Assembly: GCF_000620865.1 (NCBI RefSeq)
Contig: NZ_KK211190.1
Coordinates: 2,493,971-2,557,970, forward strand
From: Exiguobacterium sibiricum 7-3
Lineage (GTDB): Bacteria > Bacillota > Bacilli > Exiguobacteriales > Exiguobacteriaceae
Length of the DNA stretch: 64,000 nucleotides
Direction: 5' to 3'
In this document: positions 1-64,000 of the stretch, piece after piece
Position numbering within the stretch: position 1 is the stretch's first letter
Layout of the letters: each line of letters starts with the position of its first letter
Notes under the pieces: model-generated
Database searches by the model: none
Seen by the model: only the letters and a program-made list of their open reading frames with translations
Told to the model about the DNA's origin: nothing
Made by a program: the position numbers and the translations under genes

Positions 1-2
1 CC

Positions 3-581
3 GTCACAACTCCTCTACTCACACGATTCAGCGCTATGGTCACTGCGTCCGTCGAGTCTTCACCAATTGCGACATCACTTGTTATTGCTCTTATCTTCAG
101 TGTCTTATTGATGTCACCTGCTTCATCTGCTGCACTCGCCATCGCACTTCAACTTGACCCGGTCGCCAGTGCCGCCGCCTTAATCGGTTGTTCGGCTCAG
201 TTTGTCGGATTTACATTGATGGCATATCGTCAAACGGATCCCGGCGGTTTGATCGCTTCGTTTTTCGTCACACCAAAGGTTCAGTTTCCGAATATCGTGA
301 AGAATCCGCGCCTTGTCGTCGCACCTTTCCTGGCTGCGATGATTTCCGCGCCCATCGCAACACTTGTTCTTTCACTTGAAGTTCCTTATGAACTTGCGGG
401 TCTTGGATTAAATTCAATGATTGCCCCACTCAATATCTTCGTTAATCAAGGTTTTAATGCATTCCTCATCTTTTTCGCAACCGGTGTCGTCCTTCCTGGT
501 ATCTTGACGCTCGTCTTTTATCGCATGACTACGATGGCTGGTTGGACAAAAATGGGTGACCTTCGATTAGAAATTCAATAA
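3..581 (+). CDS. PTS IIC-like membrane protein, 5'-truncated by window edge
   Basis: The reading frame is open from the first bases of the window, so the true start lies upstream; an internal ATG at 36 is not evidence of a start. The visible C-terminal part (about 190 residues) is a hydrophobic multi-helix protein with a glycine/alanine-rich first segment and a conserved-looking 'GLGLNSMIAPLN' loop. It resembles the PTS_EIIC_2 family of PTS-like IIC permeases, which are usually about 340 residues. No IIA or IIB domain is visible. The substrate cannot be told from sequence. A hairpin terminator follows the stop codon directly, so it is the last gene of its transcript. Confidence 0.7.
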   Translation, partial: VTTPLLTRFSAMVTASVESSPIATSLVIALIFSVLLMSPASSAALAIALQLDPVASAAALIGCSAQFVGFTLMAYRQTDPGGLIASFFVTPKVQFPNIVKNPRLVVAPFLAAMISAPIATLVLSLEVPYELAGLGLNSMIAPLNIFVNQGFNAFLIFFATGVVLPGILTLVFYRMTTMAGWTKMGDLRLEIQ

Positions 582-592
582 GTGATCACCTT

Positions 593-626
593 GCTGTTCC
601 TTCATTATATGAGGGAACAGCTTTTT
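593..626 (+). terminator. Rho-independent terminator of the PTS IIC-like gene
   Basis: An 8-bp stem (GCTGTTCC / GGAACAGC) is followed by a run of five T residues, 12 nt after the stop codon. Confidence 0.85.
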
Positions 627-631
627 ATACG

Positions 632-667
632 AAAAAACTCCCGTTCATCGTGTGATGAACGGGAGTT
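632..667 (-). terminator. Terminator of the tRNA-Val transcript
   Basis: A perfect 14-bp stem with a 4-nt loop. Read on the minus strand it is followed by a T-run and lies just 3' of the tRNA, so it ends that transcript. Confidence 0.85.
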
Positions 668-672
668 CGGTA

Positions 673-745
673 TGATTCTGACTGGGCTCGAACCAGCGAC
701 CTCTACCCTGTCAAGGTAGCGCTCTCCCAGCTGAGCTACAGAATC
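673..745 (-). tRNA. tRNA-Val (anticodon GAC), copy 1
   Basis: The minus strand folds into a complete 73-nt cloverleaf: 7-bp acceptor stem (GATTCTG/CAGAATC), 4-bp D stem, 5-bp anticodon stem CTACC/GGTAG with loop TTGACAG (anticodon GAC, reading GUC/GUU valine codons), 5-nt variable loop, and T arm with TTCGAGC loop. The discriminator base is A and the CCA end is not encoded. It is a single-gene transcript with its own promoter and terminator. An identical gene lies at 11186-11258. Confidence 0.95.
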
Positions 746-772
746 ATGATCGTGTGTTCTGGGTATATGTTT

Positions 773-800
773 ATTATAGCAACATATTGAAAACTGTAAA
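773..800 (-). promoter_or_regulatory. SigA-type promoter of tRNA-Val copy 1
   Basis: On the minus strand, -35 TTTACA (795-800) and a perfect -10 TATAAT (773-778) are separated by 16 bp, placing the start site about 20 nt upstream of the tRNA. Confidence 0.75.
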
Positions 801-854
801 GACTTTTCTATGATTTTTTCATTATATTTTTTATTTCTGCTCTGCAGTTCAAAG

Positions 855-883
855 TTGCAGGGTTTCGTTTCGTCCTCTACTAT
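855..883 (+). promoter_or_regulatory. Candidate SigA promoter of the RND transporter
   Basis: -35 TTGCAG (855-860) and -10 TACTAT (878-883) with a 17-bp spacer, about 37 nt before the TTG start codon at 921. Confidence 0.5.
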
Positions 884-920
884 GTAAATAAGCACATATA
901 AAATAAAGGAGGGGTAACTG

Positions 921-3900
921 TTGAATTTTTTAACAAGGTTTAGTTTAAAGAACTCTGTCGCTGTATTTATTATTGCTATTTTACTAGTTTTGGGCGGCGT
1001 ATATTCGTTTTCTCAGCTTAAAGTGGATCAGTTTCCTGAAATTGAATTTCCTCAAATTTCAGTAGAAGCTGTGTATCCAGGTGCATCTCCGGATGATGTC
1101 GATAAACAGGTCGTCTCAAAACTCGAGACAGCACTGAAAGGAATCGAGGGCTCGACAAAAATCACGAGCTCTGCTTACGAAAGTATCGGGATCATCAATA
1201 TCGAATTCCCATTTGATACCGATATGGACAAGGTCGAACAACAAATCGATGCTGCCATCCAGGATGCTAACCTTCCGGAAGAAGCAACAACGAAGTTGAA
1301 CCGCTTCTCATTTGGATCGTTCCCGATCTACAATATTTCCTTCTTTAGTAAAGATGGAAAAGAGATTGAGTCGCTTCTAAAAAATGAAATCGAACCGGAA
1401 CTTAATAAAATTCCGGGCATCAACAGTGTTTCGGTTGGTGGCTACAAAGATGATTTGGTCCAGATTACTGTCGACAATAAAAAGGCGACAGCTGCCGGTT
1501 TATCTTTATCAAGCATTAAAGAACAAATCAATGCCAAGTATGTTTCCTTCCCGTCTGGTCAGCTCGCAGAAGGCGATTCGAAGATTCCGATCCGGGTCGA
1601 AGAAAAACTGGAAAACTTGGATAAATTAAAAAATCTCCAACTCACGTCAAGTGTCTCTTCTGGTGCTGCTTCAGGCGGCCAGGGTCAACCTGCTCAATCA
1701 GGACCTCCGGCTGGTGCAACAGGTGCTACCGGTGCTCCAACAGAAGAAACGAAACCGGCTGAACCGGTTCGTCTTTCAGACATCGCTACCATCGAAGCAG
1801 TCTCGAAGCAAAGTGAAAAAACACGTTATGATTTAAAAGATTCTCTATCAATGGCAATTACAAAAAAACAAGATGCCAATACGGTTGAAATTGCCGACGG
1901 CGTCACAAAAATCTTAAACAAATATGATGACCAAATCGATTATACGATTGGAATTGATTCTGCGAAAGACATCGAAGAATCCGTCGCTACGCTTGTAAAA
2001 GAAGGATTACTCGGTGCCTTATTCGCTTCACTGGCTGTCCTTCTGTTCCTACGGAATATCCGGGCGACCATCATCGCAATCGTCTCGATTCCGCTGTCAC
2101 TCTTGATTGCGGCCATCTTCTTGAACTGGCAGGATATTTCATTAAATATCATGACACTCGGTGGTATGGCAGTCGCTGTCGGCCGGGTCGTCGATGACAG
2201 TATCGTCGTCATTGAAAATATTTTCCGGCGGGTCCGAAAATCAGATGGTGGTATGACAAATGAAGTCATCGAACAATCAACGAAAGAGATTTTAAAGGCT
2301 ATCACGTCTTCGACGCTTACGACCGTCGTCGTCTTCTTGCCAATCGGTTTTGTCGGCGGTATCACAGGTAAATTCTTCTTACCGTTCGCCTTGACCATCA
2401 TCTTCTCGCTACTCGCTTCCCTGCTTGTCGCGATTACGATTGTACCGATCCTAGCGAAGTTCGCCTTTAAAAAGGTACCAGCGGAAGAAAAAGAAGGCGT
2501 CTTACAGCGCTGGTACGGCACACTGATTGAAAAATCATTGTCGCATAAAGCGATTATCTTAGTCGTTTCCTTCTTGTTACTCGGTGGTTCGCTTGCCATC
2601 GTACCGCAACTCGGCTTTACGTTCATTCCGAATGAAGCTTCAAAAACATTGACCGCTTCACTCGAACTTCCTGCTGCGACATCGCTTGAGAAAACGAGTG
2701 AGGTTTCGCTCAACATGGAAAAAATGTTCGATCAGGAAAAAGCGATTGCTGATGTCACGACATCCGTTGGAGCACGTGACTTCACGACCGGGTTGCGCCT
2801 TGATAACAAAGCCAGCTACTTCTTGAACTTAAAAGACGGGGCTGATGTCGAAAAAACGATCAAATCCCTTGAAACAAAAATGGATGATATCGCAAAAGAA
2901 GATGATGTCGACGTTAAAATCAGCGTTGCTGAGCTGTCGACAGGTGGTCCCCCATCCAACAATAATGTGGATGTTGATTTGTTCTCGACTGATTTAGAAG
3001 CGCTCCAAAAAGCTGCCAAGCTGGTCGAAGACAACATGAATAAAAACAACGATTTAAAATATGTCACGAATAACTTCAGCGAGAAACAAAAACAATTCCT
3101 CGTCGAAATTGATTCTGAAAAAGCCAGTGATCGTGGTTTGTCCGGCTTCCAGATTCTTGGTACGGTCAACGACCAAACGAAACCTGTCACAGTCGGTACG
3201 CTCAATCTCGATGACAAAGATCAGGACGTTCAATTGTCTTATAAAGAAGATTTGACGTCGAAAGCAGATCTTGAGAACGTCCAGCTCTTCTCTGCCGCTG
3301 GCCCTGTCGCCTTAAAAGATGTCGCGACTGTTAATGAAGTTGAGACGTTCACATCGATTCAGAAACTGGATGGAAAAGTGTACGCCCGCGTTTCGGGTCA
3401 AGTCAAAGGCGATAACGTTCAAACGGTCTCCAGTGACGTCAAAGCCGCTGTCGGAAAAATCGACTTGCCAGACGGTGTTTCCTTAACAAGTGGCGGTGGA
3501 AATGATGACACGGTCGAAATCTTCCAATCTCTTGGGATCGCCATCGTGGTTGCAATCGGTCTCGTCTACTTGACGATGTTAATCACGTTCGGAAAAGCAC
3601 GGATTCCGTTCATTATTCTTTCATCGCTCATCTTCGTTCCGATTGGCTCGCTCGTTACGCTGTTCTTAGCTAACGAACCATTGTCTGTCAGTGTCATGAT
3701 CGGATTCCTGATGCTGATCGGAATCGTCACGACCAACGCGATCGTGCTTGTTGACCGGATTGGTCAGAACATCACACGTGGACTTCCGATTCGGGAATCG
3801 TTGATTGAGGCCGGTAAGACACGACTTCGTCCAATCCTGATGACGGCATTCGCTACGATCATGGCGCTTGTTCCGCTCGCACTGACGACGTCATCCGGTA

Positions 3901-4034
3901 CCCTGATTTCAAAAGGGCTCGCCTTGACGGTCATCGGCGGATTGACGACGTCAACACTCTTGACGCTCATCATCGTCCCTGTCGTCTATGAGCTCTTCTT
4001 CTTCAAAAAGGTCAAAAAAGAACGTCAATCTTAA
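921..4034 (+). CDS. swrC: RND-family efflux transporter (SwrC/YerP-like)
   Basis: A 1037-residue AcrB/HAE1-type resistance-nodulation-division permease, the size of Bacillus SwrC (YerP), which confers surfactin self-resistance; the substrate here is inferred only. It has one N-terminal helix (about 12-32), a large extracytoplasmic loop, a helix cluster (about 335-530), a second large loop and a final helix cluster (about 855-1030). The proton-relay aspartate pair lies in the segment 'VGRVVDDSIVVIEN' near residue 422, matching the AcrB TM4 Asp-Asp motif. The TTG start follows an AAGGAGGGG ribosome binding site. An unusual Gly/Pro/Ala-rich, partly collagen-like insert occupies about residues 243-283. 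No membrane-fusion protein gene is adjacent, as usual in Gram-positives. Confidence 0.9.
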   Translation: MNFLTRFSLKNSVAVFIIAILLVLGGVYSFSQLKVDQFPEIEFPQISVEAVYPGASPDDVDKQVVSKLETALKGIEGSTKITSSAYESIGIINIEFPFDTDMDKVEQQIDAAIQDANLPEEATTKLNRFSFGSFPIYNISFFSKDGKEIESLLKNEIEPELNKIPGINSVSVGGYKDDLVQITVDNKKATAAGLSLSSIKEQINAKYVSFPSGQLAEGDSKIPIRVEEKLENLDKLKNLQLTSSVSSGAASGGQGQPAQSGPPAGATGATGAPTEETKPAEPVRLSDIATIEAVSKQSEKTRYDLKDSLSMAITKKQDANTVEIADGVTKILNKYDDQIDYTIGIDSAKDIEESVATLVKEGLLGALFASLAVLLFLRNIRATIIAIVSIPLSLLIAAIFLNWQDISLNIMTLGGMAVAVGRVVDDSIVVIENIFRRVRKSDGGMTNEVIEQSTKEILKAITSSTLTTVVVFLPIGFVGGITGKFFLPFALTIIFSLLASLLVAITIVPILAKFAFKKVPAEEKEGVLQRWYGTLIEKSLSHKAIILVVSFLLLGGSLAIVPQLGFTFIPNEASKTLTASLELPAATSLEKTSEVSLNMEKMFDQEKAIADVTTSVGARDFTTGLRLDNKASYFLNLKDGADVEKTIKSLETKMDDIAKEDDVDVKISVAELSTGGPPSNNNVDVDLFSTDLEALQKAAKLVEDNMNKNNDLKYVTNNFSEKQKQFLVEIDSEKASDRGLSGFQILGTVNDQTKPVTVGTLNLDDKDQDVQLSYKEDLTSKADLENVQLFSAAGPVALKDVATVNEVETFTSIQKLDGKVYARVSGQVKGDNVQTVSSDVKAAVGKIDLPDGVSLTSGGGNDDTVEIFQSLGIAIVVAIGLVYLTMLITFGKARIPFIILSSLIFVPIGSLVTLFLANEPLSVSVMIGFLMLIGIVTTNAIVLVDRIGQNITRGLPIRESLIEAGKTRLRPILMTAFATIMALVPLALTTSSGTLISKGLALTVIGGLTTSTLLTLIIVPVVYELFFFKKVKKERQS

Positions 4035-4041
4035 CCTAAAA

Positions 4042-4076
4042 AATCCTCCCCTCTTCATGAGGGAAGGATTTTTTTT
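4042..4076. terminator. Terminator between swrC and the convergent DUF1269 gene
   Basis: The stem AATCCT(C)CCCTC / GAGGG(A)AGGATT is followed by an eight-T run on the plus strand. The A-run on its left side could also let it end the minus-strand gene, whose stop is at 4079. Confidence 0.8.
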
Positions 4077-4078
4077 GA

Positions 4079-4555
4079 TTATTTTTCAAGCAATTCATCT
4101 GTCCGATCAATCGTTCCATTGTGTTTAGTGACAAGTCCGTCCAGTACGGAGGGTTCGAATTCTTCCCCAATTGCGATGATTCCCGTCTTACCGGGCGGAA
4201 TCACACCAAGTGTCCGCTTGAATGTTTCTTGAACGGCTTGATTCTCTTTTAAGTCTTTCGAACCGCCAATCAGCATCCCGGTCATCGAACCTAGCAGAAT
4301 GCCGAAAGGTCCTCCGAGAATCCCGACTGCCATACCGATCAACGAACCTTTAAATGCTTTGTTGGAACCGCTCAAGTCGACGGCATCTTCAAAGGAAAAA
4401 GCTCCGCTCTCACTTCGTTTAATGACAGCGATCTGTTCAAAATCGACTTGACCATTCGCATGGTATTTTTTTAATTCACTAAATACTTGATACGAGGTCG
4501 CTTCTTCTTCAAATGTAAAGGTTATGATATGGTGCTTCTCTTCTTTTTTCGCCAC
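4079..4555 (-). CDS. DUF1269-like glycine-zipper membrane protein
   Basis: A 158-residue protein resembling the DUF1269 family. Residues about 1-65 form a soluble alpha/beta segment, followed by a glycine-rich hydrophobic hairpin (about 66-100, 'GMAVGILGGPFGILLGSMTG') and a C-terminal soluble part. I chose the GTG at 4555 because an AAAGAGGTGGG ribosome binding site stands just before it. The longer frame to 4615 has low-quality N-terminal sequence and no such site. Function unknown. It follows the carboxypeptidase gene in the same direction with about 90 nt between them, so it may have its own promoter. Confidence 0.7.
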   Translation of the reverse strand: MAKKEEKHHIITFTFEEEATSYQVFSELKKYHANGQVDFEQIAVIKRSESGAFSFEDAVDLSGSNKAFKGSLIGMAVGILGGPFGILLGSMTGMLIGGSKDLKENQAVQETFKRTLGVIPPGKTGIIAIGEEFEPSVLDGLVTKHNGTIDRTDELLEK

Positions 4556-4648
4556 AACTTCCCACCTCTTTCGCAAAAGACAGATTGCCACCACTGACGA
4601 TGAGGAATACACCATTTATTTACCATTTAAAGCTTAAAACGAAACCTG

Positions 4649-5461
4649 TTACGGTGTGACCGGTTTACCAGGTTCTAATTGATAATATTCTTCCATTGTC
4701 AATCCGGTCATTTTCAGCTGCGCCGCAAGCGTTGCCCCAACATAACGGAAATGCCAGCTTTCATACGTGTACCCTGTCCATGATTCTTTTCCGAGCGGAT
4801 AACGAAGATGGAATCCGTAACGGTGCGCATTGGCAGCTAGCCATTTCGCTTCTTTTGTAGTTGAAAAGCTGAACTTTGCATATTTCGATGAATCGGCGCC
4901 TCCGATATCAAAGCCCAGTCCTGTCTGATGTTCACTTTTTCCCGGTTGTGCACTGTACGTACTGGCTTTCTCAAAACCATCCCGTGCGACATACTTTTCA
5001 AACAATGCCTTTTGATACGCATAAGAACGGTATGTACTGAATGCGACAAGCGTAATGCTTTCAGCTTTGGCAGCCCGTCTCATTTTTTCAAATGCTGCCC
5101 GTGCGACCGTACTTTCACCAGGTGCATACGTCGATCGTAACGGAAGATTGGGATTGACGATTAGTGTCTTGCCGATGCGTAATCCGCCGATTTGTTGATC
5201 TGTCAGCAAATATTTTGTGCTCGCATACCCTGTCTGTGTTCCATAACGGACTTTTGACCATGTCCCAAGTCGGCTGATCTCGTTGACGTAGACAGTAGTC
5301 GGAATGACTGCGACGACTGCTTTAGTTGTCGAAGCCCCGCTTCGAAGATTGAGCGGTGTTTTCGCTTGACGGTAACTGGATGCTTCTGCTGCCAGTGAAA
5401 AACTGACAAGTGACAGGAGGATCGCCAGCAACCCGATCACCGTTTTCTTTAATTTTTTCAT
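4649..5461 (-). CDS. SH3b-domain D-alanyl-D-alanine carboxypeptidase (VanY/M15B type)
   Basis: A secreted peptidoglycan peptidase of 270 residues. It carries a Sec signal peptide (1-27, cleavage near AEA-SS), a bacterial SH3 domain (about 30-88) likely to bind the wall, and an M15B catalytic domain (about 105-255). Zinc/catalytic signatures are visible: S-E-H-Q-T-G-L-G-F-D (176-185, with H178 and D185), Arg145 in the S-T-Y-R-S motif, and E234-S-W-H237. The family trims the terminal D-Ala from peptidoglycan stems. RBS AAAAGGAG lies 11 nt from the ATG. It is transcribed alone or with the DUF1269 gene. Confidence 0.9.
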   Translation of the reverse strand: MKKLKKTVIGLLAILLSLVSFSLAAEASSYRQAKTPLNLRSGASTTKAVVAVIPTTVYVNEISRLGTWSKVRYGTQTGYASTKYLLTDQQIGGLRIGKTLIVNPNLPLRSTYAPGESTVARAAFEKMRRAAKAESITLVAFSTYRSYAYQKALFEKYVARDGFEKASTYSAQPGKSEHQTGLGFDIGGADSSKYAKFSFSTTKEAKWLAANAHRYGFHLRYPLGKESWTGYTYESWHFRYVGATLAAQLKMTGLTMEEYYQLEPGKPVTP

Positions 5462-5700
5462 ATCTCTTAAAACTCCTTTTTTCCAAAACAGGGTAATTAA
5501 TCTTAGATTTTAGAATAACATTCATTTCAAAACGTCACCATTTTTTGTACAGGGTGTAATCAAAATGAATTAATTCTCCCACTCTTAAAAGAGCTTCCCC
5601 CGTCAGATACGAGGATTGAATCTTTGTTTTTTGGGGTAAACATTTCTTGTATGCGTTTTCTTTAAATAATAATGATTGGCATCAGTCAGGGGCGAATCTT

Positions 5701-6246
5701 ATGACCATTTTAGACAAAGTGTTCATCGCCATCTCTCTTCTTTGGTTACTGGAATTGTTTCTTTTCCGAAACCGTAAGAAGGAACCTTCTCCACTCGAAG
5801 AACGGCGAAGTTTTTATTGGATTTTAGCTACATTAATCGCCACCATCCTCTTCTCCGTTGTATTCAGTGATTCAACCGCCCTTTCTTTTTCACGCGAAAT
5901 CGGATTGTTTCTGTTAACTGCCGGTGTCGCTGTGCGGTACTGGGGGATTTATCATCTCAAGCATCAGTTCACCCGCCACGTCACTGTCAATCCAGGCGAT
6001 CAGCTTGTCAGCACGGGTCCTTATCGGGCACTACGCCATCCCCTCTATACCGGTCTGTTTTTTATCACATTAGGCTTCCCGTTATACTTCGGGAACTTAC
6101 TCGTCACGTTATGTGCCGGCGTCCTGATGTTCATCGCTTTGCTTCACCGCATTCGAATCGAGGAACGGATGTTGACGGAAGGATTTGGTCCTACTTACAC
6201 TGCCTGGGCCCGCAGAAGAAAACGTTTGATTCCATTTATCTACTAA
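5701..6246 (+). CDS. ICMT/PEMT-like integral membrane methyltransferase
   Basis: A 181-residue protein with several membrane helices and the isoprenylcysteine carboxyl methyltransferase/phospholipid methyltransferase signature: R-H-V-T-V-N-P-G ... S-T-G-P-Y-R-x-x-R-H-P-L-Y-T-G, then a C-terminal 'RIRIEERMLTEGFG' segment. Such enzymes use S-adenosylmethionine in the membrane. I prefer the ATG at 5701 (AGGGG upstream) over a TTG at 5647 that adds 18 unlike residues. Only about 22 nt separate it from the carotenoid oxygenase gene, so the two form one operon. Bacterial ICMT homologues have no known prenyl-protein substrate. The context suggests a carotenoid carboxylate, which is inference. Confidence 0.75.
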   Translation: MTILDKVFIAISLLWLLELFLFRNRKKEPSPLEERRSFYWILATLIATILFSVVFSDSTALSFSREIGLFLLTAGVAVRYWGIYHLKHQFTRHVTVNPGDQLVSTGPYRALRHPLYTGLFFITLGFPLYFGNLLVTLCAGVLMFIALLHRIRIEERMLTEGFGPTYTAWARRRKRLIPFIY

Positions 6247-6268
6247 GACATAAGGAGATGTGATTTTT

Positions 6269-7753
6269 TTGAAGAAACAAGCAGTCGTCATTGGAGCAGG
6301 TTTAGCAGGTATGTCAGCCGCAATCCGCCTCGCAGGAGACGGTTATGAAGTCACGATGCTAGAACAAAACGGAAACGTTGGCGGTAAATTAAACCAACGC
6401 AGTGGTCAAGGATTTACGTTCGATACCGGCCCTTCTATCTTGACGATGCCTTGGGTACTCGAGCAATTGTTTACGAGTGTTCACCGTCGACTCGACGACT
6501 ATCTCGAAATCGAACGCATCGAACCGCAATGGCGGACCTTCTTCGAAGATGGGACACAACTTGACGTCAAAGGCGATCTTCCAGGCATGCTGGAAGAGTT
6601 CAAAAAAGTTTCCGACCAAGCAGATTTCGTCGAACTGTTCAGTTATTCCAAAAAAATGTACGACCTGTGTTTGGATAGTTTCTACAAATACAGTCTCGAA
6701 GATTTAAAGGACTTAAAAAAATACCATACGATGTCTGAATTACTTAAGATGGACCCTCTCAATACAGTAGCAAGCGGTACAAAAAAACATTTGAACAACA
6801 AATACCTGGAGCAACTGTTTAACTATATGGTCATGTATGTCGGTTCCAACCCTTACGAAGCTCCTGCTGTCTTCAATCAAATGATTTACGTTCAGATGGG
6901 TCTCGGCATCTATTATGTCAAAGGTGGTATGTACAATATCGCCCGTGCCATGAAGACGGTGCTTGACGAACTCCGGGTAACCATTCACGTCAACACACCT
7001 GTCGAACGTGTCGTCACAGAAGGCAAGCGTGCAATCGGCGTGGAAACGACAGACGGTACATTTTATCCGGCTGATGTCGTCGTCTCGAACCTTGAGGTCA
7101 TTCCGACCTATCAACATCTCATTTCAGAGAAAAAAGGACCAAAACATGCTAAAAAATTAAATCAGTCATTCTTGCCATCTGTTTCCGGTCTTGTCCTGTT
7201 ACTTGGAGTTAACCGCGAATACAAAGACTTGAAACACCATAACTTCTTCTTCTCCGATGATCCGGAACGGGAATTTGCCCAAATGTTCAAGGATGGGGTT
7301 CCACCAGAAGATCCAACGATTTATGTCGGTGTCTCTTCTAAATCGGACGCTTCACAGGCTCCTGAAGGAAAAGATAATTTGTTCGTCTTGACACACGTGC
7401 CACCACTGACGAAACAAGACAGCAAAACTGATTGGGATGCGTACCGTGAAGTTGTCCTCGATAAATTGGAACGGATGGGACTGACTGATTTACGCGAATC
7501 GATTGAATTTGAATACCGCTTTACACCAGAAGACTTGAAATCCCTATACGGTCCGAACGGCGGCTCGATTTATGGCGTGGCAGCCGATCGGAAAAAGAAC
7601 GGTGGATTCAAGATTCCATCGAAGAGCGATCTTTACGAAGGTCTTTACTTCGTTGGTGGTTCCACACATCCGGGTGGTGGTGTCCCAATGGTCACTTTAT
7701 CGGGTCAGCTGACAGCTGATTTAATCCAAAAACATGAAAATGTAAAGGCATAA
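6269..7753 (+). CDS. crtP: CrtP/CrtNb-type diapolycopene oxygenase (carotenoid desaturase family)
   Basis: An FAD-dependent amine-oxidase/phytoene-desaturase fold protein of about 494 residues. The N-terminal dinucleotide-binding motif 'VVIGAGLAGMSAAIRLA' and the C-terminal 'GLYFVGGSTHPGGGVPMV' FAD motif are intact. It matches remembered staphylococcal CrtP (4,4'-diapolycopene/neurosporene oxidase) better than CrtN, for example in 'SNLEVIPTYQHL', 'HHNFFFSDD', 'KLERMGLTDLR' and 'SIYGVAADRKKN'. CrtP-type enzymes oxidise terminal methyl groups of C30 carotenoids to aldehydes. The start is probably the TTG at 6269, 11 nt after AGGAG; the GTG at 6260 is too close to the site. No crtM, crtN or aldehyde dehydrogenase gene is in the window. 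Confidence 0.85.
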   Translation: MKKQAVVIGAGLAGMSAAIRLAGDGYEVTMLEQNGNVGGKLNQRSGQGFTFDTGPSILTMPWVLEQLFTSVHRRLDDYLEIERIEPQWRTFFEDGTQLDVKGDLPGMLEEFKKVSDQADFVELFSYSKKMYDLCLDSFYKYSLEDLKDLKKYHTMSELLKMDPLNTVASGTKKHLNNKYLEQLFNYMVMYVGSNPYEAPAVFNQMIYVQMGLGIYYVKGGMYNIARAMKTVLDELRVTIHVNTPVERVVTEGKRAIGVETTDGTFYPADVVVSNLEVIPTYQHLISEKKGPKHAKKLNQSFLPSVSGLVLLLGVNREYKDLKHHNFFFSDDPEREFAQMFKDGVPPEDPTIYVGVSSKSDASQAPEGKDNLFVLTHVPPLTKQDSKTDWDAYREVVLDKLERMGLTDLRESIEFEYRFTPEDLKSLYGPNGGSIYGVAADRKKNGGFKIPSKSDLYEGLYFVGGSTHPGGGVPMVTLSGQLTADLIQKHENVKA

Positions 7754-7755
7754 TC

Positions 7756-7803
7756 AAAACAGGAGATTGTCCCTTCAGTGAAGGGACGATCTCCTGTTTT
7801 TTT
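7756..7803. terminator. Bidirectional terminator after crtP
   Basis: A long near-perfect stem (AAAACAGGAGAT.. / ..ATCTCCTGTTTT) has T-runs on both strands and lies between convergent genes. Confidence 0.9.
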
Positions 7804-8362
7804 AGTTGTGCTGACAGACTTCTTCAATATGAAGGAAGACTCCGTCTTTAAATATCATTCGATAGACAGCCGGCATTTTTAACGTTTTCCAGAAATCATA
7901 TCCGTATGTCGGATCAAAGTGTTGCATCAATAACACCATAATATTTCCATGTGTTCCGATGACGACGGTTTGATTTTTATGTTTTTTCAACAATTGTTTG
8001 ATTTCATGAACGATCCGTTGTTGTGCCGTAACGTTTGATTCACCTCCATACGGATTTTCATCCGGATGTTCCCAGACGTAGCCGACAGCCTGTTGAAAGT
8101 CCGACAGTTCTCCCGGTGCCAATAACCGTTCTTGAACAGCCGCTGTTTCTTGAATGACTAATCCGTATTGTGCCGCTAGAGGCTGGACCGTCTCAATAGC
8201 TCGTCGGTACGGACTCGCGTAGATATGGTCCGGTTTAATCCCTTTAAAAAGCGTCGTCAATTGTTCCGCATCGTATCTACCTTGTTCCGATAGAGGACGC
8301 GCTTGTTCGTCTGTAGAATAGGTCGAATGCGCATGACGAACCAGATAAATCGTCGTTGTCAT
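7802..8362 (-). CDS. Histidine phosphatase (phosphoglycerate mutase-like) family protein
   Basis: A 186-residue member of histidine-phosphatase clade 1. The catalytic 'LVRHAHS' motif is at residues about 6-12 and the second histidine sits in 'GTHGNIMVLL'. Substrate unknown. The start is the ATG at 8362 preceded by GGGGAG; a much longer in-frame extension overlaps the response-regulator gene and is rejected. It lies 13 nt after the response regulator, so it is the third gene of the kinase-regulator operon. Presence in a signalling operon could mean a phosphatase role in the same response, but nothing in the sequence proves it. Confidence 0.85.
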   Translation of the reverse strand: MTTTIYLVRHAHSTYSTDEQARPLSEQGRYDAEQLTTLFKGIKPDHIYASPYRRAIETVQPLAAQYGLVIQETAAVQERLLAPGELSDFQQAVGYVWEHPDENPYGGESNVTAQQRIVHEIKQLLKKHKNQTVVIGTHGNIMVLLMQHFDPTYGYDFWKTLKMPAVYRMIFKDGVFLHIEEVCQHN

Positions 8363-8375
8363 ATTAACTCCCCTT

Positions 8376-9056
8376 TCAGCTATTTTTTGCCTGCTCCAGC
8401 AAACGATAACCCACACCTCGGACAGTTTCCAAGTACTCATCGATTGGAAAACCAGAACGGCGCAGTTTTTCACGAAGATGACGCATATGAGAATCGATAG
8501 TTCGTGGTTCAATCGATTGGTCGTCGCCCCAAAGTGACAGAACCAATTGTTCTCTTGATAAGATACCATTCACGGACGCCAGGAGCTTTCCTAAAAGTTG
8601 AAACTCTGTTTTCGTCAGTAAAATCTTTTGTTCGTTGAATGTACAGTGATACCCTGCGACATCATACTGCAGTCCATGAAATGTATACTGTTCCCGCTTT
8701 TCTCGACCAATCAATAGTTCGATTCGTCCCAATAATTCGCCTTCATGAATTGGTTTTGCCACATAATCATCTGCCCCTACTTTGCGTCCCCGTAACACAT
8801 CTTCCATTTGGTTCCGCGCTGTCACCATAATGATTGGAAAATCAACCATTCGTCTTATGTTTTCACATAACGTCCATCCATCCATATCGGGCATCATGAC
8901 ATCAAGTAAAGCCAAATCAATGGGAACCGTTTTGACGATTTCGAGCGCTTTTTCGGCCGAATCGACCAAATGACACGTATGACCATATGGTTCCAGATAT
9001 AACTTCATCAATTGAAGCATCCGCTGTTCATCATCAACGATTAAAATTCGAGCCAT
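8376..9056 (-). CDS. OmpR/PhoB-family response regulator
   Basis: A 226-residue two-domain regulator. The receiver domain has the acidic pair D8-D9, phospho-acceptor D52 ('LALLDVMMPDMDG') and K101. The C-terminal winged-helix DNA-binding domain (about 125-222) ends in the usual 'RTIDSHMRHLREKL...VRGVGYRL' signature. It starts 4 nt after the histidine kinase stop, so translation is probably coupled. OmpR/PhoB regulators bind head-to-tail repeats spaced 10-11 bp. Just such a repeat lies in front of the divergent YdhK gene at 10503-10523, making it the likely target (inference). Confidence 0.95.
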   Translation of the reverse strand: MARILIVDDEQRMLQLMKLYLEPYGHTCHLVDSAEKALEIVKTVPIDLALLDVMMPDMDGWTLCENIRRMVDFPIIMVTARNQMEDVLRGRKVGADDYVAKPIHEGELLGRIELLIGREKREQYTFHGLQYDVAGYHCTFNEQKILLTKTEFQLLGKLLASVNGILSREQLVLSLWGDDQSIEPRTIDSHMRHLREKLRRSGFPIDEYLETVRGVGYRLLEQAKNS

Positions 9057-9060
9057 CTCT

Positions 9061-10422
9061 TCACTCCTTCCATTGAATCATCACACTCGTCCCAATATTC
9101 TTTTGACTCTTGATATCTAATGTTGCATCGTGTGCTTGAACGATTGCTGACGCAATCGTCAATCCAAGTCCTGATCCGCCTCGACTTCGCGATCGTGACG
9201 GTTCACTCCGGTACAAACGTTTTGTCACATGAGGTAAACTTTCTTCGCTGATACCGATTCCGGTATCCCGTACTTGAAAATACGGTCCTGTTTCATTCCT
9301 GCCGTATCGGACGATGATGTCGCCGGTTACTGTATATTTCCTGGCATTATCCAAGAGATTCACCAACACTTGCTTGAGCCGAATTTCATCTCCTACTATC
9401 TCTACTGGTTCCCCCGATACATGAAAATGCAGTCCTTTTTCTTCAATCGCAGGTCGCATTTTCTTTGTCGTCGAGACAATCAAGTCATCGAGTGAAAGTC
9501 GCAACCGTTCGACTGAAAATGCATTCGTATCGGAACGTGCCAGTAACATCAACTGTTCAATCAATGTGCTCAAATGATCGCTTTCTTCTTTGATAATTGA
9601 CAAATAGGCTGTTTTTTCAGATTCCGGCAAGTCTGGGCGATGTAATATGTCAGCATATCCTTTCATGTAGGTCAGCGGGGTTCGGAGTTCGTGGGAGATA
9701 TTTGCTAAAAAATCCGTCCGTTCACGATTCAAGAAATCGAGATCTTTTGCCAATTGTGTGATGGACCGTGCCAGTGCCCCAAGCTCATCTGAACGGTTCA
9801 CCGGTAAATCCACGTCAAGGTTTCCTTCTTTCAACTGGGCGGTCGCACGTTCCATCTCAATGAGTGGTCTTGAAATCAATCGTGTGCATAACATAACAGT
9901 CGCAAGCGACAGGAGAATAGCAATGATACCGACTTGAATGAATTGTTGCCTTAACGGATTGACGACTTGTTGAATCAATGTTTCCGGAGCAAACATGAAG
10001 ACATGTCCACGATGAACACCTGAAATCGTGATTGGACTATCTGTTATTAAAAAACCGTTCGCTTCCGCTTGAGATTGTAAAATCCGATCTTTTCGTTGCG
10101 TTTGAAATTCCGTATGGACAAGTTCTTCTGTCATTTTTGGAGTAAGAGGATGCGAAGATTTTAAAATTTTTCCTTTTTGATCCGTAATCACGACAGTAAA
10201 TTCAGATGCCGATTCCATCAAACTGACATGTTCCAACGTTTCTGCATGAAATGATTTCTCAAGGACATCGCGGTGTGTATTCCCCCGGTTCAGCAAACCG
10301 AGGACCACTTCATCCGTCCTTTGATTCACGAGGTTTAAATAGAGGGTACTGAACAGAATACCGCCGATGACAAGAATCGCAGTCAAAAAAAGTAAACCAA
10401 TATAGTACGAAATATGTCGCAT
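9061..10422 (-). CDS. Sensor histidine kinase
   Basis: A 453-residue membrane kinase: TM1 (about 8-30), an extracytoplasmic sensor of about 130 residues (35-160), TM2 (about 163-181), HAMP (about 182-235), HisKA with phospho-accepting H244 in 'ISHELRTPL', and HATPase_c with N355/N359 in 'NLLDNARKYT' and glycine boxes 'DTGIGI' and 'GSGLGLTIA'. It is the first gene of the operon kinase-regulator-phosphatase, the reverse of the usual regulator-first order. The signal is unknown; the divergent neighbour is a methionine/histidine-rich lipoprotein, so a metal or envelope cue is possible. Confidence 0.95.
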   Translation of the reverse strand: MRHISYYIGLLFLTAILVIGGILFSTLYLNLVNQRTDEVVLGLLNRGNTHRDVLEKSFHAETLEHVSLMESASEFTVVITDQKGKILKSSHPLTPKMTEELVHTEFQTQRKDRILQSQAEANGFLITDSPITISGVHRGHVFMFAPETLIQQVVNPLRQQFIQVGIIAILLSLATVMLCTRLISRPLIEMERATAQLKEGNLDVDLPVNRSDELGALARSITQLAKDLDFLNRERTDFLANISHELRTPLTYMKGYADILHRPDLPESEKTAYLSIIKEESDHLSTLIEQLMLLARSDTNAFSVERLRLSLDDLIVSTTKKMRPAIEEKGLHFHVSGEPVEIVGDEIRLKQVLVNLLDNARKYTVTGDIIVRYGRNETGPYFQVRDTGIGISEESLPHVTKRLYRSEPSRSRSRGGSGLGLTIASAIVQAHDATLDIKSQKNIGTSVMIQWKE

Positions 10423-10502
10423 GTCCTGCCCCCTTCTTTCCCTTCAGTATTACGATACACTTTTTCAAAGACTCGTTCAGTCAGGCAATTGAATTGTCAC
10501 TC

Positions 10503-10538
10503 TTTCTGCACGGTTTCTGCACGAAACACGGGTATAGT
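10503..10538 (+). promoter_or_regulatory. ydhK promoter with direct-repeat operator candidate
   Basis: Two perfect copies of TTTCTGCACG at 10503-10512 and 10514-10523 (11-bp period) end 9 nt upstream of a -10 element TATAGT (10533-10538), overlapping where a -35 box would be. There is no good -35 hexamer. This is the classic layout of an OmpR/PhoB-type activator site, and the divergent operon encodes such a regulator. Confidence 0.6.
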
Positions 10539-10575
10539 AGTGACATAACCAGATTACTACAGGAGGTATTTTTTT

Positions 10576-11142
10576 ATGAAAAAACAACTATTCGTTACAT
10601 CACTTGCTCTTTCTGCTGTCCTAGGTTTAGCTGCCTGCGGATCGGATTCAAATTCCTCTAATTCAAATGACATGCACGATAACATGAATGATTCCCATGC
10701 AGGAATGATGCATTCAAGTGACGGAAAAATTCCGGCCGGACTAAAACAAGCCGAAAATCCAAAATTTAAGGACGGTGCAAACGTCATTTTGTCATCGGAC
10801 CATATGAAAGGCATGGACGGGGCAGAAGCAACCATCGTCGATTCATTTGATACGACAGTATATGCAGTCAGCTTTACACCAACAAGCGGAGGAAAAAAAG
10901 TCAGCAATCATAAATGGGTGATCCAGGAAGAACTTAAACCGGTTCCGGAATCACAGTTACAAGCAGGTGACAAAGTGACTTTAGCGGCAGATCACATGAA
11001 AGGCATGGATGGGGCTAAAGCGACTATTGATCAAGCCGATGAAACAACCGTGTATATGGTTGATTTTAAACCGACGACTGGCGGAAAAAAGATTAAGAAT
11101 CATAAATGGGTGACAGAAGATGAACTTCAATCCAACGATTAA
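10576..11142 (+). CDS. ydhK: YdhK-like lipoprotein with two DUF1541 repeats
   Basis: A 188-residue lipoprotein: signal peptide with lipobox L-A-A-C21, a short His/Met-rich linker (about 30-48, 'MHDNMNDSHAGMMHSSD') that could bind metal, then two DUF1541 repeats (about 60-115 and 127-182). Each repeat has the core 'SDHMKGMDGA' or 'ADHMKGMDGA' and ends in 'NHKWV'. It matches the Bacillus YdhK family, of unknown function. RBS AGGAGG lies 9 nt before the ATG. It is divergent from the histidine-kinase operon with a repeat-containing promoter between them, and is followed by a bidirectional terminator shared with tRNA-Val copy 2. Confidence 0.9.
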   Translation: MKKQLFVTSLALSAVLGLAACGSDSNSSNSNDMHDNMNDSHAGMMHSSDGKIPAGLKQAENPKFKDGANVILSSDHMKGMDGAEATIVDSFDTTVYAVSFTPTSGGKKVSNHKWVIQEELKPVPESQLQAGDKVTLAADHMKGMDGAKATIDQADETTVYMVDFKPTTGGKKIKNHKWVTEDELQSND

Positions 11143-11145
11143 AAC

Positions 11146-11182
11146 AAAAAAACCCGCTCATCCAAGGATGAACGGGTTTTTA
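11146..11182. terminator. Bidirectional terminator between ydhK and tRNA-Val copy 2
   Basis: A 12-bp stem with one mismatch (ACCCGCTCATCC / GGATGAACGGGT) is flanked by an A-run and a T-run, so it can serve both converging transcripts. Confidence 0.85.
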
Positions 11183-11185
11183 GTA

Positions 11186-11258
11186 TGATTCTGACTGGGC
11201 TCGAACCAGCGACCTCTACCCTGTCAAGGTAGCGCTCTCCCAGCTGAGCTACAGAATC
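11186..11258 (-). tRNA. tRNA-Val (anticodon GAC), copy 2
   Basis: This gene is identical over all 73 nt to the copy at 673-745, with the same cloverleaf, anticodon GAC in loop TTGACAG, and no encoded CCA. It is again a solitary gene with its own promoter. Confidence 0.95.
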
Positions 11259-11296
11259 ATGATGCAGTACGTTATGTACTTGCTAGGACATGTATT

Positions 11297-11325
11297 AATA
11301 TAGCAAGAAACTAACCATCTGACAA
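11297..11325 (-). promoter_or_regulatory. SigA-type promoter of tRNA-Val copy 2
   Basis: Minus strand -35 TTGTCA (11320-11325) and -10 TATATT (11297-11302), spacer 17 bp. The promoter sequence differs from that of copy 1 although the genes are identical. Confidence 0.7.
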
Positions 11326-11401
11326 GTACTTTTCTAAAAAAATTAAAAATAAAAATGAACGGGACCGAAACTTGATTTCGAGTCGGCCCCTTCACATTTA
11401 C

Positions 11402-12028
11402 TTATAGAATTGTCGTGACTTGATTGACCGGCAGACGAAGGGCCGGACGTTTTTTCGCATCTTCCACTGCTTTCCCGACGGCAATCAACATGACCGGAAC
11501 ATAACGTTCATCTGTAATAAACGTTTCCGTGAAGAGTTGATGATTGAATCCACCCATCGCAAGTGTTGATAATCCTTTTGCTTCAGCGACCAACATGAGT
11601 TGCATCGCTGCTAGACTTGCGTTTGACATGGCTGCATCTCTCGCGTAAGCCTCGCTTTGGTAAGCTCCTTCCACTTGTCCTTTGATCGAGTCGAACAAGT
11701 CTTCCGTCATGCCTCCTGCTTCTACGGCTGGACCATAAACCGGATTATAGTTTCGGTTTGCCTGTAAATCCCCTAGTACGGCAATGACGACTGAAGAAGA
11801 ACTGATGGCAGGCTGATTGTAAGCGATTGGAGCCAATTGCTGCTTCGCTTCTTCCGAATGGAAGGCGACGAAATGCCAATGTTGCAAGTTCCAAGCACTT
11901 GGCGCAGCTGTCGTCAATTCGATTAATTCTTTTACTTCTTCCTGCGAAAGCGTAACTGTCTCATCGTAATGACGAACTGAACGGCGTTCTGTCAAAAGTG
12001 ATAGTGTATCGGATAGTGTTTGATTCAT
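11402..12028 (-). CDS. Nitroreductase family NAD(P)H oxidoreductase
   Basis: A 208-residue FMN-dependent nitroreductase fold protein. The N-terminal 'LLTERRSVRHYDE' phosphate/FMN-binding motif, 'TTAAPSAWNLQHWHF' (flavin contact) and a C-terminal glycine-containing 'TLAMGGFNHQLF' segment are typical. It resembles Bacillus YdgI-like enzymes; physiological substrates of the family (quinones, nitroaromatics) are not readable from sequence. RBS AAAGGGGG precedes the ATG. It is divergent from a YhfH-type gene, and a perfect 12-bp palindrome overlaps its likely promoter. Confidence 0.9.
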   Translation of the reverse strand: MNQTLSDTLSLLTERRSVRHYDETVTLSQEEVKELIELTTAAPSAWNLQHWHFVAFHSEEAKQQLAPIAYNQPAISSSSVVIAVLGDLQANRNYNPVYGPAVEAGGMTEDLFDSIKGQVEGAYQSEAYARDAAMSNASLAAMQLMLVAEAKGLSTLAMGGFNHQLFTETFITDERYVPVMLIAVGKAVEDAKKRPALRLPVNQVTTIL

Positions 12029-12069
12029 AATGATCCCCCTTTAAGTACATCTGTTTACTTTGTTATCGT

Positions 12070-12099
12070 ATCATCCTCTCCACTACCTGTCATATGACA
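12070..12099 (-). promoter_or_regulatory. Nitroreductase promoter with perfect palindrome TGTCATATGACA
   Basis: On the minus strand a candidate -35 ATGACA and -10 TACGAT are 17 bp apart, upstream of the nitroreductase. The 12-bp perfect palindrome at 12088-12099 overlaps the -35 box, which suggests a repressor operator. Confidence 0.4.
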
Positions 12100-12135
12100 A
12101 GACTTGCTGATGTTCCATCTGTTATAAAACAATAA

Positions 12136-12164
12136 TTGACATAATCTATCTGTACTAGTACAAT
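12136..12164 (+). promoter_or_regulatory. Promoter of the YhfH-like gene with palindrome GTACTAGTAC
   Basis: -35 TTGACA (12136-12141) is perfect and -10 TACAAT (12159-12164) lies 17 bp on. A perfect 10-bp palindrome (12152-12161) overlaps the -10 box. Confidence 0.65.
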
Positions 12165-12222
12165 AAAAGAAATTCAGTGTTTCTTGCTGCCAAATCCATA
12201 TATTAAGAGGAGGAACAAAATC

Positions 12223-12369
12223 ATGGAACAACCCCTTTACCAAGAAACTTCTCCGGAGTTTTACCGTCAACTTCCGGTCAAGACCTGCTCTCATTGCGGA
12301 AAAGAAATGGATGAACAGTGCGAATCATATAAAACAGAATGTGATGAGTGTGCTGTTACAGAACACTGA
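12223..12369 (+). CDS. yhfH: YhfH-family small zinc-ribbon protein
   Basis: A 48-residue protein with two Cys pairs, 'CSHCGKEMDEQCESYKTECDEC', giving a C-x2-C ... C-x2-C zinc-ribbon pattern and a 'FYRQLPVKTC' lead-in typical of Bacillus YhfH. The ATG at 12223 is chosen because GAGGAGGAAC precedes it; a longer in-frame start at 12184 would bury that site. Function unknown in the family. It has a strong promoter and a terminator of its own, and is divergent from the nitroreductase. Confidence 0.8.
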   Translation: MEQPLYQETSPEFYRQLPVKTCSHCGKEMDEQCESYKTECDECAVTEH

Positions 12370-12388
12370 TCGAGAATTGTCCGAAAAA

Positions 12389-12422
12389 AGAAGTCTCCGA
12401 TAACGGATGGACTTCTTTTTTT
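12389..12422 (+). terminator. Terminator of the YhfH-like gene
   Basis: The stem AGAAGTC.CCG / CGG.GACTTCT is followed by a long T-run. Confidence 0.8.
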
Positions 12423-12573
12423 GTTAAAAAAACTTTTTCGGTTTCTATTTTAACAACGTTTTTTTAGATTACAGCTCTTTCGGTCATCTTTTTGTAATAT
12501 TTTTGTTACAAATGAAACAGACAAAATGTTACATTTAACTCATAAGATTTTCCGTAAAGGAGCTCAGACATCA

Positions 12574-13422
12574 ATGGATCCATACAACTCAGGTAATCCA
12601 ATCGGCCTTGGACCAAGGTACCGAAAACCAAAACGAAAGTATTTCGCTAAGCTTTTTATTACGCTGGCGCTGATTCTTCTTCCGATTGGCGGTTATATCG
12701 TTTATCAGTACCTTACTTCGACACAACAACAAGTCAGTGTAAAATCTGTCCAATCTTTGCGGGAAGTTCCGACTCCGAACTTAGACAAGGCACGCGTCGA
12801 GAAATGGAATGGAATTACTAAAAAAGTAGCTTATCTGACATTTGAAGATGGACCAACCGCATTGACTCCGGACATCTTGAAATCATTACAAGAACAAGAC
12901 GTCAAGGCGACCTTCTTCCTGATCGGAAGTAACATCGATGAGCAACCGGATGTCGTCCGCCTGATGGCAAAGGATGGACATTATATCGGGTCCCACAGTG
13001 AAACACATGATTACGACACGTTGTATAAGAAAAAGCAGTATGTTTCCGAAATGCTCCGGGTTCAAAAACAAATCAAGCAACTGACGAATCACAGCCCGTT
13101 GTTGACACGTCCTCCTTACGGATCAACACCCGGCATTACCAAGTCCATTGCAAAAGAAATCGAACAGGCTCATCTTCGGGTTTGGGATTGGTCGATTGAT
13201 TCAATGGACTGGTACTACAAAGATAGTGCCAAGGAAGTCGCAAAAACCGTTATTAGCCGAGCGGAAGATCCGGTCGAAATCATCCTGTTGCATGAACAAC
13301 CACAAACATTGCGGGCATTACCTGCAATTGTCGCTGGATTAAAGAAAAAGGGCTATCAATTTTCCATCTATGATGAAGATTTTCATATCCCGTATAATTT
13401 CGCAAAATTCTCTAATTTATAA
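12574..13422 (+). CDS. Membrane-anchored polysaccharide deacetylase (NodB domain)
   Basis: A 282-residue protein with one N-terminal transmembrane anchor (about residues 25-47) and an extracellular CE4/NodB domain. Recognisable motifs: 'YLTFEDGPTA' (motif 1), 'GSHSETHDYD' (His pair, motif 2), 'TRPPYGSTPG' (motif 3), 'WSIDSMDWYY' (motif 4) and 'IILLHEQPQ' (motif 5). Motif 1 has Glu where most members have the catalytic-base Asp (TFDDGP), a conservative but notable change. Likely acts on peptidoglycan or another wall glycan. Start taken at the ATG 12574, after AAAGGAG. The YkyA-type lipoprotein gene follows 12 nt after the stop, so they form an operon. Confidence 0.85.
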   Translation: MDPYNSGNPIGLGPRYRKPKRKYFAKLFITLALILLPIGGYIVYQYLTSTQQQVSVKSVQSLREVPTPNLDKARVEKWNGITKKVAYLTFEDGPTALTPDILKSLQEQDVKATFFLIGSNIDEQPDVVRLMAKDGHYIGSHSETHDYDTLYKKKQYVSEMLRVQKQIKQLTNHSPLLTRPPYGSTPGITKSIAKEIEQAHLRVWDWSIDSMDWYYKDSAKEVAKTVISRAEDPVEIILLHEQPQTLRALPAIVAGLKKKGYQFSIYDEDFHIPYNFAKFSNL

Positions 13423-13434
13423 GGAGTTCCTTTC

Positions 13435-14088
13435 ATGATTAAAAAACGGATGATCCTCACCAGTTGTTTGACCTGTCTCACCTTCTTGATTCTCAGTGCC
13501 TGCTCGAGTGATCCCGCCTCCTCGATGTACGATCAGCTAGAAGAACAAGCGAAGTCCGAACAAAAAGCAGCCGCTGTCGCTGAGCAACGGACGCGCCAAG
13601 ATGAAATTTCCGTCAATACCTATCAAGCCGTCCTCGAAGCTGGGGCCGATGACATTAAACGGGCACAAAATGAACGGGATGAATTAGCCGCGTTGAATCA
13701 AGATCGTGTCGCATTGTTAAAACAGGAACAAACAATCCGTACCCGTGCTTTTGATGAGTTGGATCTTAAAAAATTAGCGAATAGTTTATCTTCGTTACCT
13801 GTTGCAGCAAAAAAGGACGGGAAAGTTCTTCTCGATGTCTTCAAGGAGCGCGAGAAGGCTTTTGATACGTTTTTAAAACGTTATGCGGCTACGATTGACT
13901 CAGAAAAGAAAGTGCTTTCCTACTTGACCGAAAAACCGAACTTCGTTAAGATTGATGAAGCAACAGCTGATTTAAACCGGACTTCCCGTCAAGCGACAGA
14001 GGCACTTAAAACCTTCAATCAATTGACCGTCCGCTACAATGAATTAAAGCCAACCTTTTACAAAAAGGCTGGACTCAACATTAAATAA
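13435..14088 (+). CDS. ykyA: YkyA-like putative cell-wall-binding lipoprotein
   Basis: A 217-residue lipoprotein with lipobox L-S-A-C23 and a long, charged, mostly helical body likely to form coiled coil (for example about residues 30-105). It resembles the YkyA family (putative cell-wall binding lipoprotein) of unknown function. RBS AAGGAG lies upstream of the ATG. It is co-transcribed with the preceding deacetylase and followed by a long hairpin terminator. Confidence 0.75.
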   Translation: MIKKRMILTSCLTCLTFLILSACSSDPASSMYDQLEEQAKSEQKAAAVAEQRTRQDEISVNTYQAVLEAGADDIKRAQNERDELAALNQDRVALLKQEQTIRTRAFDELDLKKLANSLSSLPVAAKKDGKVLLDVFKEREKAFDTFLKRYAATIDSEKKVLSYLTEKPNFVKIDEATADLNRTSRQATEALKTFNQLTVRYNELKPTFYKKAGLNIK

Positions 14089-14096
14089 CTCACACA

Positions 14097-14153
14097 GGTT
14101 GCAACCAAACCCTGTCCAAAAAACCTGGACAAGGCCCCGTTGCAACCTTTTTT
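14097..14153 (+). terminator. Terminator of the deacetylase-ykyA operon
   Basis: The outer stem GGTTGCAAC / GTTGCAACC encloses an inner stem around TGTCC / GGACA and is followed by six T residues. Confidence 0.85.
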
Positions 14154-14181
14154 GTGCGTTCTAAAACATGGAGGAATCTGT

Positions 14182-15087
14182 ATGAACCGTTCAAAAGCAA
14201 CACTTTTTGTCTTAATCGGCGCCATTAGTTACGGTGTCTTATCGACGATCGTCAAACTGGCTTACGGTGCCGGTTTCGACTCGGCCGCTGTTTCCGGAAG
14301 TCAATTCTTCTTCGGATGGCTGATGATTTTTATCTTAGCTCTGTTGTCGAAGAACCTTCGTCTCCGTCCTAAAACGGCCTTTACTTTGATGGCAATCGGA
14401 ATTTCAAGTGGAACAACCGGCTACTTGTATTATCAAAGCCTTCAAACCGTTTCAGCTTCAGTCGCAATCATCCTCCTCTTCCAATTCACATGGATTGGCG
14501 TCGTGATTGATTCGATCCTTGCAAGACGTCTGCCGTCGCGCTCCCATTTCTTATCTGCCATCCTGTTGATTGGTGGTGCCATTTTAGCCAGCGCGGCTTA
14601 CTCCAGCGCTCTTGATGTGCGTGGTACTTTGTTCGGACTTGGAGCAGCCGTCAGTTTCTCAATATTCTTGCTTGCCAGTGGTCGGGTCGCAAATCATGTA
14701 CCTGTCATTAAAAAGAGTTTTTACATGATGACGGGTGGACTTCTGTTCGTCATGATCATGTATCCGCCTACGACATTCTTGACTGCAGCCAATTTCGAAC
14801 AAGGACTGATCTGGTATGCCCTTCCACTTGGTCTGTTTGCTTTAATTTTACCGCCGTTGTTATTCGCAGCGGGAGCTCCACACCTAAGTCCTGCCAGTGT
14901 CTCACTGCTTGGTGCAGCAGAACTGCCGACTGCAGTCATCTGTTCTGTCCTCATACTCGGTGAACATCTTACCGGTTCTCAATGGATTGGAATCATCATT
15001 ATTCTGATCGGGATTTTCTATCCGATTTATGTCAGCAGCCTGAAACAGTCGACCAGTTCTGTCCCACGTCAAAACGACCTCTCCTGA
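14182..15087 (+). CDS. EamA-family (DMT superfamily) transporter
   Basis: A 301-residue, ten-helix membrane protein with two EamA repeats (about residues 5-135 and 150-285), each with the family's glycine-rich ends such as 'ISYGVLSTIVKLAYGAGF' and 'LLGAAELPTAVICSVLILGEHL'. Members export or import small metabolites; the substrate is not predictable. The ATG at 14182 is chosen for its GGAGGAAT ribosome binding site; an upstream start at 14140 lies inside the preceding terminator. Confidence 0.85.
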   Translation: MNRSKATLFVLIGAISYGVLSTIVKLAYGAGFDSAAVSGSQFFFGWLMIFILALLSKNLRLRPKTAFTLMAIGISSGTTGYLYYQSLQTVSASVAIILLFQFTWIGVVIDSILARRLPSRSHFLSAILLIGGAILASAAYSSALDVRGTLFGLGAAVSFSIFLLASGRVANHVPVIKKSFYMMTGGLLFVMIMYPPTTFLTAANFEQGLIWYALPLGLFALILPPLLFAAGAPHLSPASVSLLGAAELPTAVICSVLILGEHLTGSQWIGIIIILIGIFYPIYVSSLKQSTSSVPRQNDLS

Positions 15088-15110
15088 TCAATCAGGAAAG
15101 GTCGTTTTTT
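15073..15110. terminator. Bidirectional terminator between the EamA gene and nagE
   Basis: The stem AACGACCT.TCCTGAT / ATCAGGA.AGGTCGTT is followed by T-residues. It overlaps the last codons of the EamA gene. Confidence 0.85.
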
Positions 15111-15114
15111 AACA

Positions 15115-16632
15115 TTATTTTTGACGTTTCATCGCATCAGCGACGAATTCAACATCCGTCCCAATAATGATTTGGACATTTTTGGCGCCCATCTTCATGA
15201 CACCTTTTGCGCCTGCGGCTTTAATCGCCGCTTCATCAATGATAGTTGAATCTTTCACCTGGAGACGGAGACGTGTCGCACAGTTATCAATTGATGTGAC
15301 ATTTTCCGTTCCTTGTAATCCCGCAAAAATCCGGGCTGCTTGTTGCTCATACTTATCTTCCGATACTCCTGTGACAGGACCTGCATCCGTCACAAGTGTT
15401 TCATCCTCACGACCAGGCGTCTTCAAATCGAATTTCGTGATCATGAAGTAGAACAGGAAGTAATAGATGACGGCGAATACCAGACCGACGACCAGTAAAA
15501 GTAATGGTTTCGTCGCGATTCCGAAGTTCAAGACATAATCGATGAACCCGGCTGAGAAGGAGAATCCGTGCAATATACCGAGTAAGTTGACGACAGCCAT
15601 TGAAACACCCGTCAGCACGGCATGGATGACATATAGTACTGGAGACAAGAACATGAACGAAAACTCAATTGGTTCCGTGATTCCTGTCAGGAACGACGTT
15701 AATCCAAGGCCAATCATCGCTCCTGCGACTGCTTTCCGATTTTCTTTACGTGCTGCCATGACCATCGCTGCGGCCGCTGCCGGTAAAGCGAACATCATGA
15801 TCGGGAAAAATCCTGCTTGATAAATACCGGCTGTCGGATCTCCTGCGAAGAACCGTGCGATATCTCCATTCGCAATCGTTCCATCTGCTTTTTCATATGA
15901 ACCGAAGACAAACCAGAAAATATTGTTTAATACATGGTGAAGACCAACAGGAATCAACAGACGATTGAAGAATCCAAACAGTGCGGCTCCTCCTGCTCCG
16001 AGACTGACCATCCATTCTCCCGCATTATTGATACCATCTTCAATGAACGGCCACAAGTAACCGAAGACGAATGCCAGGACCAGCATGGCAGCCGAAGTAA
16101 TGATTGGAACGAAACGACGTCCACCGAAGAACGCCAACCAATCCGGTAATTTAATATTGTAAAATCGATTGTATAACAAGCCGGCGACGATACCGGCAAT
16201 AATCCCACCGAATACAGCCATATTGACCATTGACCCCAAGGTAGCCTGATTGGCAATGGAACTTAAGGTCGCTCCATCCACTTTTGTCGAGGAGTCATTT
16301 ATAATGGCGGCAATCGCATCATATTTGGCCTGAATTTGAGCGTTTGAATAATCCTTGTTCATAGAGTCGACGCCCGTTTTTAAGACCAAATATCCGACTG
16401 CCCCTGCCAAACCGGCAGCTCCACTGGCATCAATGGATAATCCAATCGCGACACCAATCGCAAAAATCAGTGGAAGGTTATCAAAAATCGCACCACCTGC
16501 TGCCACCATTAATGGAACATCCAACATGTCGGCTGAACCGAGTCGAAGGACAATTCCTGCGGCTGGTAAAACGGCGATCGGTAGCATTAAAGCCTTACCG
16601 ATTCGTTGAAGAAACTGCAACATATACTTCAT
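15115..16632 (-). CDS. nagE: PTS N-acetylglucosamine-type IICB transporter
   Basis: A 505-residue glucose-superfamily PTS permease. The IIC membrane domain (about 1-370) has ~10 helices and the conserved 'GITEPIEFSFMFLSP' active-site loop. A linker follows, then a IIB domain (about 425-505) with the phospho-cysteine in 'SIDNCATRLRL' near residue 450. No IIA domain is attached, so it must use a IIA encoded elsewhere. GlcNAc specificity is supported by family likeness and by an 18-bp promoter element shared with nagA. It imports and phosphorylates GlcNAc to GlcNAc-6-P, the substrate of NagA encoded 32 kb away. Confidence 0.85.
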   Translation of the reverse strand: MKYMLQFLQRIGKALMLPIAVLPAAGIVLRLGSADMLDVPLMVAAGGAIFDNLPLIFAIGVAIGLSIDASGAAGLAGAVGYLVLKTGVDSMNKDYSNAQIQAKYDAIAAIINDSSTKVDGATLSSIANQATLGSMVNMAVFGGIIAGIVAGLLYNRFYNIKLPDWLAFFGGRRFVPIITSAAMLVLAFVFGYLWPFIEDGINNAGEWMVSLGAGGAALFGFFNRLLIPVGLHHVLNNIFWFVFGSYEKADGTIANGDIARFFAGDPTAGIYQAGFFPIMMFALPAAAAAMVMAARKENRKAVAGAMIGLGLTSFLTGITEPIEFSFMFLSPVLYVIHAVLTGVSMAVVNLLGILHGFSFSAGFIDYVLNFGIATKPLLLLVVGLVFAVIYYFLFYFMITKFDLKTPGREDETLVTDAGPVTGVSEDKYEQQAARIFAGLQGTENVTSIDNCATRLRLQVKDSTIIDEAAIKAAGAKGVMKMGAKNVQIIIGTDVEFVADAMKRQK

Positions 16633-16668
16633 CCTTTCTTAAATAAAAAACAAATAATGACATGACGA

Positions 16669-16731
16669 TGAAAACGCTTTAACATTTATTATTATTCCAC
16701 ATACACATCTAAATGACTAGACCTTTATACA
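16669..16731 (-). promoter_or_regulatory. nagE promoter with NagR-like operator and cre-like site
   Basis: On the minus strand, -35 TAGTCA (16714-16719) and -10 AATAAT (16691-16696) are 17 bp apart. The 18-bp element TGACTAGACCTTTATACA (plus strand 16714-16731) overlaps the -35 and matches 16 of 18 bases of the one at nagA, resembling GntR-family NagR/DasR 'dre' sites. A cre-like sequence TGAAAACGCTTTAA (16669-16682) lies just downstream of the -10, as expected for CcpA repression. Confidence 0.6.
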
Positions 16732-16743
16732 TATTTTTTTCAT

Positions 16744-16771
16744 AAAAAAAGATCCCTATATCCAAGGGACC
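16744..16771 (-). terminator. Terminator of the CsbD gene
   Basis: The stem GGTCCCT / AGGGATC is followed by a seven-T run on the minus strand. Confidence 0.8.
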
Positions 16772-16785
16772 TTACTGGGTACAGA

Positions 16786-16983
16786 TTAACGACGATTTGT
16801 ATCTTCGAGATTCTGTTGAACATTCCCAACCGTTTTTTTAGCATCGCCTTTAAGCTGATCTTTTTTTCCTTCACGTTCTGTTGACTTATCTCCTGTTGCT
16901 TTTCCGAGCGCTTCTTTCGCTTTTCCAGCAACTTTATCAACTAAACCATCCGTTTTTTTGCTTAATCCGCTATCGTGTGACAT
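16786..16983 (-). CDS. CsbD-family stress protein
   Basis: A 65-residue, highly charged hydrophilic protein with the CsbD pattern of repeated 'KVAGKAKEALGKATGD' and 'GKKDQLKGDAKKTVGNVQ' segments. CsbD proteins are general-stress proteins of unknown mechanism. The second ATG (16983) is preferred because the GGGGG site is 8 nt away; the ATG at 16989 is only 2 nt from it. Upstream lies a SigB-like promoter (17021-17045), consistent with general-stress control in relatives. Confidence 0.85.
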   Translation of the reverse strand: MSHDSGLSKKTDGLVDKVAGKAKEALGKATGDKSTEREGKKDQLKGDAKKTVGNVQQNLEDTNRR

Positions 16984-17020
16984 GTTCATTACCCCCTATT
17001 TTTTTAACGCATAGTAGTAT

Positions 17021-17045
17021 GTTCCCACCTGAAACAGATTCAAAC
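17021..17045 (-). promoter_or_regulatory. SigB-like promoter of csbD
   Basis: Minus strand GTTTGA (17040-17045), 13-bp spacer, GGGAAC (17021-17026), against the SigB consensus GTTTAA-N12-15-GGG(A/T)A(A/T). Confidence 0.5.
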
Positions 17046-17091
17046 ATCACTCCACTATCATTTGATCCAAGTCTTAGGGGTCCATCAATCG

Positions 17092-17122
17092 AAAAACTCC
17101 CTATCGCTTTCCGATAGGGAGT
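17092..17122 (-). terminator. Terminator of rocD
   Basis: A perfect 11-bp stem ACTCCCTATCG / CGATAGGGAGT is followed by T residues on the minus strand. Confidence 0.9.
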
Positions 17123-17128
17123 GGACTG

Positions 17129-18331
17129 TTACTGTGCGACCGAAACACCGAGGACTTGTTCAATCCGTTCGAATGCCCAATCTAACTCTTCTTTTGTAAT
17201 GACGAGTGGTGGTGCAAAACGGATGACTGTCTCGTGTGTTTCTTTGCAGAGTAAACCTTTTTCCTTTAATGCTTCGCAATACGGACGAGCCGCTTCTGTC
17301 AATTCAACACCAATGAATAATCCGCGTCCACGAACTTCTTTAATCATTGGATTGTCGATTTCTTTTAGACGGTTCATAAAGTATGTTCCGAGCTCTAGTG
17401 AGCGTTCCGGTAACTTCTCTTCTTCCAGTACTTCGAGTGAAGCGACTGACACGGCACAGGCCAATGGATTGCCGCCAAATGTCGAACCATGCGATCCCGG
17501 ATTAAAGACACTCAGGATATCATGATTGGCAGCTACACAAGAAATCGGGAATACGCCACCACCAAGTGCTTTTCCTAAGATGTACATGTCTGGTGTTACG
17601 TTGTCCCAGTCCGAAGCAAACCATTTACCCGAACGACCTAGTCCTGATTGGATTTCATCTGAGACGAGTAATACGTTTTGTTCTTTACAGACGTCTTGGG
17701 CATCTTTCAAGAAACCTTCATATGGAATCAGGATACCCGCTTCCCCTTGAATCGGCTCAACAATGAAGGCCGCCGTATTTTCCGTAATGGCGCCTTTAAG
17801 TGCTTCCAGATCTCCGTACGGAATCGTTTTAATCCCCGGTAAGAGTGGTCCGAATCCACGTTGATACTCGGCTTCTGTCGACATCGAGACCGCTGTCATT
17901 GTCCGACCATGGAAGTTACCTTCGCAAACGATGATTTCGGCATCGCCTGGAATTTGTTTAACTTCGTAAGCCCAACGACGCGCTGCCTTGACTGCTGTCT
18001 CGACCGCTTCTGCCCCTGTGTTCATCGGCAAGACCATGTCTTTCCCTGTCAATTGTGCGACTTTCTCATAAAAGAATCCCAACTGGTCATTATGAAATGC
18101 ACGGGATGTCAGCGTAATTTTATCCGCTTGTCGTTTCAGTGCCTCGATGATTTTCGGATGACGGTGTCCTTGGTTCACGGCTGAATAGGCACTGAGCATA
18201 TCCATATATTCGCGTCCTTCTGGATCTTTAACGAAAACCCCTTCTGCCTCTGAGATGACGATTGGAAGTGGATGATAGTTGTGTGCCCCAAATTTTTCTG
18301 TCTGTGTGATGATTTTCTCTGTCTGATTCAT
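17129..18331 (-). CDS. rocD: Ornithine aminotransferase
   Basis: A 400-residue class-III PLP aminotransferase closely matching Bacillus RocD along its whole length ('[21 protein letters not shown]', '[17 protein letters not shown]', '[14 protein letters not shown]' with the PLP-binding Lys near residue 252, '[16 protein letters not shown]'). It converts ornithine plus 2-oxoglutarate to glutamate-5-semialdehyde and glutamate in arginine/ornithine catabolism. RBS AGGGGG. It stands alone. A near-consensus cre site just downstream of a -10 TATAAT suggests CcpA repression. Confidence 0.95.
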
Positions 18332-18353
18332 AAATAATCCCCCTTTTTCACTT

Positions 18354-18378
18354 AGAAAACGCTTTCATAATGATTATA
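18354..18378 (-). promoter_or_regulatory. rocD -10 element and cre site
   Basis: On the minus strand TATAAT (18373-18378) is followed by TGAAAGCGTTTTCT (18354-18367), which matches the CcpA cre consensus TGWAANCGNTNWCA except for the last base. The -35 region is weak. Confidence 0.6.
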
Positions 18379-18504
18379 ACAGATTCTTACGGATAATCTT
18401 CAAACGAAATACAGGATTTATCCGCATGAAAATTGAATATACTGGGAATAGACAAGACAAGTGAACCGTCATCTCTGTTAATTTAAAAGGAGTGTGCGTC
18501 CGTA

Positions 18505-20544
18505 ATGGATCGTTCGACCATTAATTCCTACGAAACTGTCATGCAAGGATTTCCTTTACCTGCATTTATCTTACACGTTGATTTAACCGTCCATTCTTGG
18601 AATGAGGCTGCCGAATCCTGCTGGGGCTGGTCGGCACAAGAAGTTACCGGACAACTGGTTCCGCTCCTTAATCCGGAAGACGCTGCGTTTAGTCGGCAAA
18701 TCTGGCATTCATTTTTAGAAAAACGACAGTCGATGCAATTACCGAATACAACATTTCTGCATAAATCAGGTGACCGTTCAACATCCATGTTGCTCATCTC
18801 ACCGCTCTTTGACGAAAAAAATGAGCCCGCAGGTGCTTTTTTCTGTCAGCTTCCCTCTTCCAGTCAACAGAACGGAAGCAAACCATTATTTCAAGGATTG
18901 ATGGATTTACGATATGCGTTTGATCAAATCGCTTGTGTCGCAATATTTGATGCACGGGGAACGATTCAATATGCCAATACCAATTTGACGGATGTCACGG
19001 GATTTTGTCCACACCTGTTGCTCGGTCAACCTTGGGCGATATTATTAGATTCGTCCGAAGAGGTCCTCCCCATGATCCGCTCCCAAATCAAGAAGAAAAA
19101 AGCTTGGTCCGGAAAGCTATCGATATCGACCCAGGATGAGTCTAAAAAAGTGTTTCATGCCACTTTGATTCCGATTTATGACGTAAACGGTGTCCGTTTC
19201 CAACATATTTTCATCGGTACCGATATTACGGAAACCGAACATCTCGAACAGGAACTTGATTTTTTAGTCCATCATAACGAAATGACACATCTGCTGAATA
19301 AACGAGGGTTTCTCCGTGAAGGTCAGACATTATTTTCAAAAGCATCCGACGAAATTCCCGTTTCACTCATCCTATTTGATATTGACCGATTTAAAGTCAT
19401 CAACGATTCTTTCGGGACACATGTAGGGGATCAATTGTTACAGGCGCTTGCCAAACGTTTGTCCCAACATGCCAAACAGCTGTTGACGTTCCATCCGACG
19501 AGTGACTTGTTTGGTTTATTGCTAGAAGTCACCGACCGGAATGCCTTGTTCCAGTATGCTCGGAAACTGCAACAAGTGTTGCAACGTCCATATTATATTA
19601 ACGGACACTCCTTAATCATCTCCTGTACGTTCGGAATTACCGTCTATCCTTCGGAAGCCAAATCACTGGAAGATTTGTACCGTCGTTCGGAGATGGCTTT
19701 GTATGCCGGAAAATCAATCGGAACAGGAACGATTCAATATTTGACTCATGAAATGGACGAACAGTTCACCCGGAAATTACAGCTCGAACGATCGCTATTT
19801 ACGGCTTTAGAGGATCAGGCCCTTCATTTGGTATATCAGCCGATCATCAATCTGAAGACGAAGCATATCGATGGATTCGAAGCGCTGTTACGGTGGAATC
19901 ATACGGCACTCGGGAGCATTCCTCCTGATGAGTTCATTCCCCTCGCGGAAGAAGCCGCTTTGATTACTCCGATCAACAACTGGGTTGTCATCGAAGCCTG
20001 CGAACGACTCGCACTTTGGCAGAAACAGATTGCGGCTGATTTGACGATGGCTATCAACATTTCACCGCACCAGTTCCAAAGCGATTCGTTTGTCCGGACC
20101 TTACAACATGTCGTAGCGCAAAAAAATATCAATCCTCAATTCGTGACACTCGAACTGACGGAAAATATCGCGATTTTGCAGACACAACGGACGATCGAAC
20201 GGATGCAACTGATTAAAGCCCTTGGTTTCCGGTTATCCATTGATGATTTCGGAACAGGTTATTCTTCCTTACAGTATTTGCGTGCCTTTCCGATTGATGA
20301 ACTCAAGATTGATAAAGTCTTCATTGACGGAATCGATTTAGGAGAAAACGGATTGCTCGATTCAATCATTCAACTTGGTCAAAACTTAAAGTTGAATCTT
20401 GTCGCGGAAGGTGTCGAAACGACAACTGCTCTTAATTATTTAGAAGCGACCGCTTGCCAGCAAATGCAAGGATTTATTTTTTCAGAACCGTTGTCTGTTG
20501 ATGAAGTAGAACTTCGTTTTGGTTCATCAAATCCCGAAGACTGA
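18505..20544 (+). CDS. PAS-PAS-GGDEF(degenerate)-EAL cyclic-di-GMP phosphodiesterase
   Basis: A 679-residue soluble signalling protein: PAS 1 (about 10-110), PAS 2 (about 135-250), GGDEF-fold domain (about 255-410) and EAL domain (about 425-670). The GGDEF signature is replaced by T-S-D-L-F, so it should not make c-di-GMP. The EAL domain keeps its catalytic set: 'GFEALLRW', Asn in 'AINISPHQF', Glu in 'LELTEN', the pair in 'IDDFGTGYSS', Lys in 'LKIDK' and Glu in 'AEGVET'. It should therefore hydrolyse c-di-GMP, with the PAS and degenerate GGDEF domains sensing. RBS AAAGGAG; monocistronic. Confidence 0.9.
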   Translation: MDRSTINSYETVMQGFPLPAFILHVDLTVHSWNEAAESCWGWSAQEVTGQLVPLLNPEDAAFSRQIWHSFLEKRQSMQLPNTTFLHKSGDRSTSMLLISPLFDEKNEPAGAFFCQLPSSSQQNGSKPLFQGLMDLRYAFDQIACVAIFDARGTIQYANTNLTDVTGFCPHLLLGQPWAILLDSSEEVLPMIRSQIKKKKAWSGKLSISTQDESKKVFHATLIPIYDVNGVRFQHIFIGTDITETEHLEQELDFLVHHNEMTHLLNKRGFLREGQTLFSKASDEIPVSLILFDIDRFKVINDSFGTHVGDQLLQALAKRLSQHAKQLLTFHPTSDLFGLLLEVTDRNALFQYARKLQQVLQRPYYINGHSLIISCTFGITVYPSEAKSLEDLYRRSEMALYAGKSIGTGTIQYLTHEMDEQFTRKLQLERSLFTALEDQALHLVYQPIINLKTKHIDGFEALLRWNHTALGSIPPDEFIPLAEEAALITPINNWVVIEACERLALWQKQIAADLTMAINISPHQFQSDSFVRTLQHVVAQKNINPQFVTLELTENIAILQTQRTIERMQLIKALGFRLSIDDFGTGYSSLQYLRAFPIDELKIDKVFIDGIDLGENGLLDSIIQLGQNLKLNLVAEGVETTTALNYLEATACQQMQGFIFSEPLSVDEVELRFGSSNPED

Positions 20545-20565
20545 AATATAAGCAGTAACTAAAAA

Positions 20566-20599
20566 AACAGGAGCCGGACTCTGACCCGGCTCCTGTTTT
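20566..20599. terminator. Bidirectional terminator after the EAL gene
   Basis: A 12-bp GC-rich stem AACAGGAGCCGG / CCGGCTCCTGTT has A- and T-runs on each side and lies between convergent genes. Confidence 0.9.
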
Positions 20600-20649
20600 G
20601 CGTATGAAGACTGACATTGAAGCCCGTCTTGTTGTTTCGTTCATTCGTC

Positions 20650-22044
20650 TTACAATTGAATTTGTCCACCGACCATCCCGTAAACGGCAACGGCGGCTAA
20701 TAAAATTAAAATCCCACTCGCAATCATTTCGTAACGGGACATGCCGTCCCGTTTCTGTTCCCGCTCTGCCATTAGGTAAGCAATGATACCCGGTGCATAG
20801 ACGAGAGCTGCGATGACGATATACCAAATACCTGAAGCATAGACGAGCCAAAGTGAATAGGCAGCGGCAATGGTCGAGAAGATCAACATCTTCGTATTAC
20901 GTTCTGCTCGTGAAAAACGAACACTGTACACGGCAGACAACAGATATGGTAACAAGGCACAAATTCCGGCAATACTGGATAAGACCAGATACGTTTGTGC
21001 CGAAAATAAAGCGATACCCGCAACGAATTGGGTCGCAATTTGAGTGATCAGCAATGCACCAACCGGCGCTCCTTTTCGGTTCGTCTTTGCAAAGAATTTC
21101 GGAAACGCACCGTCTTTAGCGACGAGGTAGGAAATTTCAGATGCAAGAATCGTCCATCCGAGCAATGCTCCGGATAACGAAATGATCAATCCGATCATAA
21201 TCAACGTCGCTCCAAACGGACCAATGGCAGCTTCGAGCACATAAGCCATTGTCGGTTCTTGTAATCCAGCCAATTGTTCCTGATTCAAAACACCGAGAGA
21301 TAAGACGGAAATCAAGATGTAGATGACAAGTACCCCGACAAGTCCTACGACTGTCGCTTTCCCGACATCACTCCGTTTGTTGGCACGTGTTGATAACACG
21401 ACAGCACCTTCAATCCCAACGAAGGCCCAGAGCGTCACAAGCATCGTCCCTTTGACTTGCGTAAAGATGCTGCCTAATTCTGTTCCTTCTCCCCAAAAAT
21501 TAAGGTTAAACGTCTTCACATTAAAAGCAATCGCTACTAATAAAATAAAGATCAAAATCGGAACGAGTTTCGCGATTGTTGTAATCAAGTTGACGAGCGT
21601 CGCTTCTTTAATCCCGCTCGAAACGATGAAAAACAGTCCCCATACGACAATAATACTCATCACTAACAAAAATACACGATTTTCTGATGAGAAAATCGGG
21701 AAAAAGTAACTGAGTGCATTAAAGACCAACGTGATGTTGGCAACTGTCCCGATCCAAGCCGAGACCCAATATCCCCAAGCGCTGTTAAAACCGACAAAGC
21801 GTCCGAATCCTTCACGGGCATACGCGTAAATGCCCCCCTCGAGTTCCGGTTTACTGTTTGCCAAGTGTTGGAAAACCAGGGCCAACATGATCATACCAAG
21901 ACCCGTAATTCCCCATCCGATTAAAATCGGACCCGCACTCGCTTTTTGAGCCATTGCTCCCGGCAGATTAAAGGCACCTCCACCGACCATCGATCCAATG
22001 ACCATTGCGGCTAAAGCAAAAAAGCCGATTTTTTGTTGATTCAT
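20650..22044 (-). CDS. APC-family basic amino acid/polyamine antiporter (ArcD-like)
   Basis: A 464-residue, twelve-helix APC transporter of the basic amino-acid/polyamine antiporter group. The N-terminal 'AAMVIGSMVGGGAFNLPGAMAQ' is the conserved TM1 motif, with 'ELEGGIYAYAREGFGRFVGFNSAWGYW' in TM2-3. Relatives exchange arginine/ornithine, lysine or glutamate/GABA, so the substrate is not certain; the nearby ornithine aminotransferase makes a basic amino acid plausible. A good promoter (-35 TTTACA, -10 TATAAT) precedes it. Confidence 0.8.
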   Translation of the reverse strand: MNQQKIGFFALAAMVIGSMVGGGAFNLPGAMAQKASAGPILIGWGITGLGMIMLALVFQHLANSKPELEGGIYAYAREGFGRFVGFNSAWGYWVSAWIGTVANITLVFNALSYFFPIFSSENRVFLLVMSIIVVWGLFFIVSSGIKEATLVNLITTIAKLVPILIFILLVAIAFNVKTFNLNFWGEGTELGSIFTQVKGTMLVTLWAFVGIEGAVVLSTRANKRSDVGKATVVGLVGVLVIYILISVLSLGVLNQEQLAGLQEPTMAYVLEAAIGPFGATLIMIGLIISLSGALLGWTILASEISYLVAKDGAFPKFFAKTNRKGAPVGALLITQIATQFVAGIALFSAQTYLVLSSIAGICALLPYLLSAVYSVRFSRAERNTKMLIFSTIAAAYSLWLVYASGIWYIVIAALVYAPGIIAYLMAEREQKRDGMSRYEMIASGILILLAAVAVYGMVGGQIQL

Positions 22045-22117
22045 CCTCTAACACGTCCTTTATTTCTTGTATATCTATTCATATCAAACGTATATTCATT
22101 CGAAAGACACAAAATTC

Positions 22118-22145
22118 ATTATAACAAAATCAAAGCCGTTGTAAA
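22118..22145 (-). promoter_or_regulatory. SigA-type promoter of the APC antiporter
   Basis: Minus strand -35 TTTACA (22140-22145) and perfect -10 TATAAT (22118-22123), 16-bp spacer. The long leader that follows contains GAATA-type repeats but nothing I can assign. Confidence 0.6.
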
Positions 22146-22162
22146 GAAAGGATTTGATAAAT

Positions 22163-22846
22163 ATGAATTGGATCCATTCGTTCCAACTAGAGGACTTTTT
22201 TAAATTGATGATAGCCGCACTGTTCGGTATCATCATTGGATTCGAACGCGAAATCAAAAATAAGCCTGTTGGTATACGTACTAGCCTCGTAATTACCCTG
22301 ATCAGTTGTCTGTTAACCATCGTTTCCATTAAATCCGTCTTACTGTACAGCACAATTGCCCCCAATGTCCAAATGGACCCGATGCGGCTTGTCGCCCAAG
22401 TCGTAGCTGGAATCGGTTTCATCGGTGCCGGTGTAATTTTACGACGGCCGCACGATATCGTCAGTGGCTTAACGACGGCTGCCATCATTTGGGCGGCTAG
22501 TGGAATCGGAATTGCACTTGGAGCCGGATTTATCTTAGAAGCGACGTTTTTAGTTCTCTTTTTATTTTTTTCGTTAGAAGGACTGACCTGGGTCATGAAA
22601 CAGTTCAATAACAGCCGATTCGAAGCCAATGTCATCGTTGCACACCTGACTCTCGCAGCAGGAACAGATGCCCAAACGGTCAAAAAAGCATTGGAAGATC
22701 AAGGTGTCCGCATTACCAACATTCGGTTACGCGGTCATCCACAACAGTTGACTTTACGGATGTATTCGCCTCATAAACTGACGATATTCATACTTTATGA
22801 CTACTTGAAAACACTCGGAATTGAGCATATAGACCTTGATCAATAG
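22163..22846 (+). CDS. MgtC/SapB-family membrane protein
   Basis: A 227-residue protein: an MgtC/SapB domain with about four to five helices (residues 10-145; motifs 'GIIIGFEREIKNKPVGIRTS' and 'GIGFIGAGVIL') plus a C-terminal ACT-like soluble domain (about 155-225). Relatives are linked to Mg2+ homeostasis and growth at low Mg2+, without clear transport activity. The ATG at 22163 is 10 nt after AAAGGA; the TTG at 22154 is too close. Confidence 0.85.
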   Translation: MNWIHSFQLEDFFKLMIAALFGIIIGFEREIKNKPVGIRTSLVITLISCLLTIVSIKSVLLYSTIAPNVQMDPMRLVAQVVAGIGFIGAGVILRRPHDIVSGLTTAAIIWAASGIGIALGAGFILEATFLVLFLFFSLEGLTWVMKQFNNSRFEANVIVAHLTLAAGTDAQTVKKALEDQGVRITNIRLRGHPQQLTLRMYSPHKLTIFILYDYLKTLGIEHIDLDQ

Positions 22847-22954
22847 AAATTGTCAGAAAATTTGTGTTGCATTTTTACTCGCTTTCACTTAAATTTACAT
22901 TATGTTCACACTTTTCTGAAATCATTTAAATCTAATCGGGGGGTCATCTTTCAC

Positions 22955-24589
22955 ATGAAGAAACAAACTAAAATTGCCTTTGCTGGATTATCCAGCATGG
23001 CGCTGCTCGCTGTAGCAGCTTGCGGCCAAAGCAATGAGTCAGATGGAAATTCTTCTTCATCAAAAGAAAAAAAGCAAGAGGTGACGCTCATTTCGACTAC
23101 GGATGTGCCACAACTTGATCCAACAAAAACAACGGACTCAACATCCATCATCGTTACGAACAACGTCTTTGAAGGTCTGTACCGTCTTGACGGCGACAAC
23201 AAACCGACTGCAGGGATCGCAGAAAGTGTGGAAGTATCAGATGATAAGAAAACATACACATTCAAACTCCGCAAAGATGCCAAGTGGTCAGATGGTTCAG
23301 CTGTCACGGCAGACGACTTCATCTACTCTTGGAAACGTGCACTCGATCCAAAAACAGGAGCAGAGTATGCGTACATCCTCCAGGATTTAAAAAATGCCAA
23401 TAAAATCTTAGCCGGTGAAGCAGAACTCGATTCGCTCGGTGTCAAGAAAGTGGACGATCAAACTCTTGAAGTTCAATTGGAAGCTCCGGCTCCATATTTC
23501 CTTGGATTAACAAGTTTCCCTACTTACCTACCACTCAAGCAATCGTTTGTTGAAGACAAAGGTGATAAGTTTGCGACAAACGTCGACTCGATGCTCTTCA
23601 ACGGACCATTTATCTTAGATAAGTGGCAATCCAATGCCGGTTGGACATACAAGAAAAACCCGGATTACTGGGATAAAGCCAACGTCAAAATGGAAAAAAT
23701 CGATGTAAAAGTCGTTAAAGAAATTTCGACTGGGGTCAACTTGTTCGAGTCTAAAGACGTCGACTTCGCACCAATCACATCAGAGTTCGTATCACAATAC
23801 GAAAAATCGGAAGATTATAAGACTCGTCCAGATGCACGGATCAACTTCCTCCGTTTCAACCAAAAAAATAAATCACTTAAAAACGAAAACATTCGTAAAG
23901 CCCTTGCACTTGGTTTTGAGAAACAGGGAATTACAGATGTCATCTTAAATGATGGTTCAAAACCGGCTAACTTCATTGTCGCAAAAGACTTTACGTTCAC
24001 ACCGGACGGTGAAGATTTCCGTGCCAAATATCCGGATCTCCAAAGCTTTGATGCAACAGAAGCGAAAAAAGCATGGGATGCCGGTCTAAAAGAACTTGGG
24101 GTCAAAACAGTAGAACTTGACATGTTGTCACGTGACGAAGATGCCTTTAAGAAAGTTTCTGAATTCTTAAAAGGTGATCTCGAGAAAAACTTACCGGGTC
24201 TTACTGTCAACATCAAGCAGCAACCGTTCAAAAACTTCTTGGACCTCGAGTCTAAAGGTGATTACGACATCTCTGCTGCCGGTTGGGGCCCTGACTACCA
24301 GGATCCAATGACGTTCCTCGATATGTGGTTAACAGGCGGAAGCTTTAACCGCATGGAATACTCGAACAAAGAGTTCGATAAGATGATCAAAGAAGCAAAA
24401 GCGGAGCCGGATGAAGCAAAACGTTGGTCAACACTTCAAGAAGCTGAAAAAATGCTCTTGGCAGAAGACTATGCAATCGCTCCGATCTACCAAAAAGGTG
24501 AAGCGTACTTGCAACGGGCGAACATCGACAAACTATATCGTCACCCATTCGGAGCAGACATGAGCTTCAAATGGATGGAAGTTAAATAA
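22955..24589 (+). CDS. oppA: Oligopeptide ABC transporter substrate-binding lipoprotein (orphan OppA)
   Basis: A 544-residue family-5 extracellular solute-binding lipoprotein with lipobox L-L-A-V-A-A-C23. The SBP_bac_5 body contains 'TFKLRKDAKWSDGSAVTADDFIYSWKRA' and 'AAGWGPDYQDPMTFLDMW', signatures of peptide binders. The start is the ATG after GGGGGG; the longer open frame from 22850 is untranslated leader. No permease or ATPase genes are adjacent, so it must work with components encoded elsewhere. A candidate promoter (TTGCAT-17-TAAATT) lies in the leader, and a strong terminator follows. Confidence 0.9.
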   Translation: MKKQTKIAFAGLSSMALLAVAACGQSNESDGNSSSSKEKKQEVTLISTTDVPQLDPTKTTDSTSIIVTNNVFEGLYRLDGDNKPTAGIAESVEVSDDKKTYTFKLRKDAKWSDGSAVTADDFIYSWKRALDPKTGAEYAYILQDLKNANKILAGEAELDSLGVKKVDDQTLEVQLEAPAPYFLGLTSFPTYLPLKQSFVEDKGDKFATNVDSMLFNGPFILDKWQSNAGWTYKKNPDYWDKANVKMEKIDVKVVKEISTGVNLFESKDVDFAPITSEFVSQYEKSEDYKTRPDARINFLRFNQKNKSLKNENIRKALALGFEKQGITDVILNDGSKPANFIVAKDFTFTPDGEDFRAKYPDLQSFDATEAKKAWDAGLKELGVKTVELDMLSRDEDAFKKVSEFLKGDLEKNLPGLTVNIKQQPFKNFLDLESKGDYDISAAGWGPDYQDPMTFLDMWLTGGSFNRMEYSNKEFDKMIKEAKAEPDEAKRWSTLQEAEKMLLAEDYAIAPIYQKGEAYLQRANIDKLYRHPFGADMSFKWMEVK

Positions 24590-24599
24590 GTATCTTCCT

Positions 24600-24634
24600 A
24601 CCGGTTACCAAGTTTCCCTTGGTGACCGGTTTTT
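24600..24634 (+). terminator. Terminator of oppA
   Basis: The stem ACCGGTTACCAAG / CTTGGTGACCGGT (one wobble) is followed by T residues. Confidence 0.9.
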
Positions 24635-24643
24635 GTATACAAC

Positions 24644-24678
24644 AAAGACCCCTTCTGCCGGAGCCGAGCGGGGTCTTT
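24644..24678 (-). terminator. Likely terminator of the 85-residue ORF
   Basis: The perfect 9-bp stem AAAGACCCC / GGGGTCTTT overlaps the stop codon of the minus-strand gene; its T tail is short. Confidence 0.6.
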
Positions 24679-24934
24679 ACTGTGCGATTTGTTTATAAAA
24701 TTCGATTTCTTCCCGTTGCCCTTCTTCGACAGCACGGAAAAATTCAGCAAAAAATGCGTACAAGACGGTTCGTTCCTGGTAGGTCGGACCAGCCTGTCGA
24801 ATCACTGAAAACGCAAGATTTCGTAACTGACGTTTTGTACGTCGGTTGTTCGGTAACTCATGAAACTGATCGATAAACGAACGGTACACATCAGCAATCA
24901 ACTTTTCATGACCTTCGAAATATGACTTATCCAT
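24677..24934 (-). CDS. Hypothetical 85-residue helical protein
   Basis: A small acidic/basic mixed protein (begins MDKSYFEGHEKLIADVYRSF, ends EEIEFYKQIAQ) predicted by eye to be mostly helical and soluble, with no Cys, signal peptide or membrane segment. RBS AAAGGA lies 9 nt before the ATG and a hairpin follows the stop, which supports a real gene. I do not recognise the family. It lies alone between oppA and adeC. Confidence 0.6.
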   Translation of the reverse strand: MDKSYFEGHEKLIADVYRSFIDQFHELPNNRRTKRQLRNLAFSVIRQAGPTYQERTVLYAFFAEFFRAVEEGQREEIEFYKQIAQ

Positions 24935-25073
24935 TGAATCTGTCCTTTCTGATTGTTCTATCCTTTTCTACGGAATATCCTTCTAAAAAGTTTCATCAAG
25001 CTACACTTTTCACAAAGATATAAGACCTACTATAACAAGGATCAAATAATGATTCAACCGGAAAACTATTAAG

Positions 25074-25118
25074 AAAAGGTAAAGTCCATGTCATCACGCT
25101 TCGTGGACTTTACCTTTT
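25074..25118 (-). terminator. Terminator of adeC
   Basis: The perfect 15-bp stem AAAAGGTAAAGTCCA / TGGACTTTACCTTTT lies 4 nt past the stop codon. Confidence 0.9.
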
Positions 25119-25121
25119 CAC

Positions 25122-26852
25122 TTATGCTTGGACTGTAATATGTTGGAACGTTTTGACATCAAACAATCCACTATCCGTCAACTTCAAATTCGGGATGACC
25201 GGCAAACAGAGGAAAGACATCGTCAAGTACGGATTAAAAGAGCGGTCGGCTTCAAGTACATCGAGCGCATCATTGAGTGCTTCCAGTGTATCTCCGACTT
25301 CCTGGAAAGGACGACTCGTCATCAATCCAGCGATTTCAAGCGGTAACTCCGCCAAAACTTCTGTACCGTTGACCGCAATGACACCTCCACCAGCCTTGAT
25401 CAGACGTTCTGCCGCAAGTTTCATCTCGGCATCAGATGTTCCGACGATGACAAGATTATGTGAATCATGAGCGACCGTCGCCGCGATGGCACCACGCTTC
25501 ATGCCAAATCCTTTAACGATGCCGACAGCTGAGAAGTTAGTCGCATTATGGCGCTCGATGACGGCGATTTTTAATAAGTCCTGCTCCGGAACGGGGATAA
25601 ATTTCCCATCTTGCAAAGGCACATCCAAAATCAAATGTTCCGTGACGATACTTTTCGGGATGATTCCGATGACGTGTGCTTTGGGTTTCTCTAATACTAA
25701 TTCAAAAACTTGATCCGTAATCAGCTTCGTTTTCAGTTCGCCGCGCAGTGTCGACGGTACTGCTATCTTTTGCGACGAGATGATTGTTTTACCGTCACGG
25801 GCGACTTGCTCACCACTGACAAATACTTCGTCAATCTTCACTTGATCGGCATCCTGTAAGATAACAAAGTCCGCACGACGTCCCGGTACGATCGCTCCAC
25901 GATCATTTAGTTGATACGCATTGGCTGCATGAAGAGAAGCCATCGCATAGGCTGTTTCCCGCTTAATCCCATGCTTTATGGCATAGCGGATATTGTAGTC
26001 AATCGTTCCTTCACGTAACGTGTCGTCCAGGTGCTTATCGTCCGTACAGAAGAGGAATCGACCGGCATTACTTTCCGTGACCGCGTCGAGCACTTCCTTG
26101 AGATTCCGAGCGGCCGACCCTTCCCGGACTTCGACGTATAATCCGCGACGTGCCCGTTCAATCGCCTCTTGCTTGCTGACTGCTTCATGATCCGTCCGAA
26201 TACCTGACACACCGTAGATGTTCAATTCACGTGTCCCAAGTCCTGCCGCATGACCATCGACCAGTTTTCCGGCAGCTTCGATCTGCTCGATTTTTTTCAG
26301 CATATCACGATCAGCCCGTTCGACTGCCGGATAGTCCATGACTTCCCCTAAGCCATGCACTCCCGGATGATGGACGAAAGGTTCGAGTGCCACTGCATCA
26401 AGCGACGCCCCAGCATGCTCAAACGACGTCGCCGGAACACAGCTTGGCAACATCATCCGGACGTCGAGCGCTAGTCCTTCTGCATCATCTAACATGAATT
26501 GGAGCCCTTCCGCTCCCTTCACGTTCGCAATCTCATGCGGATCTGCGATGACTGTCGTCACACCAAGCGGTAAAATTGCCTGCTCGTATTCACTTGGTGT
26601 CACCATCGACGACTCGATATGGACGTGTCCATCGATGAAGCTTGGCGCGATGAACTTACCTGTTCCATCAATCGTTTCAATCCCTTCATACCCGTCCCCG
26701 ACGGCGGCAATATAGCCGGAATCCACCGCGACATCTGCTTGATAGGTCTCGCGTGTCATCACATCGATGACCTGAATGCCTTGATAGACGACCGCTGCTT
26801 TTTCTTTTTTAGCGGCAATTGTAATAAGTCGTGCCCGAACTGTCTGATTCAT
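25122..26852 (-). CDS. adeC: Adenine deaminase
   Basis: A 576-residue amidohydrolase-superfamily enzyme converting adenine to hypoxanthine and ammonia in purine salvage. Metal-site motifs are intact: 'SFIDGHVHIESSM' (H-x-H), 'ADPHEIANVKG' and 'FCTDDKH'. The C-terminal half carries the adenine-deaminase-specific domain ('VAHDSHNLVIVG', 'LKLTDSGLFDVKTF'). The start is the ATG at 26852 after CCAGGAGGAAA; a 33-residue upstream extension has no supporting features. Monocistronic. Confidence 0.95.
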   Translation of the reverse strand: MNQTVRARLITIAAKKEKAAVVYQGIQVIDVMTRETYQADVAVDSGYIAAVGDGYEGIETIDGTGKFIAPSFIDGHVHIESSMVTPSEYEQAILPLGVTTVIADPHEIANVKGAEGLQFMLDDAEGLALDVRMMLPSCVPATSFEHAGASLDAVALEPFVHHPGVHGLGEVMDYPAVERADRDMLKKIEQIEAAGKLVDGHAAGLGTRELNIYGVSGIRTDHEAVSKQEAIERARRGLYVEVREGSAARNLKEVLDAVTESNAGRFLFCTDDKHLDDTLREGTIDYNIRYAIKHGIKRETAYAMASLHAANAYQLNDRGAIVPGRRADFVILQDADQVKIDEVFVSGEQVARDGKTIISSQKIAVPSTLRGELKTKLITDQVFELVLEKPKAHVIGIIPKSIVTEHLILDVPLQDGKFIPVPEQDLLKIAVIERHNATNFSAVGIVKGFGMKRGAIAATVAHDSHNLVIVGTSDAEMKLAAERLIKAGGGVIAVNGTEVLAELPLEIAGLMTSRPFQEVGDTLEALNDALDVLEADRSFNPYLTMSFLCLPVIPNLKLTDSGLFDVKTFQHITVQA

Positions 26853-26976
26853 CCTGTTTCCTCCTGGTGTGAACGGTATTTTTACCATCTTACAATTAGT
26901 ATGTAAGCAGTTGCAATTTATTTTTCCAACGGTCAAGATGAAAACGTACACTTGAAAGCAAAAGGGAGGAACAGTT

Positions 26977-27516
26977 ATGAAATATCGTGTAGGTCAATTG
27001 GTTCCAAACGTGGATCCGAGCGTCTATATTGCGGACGGCGCCAAAGTCATCGGAGAAGTCGAAATCGGCAAGGATTCGACCGTCTGGTTCAACACGGTCA
27101 TCCGCGGAGACGAAGGTCCGATTAAAATCGGCGAACGTGTCAATATTCAGGATGGATCAATGATTCATCAGTATGAAGGTTATCCGACCATCATTGAAGA
27201 TGATGTCACGATTGGACATATGGCGATGATTCACGGGGGAATTATTCGCCAAGGCGCCTTGATCGGGATGTCGGCGACCATTCTTGATGAAGCCGAAATT
27301 GGACAAGGTGCATTTGTCGCAGCCGGAAGTCTCGTCCCACCTAAAATGGTTATTCCTCCAAACTCGATGGTCATGGGCGTTCCGGCAAAAGTCGTTCGTG
27401 AGATCAATGATCATGACCGGTTCATCATGGAGCGGACCATTCGGAAATATGTCAAACGTGGTCAACAGTATACTGCCGATTGCACGCCACTCGAAGAAGA
27501 TTTGACGACAATGTGA
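26977..27516 (+). CDS. Gamma-carbonic anhydrase-like left-handed beta-helix protein
   Basis: A 179-residue protein built of hexapeptide repeats (for example 'VIGEVEIGKDSTVWFNTVIRGD'), the gamma-carbonic anhydrase/YrdA/YtoA family. Three candidate zinc-ligand histidines are present in 'DGSMIHQYEG' and 'IGHMAMIHGG'. Many close homologues lack proven carbonic anhydrase activity, so the catalytic role is uncertain. RBS AGGGAGG. A perfect cre site overlaps its stop codon but more likely concerns the downstream small ORF. Confidence 0.9.
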   Translation: MKYRVGQLVPNVDPSVYIADGAKVIGEVEIGKDSTVWFNTVIRGDEGPIKIGERVNIQDGSMIHQYEGYPTIIEDDVTIGHMAMIHGGIIRQGALIGMSATILDEAEIGQGAFVAAGSLVPPKMVIPPNSMVMGVPAKVVREINDHDRFIMERTIRKYVKRGQQYTADCTPLEEDLTTM

Positions 27517-27527
27517 AAACGTTTACA
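27514..27527 (+). promoter_or_regulatory. Near-perfect cre (CcpA) site
   Basis: TGAAAACGTTTACA matches TGWAANCGNTNWCA at every position. It sits about 100 nt upstream of the small ORF at 27625 and overlaps the preceding stop codon. I see no convincing promoter hexamers between it and the ORF. Confidence 0.55.
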
Positions 27528-27624
27528 AAGTTCACCTGTTTTTAACAATTCTCTTCTATCCTGTTTACATCTTTCCCTTACACTGTAGAGGTAAGGCAGG
27601 AATCACGACGGAGGAGGATTTAAA

Positions 27625-27822
27625 ATGACACCATTGTTCGAAGAACGGTTGATGGCTGATTTATTTTCATCCACAAATAATCCGAGTTACGGTTTACCGA
27701 CTTTCCCCGTATATGAAACAGATGGGTTGACGAAAGAGGTACAAGCACGTATTGTTAATGATGCCGAGCAAAAATCCTTGAGTTTAGGAATAATTCAATC
27801 AAGAGAGGAAGAACATGTATGA
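27625..27822 (+). CDS. Hypothetical 65-residue protein
   Basis: An excellent GGAGGAGG ribosome binding site lies 7 nt before the ATG. The product (MTPLFEERLMADLF...) has a proline/tyrosine-rich middle ('PSYGLPTFPVY') and a helical, charged C-terminus, with no membrane helix or signal peptide. Not recognised. Its stop codon overlaps the start of a 17-codon ORF (ATGA arrangement), and a terminator follows, so this looks like a small dedicated transcript, possibly under catabolite control. Confidence 0.55.
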   Translation: MTPLFEERLMADLFSSTNNPSYGLPTFPVYETDGLTKEVQARIVNDAEQKSLSLGIIQSREEEHV

Positions 27823-27872
27823 TTCAGCAAAATACAGTTCGCGCTTGGCTCGCTAGTCGAATCAAAAAATAA
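27819..27872 (+). CDS. Possible 17-codon micro-ORF, translationally coupled
   Basis: The ATG overlaps the stop codon of the 65-residue gene (ATGA). The frame encodes MIQQNTVRAWLASRIKK, a short basic amphipathic-looking peptide. A GAGAGGAA site precedes it. An alternative ATG at 27815 would give an unrelated 13-residue peptide. At this length chance cannot be excluded. Confidence 0.3.
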   Translation: MIQQNTVRAWLASRIKK

Positions 27873-27928
27873 TGATCTACCAGGATTACCTATTTTCCAA
27901 AACGATATAGCGCGTCAGCGCGCATGAT

Positions 27929-27966
27929 AAAGAGCCGAAGCGGATTCCCGCCTCGGCTCTCTTTTT
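27929..27966. terminator. Bidirectional terminator between the small ORFs and the ABC operon
   Basis: The stem AGAGCCGA.GCGG / CCGC.TCGGCTCT is followed by CTTTTT on the plus strand; the minus-strand tail is weaker. Confidence 0.8.
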
Positions 27967-27967
27967 G

Positions 27968-29551
27968 TTACTTTTTAATTAATCCTTCTTCAATCAAGAA
28001 GTCACGTGCCACATCTTCCGGACGTTCTTTTTCGACATCCGCTTTAAAGTTCAATTCTTGCATCTTTTCATCTGTGATTTTATCCTTCAACAGATTCAAG
28101 ACTTCCTTCAGTTCCGGATGTTCTTCCAGTGTTTCTTGACGCACAATCGGGACTGCATAGTACGGTGGGAAAAACTCTTTATCATCCTCTAGGACCGTCA
28201 AATCAAACTTCTTTAACAAGCCGTCTGTCGAGAAACTATCGATGACATTCGTTTTTCCATTTGTCAATGCAGTATAACGAAGTCCACCATCGACAGGCTG
28301 AACATCTTTGAATTTCATATCAGGATATTTCTCTTTCAATCCGAGGTATCCATCTTCGCGGTTCGCGAATTCAATCGTTGATCCGAGAATAAGACGATTA
28401 CTGACCGCTGCCATATCGGATACCGTTTTTAAGTCGTACTTTTCAATATCTTCTTTTGTCATTGCTAACGCATACGTGTTATTAAAACCAATTGAATCGA
28501 GAACATCGACTTGACTTTTCTCAGGAATCATTTTGCTGACCTTTTCATAAACGGCTTTCGGATCGGTCTCGACATCTTGTTTCAAGACATCGATCAATAA
28601 CGTGCCTGTATACTCGACGTAGGCATCGATCTCACCCGTTTCTAAAGCGCCGTAGGCAACTTTCGTTCCACCGAGATTGAGTTGACGTTCAACTTCTAAA
28701 TCGGTTTTGTCTTCAATTAAATCAGCTAACATATTTCCTAAAATCAATTGTTCCGTAAAGTTTTTTGAACCGATGACGATTTTATCCGTTTTTAAGAACG
28801 AGTACGCGACAGTTCCGCCAATCAACAGGAAAATGATACTCACAATCGCAATTTTCTTTCCGGCCGTCATCGCTTTTCGGCGTTTACGCGCTTTATTTTT
28901 AATCCGACCGTCTGCCAGTTGAATTCCGTTTGGTGCGACAGAATATTCAATTCGACTGACGATGAAATCGATCGCAAGGGCTAAGATACCTGCAGGAATC
29001 GCTCCGGCAAGGATTTGGTTATTATCGACGGTCTGGATACCTGAGAAAACGAGATAACCAAGTCCACCGGCACCGATGAAGGCGGAAATTGTCATCAGAC
29101 CAACAGCCGTCACGGCAGAAATCCGAATTCCAGCCATCATGATCGGTAACGCAAGCGGAATCTGTACCTTTCCTAAAACTTGTCGTTCGGTCAATCCAAT
29201 CCCTTTTGCAGCTTCCAACATATCTCCTGGAATACTTGATAAACCTGTGTACGTATTTTTGACAATCGGGAGTAAGGAATACAAGACAACCATGATAATG
29301 GCTGGTGTTGATCCAATCCCGATAAATGGAATCAAGAATCCAAGTAAAGCAAGGCTAGGGACGGCTTGGACGACACTCGTCAAGGCAAGTACGGGTTTTG
29401 CAAACCGTTGATACCGTGTAATCAGAATACCGATTGGAATACCGAGAACGACCGCAATGACGACGGCAAACACAGTTAACTGTAAGTGTTCGAGTAATAA
29501 GTCAAAAATCTGACCGGTATTGTTCTGCACATAATCTAAAAATCCATTCAT
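27968..29551 (-). CDS. Fused permease/substrate-binding protein of an osmoprotectant- or ergothioneine-type ABC transporter
   Basis: A 527-residue fusion: an N-terminal permease domain of the ProW/OpuCB type (about 1-210, five to six helices; 'LALLGFLIPFIGIGSTPAIIMVVLYSLLPIVKNTY'), a basic linker, a membrane anchor (about 232-252), and a C-terminal OpuAC-type solute-binding domain (about 258-527, starting 'IVIGSKNFTEQLILGNMLADLI'). This architecture is shared by glycine-betaine/carnitine/bile exporter-type systems (BilEB) and the ergothioneine importer EgtU, and family assignment alone does not decide the substrate. Its ATG overlaps the stop of the ATPase gene by 4 nt. Confidence 0.85.
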   Translation of the reverse strand: MNGFLDYVQNNTGQIFDLLLEHLQLTVFAVVIAVVLGIPIGILITRYQRFAKPVLALTSVVQAVPSLALLGFLIPFIGIGSTPAIIMVVLYSLLPIVKNTYTGLSSIPGDMLEAAKGIGLTERQVLGKVQIPLALPIMMAGIRISAVTAVGLMTISAFIGAGGLGYLVFSGIQTVDNNQILAGAIPAGILALAIDFIVSRIEYSVAPNGIQLADGRIKNKARKRRKAMTAGKKIAIVSIIFLLIGGTVAYSFLKTDKIVIGSKNFTEQLILGNMLADLIEDKTDLEVERQLNLGGTKVAYGALETGEIDAYVEYTGTLLIDVLKQDVETDPKAVYEKVSKMIPEKSQVDVLDSIGFNNTYALAMTKEDIEKYDLKTVSDMAAVSNRLILGSTIEFANREDGYLGLKEKYPDMKFKDVQPVDGGLRYTALTNGKTNVIDSFSTDGLLKKFDLTVLEDDKEFFPPYYAVPIVRQETLEEHPELKEVLNLLKDKITDEKMQELNFKADVEKERPEDVARDFLIEEGLIKK

Positions 29552-30675
29552 TGTACTTCCTCCTCCTGAATGAACTGCTCACTCAAGACGGAAAGTAAGC
29601 TACTTCTTGTAATTAATCCACGTAATTGACCCAATTTGTTGGTAACGGGTAAATAACCTGTTTCTTCATGGTTCATGACTTCAAGTACATCAAGCAACGA
29701 GTCTTGTTCATCGACGGCGACGAGTTCACCTTCCATGACGTCTTCAATCCGTACCCCTTTGTCAGGCGCCGTTTGAATATTCTTCAGTTTGACGATTCCC
29801 TGGAGGATGCGATCACGATCTGTGATCAACAGGCTGTCGACTTTTCGGCCCCGCATGATTTCAATCCCTTGCAGCAGGGTCCGTTTCCCACTGATGGAAA
29901 CAGGATCTTCAATCATGATGTCCTCTGCTTTAATGAACGCCGGACTGCTCCAAATCTTATTTTTCCCAATAAAGGATTCGACGTATTCATCTTTCGGATG
30001 CCGTAAGATTTCTTCCGGTGTATCAAACTGAACGATTTCTCCATCGCGCATGATACAAATTCGATCCGCTAGTTTAATCGCTTCATCCATATCATGGGTG
30101 ACGAAAACAATCGTTTTCTTGACTTCTTCCTGGAGGTTGAATAATTCTTCTTGGAGGTCATTTCGTGTGACGGGGTCAAGCGCACTGAACGGTTCATCCA
30201 TTAGGATGACGTCCGGATCATTCATCAAGGCTCGGGCAAAACCGACGCGTTGCTGTTGTCCACCACTGAGTTCACTCGGGTAACGGTCAATGAATTGTTT
30301 TGGATCAAGGCCGACCATTTGCAGCAACTCTTCCGTTCGAACATCCATCTGATCGTGGTCTTTTCCTTCAAGCCCGGCAATCAATTGAATATTCTCTCGT
30401 ACAGTCATGTGCGGAAAGAGACCGGTCTGTTGGATGACGTATCCCATATGACGACGTAATTCAATCGTATCCGTCTTCATGATGTCCTTTCCATTGACTA
30501 AAATCGTTCCTGACGAGGGTTCAATCAAACGATTGATCATTTTTAAGGATGTTGTTTTTCCACATCCACTCGGTCCGATGAATACAACCAGCTCGCCCTC
30601 TTTGATTTCGAGAGTCAAGCCTTTTAAGACAACGTTGTCTTTAAATTGCTTCCCGACGTTTTTAAATTCAATCAT
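29548..30675 (-). CDS. ProV/OpuCA-type ABC ATPase with tandem CBS domains
   Basis: A 375-residue ATPase with Walker A 'GPSGCGKTTS', Q-loop, signature 'LSGGQQQRVGFARAL', Walker B 'VILMDEPFSALDP' and H-loop 'FVTHD'. Two CBS domains follow (about 255-370), which in osmoprotectant transporters sense ionic strength or nucleotides. It pairs with the overlapping permease/binding-protein fusion to make a two-gene importer. A SigB-like promoter (GTTTAG-14-GGGAAC) lies upstream, in keeping with osmotic-stress control in relatives. Confidence 0.9.
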   Translation of the reverse strand: MIEFKNVGKQFKDNVVLKGLTLEIKEGELVVFIGPSGCGKTTSLKMINRLIEPSSGTILVNGKDIMKTDTIELRRHMGYVIQQTGLFPHMTVRENIQLIAGLEGKDHDQMDVRTEELLQMVGLDPKQFIDRYPSELSGGQQQRVGFARALMNDPDVILMDEPFSALDPVTRNDLQEELFNLQEEVKKTIVFVTHDMDEAIKLADRICIMRDGEIVQFDTPEEILRHPKDEYVESFIGKNKIWSSPAFIKAEDIMIEDPVSISGKRTLLQGIEIMRGRKVDSLLITDRDRILQGIVKLKNIQTAPDKGVRIEDVMEGELVAVDEQDSLLDVLEVMNHEETGYLPVTNKLGQLRGLITRSSLLSVLSEQFIQEEEVQ

Positions 30676-30712
30676 CCATTTCCACTCCTTTTACTATTTC
30701 CATATACCATAT

Positions 30713-30738
30713 GTTCCCTATTCATTTCCGGACTAAAC
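30713..30738 (-). promoter_or_regulatory. SigB-like promoter of the ABC operon
   Basis: Minus strand GTTTAG (30733-30738), 14-bp spacer, GGGAAC (30713-30718), the same hexamer variants as at csbD. Confidence 0.45.
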
Positions 30739-30880
30739 AATTATTTGAGTTTTTTCAGTTTGAATCCGTAAAAAATCGGGAATTATTTCCCTCTTTTTTA
30801 GTTTTTTTACTGAGAAAGGGTAATAGATAAGTAGAGACAAACGAGGCAGAGTCATCCGAGAAAAAGGAGGCGAACTACAC

Positions 30881-31903
30881 ATGCACAGCAAGTGGATTCG
30901 GATCATCATGATTATGTTAATGTCGCTTTTTCCTTTCTTCAGTTATGGTTTGACAGCAGATGCAGCGAGTTCGACATTTGTCACGAAAGGATCGACGACA
31001 AGCAAAGTCGTCGCACTGACGTTTGATGACGGTTCAGATGGTGGCAATATCACGAAGATTCTCAGCATCTTGAAAAGTAAAAACGTCAAGGCAACCTTCT
31101 TCCTGACCGGTGCAGGTGCGAACAATCACCCTCAACTGATTAAAAACATTGCAACCGCCACCCCGACGCATCAAATCGGGAACCACTCATACACGCACCC
31201 CGATTTCACGAAATTAACCGCAGCTCAAATGACAAGCGAACTGTCCAAAACCGAGACATTGATCAAATCCCTGACCGGTCGGACGACTAAACCGATTTTC
31301 CGCGCACCGTTTGGCGCCAGTAACAGCACTGTCCTTGCCGCCGTCGGCAATGCCGGATATACAAAAACGATTCAATGGAACATCGATACGACCGACTGGA
31401 AAGGCATCAGTTCAACGGCCATTTTGGCGCGTGTCGTGCCGAACGTCGTACCGGGTTCCATCGTCTTGATGCACACCGGTGTAGGAGCACCGGGTACTCC
31501 TGTCGCTCTTCCCTCGATGATTTCGCAACTCAAAGCCAAAGGATATAAATTCGTCACGATCTCCGAATTACTGAAATTGCCTCCAAGCGGCAGTAAAACG
31601 TATACGGTTAAATCGGGCGATACCCTTTATAAAATCGCGAGCCTCTACAATGTCACAGTTGCCGCTCTCGCTAAAGCTAACAACATCACGAACTACAATC
31701 TGATCACTGTCGGGCAAGTCCTTGTCATCCCGGGGACAACCCCACCTCCAACCACTACCGTCACCTATACTGTCAAAGCCGGTGACACGTTATATTCCAT
31801 TGCAACGAAGTATGGCGTGACTGTCACGGCTCTTGCCAGTGCCAACAAAATCACCAATGTCAATTTGATTTCGGTGGGACAAGTCCTTGTCATTCCGAAA
31901 TAA
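30881..31903 (+). CDS. Secreted polysaccharide deacetylase with two LysM domains
   Basis: A 340-residue protein: signal peptide (about 1-28), CE4/NodB domain (about 35-225) with 'ALTFDDGSDGGN', 'IGNHSYTHPD', 'FRAPFGASN', 'NIDTTDWKG' and 'IVLMHTG', then two LysM repeats (about 243-287 and 296-339) separated by a Pro/Thr linker. LysM domains bind peptidoglycan or chitin, so the enzyme probably acts on wall glycans outside the cell. RBS AAAGGAGG. Monocistronic with its own terminator. Here motif 1 keeps the normal Asp-Asp pair. Confidence 0.95.
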   Translation: MHSKWIRIIMIMLMSLFPFFSYGLTADAASSTFVTKGSTTSKVVALTFDDGSDGGNITKILSILKSKNVKATFFLTGAGANNHPQLIKNIATATPTHQIGNHSYTHPDFTKLTAAQMTSELSKTETLIKSLTGRTTKPIFRAPFGASNSTVLAAVGNAGYTKTIQWNIDTTDWKGISSTAILARVVPNVVPGSIVLMHTGVGAPGTPVALPSMISQLKAKGYKFVTISELLKLPPSGSKTYTVKSGDTLYKIASLYNVTVAALAKANNITNYNLITVGQVLVIPGTTPPPTTTVTYTVKAGDTLYSIATKYGVTVTALASANKITNVNLISVGQVLVIPK

Positions 31904-31905
31904 CT

Positions 31906-31944
31906 AAAAAAACACCTTCGTCCGCTAAAGACGAAGGTGTTTTT
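31906..31944. terminator. Bidirectional terminator between the LysM deacetylase and the lysine operon
   Basis: The perfect stem AAAAACACCTTCGTC / GACGAAGGTGTTTTT has A/T runs on each side. Confidence 0.9.
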
Positions 31945-31952
31945 GGGTCATT

Positions 31953-33266
31953 TTAAGAAGATGGAATGTTTTCCAATCCCAAATCACACTGAATCAAATC
32001 GGCATAGGTCTGGCGACGAACGACTTCACGGGAATCCCCTTCATTAACGAAGACGACGGCCGGACGTAAAAATTGATTGTAATTGCTCGCCATCGAATAG
32101 TTGTAGGCACCTGTTCCGAACACAGCCAGTGTATCTCCACTGACAGGTTCCGCTAGATCAGCTGACTCAGCGACTAAATCTCCTGATTCACACGCCGCAC
32201 CAACAACCGTTACATGACGTGTTTCTCCCTTGATTCGATTGGCGATGACGGTTTCATACACAGCACCATACAGTGCCGGACGGATATTGTCCGCCATTCC
32301 GCCGTCGACTGACAGATACGTTCGGACGCCCTGCACTTCCTTGATGGCACCAACTGTATAAAGCGTCGTCCCGGCATTCGCGACGACCCAACGCCCCGGT
32401 TCAATCCCGATTCGTGGACGGTCAATCGCAAGACGCGTTGTCTCTTCATCGATGATCGCCATCACCCGCTCCATCGTTTGTTCAAAATCAAGCGGCTGAT
32501 CGTCTTGCGTATAGGCAATCCCGAATCCACCGCCGAGATTCACTTCGCTTGCGATGAAGGATGTCCGTTCATGAATCGTTTCGACAAATCCCATCATCGT
32601 CCGGGCCGTCCGTTCAAACAGCTCAATCTCCTGAATCTGTGACCCGACGTGACAATGAATACCAAGCAGTACCAGGTGCTCCGCTGCCAGAATCGCTTCG
32701 ACGGCTTCCAGATATGAATCGTCATGCGTCGAAAAACCGAACTTCGTGTCGACACCACCGGTCTGAATTTTCGTGTGAGCCCCGCCAATGACTTGCGGCA
32801 CGATCCGAATCAGGACGTGGACCGTTTGACACGCTTCTGCGGCAATCTGATTGAGTTGGGCGATTTCTTCATAATGATCGATGACGATTTTCCCGACACC
32901 CTCTTCGACGGCATACCGTAAATCCTGAGTCGATTTGTTCGAGCCGTGGAAATAAATCCGTTCCGCCGGCACACCTGCTTTACGGGCGATGAATAGTTCA
33001 CCGCCTGTCACGACGTCAATGCCAAGACCATGTCGGACGACTTGCTGGTAAACGGCACCAATCGTCAAGGCTTTAGAAGCAAACGAGGCGTACGTATTCG
33101 GAAATTTTTCTAAAAAGGCATCGCGTACGGTCGCCAGACGGTCCGTCAATTCACGTTCTGCCATGATATAGAGTGGTGTCCCGTATTGTTCGGCGAGCTT
33201 TGTTGCTTCCACCCCGTCAATCTGTAGTGCATTGTTTTGTTCCGTCAAATATTGGCTTCCGTACAT
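31953..33266 (-). CDS. lysA: Diaminopimelate decarboxylase
   Basis: A 437-residue fold-type III PLP enzyme that decarboxylates meso-diaminopimelate to L-lysine. Visible motifs: PLP lysine in 'ASFASKALT', 'LLGIHCHVGSQI', 'NLGGGFGI', 'GIEPGRWVVANAG', and 'GAACESGDLVA' with the catalytic Cys. It is the last gene of the riboswitch-controlled lysine operon, with the terminator just beyond; it begins 12 nt after the alr stop. Confidence 0.95.
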   Translation of the reverse strand: MYGSQYLTEQNNALQIDGVEATKLAEQYGTPLYIMAERELTDRLATVRDAFLEKFPNTYASFASKALTIGAVYQQVVRHGLGIDVVTGGELFIARKAGVPAERIYFHGSNKSTQDLRYAVEEGVGKIVIDHYEEIAQLNQIAAEACQTVHVLIRIVPQVIGGAHTKIQTGGVDTKFGFSTHDDSYLEAVEAILAAEHLVLLGIHCHVGSQIQEIELFERTARTMMGFVETIHERTSFIASEVNLGGGFGIAYTQDDQPLDFEQTMERVMAIIDEETTRLAIDRPRIGIEPGRWVVANAGTTLYTVGAIKEVQGVRTYLSVDGGMADNIRPALYGAVYETVIANRIKGETRHVTVVGAACESGDLVAESADLAEPVSGDTLAVFGTGAYNYSMASNYNQFLRPAVVFVNEGDSREVVRRQTYADLIQCDLGLENIPSS

Positions 33267-33278
33267 CTGAATTCCCCC

Positions 33279-34337
33279 TTATAAATAACGATGTGTTAAA
33301 CGCCACGAACGGGCGCACATCTGCTCCGAATTATTGGCTGTCCCGGTCCGGGTGATATCATCGATTTCAATACCATCGCCGTATAACACCACTTTATCAC
33401 CAATCTCAACCGTCGAATCCACGGCAATGAACGTATGACTCATAAACAACTTACTGATGATCGGATAACGTTTCCCGTTGATAATGACGGGCAGTGAGGA
33501 CCGTCCGCGAACGACCCCGTCCCCGTACCCGACCGGCAGAACCGCAACACGAATCGCTGTCGGTGCCGTATACGACGTACCGTAGCCGACGTGTTCGCCT
33601 GCTTCCACTTGACGAATCTCAACGACTTCCGTCGTCATCCGGAGCGATGGCACGAGCCAGTCCATTTTTTCAATCGGTGAGTAACCGAACAGGAAGATGC
33701 CGGGCCGGACGTAATTGCAACAGGCAAGGCGCGGATCATGTTTGACGATCGTTGCACTGTTTTCGGCATGGATGTATGTGAACGCGTGTTTCTCCTGTAA
33801 CGGATTCCCGATTTTGAGGAATCGTTCGACTTGACCGTCATGATCGGCTCCCGGCTCATCGGCAAGCGGGAAATGCGTATAGAGACCCGTCATGATCAGT
33901 TCCTGCTCCTGTACGGTTTCGAGCACTGCTAACGCTTCTTCCAGCGAACTGACACCAAAACGGTTCATCCCGACATTTATTTTTAGATGAAGTTCAATTC
34001 CCGATAAATCCGCCTGATGGCGTTGCAGCCAATCGAGCGAAGGAATTCCGAGCGCTACTCCGTGCAAGCGGACCTCTTTGAAGTGCGATGCCGGATTCAT
34101 CGCCAGGACATAACTGTCTGGAAAATTCGTTTTGATTTCAATTGCTTCGTAGACTTCTGCCACTGCGAAATGCCGGACACCGGCTTCCATCAATGTGGCA
34201 ACCATCTCAATCATTCCTAAGTTATAAGCATTGTTTTTGACGACGGCAAAAATCTGCTTATTGGACCGGGCGAAAACCGATGCGACATTATGCCGCACCG
34301 CTTCCCGATCGATTGTAACGATAGTTCGTGAACTCAT
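33279..34337 (-). CDS. alr: Alanine racemase-family protein in the lysine operon
   Basis: A 352-residue fold-type III PLP racemase. The PLP-lysine motif reads V-V-K-N-N-A-Y-N-L-G rather than the usual V-K-A-N-A-Y-G-H-G; the catalytic Tyr motif 'GYGTSYTA' and 'LKINVGMNRFG' are present. An equivalent gene (alr2) sits just before lysA in the staphylococcal dap operon. Whether it makes D-Ala or acts on another amino acid is uncertain. The start codon overlaps the stop of the aminotransferase gene (TAATG), so they are coupled; an extended start at 34373 is rejected. Confidence 0.85.
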   Translation of the reverse strand: MSSRTIVTIDREAVRHNVASVFARSNKQIFAVVKNNAYNLGMIEMVATLMEAGVRHFAVAEVYEAIEIKTNFPDSYVLAMNPASHFKEVRLHGVALGIPSLDWLQRHQADLSGIELHLKINVGMNRFGVSSLEEALAVLETVQEQELIMTGLYTHFPLADEPGADHDGQVERFLKIGNPLQEKHAFTYIHAENSATIVKHDPRLACCNYVRPGIFLFGYSPIEKMDWLVPSLRMTTEVVEIRQVEAGEHVGYGTSYTAPTAIRVAVLPVGYGDGVVRGRSSLPVIINGKRYPIISKLFMSHTFIAVDSTVEIGDKVVLYGDGIEIDDITRTGTANNSEQMCARSWRLTHRYL

Positions 34338-35269
34338 TATTCTGCGATGGCTGGTGTCACGTAAGTCAACCACGATGCATATTGTGGCAGTTGACCCGAG
34401 ACCGCTTGACGGTAAAGACCAAGTAACTCATCTGCGACAGCCCGTGTTCCGCCGTTGATGACGATATGATCAATTTCACCGACACTTGTGATTTCTGCAG
34501 CCGTACCTGTTAAGAAGATTTCGTCTGCAACGTATAACTCATCACGGCCGATGTGACGCTCGACGACCGGATATCCCTGATCCTGTGCGAGACGCATGAT
34601 GACTTGACGTGTGATCCCGTCCAATACTGAACAATCGAGTGAAGGCGTGTAGATCGTGCCGTTTTTCAACATGAACAAGTTGGCAACACTCGCTTCACTG
34701 ACATTTCCGTTCATATCAAGGGCAATCGCCTCATCAAATCCATCACGAAGTGCTTCCCCTTTTAAGAGTTGCGAGTTCATGTAGTTGGCGGCAGCTTTTG
34801 CCTGCATTGGCATCATCGTTGACGAAACACGGCGGTAAGAAGCGACTTTCGCCCGGATACCGGTACCTTTGTCAAAGTATTCACCAAGTTCCCAACAAGA
34901 AATACCGACGTGAACCGTCGTATCTTTTGCCATCAATGCCTGCCACGGTGTACCGAGGAAAACAAACGGGCGGATGTAACAAGACTCAAAGCCGTTTTTG
35001 GCGACAAGATCAATCGTCGCTTGAACAAGTTCTTCCACTGTATAAGGAATCGTCACGTGATAGAACGCGCAACTGCGGAACAGACGTTCAATGTGTTCCG
35101 TCAATTGGAAAATCGCCGGACCATCCGGTGTCGCATACGCACGGATGCCTTCAAAAAATCCGCTTCCGTAATGAATCGCATGGGACATGACGCTCGTATT
35201 TGCCTCTTTTGGATCATGAAAAACCCCGTCTAACCAAATTGCTTCTCCATACTGTGTATCCACTGCCAT
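34337..35269 (-). CDS. ilvE: Branched-chain-type (fold IV) aminotransferase
   Basis: A 310-residue IlvE-like PLP aminotransferase: 'HYGSGFFEGIRAYATPDG', 'YIRPFVFLG', 'MQAKAAANYMNSQLLK' with the PLP lysine near residue 160, and 'SEASVANLFMLKNG'. By likeness it should transaminate branched-chain amino acids. Its place inside the lysine operon, where S. aureus has an M20 deacetylase gene, raises the possibility that it supplies an aminotransferase step of DAP synthesis. This is inference and the sequence itself looks like ordinary IlvE. Confidence 0.85.
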   Translation of the reverse strand: MAVDTQYGEAIWLDGVFHDPKEANTSVMSHAIHYGSGFFEGIRAYATPDGPAIFQLTEHIERLFRSCAFYHVTIPYTVEELVQATIDLVAKNGFESCYIRPFVFLGTPWQALMAKDTTVHVGISCWELGEYFDKGTGIRAKVASYRRVSSTMMPMQAKAAANYMNSQLLKGEALRDGFDEAIALDMNGNVSEASVANLFMLKNGTIYTPSLDCSVLDGITRQVIMRLAQDQGYPVVERHIGRDELYVADEIFLTGTAAEITSVGEIDHIVINGGTRAVADELLGLYRQAVSGQLPQYASWLTYVTPAIAE

Positions 35270-35294
35270 GTGTTTTCCTCCTCTTCGACGTCAA

Positions 35295-36002
35295 TCAGAG
35301 TGAACGTAAATCATCCACCAGTTGCGTCTTCTCTGCTGTTTTTGCATCTTTCTGTTTGATGACACGTGCTGGCGTACCAGCCACTACGCTGCCTGCAGGA
35401 ACGTCTTCTGTGACGACACTGCCTGCTGCGACGACCGCATCTTTTCCGACGCGGACACCTTCTAGGATGACGGCATTCGCTCCGATTAAGACACCATCTT
35501 CAATGATGACCGGTGTTTTTGAAGGTGGTTCAAGAACCCCTGCGACCACGGCACCGGCGCCGACATGAACGTTTTTGCCGATTGTGCCACGTGCTCCGAC
35601 AACGGCGTTCATATCAATCATTGTACCATCTCCGATTGATGCACCGATATTAATGATTGCGCCCATCATGATGACCGCGTTATCGCCGATGACGACATGA
35701 TCGCGAATCCATGAACCCGGTTCGATCCGGGCATTCAAATGACGTGTATCAAGCATCGGCACGGCACTGTTGCGGCGGTCATATTCGACATGCACTTCAG
35801 TAATCCGGTCTGCATATTCTTCTAAGAAAGTTGAAGCAAGTCCTGCATCAGCGAAGAAAATTTTTGATTGATCCGTTCCGAATGCCGTCGCTCCTTCAAT
35901 CGTCAGTCCTGCCAAGTCACCATTGACGTATAGTTTAACCGGTGTTTGTTTTTTAGCATCTTTAATGAATTTTGCAATTTCATAAGCATCAGTTAATAAC
36001 AT
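35295..36002 (-). CDS. dapH: Tetrahydrodipicolinate N-acetyltransferase
   Basis: A 235-residue protein, the same length as Bacillus DapH. A small N-terminal domain (1-75) precedes a left-handed beta-helix of hexapeptide repeats ('[32 protein letters not shown]'). It acetylates tetrahydrodipicolinate, so this organism should use the acetylated DAP branch. The start is the ATG at 36002 behind AGGAGG, overlapping the end of dapB by 14 nt. Confidence 0.95.
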
Positions 36003-36735
36003 GTGAATCCTCCTGTGTGTAAAGCGTCTCCAGTGTATAGAGTCCCGCTGATTTTTGAATGAGCGCTTCCGCTGCCTTGATTGCACCTGAAGCGAATACT
36101 TTTTTGGATAACGCCGTGTGTTTGATTTCGATCAACTCATCGACACCCGCAAACAATACTTCATGTTCGCCGAAAATCGTTCCCCCACGCATCGAGTGCA
36201 TCCCGATTTCGTTTGGCTCCCGCTTCTCACGCGTCGACTCCCGTTCGTAGACAGGTTGGACATTTCGTAAATCCTGGATGGTCCGGAGCAACAGCTCCGC
36301 CGTCCCGCTCGGTGCATCGACTTTTTGATTGTGGTGTTTCTCAAGCAGTTCGATGTCGAATGCTCCGGCGAGCGGAACGAGTGTTTTTAACAGCTGTTGC
36401 ATCATCGCGATTCCAAACGACATGTTATACGATTGGAAAATCGGAATTTGTGTCGAAGCATCGCGAATCGTCTGCAGTTCCGCTTCCGAGAAACCCGTCG
36501 TCGCAATGACGAGTGGTGTCTTCGTTTTAATCCCATAAGCAAGCAAGTCCGGCAAAAGACTCGGATGTGAGAAGTCAATGATTGCATCGACCGATTCCGT
36601 CATCTCGGCGAGCGTGCCGTATGAGGGAACACGTTCCGCCGTTTTCGTTTTGTCGATGACGGCGACGACAGCATCCGGTGCCAGTTCATGCACGTAATGT
36701 CCTGTCGCTCCGTATCCGTGAATGGCGAGTCTCAT
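35989..36735 (-). CDS. dapB: 4-hydroxy-tetrahydrodipicolinate reductase
   Basis: A 248-residue enzyme. The NAD(P)-binding N-terminus '[14 protein letters not shown]' and the signature '[15 protein letters not shown]' with catalytic His/Lys are intact. It reduces the DapA product to tetrahydrodipicolinate. ATG overlaps the dapA stop by 4 nt (ATGA) and its own end overlaps dapH, showing tight coupling. Confidence 0.95.
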
Positions 36736-37613
36736 CCAACCACTCCTTTATAACTCCGCATCGTCTCAAGCAGGTGCGCATGTCCCGCTTCCGACTGACG
36801 GACGAGCGGCAGACGGGGAGCACCAACAGCAATTCCGATTTCTTCAAGTGCTGCTTTGACGGGAATCGGATTGACATCGCTGAACAAGGCGGAAATGACG
36901 GGCATCAGATCACTCTGAATCCGGCGTGCCGTGTCGTAGTCATTTGCGAGCAGGGCTTCTGCCAAAGCTTGCGTCTCAGCTGGATACGGATTCGACAAGA
37001 CGGAAATCACGCCTTGTGCCCCCCATGCCATATAAGGAAGAATTTGATCATCGTTACCGCAGAAGACTGCAAAGCCATCTGGTAAGGCCGTCATCAATTC
37101 CCCCATGAAACTGACGTCTCCACTTGCTTCTTTAAACGCTTGGATGTTCGGATGTTTGGCAAGTGTGACGGCTGTTTCGACGGAAATCGCGACCCCTGTC
37201 CGTGACGGAACATTGTAGAGCATGATTGGCAAATCGACTGCATCCGCAACCGCCGTGAAGTGGGCGACGAGTCCTGCTTGCGATGTCTTATTGTAGTAAG
37301 GTGTGACCAGCATGGCAGCATCCGCACCGAGTCGGGCTGCCGTCTGTGTTTTTTCAATCGTTTGAGCCGTATTGTTCGTTCCTGTTCCGGCAATGACCGG
37401 GACACGTCCAGCTGTCACGCGGACTGCCGTTTCAAGTAACGTTTCAAACTCTTCATTCGTCAACGTTGACCCTTCTCCGGTCGTTCCCCCGACGACTAAC
37501 GCTTGAATGTTCGCTGCGAGTTGTTGTTCGATCAGTTGTTCAAATACCGCTAAATCCAGCTCACCGGTTGATGTAAATGGTGTAGCCAGTGCTGTTCCTG
37601 CTCCTTTAAACAT
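36732..37613 (-). CDS. dapA: 4-hydroxy-tetrahydrodipicolinate synthase
   Basis: A 293-residue TIM-barrel lyase condensing pyruvate with aspartate-semialdehyde. 'GGTTGEGSTLTNEE', the Tyr motif 'VTPYYNKTSQ' and the Schiff-base Lys in 'IQAFKEASGD' are present. It lies 20 nt after asd in the lysine operon. Confidence 0.95.
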   Translation of the reverse strand: MFKGAGTALATPFTSTGELDLAVFEQLIEQQLAANIQALVVGGTTGEGSTLTNEEFETLLETAVRVTAGRVPVIAGTGTNNTAQTIEKTQTAARLGADAAMLVTPYYNKTSQAGLVAHFTAVADAVDLPIMLYNVPSRTGVAISVETAVTLAKHPNIQAFKEASGDVSFMGELMTALPDGFAVFCGNDDQILPYMAWGAQGVISVLSNPYPAETQALAEALLANDYDTARRIQSDLMPVISALFSDVNPIPVKAALEEIGIAVGAPRLPLVRQSEAGHAHLLETMRSYKGVVG

Positions 37614-37633
37614 ATCGGATTCCTCCTCGTTTC

Positions 37634-38626
37634 TTACGAATGGATTGAACTTTCAAGTGCTTGACGCGCTACTTGGACAGCGTTCGAAGCGGCCCCTTTA
37701 CGGATATTATCGGCAACACACCAGATATGGAACGTATTGGCGAGACTTTGATCCTGACGAATTCGTCCGACATAGACGTCGTCTGTTCCGCTTGCATCAA
37801 GCGGCATCGGATATTGGTTTTGACTGACATCATCGACCAAAACGACGCCTGGTGCTTCAGCTAATGCGGCGCGGATGGCTGCAACGCTTGTCTCCTGCTC
37901 GAATGTCACGTTGATCGCGACAGAATGAGAGTTCGTGACCGGGACACGAACACATGTCGCACTGACCGGTAACTCCGGTAACTGGAAGATTTTCCGCGTT
38001 TCGTCAATCATCTTCTGTTCTTCTTTCGTATAGCCGTCCGGTAAGAACACATCGATATGCGGCAGGATATTATCGTAAATCGGATGCGGATAGTTGACCG
38101 GTTCTTCGCCGCGGCTTCCGCGGGCTAAATCCTCGATTCCTTTTTGACCGGAACCGGACACGGCTTGATACGTCGTATAGTTAACACGTTTCAAACCAAA
38201 TTGTTGAAGTGGTGCTAGGGCGACGACCGATTGAATCGTCGAACAGTTCGGGTTGGCAATCAAACGGTCATTTGGTCCGATTGCTTGCGGATTCACTTCC
38301 GGTACGACAAGCGGGATATCGGCCTGCATCCGGAAGGCGCTTGAATTGTCGACGACCAGTGTGCCTGCTGCAGCCAGTAACGGTGCATACTGCTCACTGA
38401 TGCTGCCGCCTGCTGCAAACAGCGCCACATCGATGCCGTCTTCCGTGATCCGTTCAGATAATGCTTGAATCGTGACGTCCTGTCCTTTGAACTGGACGGT
38501 TTTCCCGGCAGAACGGGCTGAAGCGTACGCTGAAATCTGACGAACCGGAAAGTCGAGTTCCGCCAGGACTTGTAACATTTTTTGACCAACGGCGCCGGTT
38601 GCGCCAATGACTGCGACATGATACAT
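37634..38626 (-). CDS. asd: Aspartate-semialdehyde dehydrogenase
   Basis: A 330-residue enzyme reducing aspartyl-phosphate. 'AVIGATGAVGQKMLQVL' binds NADP and the catalytic Cys is in 'IANPNCSTIQSV'. It follows the aspartokinase by 12 nt and precedes dapA. Confidence 0.95.
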   Translation of the reverse strand: MYHVAVIGATGAVGQKMLQVLAELDFPVRQISAYASARSAGKTVQFKGQDVTIQALSERITEDGIDVALFAAGGSISEQYAPLLAAAGTLVVDNSSAFRMQADIPLVVPEVNPQAIGPNDRLIANPNCSTIQSVVALAPLQQFGLKRVNYTTYQAVSGSGQKGIEDLARGSRGEEPVNYPHPIYDNILPHIDVFLPDGYTKEEQKMIDETRKIFQLPELPVSATCVRVPVTNSHSVAINVTFEQETSVAAIRAALAEAPGVVLVDDVSQNQYPMPLDASGTDDVYVGRIRQDQSLANTFHIWCVADNIRKGAASNAVQVARQALESSIHS

Positions 38627-38638
38627 ATGATTTCCTCC

Positions 38639-39838
38639 TTACAGGTCGAATGCTTGAGCGATTGCTGCGACGGTCCGTTCGATGTCAGCTTGGGCAATCG
38701 TATATGAGATGCTGATCTCTGATGTTGTAACCTGATAAAACGTGATGTTTTCGGCCCGGAAAATCGCAAATAATTTCGAAGCGACGCCGGTTGCATCCCG
38801 CATGCCGATTCCGACGACCGATAATTTGGCATGTTGGTTATGACGATCGACTTTGACGGTCGGGAAACGATTGATGATATCCTGCAAAGCCTCTTCCAAA
38901 AACTCTTCTTCGTCTAACGGACAAGAGAAGGAAAGGAAGATGTCACTGTCAAACGTCGTCTGACTGATCATATCAATGTTGACGTGGCGACCTGACAACA
39001 GTTCAAAGATATCCGCGACCGCTGAATTCGTCTGTGGAACGTGTTTGATTGATACCGTCAGGACGTTTTTCGTCACACTGACACTCGTTACTGCTTTCTG
39101 TTCCATCGTTTCCGTTGCCTCCATAATCCAAGTCCCTCTTTTCGATTCTAGTGTTTTTCCGACGAAGATGTGGACGCCGTATTTTTTACCGAGTTCGACA
39201 CTGCGCATCTCCATGACTTTTGAGCCAAGAGCACTCATTTCCATCATCTCATCGTATGAAATGTGCGGAATCGGCTGCGCTGCAGCATGAATCCGTGGAT
39301 CTGCCGTATAGACACCGTCAACATCCGTATAGATCTCACAACGTTTATCAAGGACGGCTGCTAAGGCAACGGCTGTCGTATCTGATCCGCCGCGTCCGAG
39401 CGTCGTGACATCCCCCAGTTCATTGACCCCTTGGAAACCGGCGACGATGATCACATCGTAGGTTTCAAGTTTTTTCCGGAGCAGTTCACCGTCGATTTGT
39501 TTGATTTTACTTTTCGTATGCAGCCCCATCGTACTGATGCCGGCTTGGGCTCCCGTTTGCGACAAGGCTTTTGTCCCAAGTGAATTCAGCGCGATGCTGA
39601 GTAACGAAATCGTCTGTTCTTCTCCGATTGCAAGCAGACGATCCAGTTCGCGCCGTTCCGGCCGGTCCGTAATGGCTTGGGCTTGCGCAATCAATGAATC
39701 CGTCATTTTCCCCATCGCTGACACGACGACGACTAATTTCTCCCCTTGATCCGTCCGATTCTTCAAATAATTCGCAATTGACTGAATCTGTTCGACAGTC
39801 GCAACCGAACTACCACCAAATTTAAGTACAGTTGTCAC
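38639..39838 (-). CDS. lysC: Aspartate kinase
   Basis: A 399-residue aspartokinase with 'VLKFGGSSVATVEQI' and 'TTLGRGGSDTTAVALA' in the kinase domain and two C-terminal ACT domains (about 255-395) that normally bind lysine and/or threonine. It has a GTG start after an AAAGGAGAT site. It is the first gene of the lysine operon and lies immediately behind the lysine riboswitch, so both transcription and probably enzyme activity respond to lysine. Confidence 0.95.
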   Translation of the reverse strand: MTTVLKFGGSSVATVEQIQSIANYLKNRTDQGEKLVVVVSAMGKMTDSLIAQAQAITDRPERRELDRLLAIGEEQTISLLSIALNSLGTKALSQTGAQAGISTMGLHTKSKIKQIDGELLRKKLETYDVIIVAGFQGVNELGDVTTLGRGGSDTTAVALAAVLDKRCEIYTDVDGVYTADPRIHAAAQPIPHISYDEMMEMSALGSKVMEMRSVELGKKYGVHIFVGKTLESKRGTWIMEATETMEQKAVTSVSVTKNVLTVSIKHVPQTNSAVADIFELLSGRHVNIDMISQTTFDSDIFLSFSCPLDEEEFLEEALQDIINRFPTVKVDRHNQHAKLSVVGIGMRDATGVASKLFAIFRAENITFYQVTTSEISISYTIAQADIERTVAAIAQAFDL

Positions 39839-39866
39839 AATCCTATCTCCTTTTGTCCCGAAACAG

Positions 39867-39910
39867 AAAAAAACGACGGGCCGGTAGGAGCGTTCCTACG
39901 GCCCGTCGTT
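39867..39910 (-). terminator. Riboswitch-controlled leader terminator of the lysine operon
   Basis: A very stable GC-rich stem ACGACGGGCCG.TAGGA / TCCTA.CGGCCCGTCGT (read in either direction) is followed on the minus strand by a run of seven T, between the L-box and lysC. Confidence 0.9.
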
Positions 39911-39956
39911 ATCACGATCGGACAAACGATGACAGTGTCATTCGTTCTTTTACGTA

Positions 39957-40124
39957 AGATAGCGCTCCGAAACGTGGGTTTCGGCAGTACAACGGATCTT
40001 AACCGTTGTACCAGCAATCAAGAAAAAGCATTTTCCTGTTCACTTCGGCGGATTTCCCCTTTCACATCACTTGGCATGCTTGCCTTTATAAGTGTTGCTA
40101 CTGATGTCATCCGCGCCTCTATCT
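39957..40124 (-). promoter_or_regulatory. Lysine riboswitch (L-box) aptamer
   Basis: On the minus strand the 5' arm AGATAG (40119-40124) followed by AGGCGCGG pairs with CTATCT at the 3' end (39957-39962), closing P1. Conserved L-box pieces are present in order: 'AGAGGCGCGGA', 'AGGGGAAATCCGCCGAAG' (core), a strong ACAACGG/CCGTTGT hairpin and a CCGAAAC/GTTTCGG hairpin. It is followed by a leader terminator (39867-39910) and then lysC. Lysine binding should favour termination. A -10 TATAAC (40142-40147) lies just upstream. Confidence 0.9.
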
Positions 40125-40196
40125 GTCGGTTGTTAGTTACAGTTATAGCAAACATTTTTTGTTAAATCCAGTGATTTGCCAAACTTTTTTTGAATT

Positions 40197-41570
40197 TTAT
40201 AATTTTTCAAGGTACTTCTTCGCTAATGTGAGTTGTTCCCGGACGGCTGTAAAACCGGTCCCGCCGTAGCTTCCCCGTCGTGCGACGGCTTGAACCGGAT
40301 CGAGCAACGGATAGACATCTTCCGCAATGACCGGATGGAACGTCTGATACGTCGACAGCGTCAAATCTTTTAAGAAACATCCGCTCTGCACACAATGTAA
40401 GACGGCTTTCCCGACGATTTCATGCGCTTCCCGGAACGGAATCCCTTTTGTGACCAGATAATCTGCCAGTTCCGTTGCATTCGAGAAGTCTTGCATCGTC
40501 GCCTTCTTGAGCGCTTCTGTCTTAAACGTAGCGGATTCGATCATCCCTGTAAAAATTTGAACGGATTGTAATACGGTATCAGCGGTATCAAAGACACCTT
40601 CTTTATCTTCCTGCATATCTTTATTGTAGGCGAGCGGCAGAGCCTTCATCGTCGTCAGAAAGCCCATCAGGTTACCATAGACACGTCCTGTTTTACCGCG
40701 AATCAGTTCTGCAAAATCCGGATTTTTTTTCTGCGGCATCATACTCGATCCCGTTGAAAACGCATCGGATAATTCGATGAATGAAAACTCCTGCGAAGCC
40801 CAGATGATGATTTCTTCGCAAAAGCGTGACAAGTGCATCATCACGGTTGAGGCGATACCGAGATACTCGATGACGAAGTCCCGGTCCGAGACCGCATCCA
40901 GACTATTCGGATAGACCTGTTCAAAACCAAGCAGCTCAGCTGACTTGAACCGGTCAATCGGGAAAGTCGTTCCCGCCAGTGCCCCGGCACCGAGCGGCGA
41001 CATCCGGATCCGCTTTAAGTTATCCGTCAATCGATCGGCATCCCGTTCAAACATCCAAAAGTAAGCAAGCAGATGGTGCGCCAGTGAAATCGGCTGCGCC
41101 CGTTGCAGATGGGTGTAACCCGGCATGACCGTCTCGACATGTTGCTCCGCTTGTTCCGTAATGACGGATTGCAGGTTACGGATGCTGGTCAGGAGTTCGA
41201 GAACATGTTGCTCCATCCAAAGATGAAGATCGGTCGCAACCTGATCGTTTCGACTGCGGGCTGTGTGCAGCTTCCCGGCAACGGGACCAATCTGTTCCGT
41301 CAGCAACCGCTCAAGATTCATATGGATGTCTTCATCAACCGTCGTGTAGACGTGCTGATCGAGTGTCGTTTGTAACTGTTTCAGCCCGGCTTCGATTTGT
41401 TGCCACTCGGTTTTCTCAAGAATTCCTTGTTCATGCAACATCTGTGCATGGGCCAGGCTGCCTTGCAAATCAACGGCTGCTAATTTCTGATCAAATGAAA
41501 TCGATGCCCCGAAGGCCTCCGCTTGAGCGGAAGCACTTTCCGTAAAACGTCCGCCCCATAGTTTCGTCAT
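40197..41570 (-). CDS. argH: Argininosuccinate lyase
   Basis: A 457-residue fumarase/aspartase-superfamily enzyme with the signature '[12 protein letters not shown]' near residue 280, plus '[17 protein letters not shown]' and '[12 protein letters not shown]'. It releases arginine and fumarate from argininosuccinate. Its ATG overlaps the argG stop (ATGA). No clear hairpin follows before the lysine leader region. Confidence 0.95.
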
Positions 41571-42772
41571 TTTTTCACGCCTTCCTGACGATGGACACTG
41601 GCATGTGTCGCAATCGCAAGACCGTGCAATTTAATGAATCCTTTCGCTGCTTCGTGATCAAAGGCATCTTCTTTTGTATAGGTCGCGAGTTTTTCGTCGT
41701 AGAGCGAAACGGCTGACTGACGTCCTGTGACGGTTGCGTTTCCTTTATAGAGTTTGACACGGACTTCGCCGGTCACGTCCTGTTGCGTCGCCGTCAAGAA
41801 GGCTTTGAGTCCTTTTGTCAGCGGAGCATGGAACAATCCGTTATAAATCGTTTCTGCATATTGTTTGCTGAGAATCGGTTTAAAGTGGGCAACATCTTTT
41901 GTCAATGTGATGGTCTCAAGGGCTGCATGTGCTTTGAGTAAGACCGTTGCACCCGGGCACTCATAGACTTCACGTGACTTGATCCCGACCAAACGGTTCT
42001 CGACATGGTCAATCCGTCCGACGCCGTGTGCACCGGCGATAATATTCAGTTCGGTAATCAATTTTGCCAGTGGATACGCTGTCCCATTGATGGAAACCGG
42101 GACACCTGCTTCAAAACCGATAATGACTTCTTCCGCCTGATCCGGTGCGTCTTCCGGTGCGACCGTCAGGGCATATGCATCTTGCGGCGGCTCTGTCCAT
42201 GGATTTTCAAGAACGCCACATTCATTACTGCGTCCCCATAAGTTCATGTCGATTGAATACGGGCTGTCGAGATTGATCGGAATCGGCACATCATTTTCTT
42301 TTGCATAGGCGATTTCTTCTTCACGTGACCATTTCCATTCCCGAACCGGCGCGATGACTTCGAGTGAGGGATCAAGCGCAGCAACCGAAACTTCGAACCG
42401 GACTTGGTCGTTTCCTTTTCCGGTACAGCCGTGGGCGACTGCTGTGGCACCGTGGGCATGCGCCACTTCGACCAGTTTTTCAGCAATCAACGGACGAGAT
42501 AAAGCGGAAATCAGAGGATAGGCGCCTTCATAATGCGCACCATACTGAAGGGCTGGCAAAACAAAGTCATTCGCGAATTCGTCTTTGACATCAAGAACAA
42601 TCGATTCGATCGCACCGACGAGTAACGCTTTTTCTTTGATGACCGACAAATCTTTTCCTTCGCCGACATCCATACACAATGCGACGACGTCATAATCCTT
42701 GCTCAACCATTTGATGGCGACTGAAGTATCCAGTCCACCCGAATACGCTAAAATCAATTTTTGTTTTGTCAT
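41567..42772 (-). CDS. argG: Argininosuccinate synthase
   Basis: A 401-residue ligase with the N-type ATP-pyrophosphatase P-loop '[16 protein letters not shown]' and '[13 protein letters not shown]'. It joins citrulline and aspartate. First gene of argGH. RBS AAGGAGG. A candidate ARG box lies in the promoter region. Confidence 0.95.
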
Positions 42773-42806
42773 TCTTATTTCCTCCTTGAATTCGGCTGTA
42801 TCTATC

Positions 42807-42820
42807 TGTATAAAAATTCA
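42807..42820 (-). promoter_or_regulatory. Candidate ARG box upstream of argG
   Basis: TGAATTTTTATACA on the minus strand matches the ArgR/AhrC half-site palindrome TGAATWWWWATTCA with one change. A second TGAAT-type sequence lies immediately next to it (42824-42840), as in tandem ARG boxes. Confidence 0.55.
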
Positions 42821-42849
42821 CTATGAATTATATATATACATAGACTTTC

Positions 42850-42879
42850 AAAAAAAGAAACCCTTTTTTCAGGATTTCT
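42850..42879 (-). terminator. Terminator of the alaX-GNAT operon
   Basis: The stem GAAATCC / GGGTTTC (one wobble) is followed by seven T on the minus strand. Confidence 0.7.
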
Positions 42880-42892
42880 CAAAAAATCAGCG

Positions 42893-43321
42893 TTAAATTT
42901 TTTTCTCCATCGTCCGGTGCGGGATGCCGGCATCGTCAAATTCATCGGAAACAATCGCATAACCTAGCCCTTGATAAAACGGAATTGCCTGGACCTGGGC
43001 ACCGAGTGTCAAAATCGTCCGATCTTCACGGCGGGCAATCCGTTCCATCGCCTGCATCAGTTCGCCGCCATACCCTTTTCCTCTTGTCGCAGCAAGTGTC
43101 GCGACACGTTCGACCTTCATCCGTTGCTCGTCATACGGGCGGGTCCGCCCCGTCGCTACCGGACGGTTCATCTCATCGAGGACAAGCAAATGAATCGCTG
43201 TTTCATCGTGTGTATCATATTCCAAATGGCGCGGAACCCCTTGTTCCTCGACAAAAACACGTTCCCGGATCATTCGGACCGCTTGCTGCTGTTCTGCTGT
43301 TTTCACTTGAATCACTGTCAT
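42893..43321 (-). CDS. GNAT-family N-acetyltransferase
   Basis: A 142-residue GNAT with the acetyl-CoA loop 'AATRGKGYGGELMQ' and motif B 'YQGLGYAIVSDEF'. It resembles the ElaA/YjcF-like group ('IRERVFVEEQGVP'). Substrate unknown. Its ATG overlaps the stop of the AlaX-like gene (ATGA), so the two are translationally coupled. Confidence 0.9.
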   Translation of the reverse strand: MTVIQVKTAEQQQAVRMIRERVFVEEQGVPRHLEYDTHDETAIHLLVLDEMNRPVATGRTRPYDEQRMKVERVATLAATRGKGYGGELMQAMERIARREDRTILTLGAQVQAIPFYQGLGYAIVSDEFDDAGIPHRTMEKKI

Positions 43322-44469
43322 GTATGTAATTCCTCCTTTAATGCTTCTACATAAGCTTGTGCCTCTTCATACGTCTGGAACAATGCCTGGGCATTGTTTT
43401 CACTTCCACCGCCACGTCCATTAAACTGCTTTAGATGTGTTTTGGCAAATTGTCCGAGATGAATCGAGCCGGCACTGCACATGAATAATTTTTTAGCTGT
43501 CTCGTTCCAGACGAATCCTGTCCGTCCTGCTTCGGCTAGAGCTTTCAGCAGTTTTTCTGAAAAGCGGATGTCCTCTTGACCATGTCGTACGGTGAGAACC
43601 GGTTCGTCTGTCGCCAGGATTTGTTTCAAGACCGTTTTGACATGCATATCTTCAGTCTGTCCGATCTGACGGTTCAGACGCACTTGCTCCTGCTTCAGTT
43701 CCTCCACGACGAGATGGACCTGGTCTTTTTTAGCAGATAATGCACGTGCAGTCTCTGCTAAGACACGCCGTTCGGTCGTCAGTAATCGAAATGCCCGGTC
43801 TTTCGCCACATACGCCAAGCGGATATTTCCCCGAACCTTTTCCAGTCCTGTGAATAAAATCAGTTCCAATTCCGATGTCGAGGCCAGATGTGTCCCTCCG
43901 CAGGCACTATAATCGAGTTCACCGATTTGAACGACTCGGATTTTCCCTGTTACCTGTGGTGTTTTTCTTAAGGGTAACTGGAGTGCCGCTTCTTCTGTAT
44001 ACTCTGTCGCCGTGATTGGCAGTTTGGCTTGAATCACCGTCCGCAACCGTTCCTCCAGACGCCCTTGAAGAGTGTCGTCCCATGCATCAAGATTGAGATC
44101 CAGGGTCGATTCTTCCGTACCGGTCCGAAAACTGATTGTCTTGATTTGGAACTCGTCTTGAAGAATCGCGGAAATGACGTGTTGCGCCGTATGTTGCGCC
44201 GCGTGATCGGTTCGAATGACATCATCGACTTCACCCTGCACTTCGGTTTTAAGAAGCGGACTTTCGAGGCGATGCCAGACGTGTCCATCTTCAAGCTGAA
44301 CATCTAGGACGGGAATACCGTTTAGCGTGCCCCGATCAGCAGGCTGTCCCCCACTCTCCGGATAAAAGTAACTTTGTTGTAGCGTCACCCAGTATCCTTG
44401 TTCGTCCTTCGTACCCGTCACGATTGATTCGAAGGTCCGGACGTCCGGATAAATTTGCTCAGAACGCAT
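43318..44469 (-). CDS. Alanyl-tRNA editing protein (AlaX-like) with DHHA1 domain
   Basis: A 383-residue free-standing editing protein. The N-terminal AlaX part has 'YFYPESGGQPADRG' and zinc-site motifs 'HAAQHTAQH' (H-x3-H) and 'CGGTHLAS' (C-x3-H). The C-terminal DHHA1 domain has 'FNGRGGGSENNAQALF'. Such proteins hydrolyse mischarged Ser- or Gly-tRNA-Ala. The likely start is the ATG at 44469, 7 nt after GGTGG; the frame opens further upstream but without support. Confidence 0.9.
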   Translation of the reverse strand: MRSEQIYPDVRTFESIVTGTKDEQGYWVTLQQSYFYPESGGQPADRGTLNGIPVLDVQLEDGHVWHRLESPLLKTEVQGEVDDVIRTDHAAQHTAQHVISAILQDEFQIKTISFRTGTEESTLDLNLDAWDDTLQGRLEERLRTVIQAKLPITATEYTEEAALQLPLRKTPQVTGKIRVVQIGELDYSACGGTHLASTSELELILFTGLEKVRGNIRLAYVAKDRAFRLLTTERRVLAETARALSAKKDQVHLVVEELKQEQVRLNRQIGQTEDMHVKTVLKQILATDEPVLTVRHGQEDIRFSEKLLKALAEAGRTGFVWNETAKKLFMCSAGSIHLGQFAKTHLKQFNGRGGGSENNAQALFQTYEEAQAYVEALKEELHT

Positions 44470-44530
44470 CTTCATTCCACCTTTTTGTACTGAATTTGCT
44501 TCTATTATGACACAAATCACTTACAATCGT

Positions 44531-44559
44531 TTGTCGACATCTTCATTTCCTAGTACACT
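44531..44559 (+). promoter_or_regulatory. Candidate promoter of nagR
   Basis: -35 TTGTCG (44531-44536) and -10 TACACT (44554-44559), spacer 17 bp. The small inverted repeat CTAG-TACA-CTAG spans the -10. It places the transcript start well inside the longest open frame, supporting the GTG at 44597 as start. Confidence 0.5.
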
Positions 44560-44596
44560 AGATGAAAGACTATCGACCGCGAAGGGACGAAATGCC

Positions 44597-45331
44597 GTGA
44601 TTCAGCACATCAATAAAAATTCACCACTTCCAATCTACTACCAAATTGAAGCTGCCCTAAAACAACAAATCGAGGATGGTCTGTTACAACCCGGCGATTT
44701 AATTCCCTCGGAACGCGAATTCGCCGAGGCCCATCAAATCAGCCGGATGACTGTCCGCCAAGCCATCTCGAACCTCGTCAACGCCGGTTATCTGATTCGT
44801 CAAAAAGGACGCGGCACATTCGTTGCCAATAAAAAAATCGTCATGCAACTGTCTGGTTTGACCAGTTTTTCTGAAGAGATGGAACATCTTGGATTGGAAC
44901 CGGCAAGTGAATTGTTGTCCTACCAAACGATTGCTGCTGAAATGACGATTGCGAATAAACTCGGTATCCGGGAAGGTGCCAAAATTTATGAATTAAAACG
45001 TTTACGCATCGCAAACGAACAACCGCTTGCGCTCGAAACCGTCTATATCCCTGAACAGTTGTTACCCGGTTTGAACCAGGACGTTGCCATCACGTCACTT
45101 TATGCCTTTGCAGAGGCCAGTGGACTGAATCTTGGTCGTGCCAGTCAAACTTTCGAATCACGTCTCGCGACAAAAGAAGAAGCGCAACATCTCGGTCTGT
45201 CGGTCAGTTCACCTGTTTTGTCCGTCGAGCAACTGACTTTCCTTGCCACCGATCAACCGTTTGAATATGTCATCTCCGCTTATCGTGGCGATCGGTACAC
45301 ATTCACAGTCGAAATGGAACGGCAACGCTGA
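44597..45331 (+). CDS. nagR: GntR/HutC-family GlcNAc regulator
   Basis: A 244-residue regulator matching Bacillus NagR (YvoA, 243 residues) from 'INKNSPLPIYYQIEAALKQQIEDG' onward. It has an N-terminal GntR winged helix (about 5-72, 'ISRMTVRQAISNLVNAGYLIRQKGRGTFV') and a C-terminal UTRA effector domain (about 90-240). The family represses GlcNAc uptake and catabolism and is released by GlcN-6-P or GlcNAc-6-P. Start GTG 44597. It is 3 kb from nagA and not in its operon; shared promoter elements at nagE and nagA are the probable operators. Confidence 0.85.
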   Translation: MIQHINKNSPLPIYYQIEAALKQQIEDGLLQPGDLIPSEREFAEAHQISRMTVRQAISNLVNAGYLIRQKGRGTFVANKKIVMQLSGLTSFSEEMEHLGLEPASELLSYQTIAAEMTIANKLGIREGAKIYELKRLRIANEQPLALETVYIPEQLLPGLNQDVAITSLYAFAEASGLNLGRASQTFESRLATKEEAQHLGLSVSSPVLSVEQLTFLATDQPFEYVISAYRGDRYTFTVEMERQR

Positions 45332-45335
45332 GTCT

Positions 45336-45374
45336 GATTCGAAAACAGGAGAGAGCCCTCTCCTGTTTTCGAAT
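45336..45374 (+). terminator. First hairpin after nagR
   Basis: A perfect 18-bp stem GATTCGAAAACAGGAGAG / CTCTCCTGTTTTCGAATC lies 4 nt after the stop; no long T-run. Confidence 0.6.
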
Positions 45375-45375
45375 C

Positions 45376-45433
45376 AAAAAGCACATGTTTCGAGATACTT
45401 TTCAAGAAAGTATCTGAAACATGTGCTTTTTTT
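45376..45433. terminator. Second, bidirectional terminator between nagR and the LCP gene
   Basis: A long stem AAAAAGCACATGTTTC.AGATACTTT / AAAGTATCT.GAAACATGTGCTTTTT, with one bulge, has A/T runs on both sides. Confidence 0.85.
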
Positions 45434-45454
45434 AGGATCATCCGTCTTAAACGG

Positions 45455-46552
45455 TTATTGAACCGGCTGCTCGACTGTCGTCGAATCCGTTTCCGACGGT
45501 GTGCTTGTCTCTTCTTTCATTGGTGATACTTCTTGTCCTTGCATCGCCTTTGTCAGATTGGCTTTGACACGATCAAGTTGATTCGGATCAAGATGGTATT
45601 CCCATTTCCCGCTGATTCCGATGTATCCTTCACCTGCGAGCTGGTATTCCGTCGTATTACGTAAAGCTGTCGTAAAATCAGCTAAACGGAGATAATCGTT
45701 TGGACCTAAATTCGTCTCGACATTGTCGCCTACAGCGTCTAAGATGTCGCGATACGCACCGAGCGAACGGAAACTTGCCGCTTCTTTCGCAACAGCTTGA
45801 ATGACTTGCATCTGCTTTTGTCCCCGGCCAATATCTCCGAGTGGATCATCATGGCGATTTCGGACGTAGGCGAGTGCCTGTTCCCCAGTCAAATGCTGCA
45901 GACCTTTCGGAACGGTGATCGTTCCTGCTTTACGCGCTGAATCCTGTTCTTTGAACGCATAACGCACATCGATATCAACTCCATCAAGGGCATCGATCAA
46001 CTGAACGAATCCTTGGAAGTTAACTTTAACGACATGGTTGATTTCAATGCCAAGCAGATTTTCAGTCGTCTCACGTGCCAGTTTAATGCCGTTGTATGAA
46101 CTCGATTTGTCCATCGAACCAAAATAATGCGCATGGGTGATTTTATCCTGCTCGACACCCGTTTTTCCGTACGGCACATCATATTTAGAGTAATCAATAT
46201 TGACGAGTGAATCCCGTGGAATACTAGTCAGTACCAATTGCTCGGTCTTCTTATTCAAGACACCGACAATCATGACATCCGATCGTGCCGGTTCCTTGCG
46301 TTCTTTACTAGCTTTCGTCTCATCCGTTCCTAGAATCAAAAAAGATTCGGACGGAACATCATCATATTTCGAACTGACTTTCGAACCCGGAATGTTGATT
46401 TGTGTTCTCGCCAGAGTTTCCTGCGTCTTTATGAAAACCGCTCCCGCATAACCGGAACCGATAACGGTCAAAAGTAATAACAAGGCAGCGATCACTTTGA
46501 TGAACATCTTGCCAGCACTCGGTTGCCTCTTTCTTGCTGATCTCGTCTGCAT
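45455..46552 (-). CDS. LytR-CpsA-Psr (LCP) family cell-wall polymer transferase
   Basis: A 365-residue membrane-anchored protein: basic cytoplasmic N-terminus, one helix (about 17-38) and an extracellular LCP domain (about 75-310) with 'SFLILGTDE', 'LTSIPRDSLVNI' and 'LTGEQALAYVRNRHDDPLGDIGRGQKQMQVI', the conserved Arg/Asp residues that bind lipid pyrophosphate. It ends in a Ser/Thr/Glu-rich tail. LCP proteins attach teichoic acid or capsule polymers to peptidoglycan. ATG 46552 after GAGGG. Confidence 0.9.
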   Translation of the reverse strand: MQTRSARKRQPSAGKMFIKVIAALLLLLTVIGSGYAGAVFIKTQETLARTQINIPGSKVSSKYDDVPSESFLILGTDETKASKERKEPARSDVMIVGVLNKKTEQLVLTSIPRDSLVNIDYSKYDVPYGKTGVEQDKITHAHYFGSMDKSSSYNGIKLARETTENLLGIEINHVVKVNFQGFVQLIDALDGVDIDVRYAFKEQDSARKAGTITVPKGLQHLTGEQALAYVRNRHDDPLGDIGRGQKQMQVIQAVAKEAASFRSLGAYRDILDAVGDNVETNLGPNDYLRLADFTTALRNTTEYQLAGEGYIGISGKWEYHLDPNQLDRVKANLTKAMQGQEVSPMKEETSTPSETDSTTVEQPVQ

Positions 46553-46603
46553 CTGTAAGCCCTCATTTTCATGTAAATTTTCTGTAAAGTTCACTATTCT
46601 CCA

Positions 46604-46631
46604 TTATCCCGACTTTTATTAAAATGTCAAT
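46604..46631 (-). promoter_or_regulatory. SigA-type promoter of the LCP gene
   Basis: Minus strand perfect -35 TTGACA (46626-46631) and -10 GATAAT (46604-46609), 16-bp spacer. Confidence 0.65.
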
Positions 46632-46699
46632 TTACGATTCGATTAAGAAGATGTGATTTCACTGTTTTTGCGATGAAACAGCTAAACCAAAATTAAATA

Positions 46700-46760
46700 C
46701 AAAACTCGCCTCTTGAGAAGACCGGTCTGAAGCAGTCCGGTCTCATCAAAGACGAGTTGT
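46700..46760 (-). terminator. Terminator of nagAB
   Basis: A long imperfect stem AACTCGTCT..GACCGG / CCGGTCT..AGGCGAGTT lies just after the nagB stop; T-run short. Confidence 0.65.
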
Positions 46761-46764
46761 TGTT

Positions 46765-47523
46765 TCATTTCATGAAGTTGGTATAGGCAGCTCGGCCTGT
46801 ACGTTTTGCTTCGTCCGATAACAAGCTTGCGGCTTCTTCGTCCAGGACAACCATCACATCGGCATGCCGTTGTAAAATCGTTGCCGGGCATGCAGTCGTC
46901 GCCGGACCTTCCATCATATCGCGAATCGCCTCCGCTTTTCGCTCGCTTGAAGCCACTAACAGAATCTTCTTCGCTTCCATGATCGTTCCAATCCCCATTG
47001 TGATGGCTTCTGTCGGCACATCCTCCAACCGGTCAAAAAATCGTTGGTTGGCAATCCGGGTCGACTCGGTCAGTTGGGTGACGTGGGTTTTGGCATCAAA
47101 AGGTGTGCCAGGTTCATTAAACGCGATATGACCATTCGAACCGATGCCGAGCAACTGAATATCGATGCCTAACTTCCGGACAAGCTGTTCATACCGTTCA
47201 CTCTCTTGACTTGGATCAACTGTATTTCCAATCGGTACATACGATTCTTTGAAGTCGACCGCATCAAACAAATGCTCCTGCATGAACGTATGATAACTGT
47301 GCGCATGATCCGGACTGAGTCCGACGTATTCGTCCAAATTGACGGTCGTCACATGCCGGCAATCGACTTGATCCTTGCGCCATTCTTCATATACACCGAG
47401 CGGAGAGCTGCCGGTCGCAAGTCCGATCGTCAATCCTTCCGGGTGTCTTACAATCTCCTGTTTGAGCAGTTGGTAAGAGACATTTGCCAATTCTTCTGCT
47501 TTTTCTACAATCATCCATTTCAT
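46765..47523 (-). CDS. nagB: Glucosamine-6-phosphate deaminase
   Basis: A 252-residue enzyme converting GlcN-6-P to fructose-6-P and ammonia. 'GLATGSSPLGVYEEWRK', 'VNLDEYVGLSPDHAHSYHTFM' and 'LGIGSNGHIAFNEPGTPFDAKTH' are the family's active-site motifs. It follows nagA by 6 nt. Confidence 0.95.
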   Translation of the reverse strand: MKWMIVEKAEELANVSYQLLKQEIVRHPEGLTIGLATGSSPLGVYEEWRKDQVDCRHVTTVNLDEYVGLSPDHAHSYHTFMQEHLFDAVDFKESYVPIGNTVDPSQESERYEQLVRKLGIDIQLLGIGSNGHIAFNEPGTPFDAKTHVTQLTESTRIANQRFFDRLEDVPTEAITMGIGTIMEAKKILLVASSERKAEAIRDMMEGPATTACPATILQRHADVMVVLDEEAASLLSDEAKRTGRAAYTNFMK

Positions 47524-47529
47524 CAGTTG

Positions 47530-48675
47530 TTACCCCTTTCCGTTTGTAAATCGGTGCACTTCCCCGCGGTGAACGGTTTGTTCCACTTTCAAGTCTGCCG
47601 TCAATACTACAAAATCAGAATCCTTGCCCCGCTCGAGTCGTCCTTTATGTGTTAAGCCAAATTCTTCTGCCTGGTTGATTGAAGTCATCTGTACTGCTTG
47701 TTCGAGTGAACAGCCGGTAAAGGTGATGATATTGCGTAATGCCTGATCCATCGTCAGGACACTGCCTGCCAAGTTCCCGCTGGCAAGACGCGCAGCTCCA
47801 TCCTTGACGTGCACCGTCTGTCCGCCGAGTTCATATTCTCCGTCCGACAATCCCTTCGCTCGCATGGCATCAGTGATGACCGTCAAACGGTCTGGTCCTT
47901 TCATCCGGTAAGCAAATTCGACCATCTCTTTCGAACTGTGAATCCCGTCCGGAATGATTTCCGCGTATACCGATCGTTCGAGGAGGCAATATCCGACGGT
48001 GCCGGGTTCCCGGTGATGCAAGGCACGCATTTGATTATAGAGATGTGTCCCGTGGGTGACATTGCCTAAATGATTTTGGTCAAATGTCGCATCGGTATGT
48101 CCGGCAGATGGAATCGCGCCCGTCTCTCGAACAGCCGCTTCAAAATCACGGGCACCCGACCGTTCCGGAGCGTACGTGACCAGTTTGATCTGATTTCCGG
48201 ATGCTTGTTGCCATTTTAAAAATTGATCCACATCCGGTTCGACGATGTATTCCAACGGTTGGGCTCCGGCATAGTCCGGATTGATGAATGGTCCTTCTAG
48301 ATGAATGCCTTCAATCGTCGTCTGCCGGGAATCGATGACATCTCGCGTGACTTTCAATGCCTGCGTAATCTGATCCCAGTCTTGTGTGATCGTCGTCGCA
48401 AAAAAAGACGTGACGCCTTCCGCAAGCATCGCCTTACTCAACCGGTGCATCGCTTCCGCATCCGCATCCATCGTGTCGACATCATATCCACCATGGATAT
48501 GAACATCAATCATTCCTGGAATCAGTCGTTTCCCTTCAAGATTGATGACGACTTCGTCGCGTGGTGTGTAATCTGACATCTTTCCAATTTCTTGGATGGT
48601 CTCTTCAAAGCGGATGAATCCATCTTGAATGACGGTTTGTCCCGTATAAATTTCTGCATGAATCATGCTTGGCAT
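47530..48675 (-). CDS. nagA: N-acetylglucosamine-6-phosphate deacetylase
   Basis: A 381-residue amidohydrolase: 'LIPGMIDVHIHGGYDVDTMD' (H-x-H), 'GIHLEGPFINPDYAGA' (metal-bridging Glu), 'GHTDATFDQN', 'THLYNQMRALHHREPG' and catalytic Asp in 'VITDAMRAKG'. It makes GlcN-6-P for NagB. RBS AAAGGAAG. Its promoter carries the 18-bp element shared with nagE. Confidence 0.95.
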   Translation of the reverse strand: MPSMIHAEIYTGQTVIQDGFIRFEETIQEIGKMSDYTPRDEVVINLEGKRLIPGMIDVHIHGGYDVDTMDADAEAMHRLSKAMLAEGVTSFFATTITQDWDQITQALKVTRDVIDSRQTTIEGIHLEGPFINPDYAGAQPLEYIVEPDVDQFLKWQQASGNQIKLVTYAPERSGARDFEAAVRETGAIPSAGHTDATFDQNHLGNVTHGTHLYNQMRALHHREPGTVGYCLLERSVYAEIIPDGIHSSKEMVEFAYRMKGPDRLTVITDAMRAKGLSDGEYELGGQTVHVKDGAARLASGNLAGSVLTMDQALRNIITFTGCSLEQAVQMTSINQAEEFGLTHKGRLERGKDSDFVVLTADLKVEQTVHRGEVHRFTNGKG

Positions 48676-48728
48676 CTTGTTTCTTCCTTTCTCTTTTTGA
48701 TTCCGACAAGTGATATATCTTCACCATT

Positions 48729-48769
48729 AGTATACCGTTGTTGATTCTAGTTGTATAGACCTTTATACA
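48729..48769 (-). promoter_or_regulatory. nagA promoter with NagR-like operator
   Basis: Minus strand -35 TATACA (48752-48757) and -10 TATACT (48729-48734), 17-bp spacer. The element TGTATAGACCTTTATACA (plus strand 48752-48769) is an inverted repeat TGTATA-N6-TATACA that covers the -35, in the same position as its near copy at nagE. Confidence 0.6.
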
Positions 48770-48783
48770 TTTAATCAACTATG

Positions 48784-48821
48784 AAAAAGAAGATTCCGGA
48801 GTCTAGTCCAGAATCTTCTTT
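48784..48821 (-). terminator. Terminator of mprF
   Basis: The stem AAGAAGATTC / GAATCTTCTT is followed by T residues on the minus strand. Confidence 0.8.
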
Positions 48822-48823
48822 AT

Positions 48824-51382
48824 TTACGGCAATAAAATCCGGTCTTTTTTCTTTGAAATCAGACGTGTCGCTTTTAAAATCGCAATCGTTAACGATTGAC
48901 GTTTACGGTATGCGAGGTAACGTCCTTCCCACTTCGGATCATATTTTTCCTTATAGCGTCTCAACCCGGTAAAGCTGTACATGTAGCGGATGTTGTTGAA
49001 TACATCGGCAGCTACACGTTCCTGCCAAAATGATGTTTCGTCCTCACCAACGGATGAGAGCGGAGCCATTCCCATATTAAAGGTATGGTAGCCCTGCTCA
49101 GTCGCATAGTCAAACAAGCGGATAAACATGGCATCCATAATCCCGTTCGGACCATCCGGACGAAAACGCATCAAATCAATCGAGAGAACACCTTCCTGAT
49201 ACGCCGGCATGAATGTCATGAAGCCAAGGATCTGCCGATTGGCATCACGCATGATACCAATCGGGGCTTGATTCAAATAAGACTCGTTGAAATAGCCCAA
49301 TGAAAATCCTTTTTCGGACTTCCCTCCTAACCATTCATCCGAGACGTCACGTAATTGGTTCAGCAACGCTTCACTGAACGGAGGTGATACGACTTCAAAT
49401 GTCATGCCTTCCCGTTCAAAACGATTTTTAATGGAACGTAATCCGGCCCGTTTTTTCCCGGAAACGGTAAAGGTCGTCATGTCGACGATTGCTTCTTCCC
49501 CGAGTTTAAAGAAGTTAAAGCCAAAATCATGATACAACGACATGTTCTGTGCCTGAATCTGATAGATATTCGGGATATAACCCAAATCCTCGACACGCCG
49601 TAAAAAACAGGCAATCAACTGGGAATGTTCTTCCGGATTTCCGCTCGGATCACCAAGCATCATAATCCGGTTTCCGGTCTGACTGAACTGAATAAATGAA
49701 CGTCCGGACTCAGAGAAGAAAAAGCGTTTATCGCCGAGAAAAGCCAGGTGACTTAAATAATTTCCCCCTTCTTCCGTCAAGACATCCTTAACTTTTTGCA
49801 GATCTAACTTTTCACCCAAGACCGGCTGATTAAACGTATTGAATAAACGAATGAAGACGAGTGTGTAGACAAGTGCAAAAATCGAGGCACTCGCAGCAAA
49901 CATGAAGATCTCATGCGCAGGATAGACCTTTGTTCCGTCAGCCGAACCGAGTGTATAAAAGGCATATCCGAAGAAGATGAATCCGCCGATGTATAAAAAA
50001 CCGGCAAAAGCTGCCCGGATCAGTCGAGTCGTCGTAATCAGCGTCCGTTCACGATGAAAGGCATTTCTTGACATTGTGACCAACACCAAGACAATCAGAA
50101 CGACGGATAAGGAGATCAAGTTAAATCCACGCAACGCCATCCCAATCAAAGCAAAAGCCGAAACACCATAAATCATATACAGCGAACGTTTCGTCCGTCG
50201 GTACAGAGACGGGGCAAGCAGTACATACAACAAGCCGGCCATCAAAAAGAAACTGTTCGCAAGCAGCAACAATTCATGCGGCAGACGGGCTTCCAAGTAT
50301 TCATACTGCGTCGAGTTAGGGGGTAAAATCGCCAACCCCCAAATCGCGATGCCTGCGAGTAACGTAATCAAGGCTAATGTAAAATGTCGTACTTTACTTA
50401 AAAAGCGTAACTGAAGCCGCCAAATGACACCACCGACCTCAACAGACGGACCGACAATCGGTTTATCCTCAATCATCTTGACGACCGGACCACTGAACTC
50501 ACGCGCCGAGAAAATGACGCCGATCACGAATGGAATCAAATAATACACCAGACGATAAATCAGCAATCCGGTAAGGACGATACCTTCTTCGACACCGGCG
50601 CGCTGCATGCCAATCAAAAAAACCAAGTCGAACGAACCGAATCCACCCGGCACCATCGAAATCAATCCGGCAGTTGCGGCGATGATGAAGACGCCGATGA
50701 CTTTAGAAAAACTGACATCCGTTCCGAGTGCCGCCAGAATGAAATAGACGACGACTCCCGCACTGAACCATTCCGCCAGTGAGACAAGCGAATAGAGGGC
50801 AATGGATGACGGACGGATACTGCTGCTCCCCCGTCGGAAAGTAAACAACAGATAGACCGGGAAGAAAAAGGCAACACCGATGATGACCGGCCATAACCAT
50901 TTCTTTAAATCCAACACTTCAAACGCCGGAAAAACGTTTAATAAGGATAATGCCGATAAAATCGATAATCCGCTGATCAGTGTCGGAGCCATCCAACCGA
51001 TGGCTTTCAATAACCGGGTTCCTTCGACGAACGGTCGATAGAGGGCTGTTCTGACGCCCATTCCGGCAAGTCCTCCAAAACCGATGATCCCGTTAAACGA
51101 GTTGGCAATCCAAGATGCCCGGAAAATCAGCCCGATCGGAACCTTCACTTGAAGCGAACGCAATAAAAAGAAATCGTAAAAAAACATCGTCGCGACCGCT
51201 GCAAGTCCCGACACAATCAATAAAATGAACTTCCAGGACGGAATTTGCTGAATCGCCCGAATCGATTCTTTTAACGATAGACTTCTTAATTCGTTTTGTC
51301 CTTGATAAAAAATGAACGCAATCAAGATAATCGGCAAAATGATTTTCGCCATTGTCAACACACGTTGTTTATTGAATCTCAT
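48824..51382 (-). CDS. mprF: Phosphatidylglycerol lysyltransferase/flippase
   Basis: An 852-residue protein, the usual MprF length. The N-terminal flippase domain has about eight helices (about 10-320, 'NSFNGIIGFGGLAGMGVRTALYR', 'SMVPGGFGSFDLVFLIGMQ'), further helices run to about 505, and a cytoplasmic aminoacyl-transferase domain (about 530-845, DUF2156-like GNAT fold) contains 'FMLGDPSG'-type and 'HTFNMGMAPLSS' segments. It adds lysine (or alanine) from tRNA to phosphatidylglycerol and flips it, giving resistance to cationic peptides. Its ATG overlaps the stop of the MATE gene (ATGA). Confidence 0.9.
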   Translation of the reverse strand: MRFNKQRVLTMAKIILPIILIAFIFYQGQNELRSLSLKESIRAIQQIPSWKFILLIVSGLAAVATMFFYDFFLLRSLQVKVPIGLIFRASWIANSFNGIIGFGGLAGMGVRTALYRPFVEGTRLLKAIGWMAPTLISGLSILSALSLLNVFPAFEVLDLKKWLWPVIIGVAFFFPVYLLFTFRRGSSSIRPSSIALYSLVSLAEWFSAGVVVYFILAALGTDVSFSKVIGVFIIAATAGLISMVPGGFGSFDLVFLIGMQRAGVEEGIVLTGLLIYRLVYYLIPFVIGVIFSAREFSGPVVKMIEDKPIVGPSVEVGGVIWRLQLRFLSKVRHFTLALITLLAGIAIWGLAILPPNSTQYEYLEARLPHELLLLANSFFLMAGLLYVLLAPSLYRRTKRSLYMIYGVSAFALIGMALRGFNLISLSVVLIVLVLVTMSRNAFHRERTLITTTRLIRAAFAGFLYIGGFIFFGYAFYTLGSADGTKVYPAHEIFMFAASASIFALVYTLVFIRLFNTFNQPVLGEKLDLQKVKDVLTEEGGNYLSHLAFLGDKRFFFSESGRSFIQFSQTGNRIMMLGDPSGNPEEHSQLIACFLRRVEDLGYIPNIYQIQAQNMSLYHDFGFNFFKLGEEAIVDMTTFTVSGKKRAGLRSIKNRFEREGMTFEVVSPPFSEALLNQLRDVSDEWLGGKSEKGFSLGYFNESYLNQAPIGIMRDANRQILGFMTFMPAYQEGVLSIDLMRFRPDGPNGIMDAMFIRLFDYATEQGYHTFNMGMAPLSSVGEDETSFWQERVAADVFNNIRYMYSFTGLRRYKEKYDPKWEGRYLAYRKRQSLTIAILKATRLISKKKDRILLP

Positions 51383-52734
51383 TTCACGACCTCCTTTGAT
51401 TTTCTGACAAGATGCATCAGGCGGAGCAGGAGAAGACTGGCTCCAACGGCAAGTCCGATGATCAATCCCCACCAATACCCGTCCGGTCCAAGTTCCGTAA
51501 ACCGCTCAAAATAAAATCCGAGTGGCAGTCCGATGACCCAGTACGCGGTAATCGTCAAAATAAACGTGACGTTGACATCTTTAAATCCACGGAGCGCTCC
51601 TTGCGTCGGCGCTGCGACCGCATCGGATAACTGAAAGAAAATCGCTAAAATCATGAAATGAGCCGCCATTTTGATGACTGCCGGATCATTGCTGTAAAGT
51701 GCCGCAATCCGTTCATTTTGAATGTACAGCAATCCACCTGAGAAAAGGGAGACAACCAGGCACAGCAACAGGCCAATCCATACGTATTGAACAGCATCCT
51801 TGACCCGCTTGGCTCCCATCTCGAACCCGACCGTAATCGTCAGGGCTGATGCAGCCGAGAGCGGAATCATGTAGACGAACGAGGCAAAGTTGATCGCTGC
51901 CTGATAGGCTCCAATGACGACATCGCCGTAGGCGCCAAGCAGCAAAGTCACGGCTGAAAAGATACTGACTTCCGAAAAGATCGCTAAGCCGATTGGCGCA
52001 CCGAGCAAGACCAATTCCTTGATTCTTTTTACATCCGGTTTATAAAAACGACGGAGAATCCCGAGCCGTTGAAACAGTTCACCTTTTAAGACGACACCAA
52101 TAACTGCAATACATAAAATCCAGTATGTGATGGCTGTCGCCACTCCTGCTCCAATACCGCCCAGTTCCGGGAAACCAAACTTTCCGAAGATAAACAGATA
52201 GTTGAAAGCAACATTAATGGGTAAAGAGAATAATAATAACGTCATTGTGATGTTCGATTTGCCTAACGAATCAATTAAGGTACGCAGGACGAAGAAAACG
52301 AACATCGGAATGATACCAAAACCTAACATGACAAGATAGATGCGGGCAACATGGCGTGCCTGATCCGATAATTCCATTTGGTTCAAAATCGGATTAACGA
52401 GCACTAGTCCAAGCAGAATCGTCAAAACGATAATGACGACGGACACATACAATGCCTGTATCACGATTCGCTTCACTTCCCGCTCTTTTCTTGCTCCCAT
52501 TGCTTGGGACACAAGTGGCGCCACGGCTAATAAAATACCCGTCAATCCTGTATAAACAGGTGCCCACAGACTGGCTCCGACGCCGACGCCCGCTAAATCA
52601 GCCGACCCGTATCGTCCGGCCATGACCGTATCAAAAAAACTAATTAAGTAAAACGCTACCTGTGTCACCAGAATCGGAAAGAAAATCTTCATGAACTGTT
52701 GAATCTTTCCCGATAGCGTAGTTGTCTCTAACAT
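51379..52734 (-). CDS. MATE-family efflux transporter
   Basis: A 451-residue, twelve-helix MATE antiporter with two pseudo-repeats ('FFPILVTQVAFYLISFFDTVMAGRYGSADLAGVGVGASLW' at the N-terminus and 'GAPIGLAIFSEVSIFSAVTLLLGAYGDVVIGAYQAA' in the second half). NorM-like; exports drugs or cations by Na+ or H+ exchange. The start is ATG 52734 behind TGGTGG; the longer open frame to 52839 would overlap the divergent CHAD gene. Overlap with mprF implies joint expression. Confidence 0.9.
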   Translation of the reverse strand: MLETTTLSGKIQQFMKIFFPILVTQVAFYLISFFDTVMAGRYGSADLAGVGVGASLWAPVYTGLTGILLAVAPLVSQAMGARKEREVKRIVIQALYVSVVIIVLTILLGLVLVNPILNQMELSDQARHVARIYLVMLGFGIIPMFVFFVLRTLIDSLGKSNITMTLLLFSLPINVAFNYLFIFGKFGFPELGGIGAGVATAITYWILCIAVIGVVLKGELFQRLGILRRFYKPDVKRIKELVLLGAPIGLAIFSEVSIFSAVTLLLGAYGDVVIGAYQAAINFASFVYMIPLSAASALTITVGFEMGAKRVKDAVQYVWIGLLLCLVVSLFSGGLLYIQNERIAALYSNDPAVIKMAAHFMILAIFFQLSDAVAAPTQGALRGFKDVNVTFILTITAYWVIGLPLGFYFERFTELGPDGYWWGLIIGLAVGASLLLLRLMHLVRKSKEVVK

Positions 52735-52830
52735 TGTTCCACCACATTCCAGGGCAACCTGCGCCCTATTTTTATTAAAGCATTCAGTTTCGCACTTTGT
52801 TCTACGTAAATTATTTAAGGAGGGATTCAT

Positions 52831-53613
52831 TTGAATCATCGTGATGCGGAAAATTTAACTTTTGAATTACTCGAGACCTGGTCGACATTTAATCATTATG
52901 CCGGGGAAGCTCAAACCTTTAAAAATCCTGAAGACGTCCACCAAGCGCGGATCCGTTTACGTAAATTAATCACATTCGCGAAGTTGGTGGATCAAACGGA
53001 GGAACCGATTTATCTCATTTGGAAACGATTGATGGCTGCGTTCGGTCAAGTCCGGGATCTTGATGTCCAACTCAGTCAACAAGCTGTTACTTCTCCCATT
53101 GAACAGTTATTCGCGGAACATCTTGCCTTACAACTGCAAGGCAAACGGGCCACGTTACTGGAAACGATGCATCTGTTGATTTCTGATGAACTGGACCGCT
53201 CCGTCCGTCGATTTTTAGCCGGCCGGTTAACAAAACAATTAAAACGGATTGATGAAAAAGATCTTCTTCAGACAGCTGAAAAACGATTTGATAAAAAGAA
53301 ACTTCACTATGAAAAAGTTCAGCATAAGGAAGGGAACAAGCGGATTCAGATGATGCATGAGTTACGGCTTGCAACGAAGTTCTACCGCTATACGGTCGAG
53401 TATTTACGTCCTTATACCGATTTTCCGAAATCGTCCGTCGACCGGTTAAAACGGATTCAAACCCAATTAGGTGATATCAATGATACGTATAACCGCCTCG
53501 AACGTTGGCGCATCTTCAGCGTTCCTGACGATCAGCTTGCGCAACAACAAAAAGAAATCACCCGGCTTGAGAAAAAGCTTTCGAAACTGCTTGATCAAAT
53601 GACGTTTGATTAA
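52831..53613 (+). CDS. CHAD-domain protein
   Basis: A 260-residue helical protein with the CHAD signature: conserved His and basic residues in 'DVHQARIRLRKL', then 'FGQVRDLDVQL', and a second repeat 'MHELRLATKFYRYTVEYL' with 'LGDINDTYNRL'. CHAD domains bind polyphosphate. No CYTH or polyphosphate kinase gene is adjacent. TTG start behind AAGGAGGG. Its stop codon overlaps that of the convergent glsA gene. Confidence 0.85.
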   Translation: MNHRDAENLTFELLETWSTFNHYAGEAQTFKNPEDVHQARIRLRKLITFAKLVDQTEEPIYLIWKRLMAAFGQVRDLDVQLSQQAVTSPIEQLFAEHLALQLQGKRATLLETMHLLISDELDRSVRRFLAGRLTKQLKRIDEKDLLQTAEKRFDKKKLHYEKVQHKEGNKRIQMMHELRLATKFYRYTVEYLRPYTDFPKSSVDRLKRIQTQLGDINDTYNRLERWRIFSVPDDQLAQQQKEITRLEKKLSKLLDQMTFD

Positions 53614-54542
53614 GGATGACGCTGGACGAGCAACTCTAACATCTTCGTTCCGGCAATCGAATTCCCTTTCAAGTCAAGTGCCGGTCCGAAGATGCCGATT
53701 CCAAGGTCCGCCATGTCGAAGTCACTTCGACCACAGGCAACGATGGCACCTGATACCCCGCTTTTTCCGGGTAACCCGACCTGGACTGAAAATTCTCCGG
53801 ACGCATCGTACATCCCGCATGTCGTCATGATCGCTCGGATGATTCGTGCATTACGGCGGGAGATGACTTGATTCCCGGATGGTGTTTTTCCGGACTGACT
53901 TAAGATTTTCCCCATCATTGCGAGTCCTTTACAATTGGTCAAAATCGCACACTGCTTCGTATAGACATCGATGATTTCTTCCACGTTTCCTTCGATGACT
54001 CCATGATACCGCATGAAGTACAGCAGAGCCCGATTTAAGTCGGTCGTCTCGAATTCGGATTTAGCGACCTCTGCGTCATATTTGACCATATCAAGTTCGA
54101 TATCCAGCAGATCGGCAATGAATTGGCGTAACCGGTTCAGCTTATCGGCGGCGTCTTCCCCCGGTAACATGCTCGTCACCGCGAGTGCACCGGCATTGAT
54201 CATCGGATTAAGGGGTTTCGTCGGAATCGTCTCTTCAAGCTTCGCAATCGAGTTGAATGCGTCTCCCGTCGGTTCCATACCGACCTTCGAGAACACGTAA
54301 TCTTCACCAAATGTCTCGAGGACAAAGGCTAACGTGATGATTTTTGAAACACTTTGTAAGGTGAACATCGTTTCGGCATCTCCCGCTGATACAAAACTGC
54401 CGTCTGCATTACAAACAGCGATTCCAAGCTGGGTCGGTTCCGATTTTGCCAGTTCTGGTATATAACTCGCCACCTGTCCAAGTACGGTATAGGGGCGACA
54501 TTCAGCGATCAACTCTTCTAGTTGTTGTTGCGTTACGTTCAT
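53610..54542 (-). CDS. glsA: Glutaminase
   Basis: A 310-residue serine-dependent glutaminase of the beta-lactamase-like fold: catalytic S-x-x-K in 'FTLQSVSKIITLAF', 'NPMINAGALAVTSM', 'YFMRYHGVIEGNVEE' and 'GLPGKSGVSGAIVA'. It hydrolyses glutamine to glutamate. ATG 54542 behind AGAGGG. It ends within the last codon of the convergent CHAD gene, leaving no room for a separate terminator. Confidence 0.95.
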   Translation of the reverse strand: MNVTQQQLEELIAECRPYTVLGQVASYIPELAKSEPTQLGIAVCNADGSFVSAGDAETMFTLQSVSKIITLAFVLETFGEDYVFSKVGMEPTGDAFNSIAKLEETIPTKPLNPMINAGALAVTSMLPGEDAADKLNRLRQFIADLLDIELDMVKYDAEVAKSEFETTDLNRALLYFMRYHGVIEGNVEEIIDVYTKQCAILTNCKGLAMMGKILSQSGKTPSGNQVISRRNARIIRAIMTTCGMYDASGEFSVQVGLPGKSGVSGAIVACGRSDFDMADLGIGIFGPALDLKGNSIAGTKMLELLVQRHP

Positions 54543-54631
54543 CGTAGTCCCTCTTCCTGTCGTTTTCATTAGCTTATCATGCTTTTTCGTCACGAGATAT
54601 GCCGTTGTTCTTTTTAGTTTTCCCTCTCATG

Positions 54632-54678
54632 AAAAAGGTCGTCTCCCCTCTGACAGTCAGAGGATGAGACGACCTTTT
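54632..54678 (-). terminator. Terminator of the clpB operon
   Basis: The outer stem AAAAGGTCGTCTC / GAGACGACCTTTT encloses an inner CCTCTGAC / GTCAGAGG stem and is followed by T residues on the minus strand. Confidence 0.9.
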
Positions 54679-54688
54679 GAACTATACT

Positions 54689-57262
54689 TTAGCGGATAAC
54701 CAATTCTGTACCGTCTGTATCAATCGCGACATGCGAACCATCCTGGATGGAGCCACTAATCAGAGCCCGTGCCAGTTTCGTTTCAATCGTCCGCTGGATG
54801 TACCGGTTGATTGGACGTGCTCCGTATTGTGGTTCAAACGCCTCGTTGAAAATTAACGTTTTTGCCGCTTCTGTTACATCGATTGTAATTTCACGACCGG
54901 ACAGACGATCTGCCATCTTGCTGACTGCTTTGTCGATGATCCGTTCGATTTCCGCCCGGTGGAGAGGATGGAAGAGGATCGTGTCATCAATCCGGTTCAG
55001 GAATTCCGGCCGGAAATACTTTTTCAGCTCTTGACGGACCGCTTCTTCTTCTGCCGCATCAATCTCCCCGTCTTTTGCCGCTTCGAGCAAAATATTCGAT
55101 CCGATGTTAGATGTCATGATGACAATTGTGTTCTTGAAATCGACCATTCGTCCTTGAGCATCAGTCAAACGGCCATCGTCCAATACTTGAAGTAAAATAT
55201 TAAAGACGTCACCATGTGCTTTTTCGATTTCGTCAAACAACAACACCGAATACGGACTCCGGCGGACGGCTTCCGTCAATTGACCGCCTTCTTCATAACC
55301 GACATAACCGGGAGGTGCTCCGACCAGGCGGGAAACATTGTGTTTCTCCATGTATTCGGACATATCGATCCGAACGATGTGTTCCTCACTGTCAAACATG
55401 GCTGCTGCGAGAGCTTTCGCAAGCTCCGTTTTCCCGACCCCTGTCGGTCCAAGGAACAGGAACGAACCGATTGGACGATTCGGATCTTTGATTCCCGCCC
55501 GTGCCCGGATGACAGCATCCGAAACCAGCCGGACTGCTTCATCCTGACCAAAAACACGTTCATGTAATGTATCTTCTAAATACAGTAACTTTTCGCGTTC
55601 CCCTTGTGCGAGACGGCTGACGGGAATTCCCGTCCACTTCGACACGATATCGGAAATTTCTTCGTCTGTCACAGCTTCCCGGACGAGTTCATGCGAGACG
55701 TGTTCCGCTGATTCTTCCGCCACTTTCAACTGATTTTCAAGTGCCGGAATCTGTCCGTATTTGATTTCAGACGCTGTATTCAAATCATATCGTCCTTCTG
55801 CTTCCTGAAGAGCGAGTTTTGCTTTTTCAAGATCTGCCCGCAACTGCTGAACGTTTTGGGAACTGTCTTTCTCGCGTTCCCATCGTGTCCGGAGCGCACT
55901 TTCGTCTTCCCGGACAGAACTGAGTTCCTGTTGCAGAGTCTCGAGTCGTTTCCGGGATGCTTCATCGGTTTCTTTTTTCAGTGCTGCTTCTTCAATTTCA
56001 AGTTGCATGACACGTCGGACTAACGAATCCAGTTCCGCCGGCATCGATTCCATGTCGGTCCGAATCATCGCACACGCTTCATCCACTAAATCAATGGCTT
56101 TATCGGGCATGAAACGGTCCGTGATGTACCGGTCTGACAGGATGGCTGCCGCAACCAGGGCATTATCATGAATCCGGACACCATGATGGATTTCAAACCG
56201 TTCTTTCAGCCCACGTAAAATCGAAATCGTATCTTCGACATCCGGTTCCGCGACCAGCACTTGTTGGAAGCGGCGTTCAAGCGCAGGATCTTTTTCGATG
56301 TACTTCCGGTATTCATCTAAAGTCGTCGCACCGATACAGTGCAGCTCTCCGCGGGCAAGCATCGGTTTCAGCATGTTTCCGGCATCCATCGCGCCTTCAG
56401 TCTTCCCGGCACCGACAATCGTGTGCAATTCGTCGATGAACAACAGAATCTGTCCTTCTGCTTCCTTAACTTCATTTAAAACCGCCTGAAGACGTTCTTC
56501 GAATTCACCACGGTATTTGGCACCCGCGACAAGCGTACTCATATCGAGGCTGAACAACTGTTTGTTTTTCAGGCTCTCCGGTACATCGCCCCGGACGATC
56601 CGTTGGGCCAGGCCTTCGACGATTGCCGTTTTCCCGACCCCCGGTTCGCCGATTAAGACCGGGTTATTTTTCGTTTTGCGGCTGAGAATCCGGATGACCC
56701 GGCGAATCTCGTCATCCCGTCCGATGACCGGATCCGTTTTACCGGACCGGAAATCCGCGACGAGATCCCGCCCGTATTTCTTCAGGACATCAAAGGTGGC
56801 TTCCGGATTTTTCGTCGTCACCTTCCGATTACCGCGCATTTCAATGATTGCTTCTCGCAAGACCTGTTCCGTCACACCTTGACTCCGCAAATATTGTGTC
56901 GCCGGACTGGATTGTTTCACAAGACCTAATAATAAGTGCTCGACAGATACGTAATCGTCCTGCATCAAACGGGCTTCGGTTTCCGCTTCCGTCAAGACCT
57001 GCAACAAGGAGTTGCTGATGCGCGGCGTCGAGGATTGAGCAAGCGCCGGTAACCGTCCGAGTGCTTCATTGACTCCTGTCTCTAGCTGATCAATCCGTTG
57101 GTCGAGCTTCTCAAAAACAATCCGTGCAATCCCCTCTTCTTGTGAAAGCAGAGCCAGCAACAAGTGCCACTCTGTAATCTCACTGTGTCGACGTTGTTTG
57201 GCAATGGCTTGTGCCGATACGATGGCTTCATGTGCCCGGTCCGTTAATTTTTCGAAATCCAT
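54689..57262 (-). CDS. clpB: ATP-dependent disaggregase ClpB
   Basis: An 857-residue Hsp100 with N-domain repeats (about 1-145), AAA1 with Walker A '[15 protein letters not shown]', a long middle coiled-coil domain (about 405-525) that distinguishes ClpB from ClpC, and AAA2 with '[15 protein letters not shown]'. The usual short C-terminal domain is present. It rescues aggregated proteins with DnaK. It lies 7 nt after a J-protein gene and is under a CtsR-overlapped promoter. Confidence 0.95.
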
Positions 57263-57269
57263 TTTTCCG

Positions 57270-58136
57270 TCACTCCTTCACAGATAAACGATTTTCCCAT
57301 TCTTCATAAAATGCTGGTTCCATTTCCGGCAGTTTGACTTCCAGTTGTACCAACAAGGCACCGCGATGTCCTTCCCGGTTACTGAGTCCCCGATTCGGGA
57401 TACGGAGACGGGACCCGGGTTTTGTGCCGGGCTTGATTTTCAATTTGACACGTTTTCCTTCCAACGTATCCGCCACGACTTCTCCCCCGAGAACAAATAC
57501 CGTCGGATAAACACGGACGGTCGAGATGACATCGGTTTCCTGACGGCGGAACTGCTCATCATCCTTCAGATGAATCGTCACATACACATCTCCCGCGATT
57601 CCTTTACGGTTACGTTTCGAACTTTTCCCGCGTAACCGGACTTTTTTTCCGTCATACAAATCTTTTGGCAAACTCATTTGGATGGCACCTGTCGCTAATC
57701 GGATCGTCACTTTATCATTTTGACTCAGATGACTTAACGGAACCGTCAATTCGAGTTCTTCGTCCGTTTCTTCCGGTTCTTGACTAAAAAACGAACCGAA
57801 CATATCTTCAAATCCAAACGATTGCCCTGCCGATCCGGTCGATCGGGATTGACGTCCGTTGAATTGGCGGAAAAGATCGTCATAGTCGGCTGACTGTCCA
57901 TACCCTGCTCCAGCCATCCGTTCATAGTTACTTCCATATTGATCATACTGCGCTCGTTTTTCTTCATCCCCGAGGACATCAAACGCTTCCTGAATATCTT
58001 TGAAACGCTGATCTGCACTCGCTTCCTGATTGACGTCCGGATGGTATTGTTTCGCAAGCTTCCGGTATGCCCGTTTGATTTCCTGGTTCGATGCTGTCTT
58101 CTCGACACCAAGCGTTCGATAATAGTCTTTCGCCAC
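57270..58136 (-). CDS. Class B J-domain co-chaperone (CbpA/DnaJ-like without zinc finger)
   Basis: A 288-residue protein: N-terminal J domain with '[14 protein letters not shown]' and the HPD triad in '[10 protein letters not shown]', a short Gly/Phe-poor linker and the DnaJ C-terminal beta domains (about 125-285, '[16 protein letters not shown]', '[15 protein letters not shown]'). There is no C-x-x-C-x-G zinc finger. GTG at 58136 is taken as start ([10 protein letters not shown]...), 8 nt after AGGGAG. Co-transcription with clpB suggests a dedicated partner for the disaggregation bichaperone. Confidence 0.9.
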
Positions 58137-58172
58137 TCCGATCACTCCCTTAACTTTTTATTCTGTATCTTA

Positions 58173-58212
58173 ATTATAGAATTGGTCAGTCAATTGGTCA
58201 AATATAGTCAAA
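58173..58212 (-). promoter_or_regulatory. CtsR-controlled promoter of the J-protein/clpB operon
   Basis: Minus strand -35 TTGACC (58196-58201) and -10 TATAAT (58173-58178), 17-bp spacer. The CtsR heptad repeat GGTCAAATATAGTCAAA (plus strand 58196-58212) is a perfect match to RGTCAAANANRGTCAAA and covers the -35. A further GGTCA half-site lies in the spacer. Confidence 0.85.
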
Positions 58213-58328
58213 CTTTTTTTGACGATTCTTTTGTTCTTTTCACTTTACGCATTTTCCTCAAACAAGTTTCGTTCCAGGAAACCATGATATACTGACAACT
58301 AGCATTATGAAAAAGGAGCGATCAAGAC

Positions 58329-58520
58329 ATGGATGGTAAAAAACGCGCCGACGTCAAAATCGGGCAACACGTCAGTATCGTATTAAAACAAGACCAGCGG
58401 ACAGGAAAACGGACGGAAGGTATCGTCAAGGATCTGTTAACCAAGTCACCGAATCACCCGCACGGTATCAAAGTCCGTCTCGAAGACGGGCAAGTCGGTC
58501 GGGTTCAGGAAATCTTATAA
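58329..58520 (+). CDS. ywbE: YwbE-family protein
   Basis: A 63-residue basic protein 'RADVKIGQHVSIVLKQDQRTGKRTEGIVKDLLT...HGIKVRL' typical of the YwbE/DUF2196 family, a small SH3-like/KOW-like fold of unknown function. RBS AAAGGAGCG. Divergent from the clpB operon, with its own terminator. Confidence 0.85.
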   Translation: MDGKKRADVKIGQHVSIVLKQDQRTGKRTEGIVKDLLTKSPNHPHGIKVRLEDGQVGRVQEIL

Positions 58521-58531
58521 GAGAGCACATG

Positions 58532-58579
58532 AAAAAGACACCCGCTTTCCGGTCATCTGCCGGAGTACGGGTGTCTTTT
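58532..58579. terminator. Bidirectional terminator between ywbE and the M20 gene
   Basis: The stem AAAAGACACCCG / CGGGTGTCTTTT with an inner CCGG/CCGG pair lies between convergent genes. Confidence 0.9.
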
Positions 58580-58581
58580 CG

Positions 58582-59757
58582 TCAATTACCGGAATGTTCG
58601 AGGTAACGTAAGGTCACTTCGATTAAGATCCGGGCCGCATGCTGCATCGCCTGTTCTTCAAAATCAAACTTCGGATGATGATGGGGATAAAAGGTTTCGT
58701 CTCCTGCGCCCGTAAAGAAAAAGGTACCAGGCACTTGTTGCAAATAATACGCGAAGTCTTCACCGCCCATCGTCGGAGCAATTTCAAAGACGTGCTCCGC
58801 ACCCATGATGTCAGACGCAACAGTCCGCAAAAGGTTCGTTTCTTCCGGATGGTTGACGACCGCCGGATACCCTCTTTCGTACGTAAACGAATAGGTCGCT
58901 CCCGCCGCGTCACACACCCCTTTAATCGTCCGTTCCATTTCCCGGACGATTTGTTCGGCGACTGCTGGATCAAACGTCCGGATCGTCCCGGTCAGTTCCG
59001 CACTGTCGGCAATGACATTAAACGTATTCCCGGCATGGAGTGTACCGATGGTCAAGACCGCTTGCTGAAGCGGATCGAGACGCCGGCTGACAATACTTTG
59101 TAATTCTTTGACAATGGTCGCCCCGAGTACGACGGCATCAATCGTTTCGTGTGGCTTCGCGCCATGTCCTCCGCGCCCGAACAGTGTCAGCTCGAACTTA
59201 TCGGCCGCTGCCATGACAGGACCAACCCGATAACCAATCGTTCCAAGTTTCGTCGTCGACCACAAATGGGTTCCGAAAATGACGTCGACACCGTCGAGGC
59301 ATCCGTCGGCAACCATGTCCCGTGCCCCGCCCGGAACGACTTCTTCCGCGTGTTGATGAATCAAGACGACATTTCCTGCCAACTGTTCCTTTTGGCGGAC
59401 AAGAATTTCTGCGACTGCAAGCAGCGTCGCTGTATGTCCGTCATGCCCGCATGCATGCATGACACCGGGTACGGTCGACCGGTAATCCACGGTTTTTTCA
59501 TCCTGAATCGGCAATGCATCAAAATCTGCCCGCAGTGCGACCGTTTTTCCCGGTTTCCCTCCGCGAATCGTTCCGACCACACCACGTCCGCCGACACCGG
59601 TCCGGACTTCAATTCCAAGCTCCGTCAACCGGTCCGCAATGAATTGCGGGGTATCGACTTCATGAAACGATAACTCCGGATGTTGATGTAAATACCGGCG
59701 CCGTTCGACCATCACTGGAAATAACTGCTCCACCATCTCTTCCACCGTCTGTTTCAT
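58582..59757 (-). CDS. M20-family amidohydrolase
   Basis: A 391-residue metallo-amidohydrolase of the hippurate hydrolase/AmhX/YxeP group: 'RADFDALPIQDE', metal motif 'VMHACGHDGHTATLLAVA', 'LIHQHAEEVVPGGARDMV' and 'MGGEDFAYYLQQVPG'. Substrates are N-acyl amino acids or similar amides. An N-acetyl-diaminopimelate deacetylase role (DapL) is possible, since none is in the lysine operon, but the RpiR partner argues for a dedicated catabolic or wall-recycling substrate. It follows the rpiR-type gene by 12 nt. Confidence 0.85.
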   Translation of the reverse strand: MKQTVEEMVEQLFPVMVERRRYLHQHPELSFHEVDTPQFIADRLTELGIEVRTGVGGRGVVGTIRGGKPGKTVALRADFDALPIQDEKTVDYRSTVPGVMHACGHDGHTATLLAVAEILVRQKEQLAGNVVLIHQHAEEVVPGGARDMVADGCLDGVDVIFGTHLWSTTKLGTIGYRVGPVMAAADKFELTLFGRGGHGAKPHETIDAVVLGATIVKELQSIVSRRLDPLQQAVLTIGTLHAGNTFNVIADSAELTGTIRTFDPAVAEQIVREMERTIKGVCDAAGATYSFTYERGYPAVVNHPEETNLLRTVASDIMGAEHVFEIAPTMGGEDFAYYLQQVPGTFFFTGAGDETFYPHHHPKFDFEEQAMQHAARILIEVTLRYLEHSGN

Positions 59758-59769
59758 TATGTACGCCCC

Positions 59770-60624
59770 CTATTTTTTACTGTGCAACATCTTGACACTT
59801 TCCCGTGTATACTGCAGCCGTTCAATCGTATCGTCATAATGGACGGCGGCATAGGATAAAAACAATACATCAATCGCAAACAACTGGGCGAGACGCGAAC
59901 TCAAGGCCGCACTGCGTAACGGCGCTTCCGGAGCCCGTGACGTCCATAAGGCGATATCCGCCAGTTGACTGACACGATTATCCCCGAACCGCGTCAAACT
60001 GATGACCTTCAGCCCGCGAATCTTGGCGAGCCGGATCAACTCGACGACTTCCTCGGTTTCCCCGCTGTAGGAAATCGCAAAAAAGACATCATCCGGGCTG
60101 GCATTCGCAAGAATCGTCGCAACGAGATGTTGATCCGATTCCTGAATCGTCAGTTTCCCGACACGTGTCCATTTTTGGGCGGCATCCAGTGCGACGACGT
60201 TCGATGCACCAATCCCGTAAAAGTAAATCGCCCGTGCCTGGTCCAATATATCCGTCGCTTCGGCAATCCGGTCTTCACTCAATTGTTTCGCCGTATCTTG
60301 TAAGGCTTGAATGCTGTTGCTGACCGTTTTTTCCACTAAGTCAGCAGGCCGTTCATTTTTTTCAATATCATGATACCCCTTTAAATCTGTTCGTGCCGTA
60401 TCCGCTGAAATCCGCATCCGGAGTTCTGGATATCCTTTTAAACCGAGTGCCCTGCAAAAACGGACGACAGCTGCGGCACTTGTTCCCGATTCCTCGGCTA
60501 AATGATGAATCGTCATCCCCGCGATTTCATTCATATGCGCTAAAACAAAATCAGCGACTTTCCGCGAAGAAGAAGGCAACTCTTCGTGGACAGCGTTAAT
60601 CTGTGAAAAAATACCACCTTTCAT
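59770..60624 (-). CDS. MurR/RpiR-family transcriptional regulator
   Basis: A 284-residue regulator with an N-terminal HTH_6 domain (about 1-77, 'MTIHHLAEESGTSAAAVVRFCRALGLKGYPELR') and a C-terminal SIS sugar-phosphate-binding domain (about 120-250, 'IYFYGIGASNVVALDAAQKW', 'FAISYSGETEEVVELI'). The family senses phosphosugars such as MurNAc-6-P or GlcNAc-6-P. ATG 60624 behind AGGGAG. It heads a two-gene operon with the M20 amidohydrolase, and an inverted repeat lies in its leader. Confidence 0.9.
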   Translation of the reverse strand: MKGGIFSQINAVHEELPSSSRKVADFVLAHMNEIAGMTIHHLAEESGTSAAAVVRFCRALGLKGYPELRMRISADTARTDLKGYHDIEKNERPADLVEKTVSNSIQALQDTAKQLSEDRIAEATDILDQARAIYFYGIGASNVVALDAAQKWTRVGKLTIQESDQHLVATILANASPDDVFFAISYSGETEEVVELIRLAKIRGLKVISLTRFGDNRVSQLADIALWTSRAPEAPLRSAALSSRLAQLFAIDVLFLSYAAVHYDDTIERLQYTRESVKMLHSKK

Positions 60625-60656
60625 GCGACCCGCTCCCTTACCATGGATTAAAACAG

Positions 60657-60685
60657 GCGAATCCAGCGTGTCTCTGCTGATTCGC
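60657..60685 (-). repeat. Inverted repeat in the rpiR leader
   Basis: GCGAATCAGC and GCTGGATTCGC (minus strand) form an inverted repeat with one bulged base and an 8-nt centre, between a weak promoter (-10 CATAAT) and the start codon. It could be a regulator operator or an mRNA hairpin; there is no T-run. Confidence 0.45.
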
Positions 60686-60796
60686 ATGATGCTTCTTTTC
60701 TATTATGCGCTTTCAAGACGGCTTTCGTAAATCTAAAGAAATCTGACAATAGTAAATCGTTGTTTTGTTGTGCTTAAAAGTCTGCTTAGACTCAAC

Positions 60797-60825
60797 AAAA
60801 AAGACTCCTGCTTGCGCAAGGAGTC
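60797..60825 (-). terminator. Terminator of camS
   Basis: The stem GACTCCT / AGGAGTC is followed by six T on the minus strand. Confidence 0.85.
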
Positions 60826-60842
60826 TGTCTGTTCAAATGAAA

Positions 60843-62021
60843 TCAACGGATTTTGACAATCGGTTTTTTCGTATCCGGCTCGATGAATAACATCGCTTCC
60901 GTATCGCCGTTCAAGTTCGTGACGGTAATCGTTGTCGGGACATTCCGATTGTATTCCCAACGATTTTCGAGCAAGTAGGTCACGTATTGAATGAACGCTA
61001 CGAGTTCTGCTTTTCCGTAAAACTGAACCGGAATCTTGATTTCCAACTTCTTCAGTTCACCTTCCTGATAAAAGCCTTCTCCCATCATACCGGTGTAGTT
61101 CGGGAAATAGTCTTCGAGGCGGTCCTTGAACAAATCAAACTTCGCGGCATCATCACGGACATCGTTCGTTGCGGCACCCGATGGGTAGTAATAATATTTT
61201 TCATCATAGTTCTTCCAGTCGTTCGAACTGATCTGATTGCCGCGCCCGATAAAGGCGGAAGATACATAATGTCCGGAAACCGGTGACCCTTCACTTTCCT
61301 GTAAATACAAGGCGACGTGGATCGGTGTCGTTTTGATACCGTCCGTTTTCCGCATTTTCTTGACCAATTCATTTGCCATCCGTTTTCCTTCTGCGATGAC
61401 TTTTTTCTCGTCGAGTTTCACGGTATAGGTCGGACCGTAGTTTTCATCCTGGAAAACATATTCGCTGTTTAAGACTAAAGCGACGGATGTCCCGCCGAGT
61501 TCGAGTTTTTTATCTTCTTCCAACATGTAGTCCTGTTCCAAAATGTGCGATAGAATCAAAGGAGACTTTTGGTTTTTTTCTTTGTAAGACTTTCCGGTCG
61601 TATAAGCAGGGTTCAAGCCGTTCGGATCACTGACGCCATCCCCGGCTTTTCCTTTTCGTAACAACCACTGGGCAATTTGATCGGCCTCGAGCAGTTGTCC
61701 TTCTTGATAATAGTATTTATCCGGAGCAAAAAATTGAGTGGAGTGACGCATCAATCCGGTCTCGATTTCATCCAGCTCCAGGCGTGAACTGACTCGTTTT
61801 TGTGTCATCCCGCGGGCGACACTCGGCCGGAACGGTAAGACGGTCCGGTAATAGGAATCGGTCGTATCAATCGCCGGACTGACGACAGCCTGGACTTCTT
61901 TTCCTTGTTCACTCTCTGTAATGACTTCTTTTGTATCGCTTTTTTGTGATAAATCAAACGAACACGCGCCGAGGAATAATGTACTCGTCAACGTCAACGC
62001 GACTATTTTTTTAGATTTCAT
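60843..62021 (-). CDS. camS: CamS-family lipoprotein (YerH-like)
   Basis: A 392-residue lipoprotein with lipobox L-F-L-G-A-C20 and the full CamS domain ('MTQKRVSSRLELDEIETGLMRHSTQFF', 'LGGTSVALVLNSEYVF', 'VALYLQESEGSPVSGHYVSSAFIG'). In enterococci/staphylococci the signal peptide yields a sex-pheromone peptide; in Bacillus the gene yerH lies beside ligA, as here. Function otherwise unknown. ATG at 62021 preferred over GTG 62033. Confidence 0.9.
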   Translation of the reverse strand: MKSKKIVALTLTSTLFLGACSFDLSQKSDTKEVITESEQGKEVQAVVSPAIDTTDSYYRTVLPFRPSVARGMTQKRVSSRLELDEIETGLMRHSTQFFAPDKYYYQEGQLLEADQIAQWLLRKGKAGDGVSDPNGLNPAYTTGKSYKEKNQKSPLILSHILEQDYMLEEDKKLELGGTSVALVLNSEYVFQDENYGPTYTVKLDEKKVIAEGKRMANELVKKMRKTDGIKTTPIHVALYLQESEGSPVSGHYVSSAFIGRGNQISSNDWKNYDEKYYYYPSGAATNDVRDDAAKFDLFKDRLEDYFPNYTGMMGEGFYQEGELKKLEIKIPVQFYGKAELVAFIQYVTYLLENRWEYNRNVPTTITVTNLNGDTEAMLFIEPDTKKPIVKIR

Positions 62022-62155
62022 CTGTTTTCGCACCCCATGTTTTCAAAATCGTTCTCTCTATCATAACAGAATAGTTTTCCATCGGGGAAGGTGTAGTTTT
62101 TCCCTGATTTTCAAAAAAGTATATCCTGCTTTTCAGCAGATGAAAGGATTTTTTT

Positions 62156-62728
62156 ATGAAACGACGACTTCTTGGTCTCCTTCTCTTGATTGCCGGCATC
62201 CTGCTCATTCTTTGGCCGATGTATACCAATCATCAAAAACAACAGGCCGCTGACGAACTAAAACAGCAATGGACACAAAATTTAAAGGCGGTCGATGCCA
62301 AAGAAACGAAGAAACCGGTCGCAACGAACGGTAGCGGCTTACTGACGATTCCGTCACTTGATTTTGAACAAGTCATCTTAGAAGGGGCTTCGACGACCAT
62401 TCTTGATCAAAGCATCGGTCACCTGAAAGGAACCGGTGCGCCCGGTAAAGGGAATTACGCCTTAGCGGGACACCGCAGTTTCACGAAAGGACTCCATTTC
62501 AACCGTCTGCCCGAGTTGAAAACGGGTGCACATGTGATTGTAACAACAAAAAGTCACCGCTATACCTATCAAATGAAGACATCACAACTTGTCAAACCCA
62601 CCGATTTGTCCGTCTTGCACCAGGACGTGAAACAAGCAACTATTACACTGATTACGTGTGATCCGCCGGAAACGGCAACCAATCGGTTAATCAAACAAGG
62701 TGTTCTAATTAAAACCGAGTCGCTGTAA
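62156..62728 (+). CDS. Class D-like sortase
   Basis: A 190-residue membrane-anchored sortase: N-terminal helix (about 4-23) and sortase fold with catalytic H106 ('ALAGHRSF'), C168 ('TLITCDPP') and R177 ('ATNRLIKQG'). The T-L-I-T-C context fits class D (YhcS-like) enzymes. Sortases join LPxTG-type proteins to peptidoglycan. No protein with an LPxTG-type sorting signal is encoded in this window, so its substrates lie elsewhere. It is inserted, on the opposite strand, between ligA and camS. RBS GAAAGGA. Confidence 0.85.
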   Translation: MKRRLLGLLLLIAGILLILWPMYTNHQKQQAADELKQQWTQNLKAVDAKETKKPVATNGSGLLTIPSLDFEQVILEGASTTILDQSIGHLKGTGAPGKGNYALAGHRSFTKGLHFNRLPELKTGAHVIVTTKSHRYTYQMKTSQLVKPTDLSVLHQDVKQATITLITCDPPETATNRLIKQGVLIKTESL

Positions 62729-62748
62729 CACATCGTAAAATCATATGC

Positions 62749-62786
62749 AAAAAGGGAAGGCGCACAATTCTGTCGCCTTCCCTTTT
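62749..62786. terminator. Bidirectional terminator between the sortase gene and ligA
   Basis: The perfect stem AAAAGGGAAGGCG / CGCCTTCCCTTTT lies between convergent genes. Confidence 0.9.
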
Positions 62787-62819
62787 CCTATTCCAATCAT
62801 CCGTTTGACGAATTTCGTA

Positions 62820-64000
<1,181 letters not shown>

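Follow-up and report, generated by a model that had tools for sequence, protein, structure and literature searches.

Metabacillus indicus is one of the bacteria reported to make methyl-ester C30 carotenoids, and the locus described here raises the question of which enzyme forms such an ester. In the window, a stretch of 64,000 nucleotides of the Exiguobacterium sibiricum 7-3 genome, a gene for a small membrane methyltransferase lies directly upstream of a gene for a putative carotenoid oxidase, and a sequence-only reading had proposed that the first methylates a carotenoid acid. Methyl-ester C30 carotenoids were reported in Planococcus maritimus and Halobacillus halophilus (PMC9598406, PMC8502411), in line with what that reading had said of the two genera, and both genera carry the methyltransferase gene. 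The P. maritimus pigment is methyl 5-glucosyl-5,6-dihydro-4,4'-diapolycopenoate, and the genes forming its acid were still missing in 2021 (PMC8502411). Orange glucosylated C30 pigments were described as differing from the yellow ones mainly in the methyl ester, the loss of which was ascribed to CrtP (PMC8933910), and an "unknown methyltransferase" was invoked for a C30 diacid in Methylobacterium (PMC10448405). Our literature search, in which subscription papers were mostly beyond reach, found, among the papers listed, neither a methyltransferase gene assigned to the C30 methyl-ester step nor an Exiguobacterium carotenoid structure. The free acid of the P. maritimus pathway was reportedly produced in E. 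coli in a 2023 study, to go by its title (cited in PMC12821545). Judging from sequence comparisons and a predicted structure, the gene at 5701-6246 likely encodes a carotenoid carboxyl O-methyltransferase that caps a C30 carotenoid acid as a methyl ester.

The features of the locus, all on the + strand, are the following.

5614..5639, +: possible sigma-B-like promoter, weak (GATTGA or ATTGAA, 13-14 nt, GGGTAA), noted for the recurrence of GGGTAA
5701..6246, +: ICMT-fold membrane methyltransferase, candidate carotenoid carboxyl O-methyltransferase (PF04140, AlphaFold2 model, profile match to 4a2n)
6252..6257, +: AAGGAG, read in the sequence; probably where ribosomes bind for the CrtP-type gene
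6269..7753, +: predicted C30 carotenoid terminal oxidase of CrtP type, 494 aa when started at TTG (in the CrtP superclade of the tree; TIGR02734, 386.6 bits against a cut-off of 238.1)
7757..7799, +: intrinsic terminator at the end of the operon of two genes (stem of 20 pairs, loop of 3 nt, T run)

The methyltransferase ORF runs from ATG 5701 to the stop at 6246 and encodes 181 aa; an in-frame TTG at 5647 would give a longer ORF, and the ORFs of several close orthologues (L018-L020) start exactly at the ATG. The second gene, of the CrtI family, probably starts at TTG 6269 and stops at 7753, its longest ORF beginning at GTG 6260. The spacing between the stop at 6246 and TTG 6269 is 22 nt, in agreement with the first estimate. 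A scan of the + strand between the two genes revealed no terminator-like site and a strong terminator directly follows the second gene, which bears out the earlier assignment of both to one operon. Upstream, with G319 set aside, all 18 loci of genus g1 have GGGTAA at the same position, and a sigma-B-like site (at least 9 of 12 positions) is found in 20 of the 21 named Exiguobacterium loci. Such a site is present in 36 of 79 upstream regions (L119, whose frame was missed, is left out), whereas shuffling of the letters would lead one to expect 17; nearly all of the surplus comes from Exiguobacterium. This element may place the operon under stress control. The window genome has 3.08 Mb in seven contigs, and its nearest relatives among the named loci (see below) are those of Exiguobacterium sibiricum and E. 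sp. RIT594, with CrtP-type proteins 99% and methyltransferases 87% identical.

The small protein belongs to the ICMT/PEMT membrane methyltransferase superfamily, with scores above the curated cut-offs for both PF04140 (ICMT, 58.9 bits, cut-off 24) and PF04191 (PEMT, 55.4 bits, cut-off 25), and its motif reads G-P-Y-R-A-L-R-H-P-L-Y, as had been noticed at first sight (G-P-Y-R-x-x-R-H-P-L-Y). With the NCBIfam equivalog of protein-S-isoprenylcysteine O-methyltransferase, NF040696, it scored 63.3 bits against a cut-off of 160, so that label was dropped. An AlphaFold2 model, built from 57 aligned sequences (window plus named loci), had a mean pLDDT of 83.7 and the predicted fold of the solved ICMTs: Foldseek placed first 4a2n, the Ma-ICMT of Methanosarcina acetivorans (TM 0.79 by query length, E 1.6e-4), followed by the eukaryotic ICMT structures 5v7p and 5vg9 (TM 0.70 and 0.72 by query length). 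A sequence profile search also ranked 4a2n first (E 3.6e-19). The invariant columns of the subfamily alignment include the H-P-L-Y of the RHPLY motif and R...EE, and both align with 4a2n. The window protein thus resembles Ma-ICMT in fold, in the aligned RHPxY and R...EE motifs and in its similar size, and the eukaryotic enzymes in the fold of the model. It differs from the solved ICMTs in sequence (21-22% identity) and in the stretch preceding the motif, consensus HLKxQFTRHV, a hallmark that sets the subfamily apart. ICMTs methylate a lipid-linked carboxylate; their acceptor is a prenylcysteine, whereas the one proposed here is a carotenoid acid.

The partner oxidase was placed in a tree of the CrtI family (79 rows, one of them a duplicate, L182 = L089), computed by a quick method with SH-aLRT values and without bootstrap, and accompanied by long-branch warnings. 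A single clade (14 rows including one duplicate, SH-aLRT 100) unites the partners of Exiguobacterium, Metabacillus, Halobacillus, Jeotgalibacillus, Marinococcus and Salimicrobium. This clade is part of a wider CrtP superclade (34 rows, SH-aLRT 99) that also holds the Planococcus CrtP and the CrtP of operons with the order CrtO, CrtP, glycosyltransferase, CrtM, CrtN, an order typical of staphylococci. The homologues of CrtNa, CrtNb and CrtNc are found elsewhere in the tree, and the window partner groups with CrtP and with none of these three, in so far as a quick tree can tell. By this placement the gene at 6269-7753 is a predicted CrtP-type oxidase. Of the double label "CrtP/CrtNb-type" first given to it, the CrtP half stands and the CrtNb half falls, the P. 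maritimus CrtNb being in another clade. A relative of the window partner in a sister clade, CrtP2 of Planococcus faecalis, is a demonstrated aldehyde-forming oxidase of the terminal methyl of a C30 carotene (PMC7764019); the Planococcus protein in the tree (L073) was taken as the CrtP2 orthologue on the basis of the tree and of first residues similar to the published CrtP2 primer, translated by hand.

Recurrence of the gene pair was inspected in two sets of genomes. To obtain the named loci, some 85,000 species genomes were scanned by pattern, using the methyltransferase alignment; of the 89 relatives that this gave, 80 were kept. The scan catches only genes matching one of two peptide patterns and may omit records very near the window genome. 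A CrtP-type gene directly follows the methyltransferase in 41 of the 80 loci. These comprise all 33 loci of Metabacillus (2/2), a Peribacillus-labelled genome (1), Halobacillus (15/15), Jeotgalibacillus (8/8), Marinococcus (4/4) and Salimicrobium (3/3), together with eight of the 22 of Exiguobacterium. The pair is adjacent in none of the other 14 Exiguobacterium loci, called here the E. aurantiacum group, and in none of the 25 of Planococcus/Planomicrobium; these genomes keep the methyltransferase and have a different CrtP elsewhere. In a sample of 398 Bacilli genomes the subfamily was present in 49 at 154 bits or more, the next score being the 82 bits of G220, whose diverged homologue (34%) lies directly beside a CrtP-type gene. 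Among these 50 genomes, surveyed with three candidates scored per genome, the two genes are adjacent in 23 and not in 27: adjacency is seen in 19/19 genomes of group g1, 3/3 of g42 (Metabacillus-type genomes, where G183 is Metabacillus indicus LMG 22858) and G220, and in 0/19 of g2 and 0/8 of g60, a group that includes the Planococcus or Planomicrobium genomes G111, G224 and G322. The partner oxidase of G220 falls outside the 14-row paired clade and inside the CrtP superclade.

The flanking genes, compared with one representative per genus, were mostly different. Halobacillus and Salimicrobium have three genes in common, Jeotgalibacillus and Metabacillus one locus-edge ORF with a 75% match, and the other cross-genus matches were weak, below 31% identity. 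The pairing is therefore not confined to this genome: it recurs in six genera, in mostly different surroundings. A sodium/calcium-exchanger gene (PF01699) that follows the pair in Halobacillus and Salimicrobium was treated as incidental; in Marinococcus the gene after the pair is unrelated.

The distribution of the methyltransferase follows that of the genes of a carotenoid acid route. In the 398-genome sample, CruF is present in 49/49 subfamily genomes and a CrtP-type gene in 48/49, assigned for most genomes by an E-value proxy (E <= 1e-117) and by the tree for its 79 rows only; absences of CrtP are weak evidence because three candidates were scored per genome. In the single exception, G345 (L211, L217), the methyltransferase is retained, no CrtP passed the threshold used, and crtNb is separated from crtM by a transposase-like ORF (HTH_38, rve). 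Of the 54 genomes with both CrtP and CruF, 48 have the methyltransferase, G220 a diverged one, and five (G179, G269, G314, G353 and G360) none. The genes close to CrtP in G179, G353 and G360 are instead those for a glycosyltransferase and CrtO (L068, L067, L069); near the CrtP of G314 are genes for an aldehyde dehydrogenase and a glycosyltransferase (L079). Fisher values for co-occurrence went down to 5e-54; they treat the genomes as independent and so are not probabilities. At the genus level, where nine of the 145 genera have CrtP as well as CruF, the figure was 7e-6, with kinship among genera ignored.

The glucosyl-ester route has CrtO (PF18927) as its acyltransferase. This enzyme was searched for, at the family cut-off, in the 90 genomes with the methyltransferase or with CrtP by proxy, and was found in 3/49 genomes with the methyltransferase, all of g42, and in 36/41 CrtP genomes without it; these counts follow lineages and are not independent events. 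Sub-cut-off matches in G301 and G381 (22.5 and 21.1 bits, inside long frames) were left out. The five CrtP genomes with neither gene are G220, which has the diverged methyltransferase, G269, G293, G314 and G344. Within g60, CrtO is present in 0/8 genomes with the methyltransferase and in both listed without it (G089 and G233), which lack CruF. Since the distribution of CrtO is nearly complementary to that of the methyltransferase, the two end-capping sets look like alternatives. CrtO adjoins CrtP in L067-L069, L071 and L076. The g42 genomes have two CrtP paralogues, one with the methyltransferase (L051/L087) and one beside glycosyltransferases and CrtO (L071/L210), and may make both types of ester.

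The two trees tell how the pair may have been separated. In the methyltransferase tree (drawn without L118) one clade (100/98) holds the Exiguobacterium proteins, whether paired or not, and a second (99/98) those of Planococcus and Jeotgalibacillus. The CrtP of unpaired Exiguobacterium (L075, L188), in turn, nests with Planococcus CrtP (100), which suggests a transfer of CrtP between the two lineages. As the Exiguobacterium methyltransferases are one clade although the unpaired CrtP nests with that of Planococcus, the simplest account of these sequences would be that the pair is ancestral and that two lineages exchanged their CrtP for another and retained the methyltransferase. Such a swap fits an enzyme that acts on the product downstream of CrtP and does not need a particular CrtP protein.

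The main carotenoid cluster lies ~225-230 kb from the pair in the window. It has genes for a CruF-type hydratase, an acyltransferase, a glycosyltransferase and CrtNb on one strand, and for CrtM, CrtNc and CrtNa on the other. In the window genome a MatE gene is found upstream of CruF (L016:2586-3968), and asparagine-synthase genes are beside crtNa in G220 and G353 (L207:14753-16621, L218:1147-2997); these genes resemble the yisL-yisO-yisP-yisQ region of B. subtilis and are perhaps a remnant of such a cluster. Also beside crtNa in Exiguobacterium are genes for a class-I SAM methyltransferase and a DUF1516 protein (L016:13556-15107); homologues of this methyltransferase in L213, L215 and L216 have an FAD_binding_3 gene as their neighbour. 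The content and order of the main cluster match those reported for orf7-6-5-4 and orf3-2-1 of P. maritimus (PMC8502411). There is no aldehyde dehydrogenase gene in the window, as remarked earlier. One is found at G000:C7:2428048-2429268, 38% identical to that beside CrtP in G344 (L084), and the Metabacillus indicus CrtNc was named 4,4'-diapolycopen-4-al dehydrogenase (PMC13044350); by homology, the aldehyde dehydrogenase and the CrtNc homologue are two candidates for the step from aldehyde to acid.

Putting these genes in order, CrtM, CrtNa, the CruF-type hydratase, CrtNb, the glycosyltransferase and the acyltransferase of the main cluster would make the 5-(acyl)glucosyl-5,6-dihydro-diapolycopene half of the molecule. 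The CrtP-type oxidase (6269-7753) would convert the opposite methyl end into an aldehyde, the aldehyde dehydrogenase or CrtNc would take the aldehyde to the acid, and the integral-membrane, SAM-dependent O-methyltransferase of ICMT/PEMT fold would turn the terminal carboxylate into a methyl ester. The end product would be methyl 5-glucosyl-5,6-dihydro-4,4'-diapolycopenoate or a close relative. The observations joined in this way are the predicted fold, the operon layout, the recurrence of the pair, the co-occurrence with CruF and CrtP and the near-complementarity with CrtO; the substrate, reaction, product and order of steps are what the explanation proposes.

Compared with known systems, the window genome shares with the P. 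maritimus C30 pathway the gene content and order of the main cluster and an orthologous methyltransferase (L131); the P. maritimus CrtP differs in being in another clade and away from the methyltransferase. As in staphyloxanthin-type end-capping, CrtP would oxidize the end and partner enzymes esterify the acid. In that system, however, the acid is glucosylated and acylated (glycosyltransferase, CrtO), both of which the methyltransferase seems to replace here, and the CrtP clades differ. The acceptor proposed here is akin to that of the norbixin carboxyl methyltransferase in bixin synthesis, which acts on an apocarotenoid acid at its carboxylate; that enzyme has a soluble SABATH-type fold and belongs to a plant pathway.

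The main rival to a carboxyl methyltransferase at 5701-6246 is the class-I SAM methyltransferase of the main cluster (L016:13556-14743), which would make the ester while the ICMT-like protein acted otherwise near CrtP. It adjoins crtNa in the Exiguobacterium clusters read, carries PF00891 and PF13649, and is encoded in 61 of the 398 genomes, including 49/49 with the ICMT-like gene; in G002 a CrtI-like gene of the amine-oxidase family (25% to CrtP) is two genes from it. This explanation appears unlikely, given that the class-I gene is also present in eight genomes without CrtP by proxy, G345 among them; that a search of two Marinococcus genomes and one of Salimicrobium, all with the ICMT-CrtP pair, gave no match to it; and that it is not beside a crt cluster in the Planococcus (L212), g42 (L213), G300 and G229 stretches read, with an FAD_binding_3 neighbour in three. 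It is very improbable that the ICMT-like enzyme methylates another group of the CrtP pathway, a carotenoid or sugar hydroxyl, to give a methoxy compound: operon linkage alone does not fix the acceptor and the superfamily has methylators of other acceptors (the LmtA and MddA models give weak matches that stay well under the cut-offs), but a carboxylate is the outcome of the CrtP route, the pigments described from genera that carry the gene are methyl esters (PMC9598406, PMC8502411), and CrtO, which belongs to the alternative route for esterifying the same acid, has a nearly complementary distribution. We give equally little credit to an action on a prenylated peptide, a quinone or a phospholipid with the carotenoid operon as an accident. 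The family is broad and its nearest NCBIfam model is a protein isoprenylcysteine methyltransferase; that model's cut-off was not reached (see above), CruF accompanies every subfamily member of the sample, and the genes around the pair mostly differ from genus to genus.

Some points count against the carotenoid carboxyl methyltransferase itself. CrtP is not adjacent in Planococcus/Planomicrobium and in the other Exiguobacterium, and G345 has no CrtP at the threshold used. A free-acid glycoside was reported for P. faecalis (PMC7764019), although the gene is present in related Planococcus; the end product predicted for Exiguobacterium RW2 was diaponeurosporene-4-oic acid (PMC6331483); and the class-I methyltransferase beside crtNa has a similar genome range. 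The yellow Planococcus mutant CP5-4_YE has lost 3 kb, which leaves crtP and three other ORFs truncated (PMC8933910). Its genome has three CrtI-family genes at E <= 1e-50, against four or five in the other eleven genomes of that search, and its methyltransferase gene is open (L134). The mutant was therefore set aside as genetic support for the role of the methyltransferase and speaks to CrtP only.

Taken at the level of the family, it is fairly likely that this ICMT-fold subfamily is the missing carotenoid carboxyl methyltransferase, of these Bacilli, and that CrtP is accompanied by either of two interchangeable end-capping sets, this methyltransferase or a glycosyltransferase plus CrtO, the set present deciding between a methyl and an acylglucosyl ester of the C30 carotenoid acid. 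If so, one small gene would be named for an unassigned step in C30 pigments with strong singlet-oxygen quenching, and the ICMT fold would extend from prenylated proteins to carotenoid acids, a known fold with a new acceptor. The gene set accompanying CrtP would then determine the end cap.
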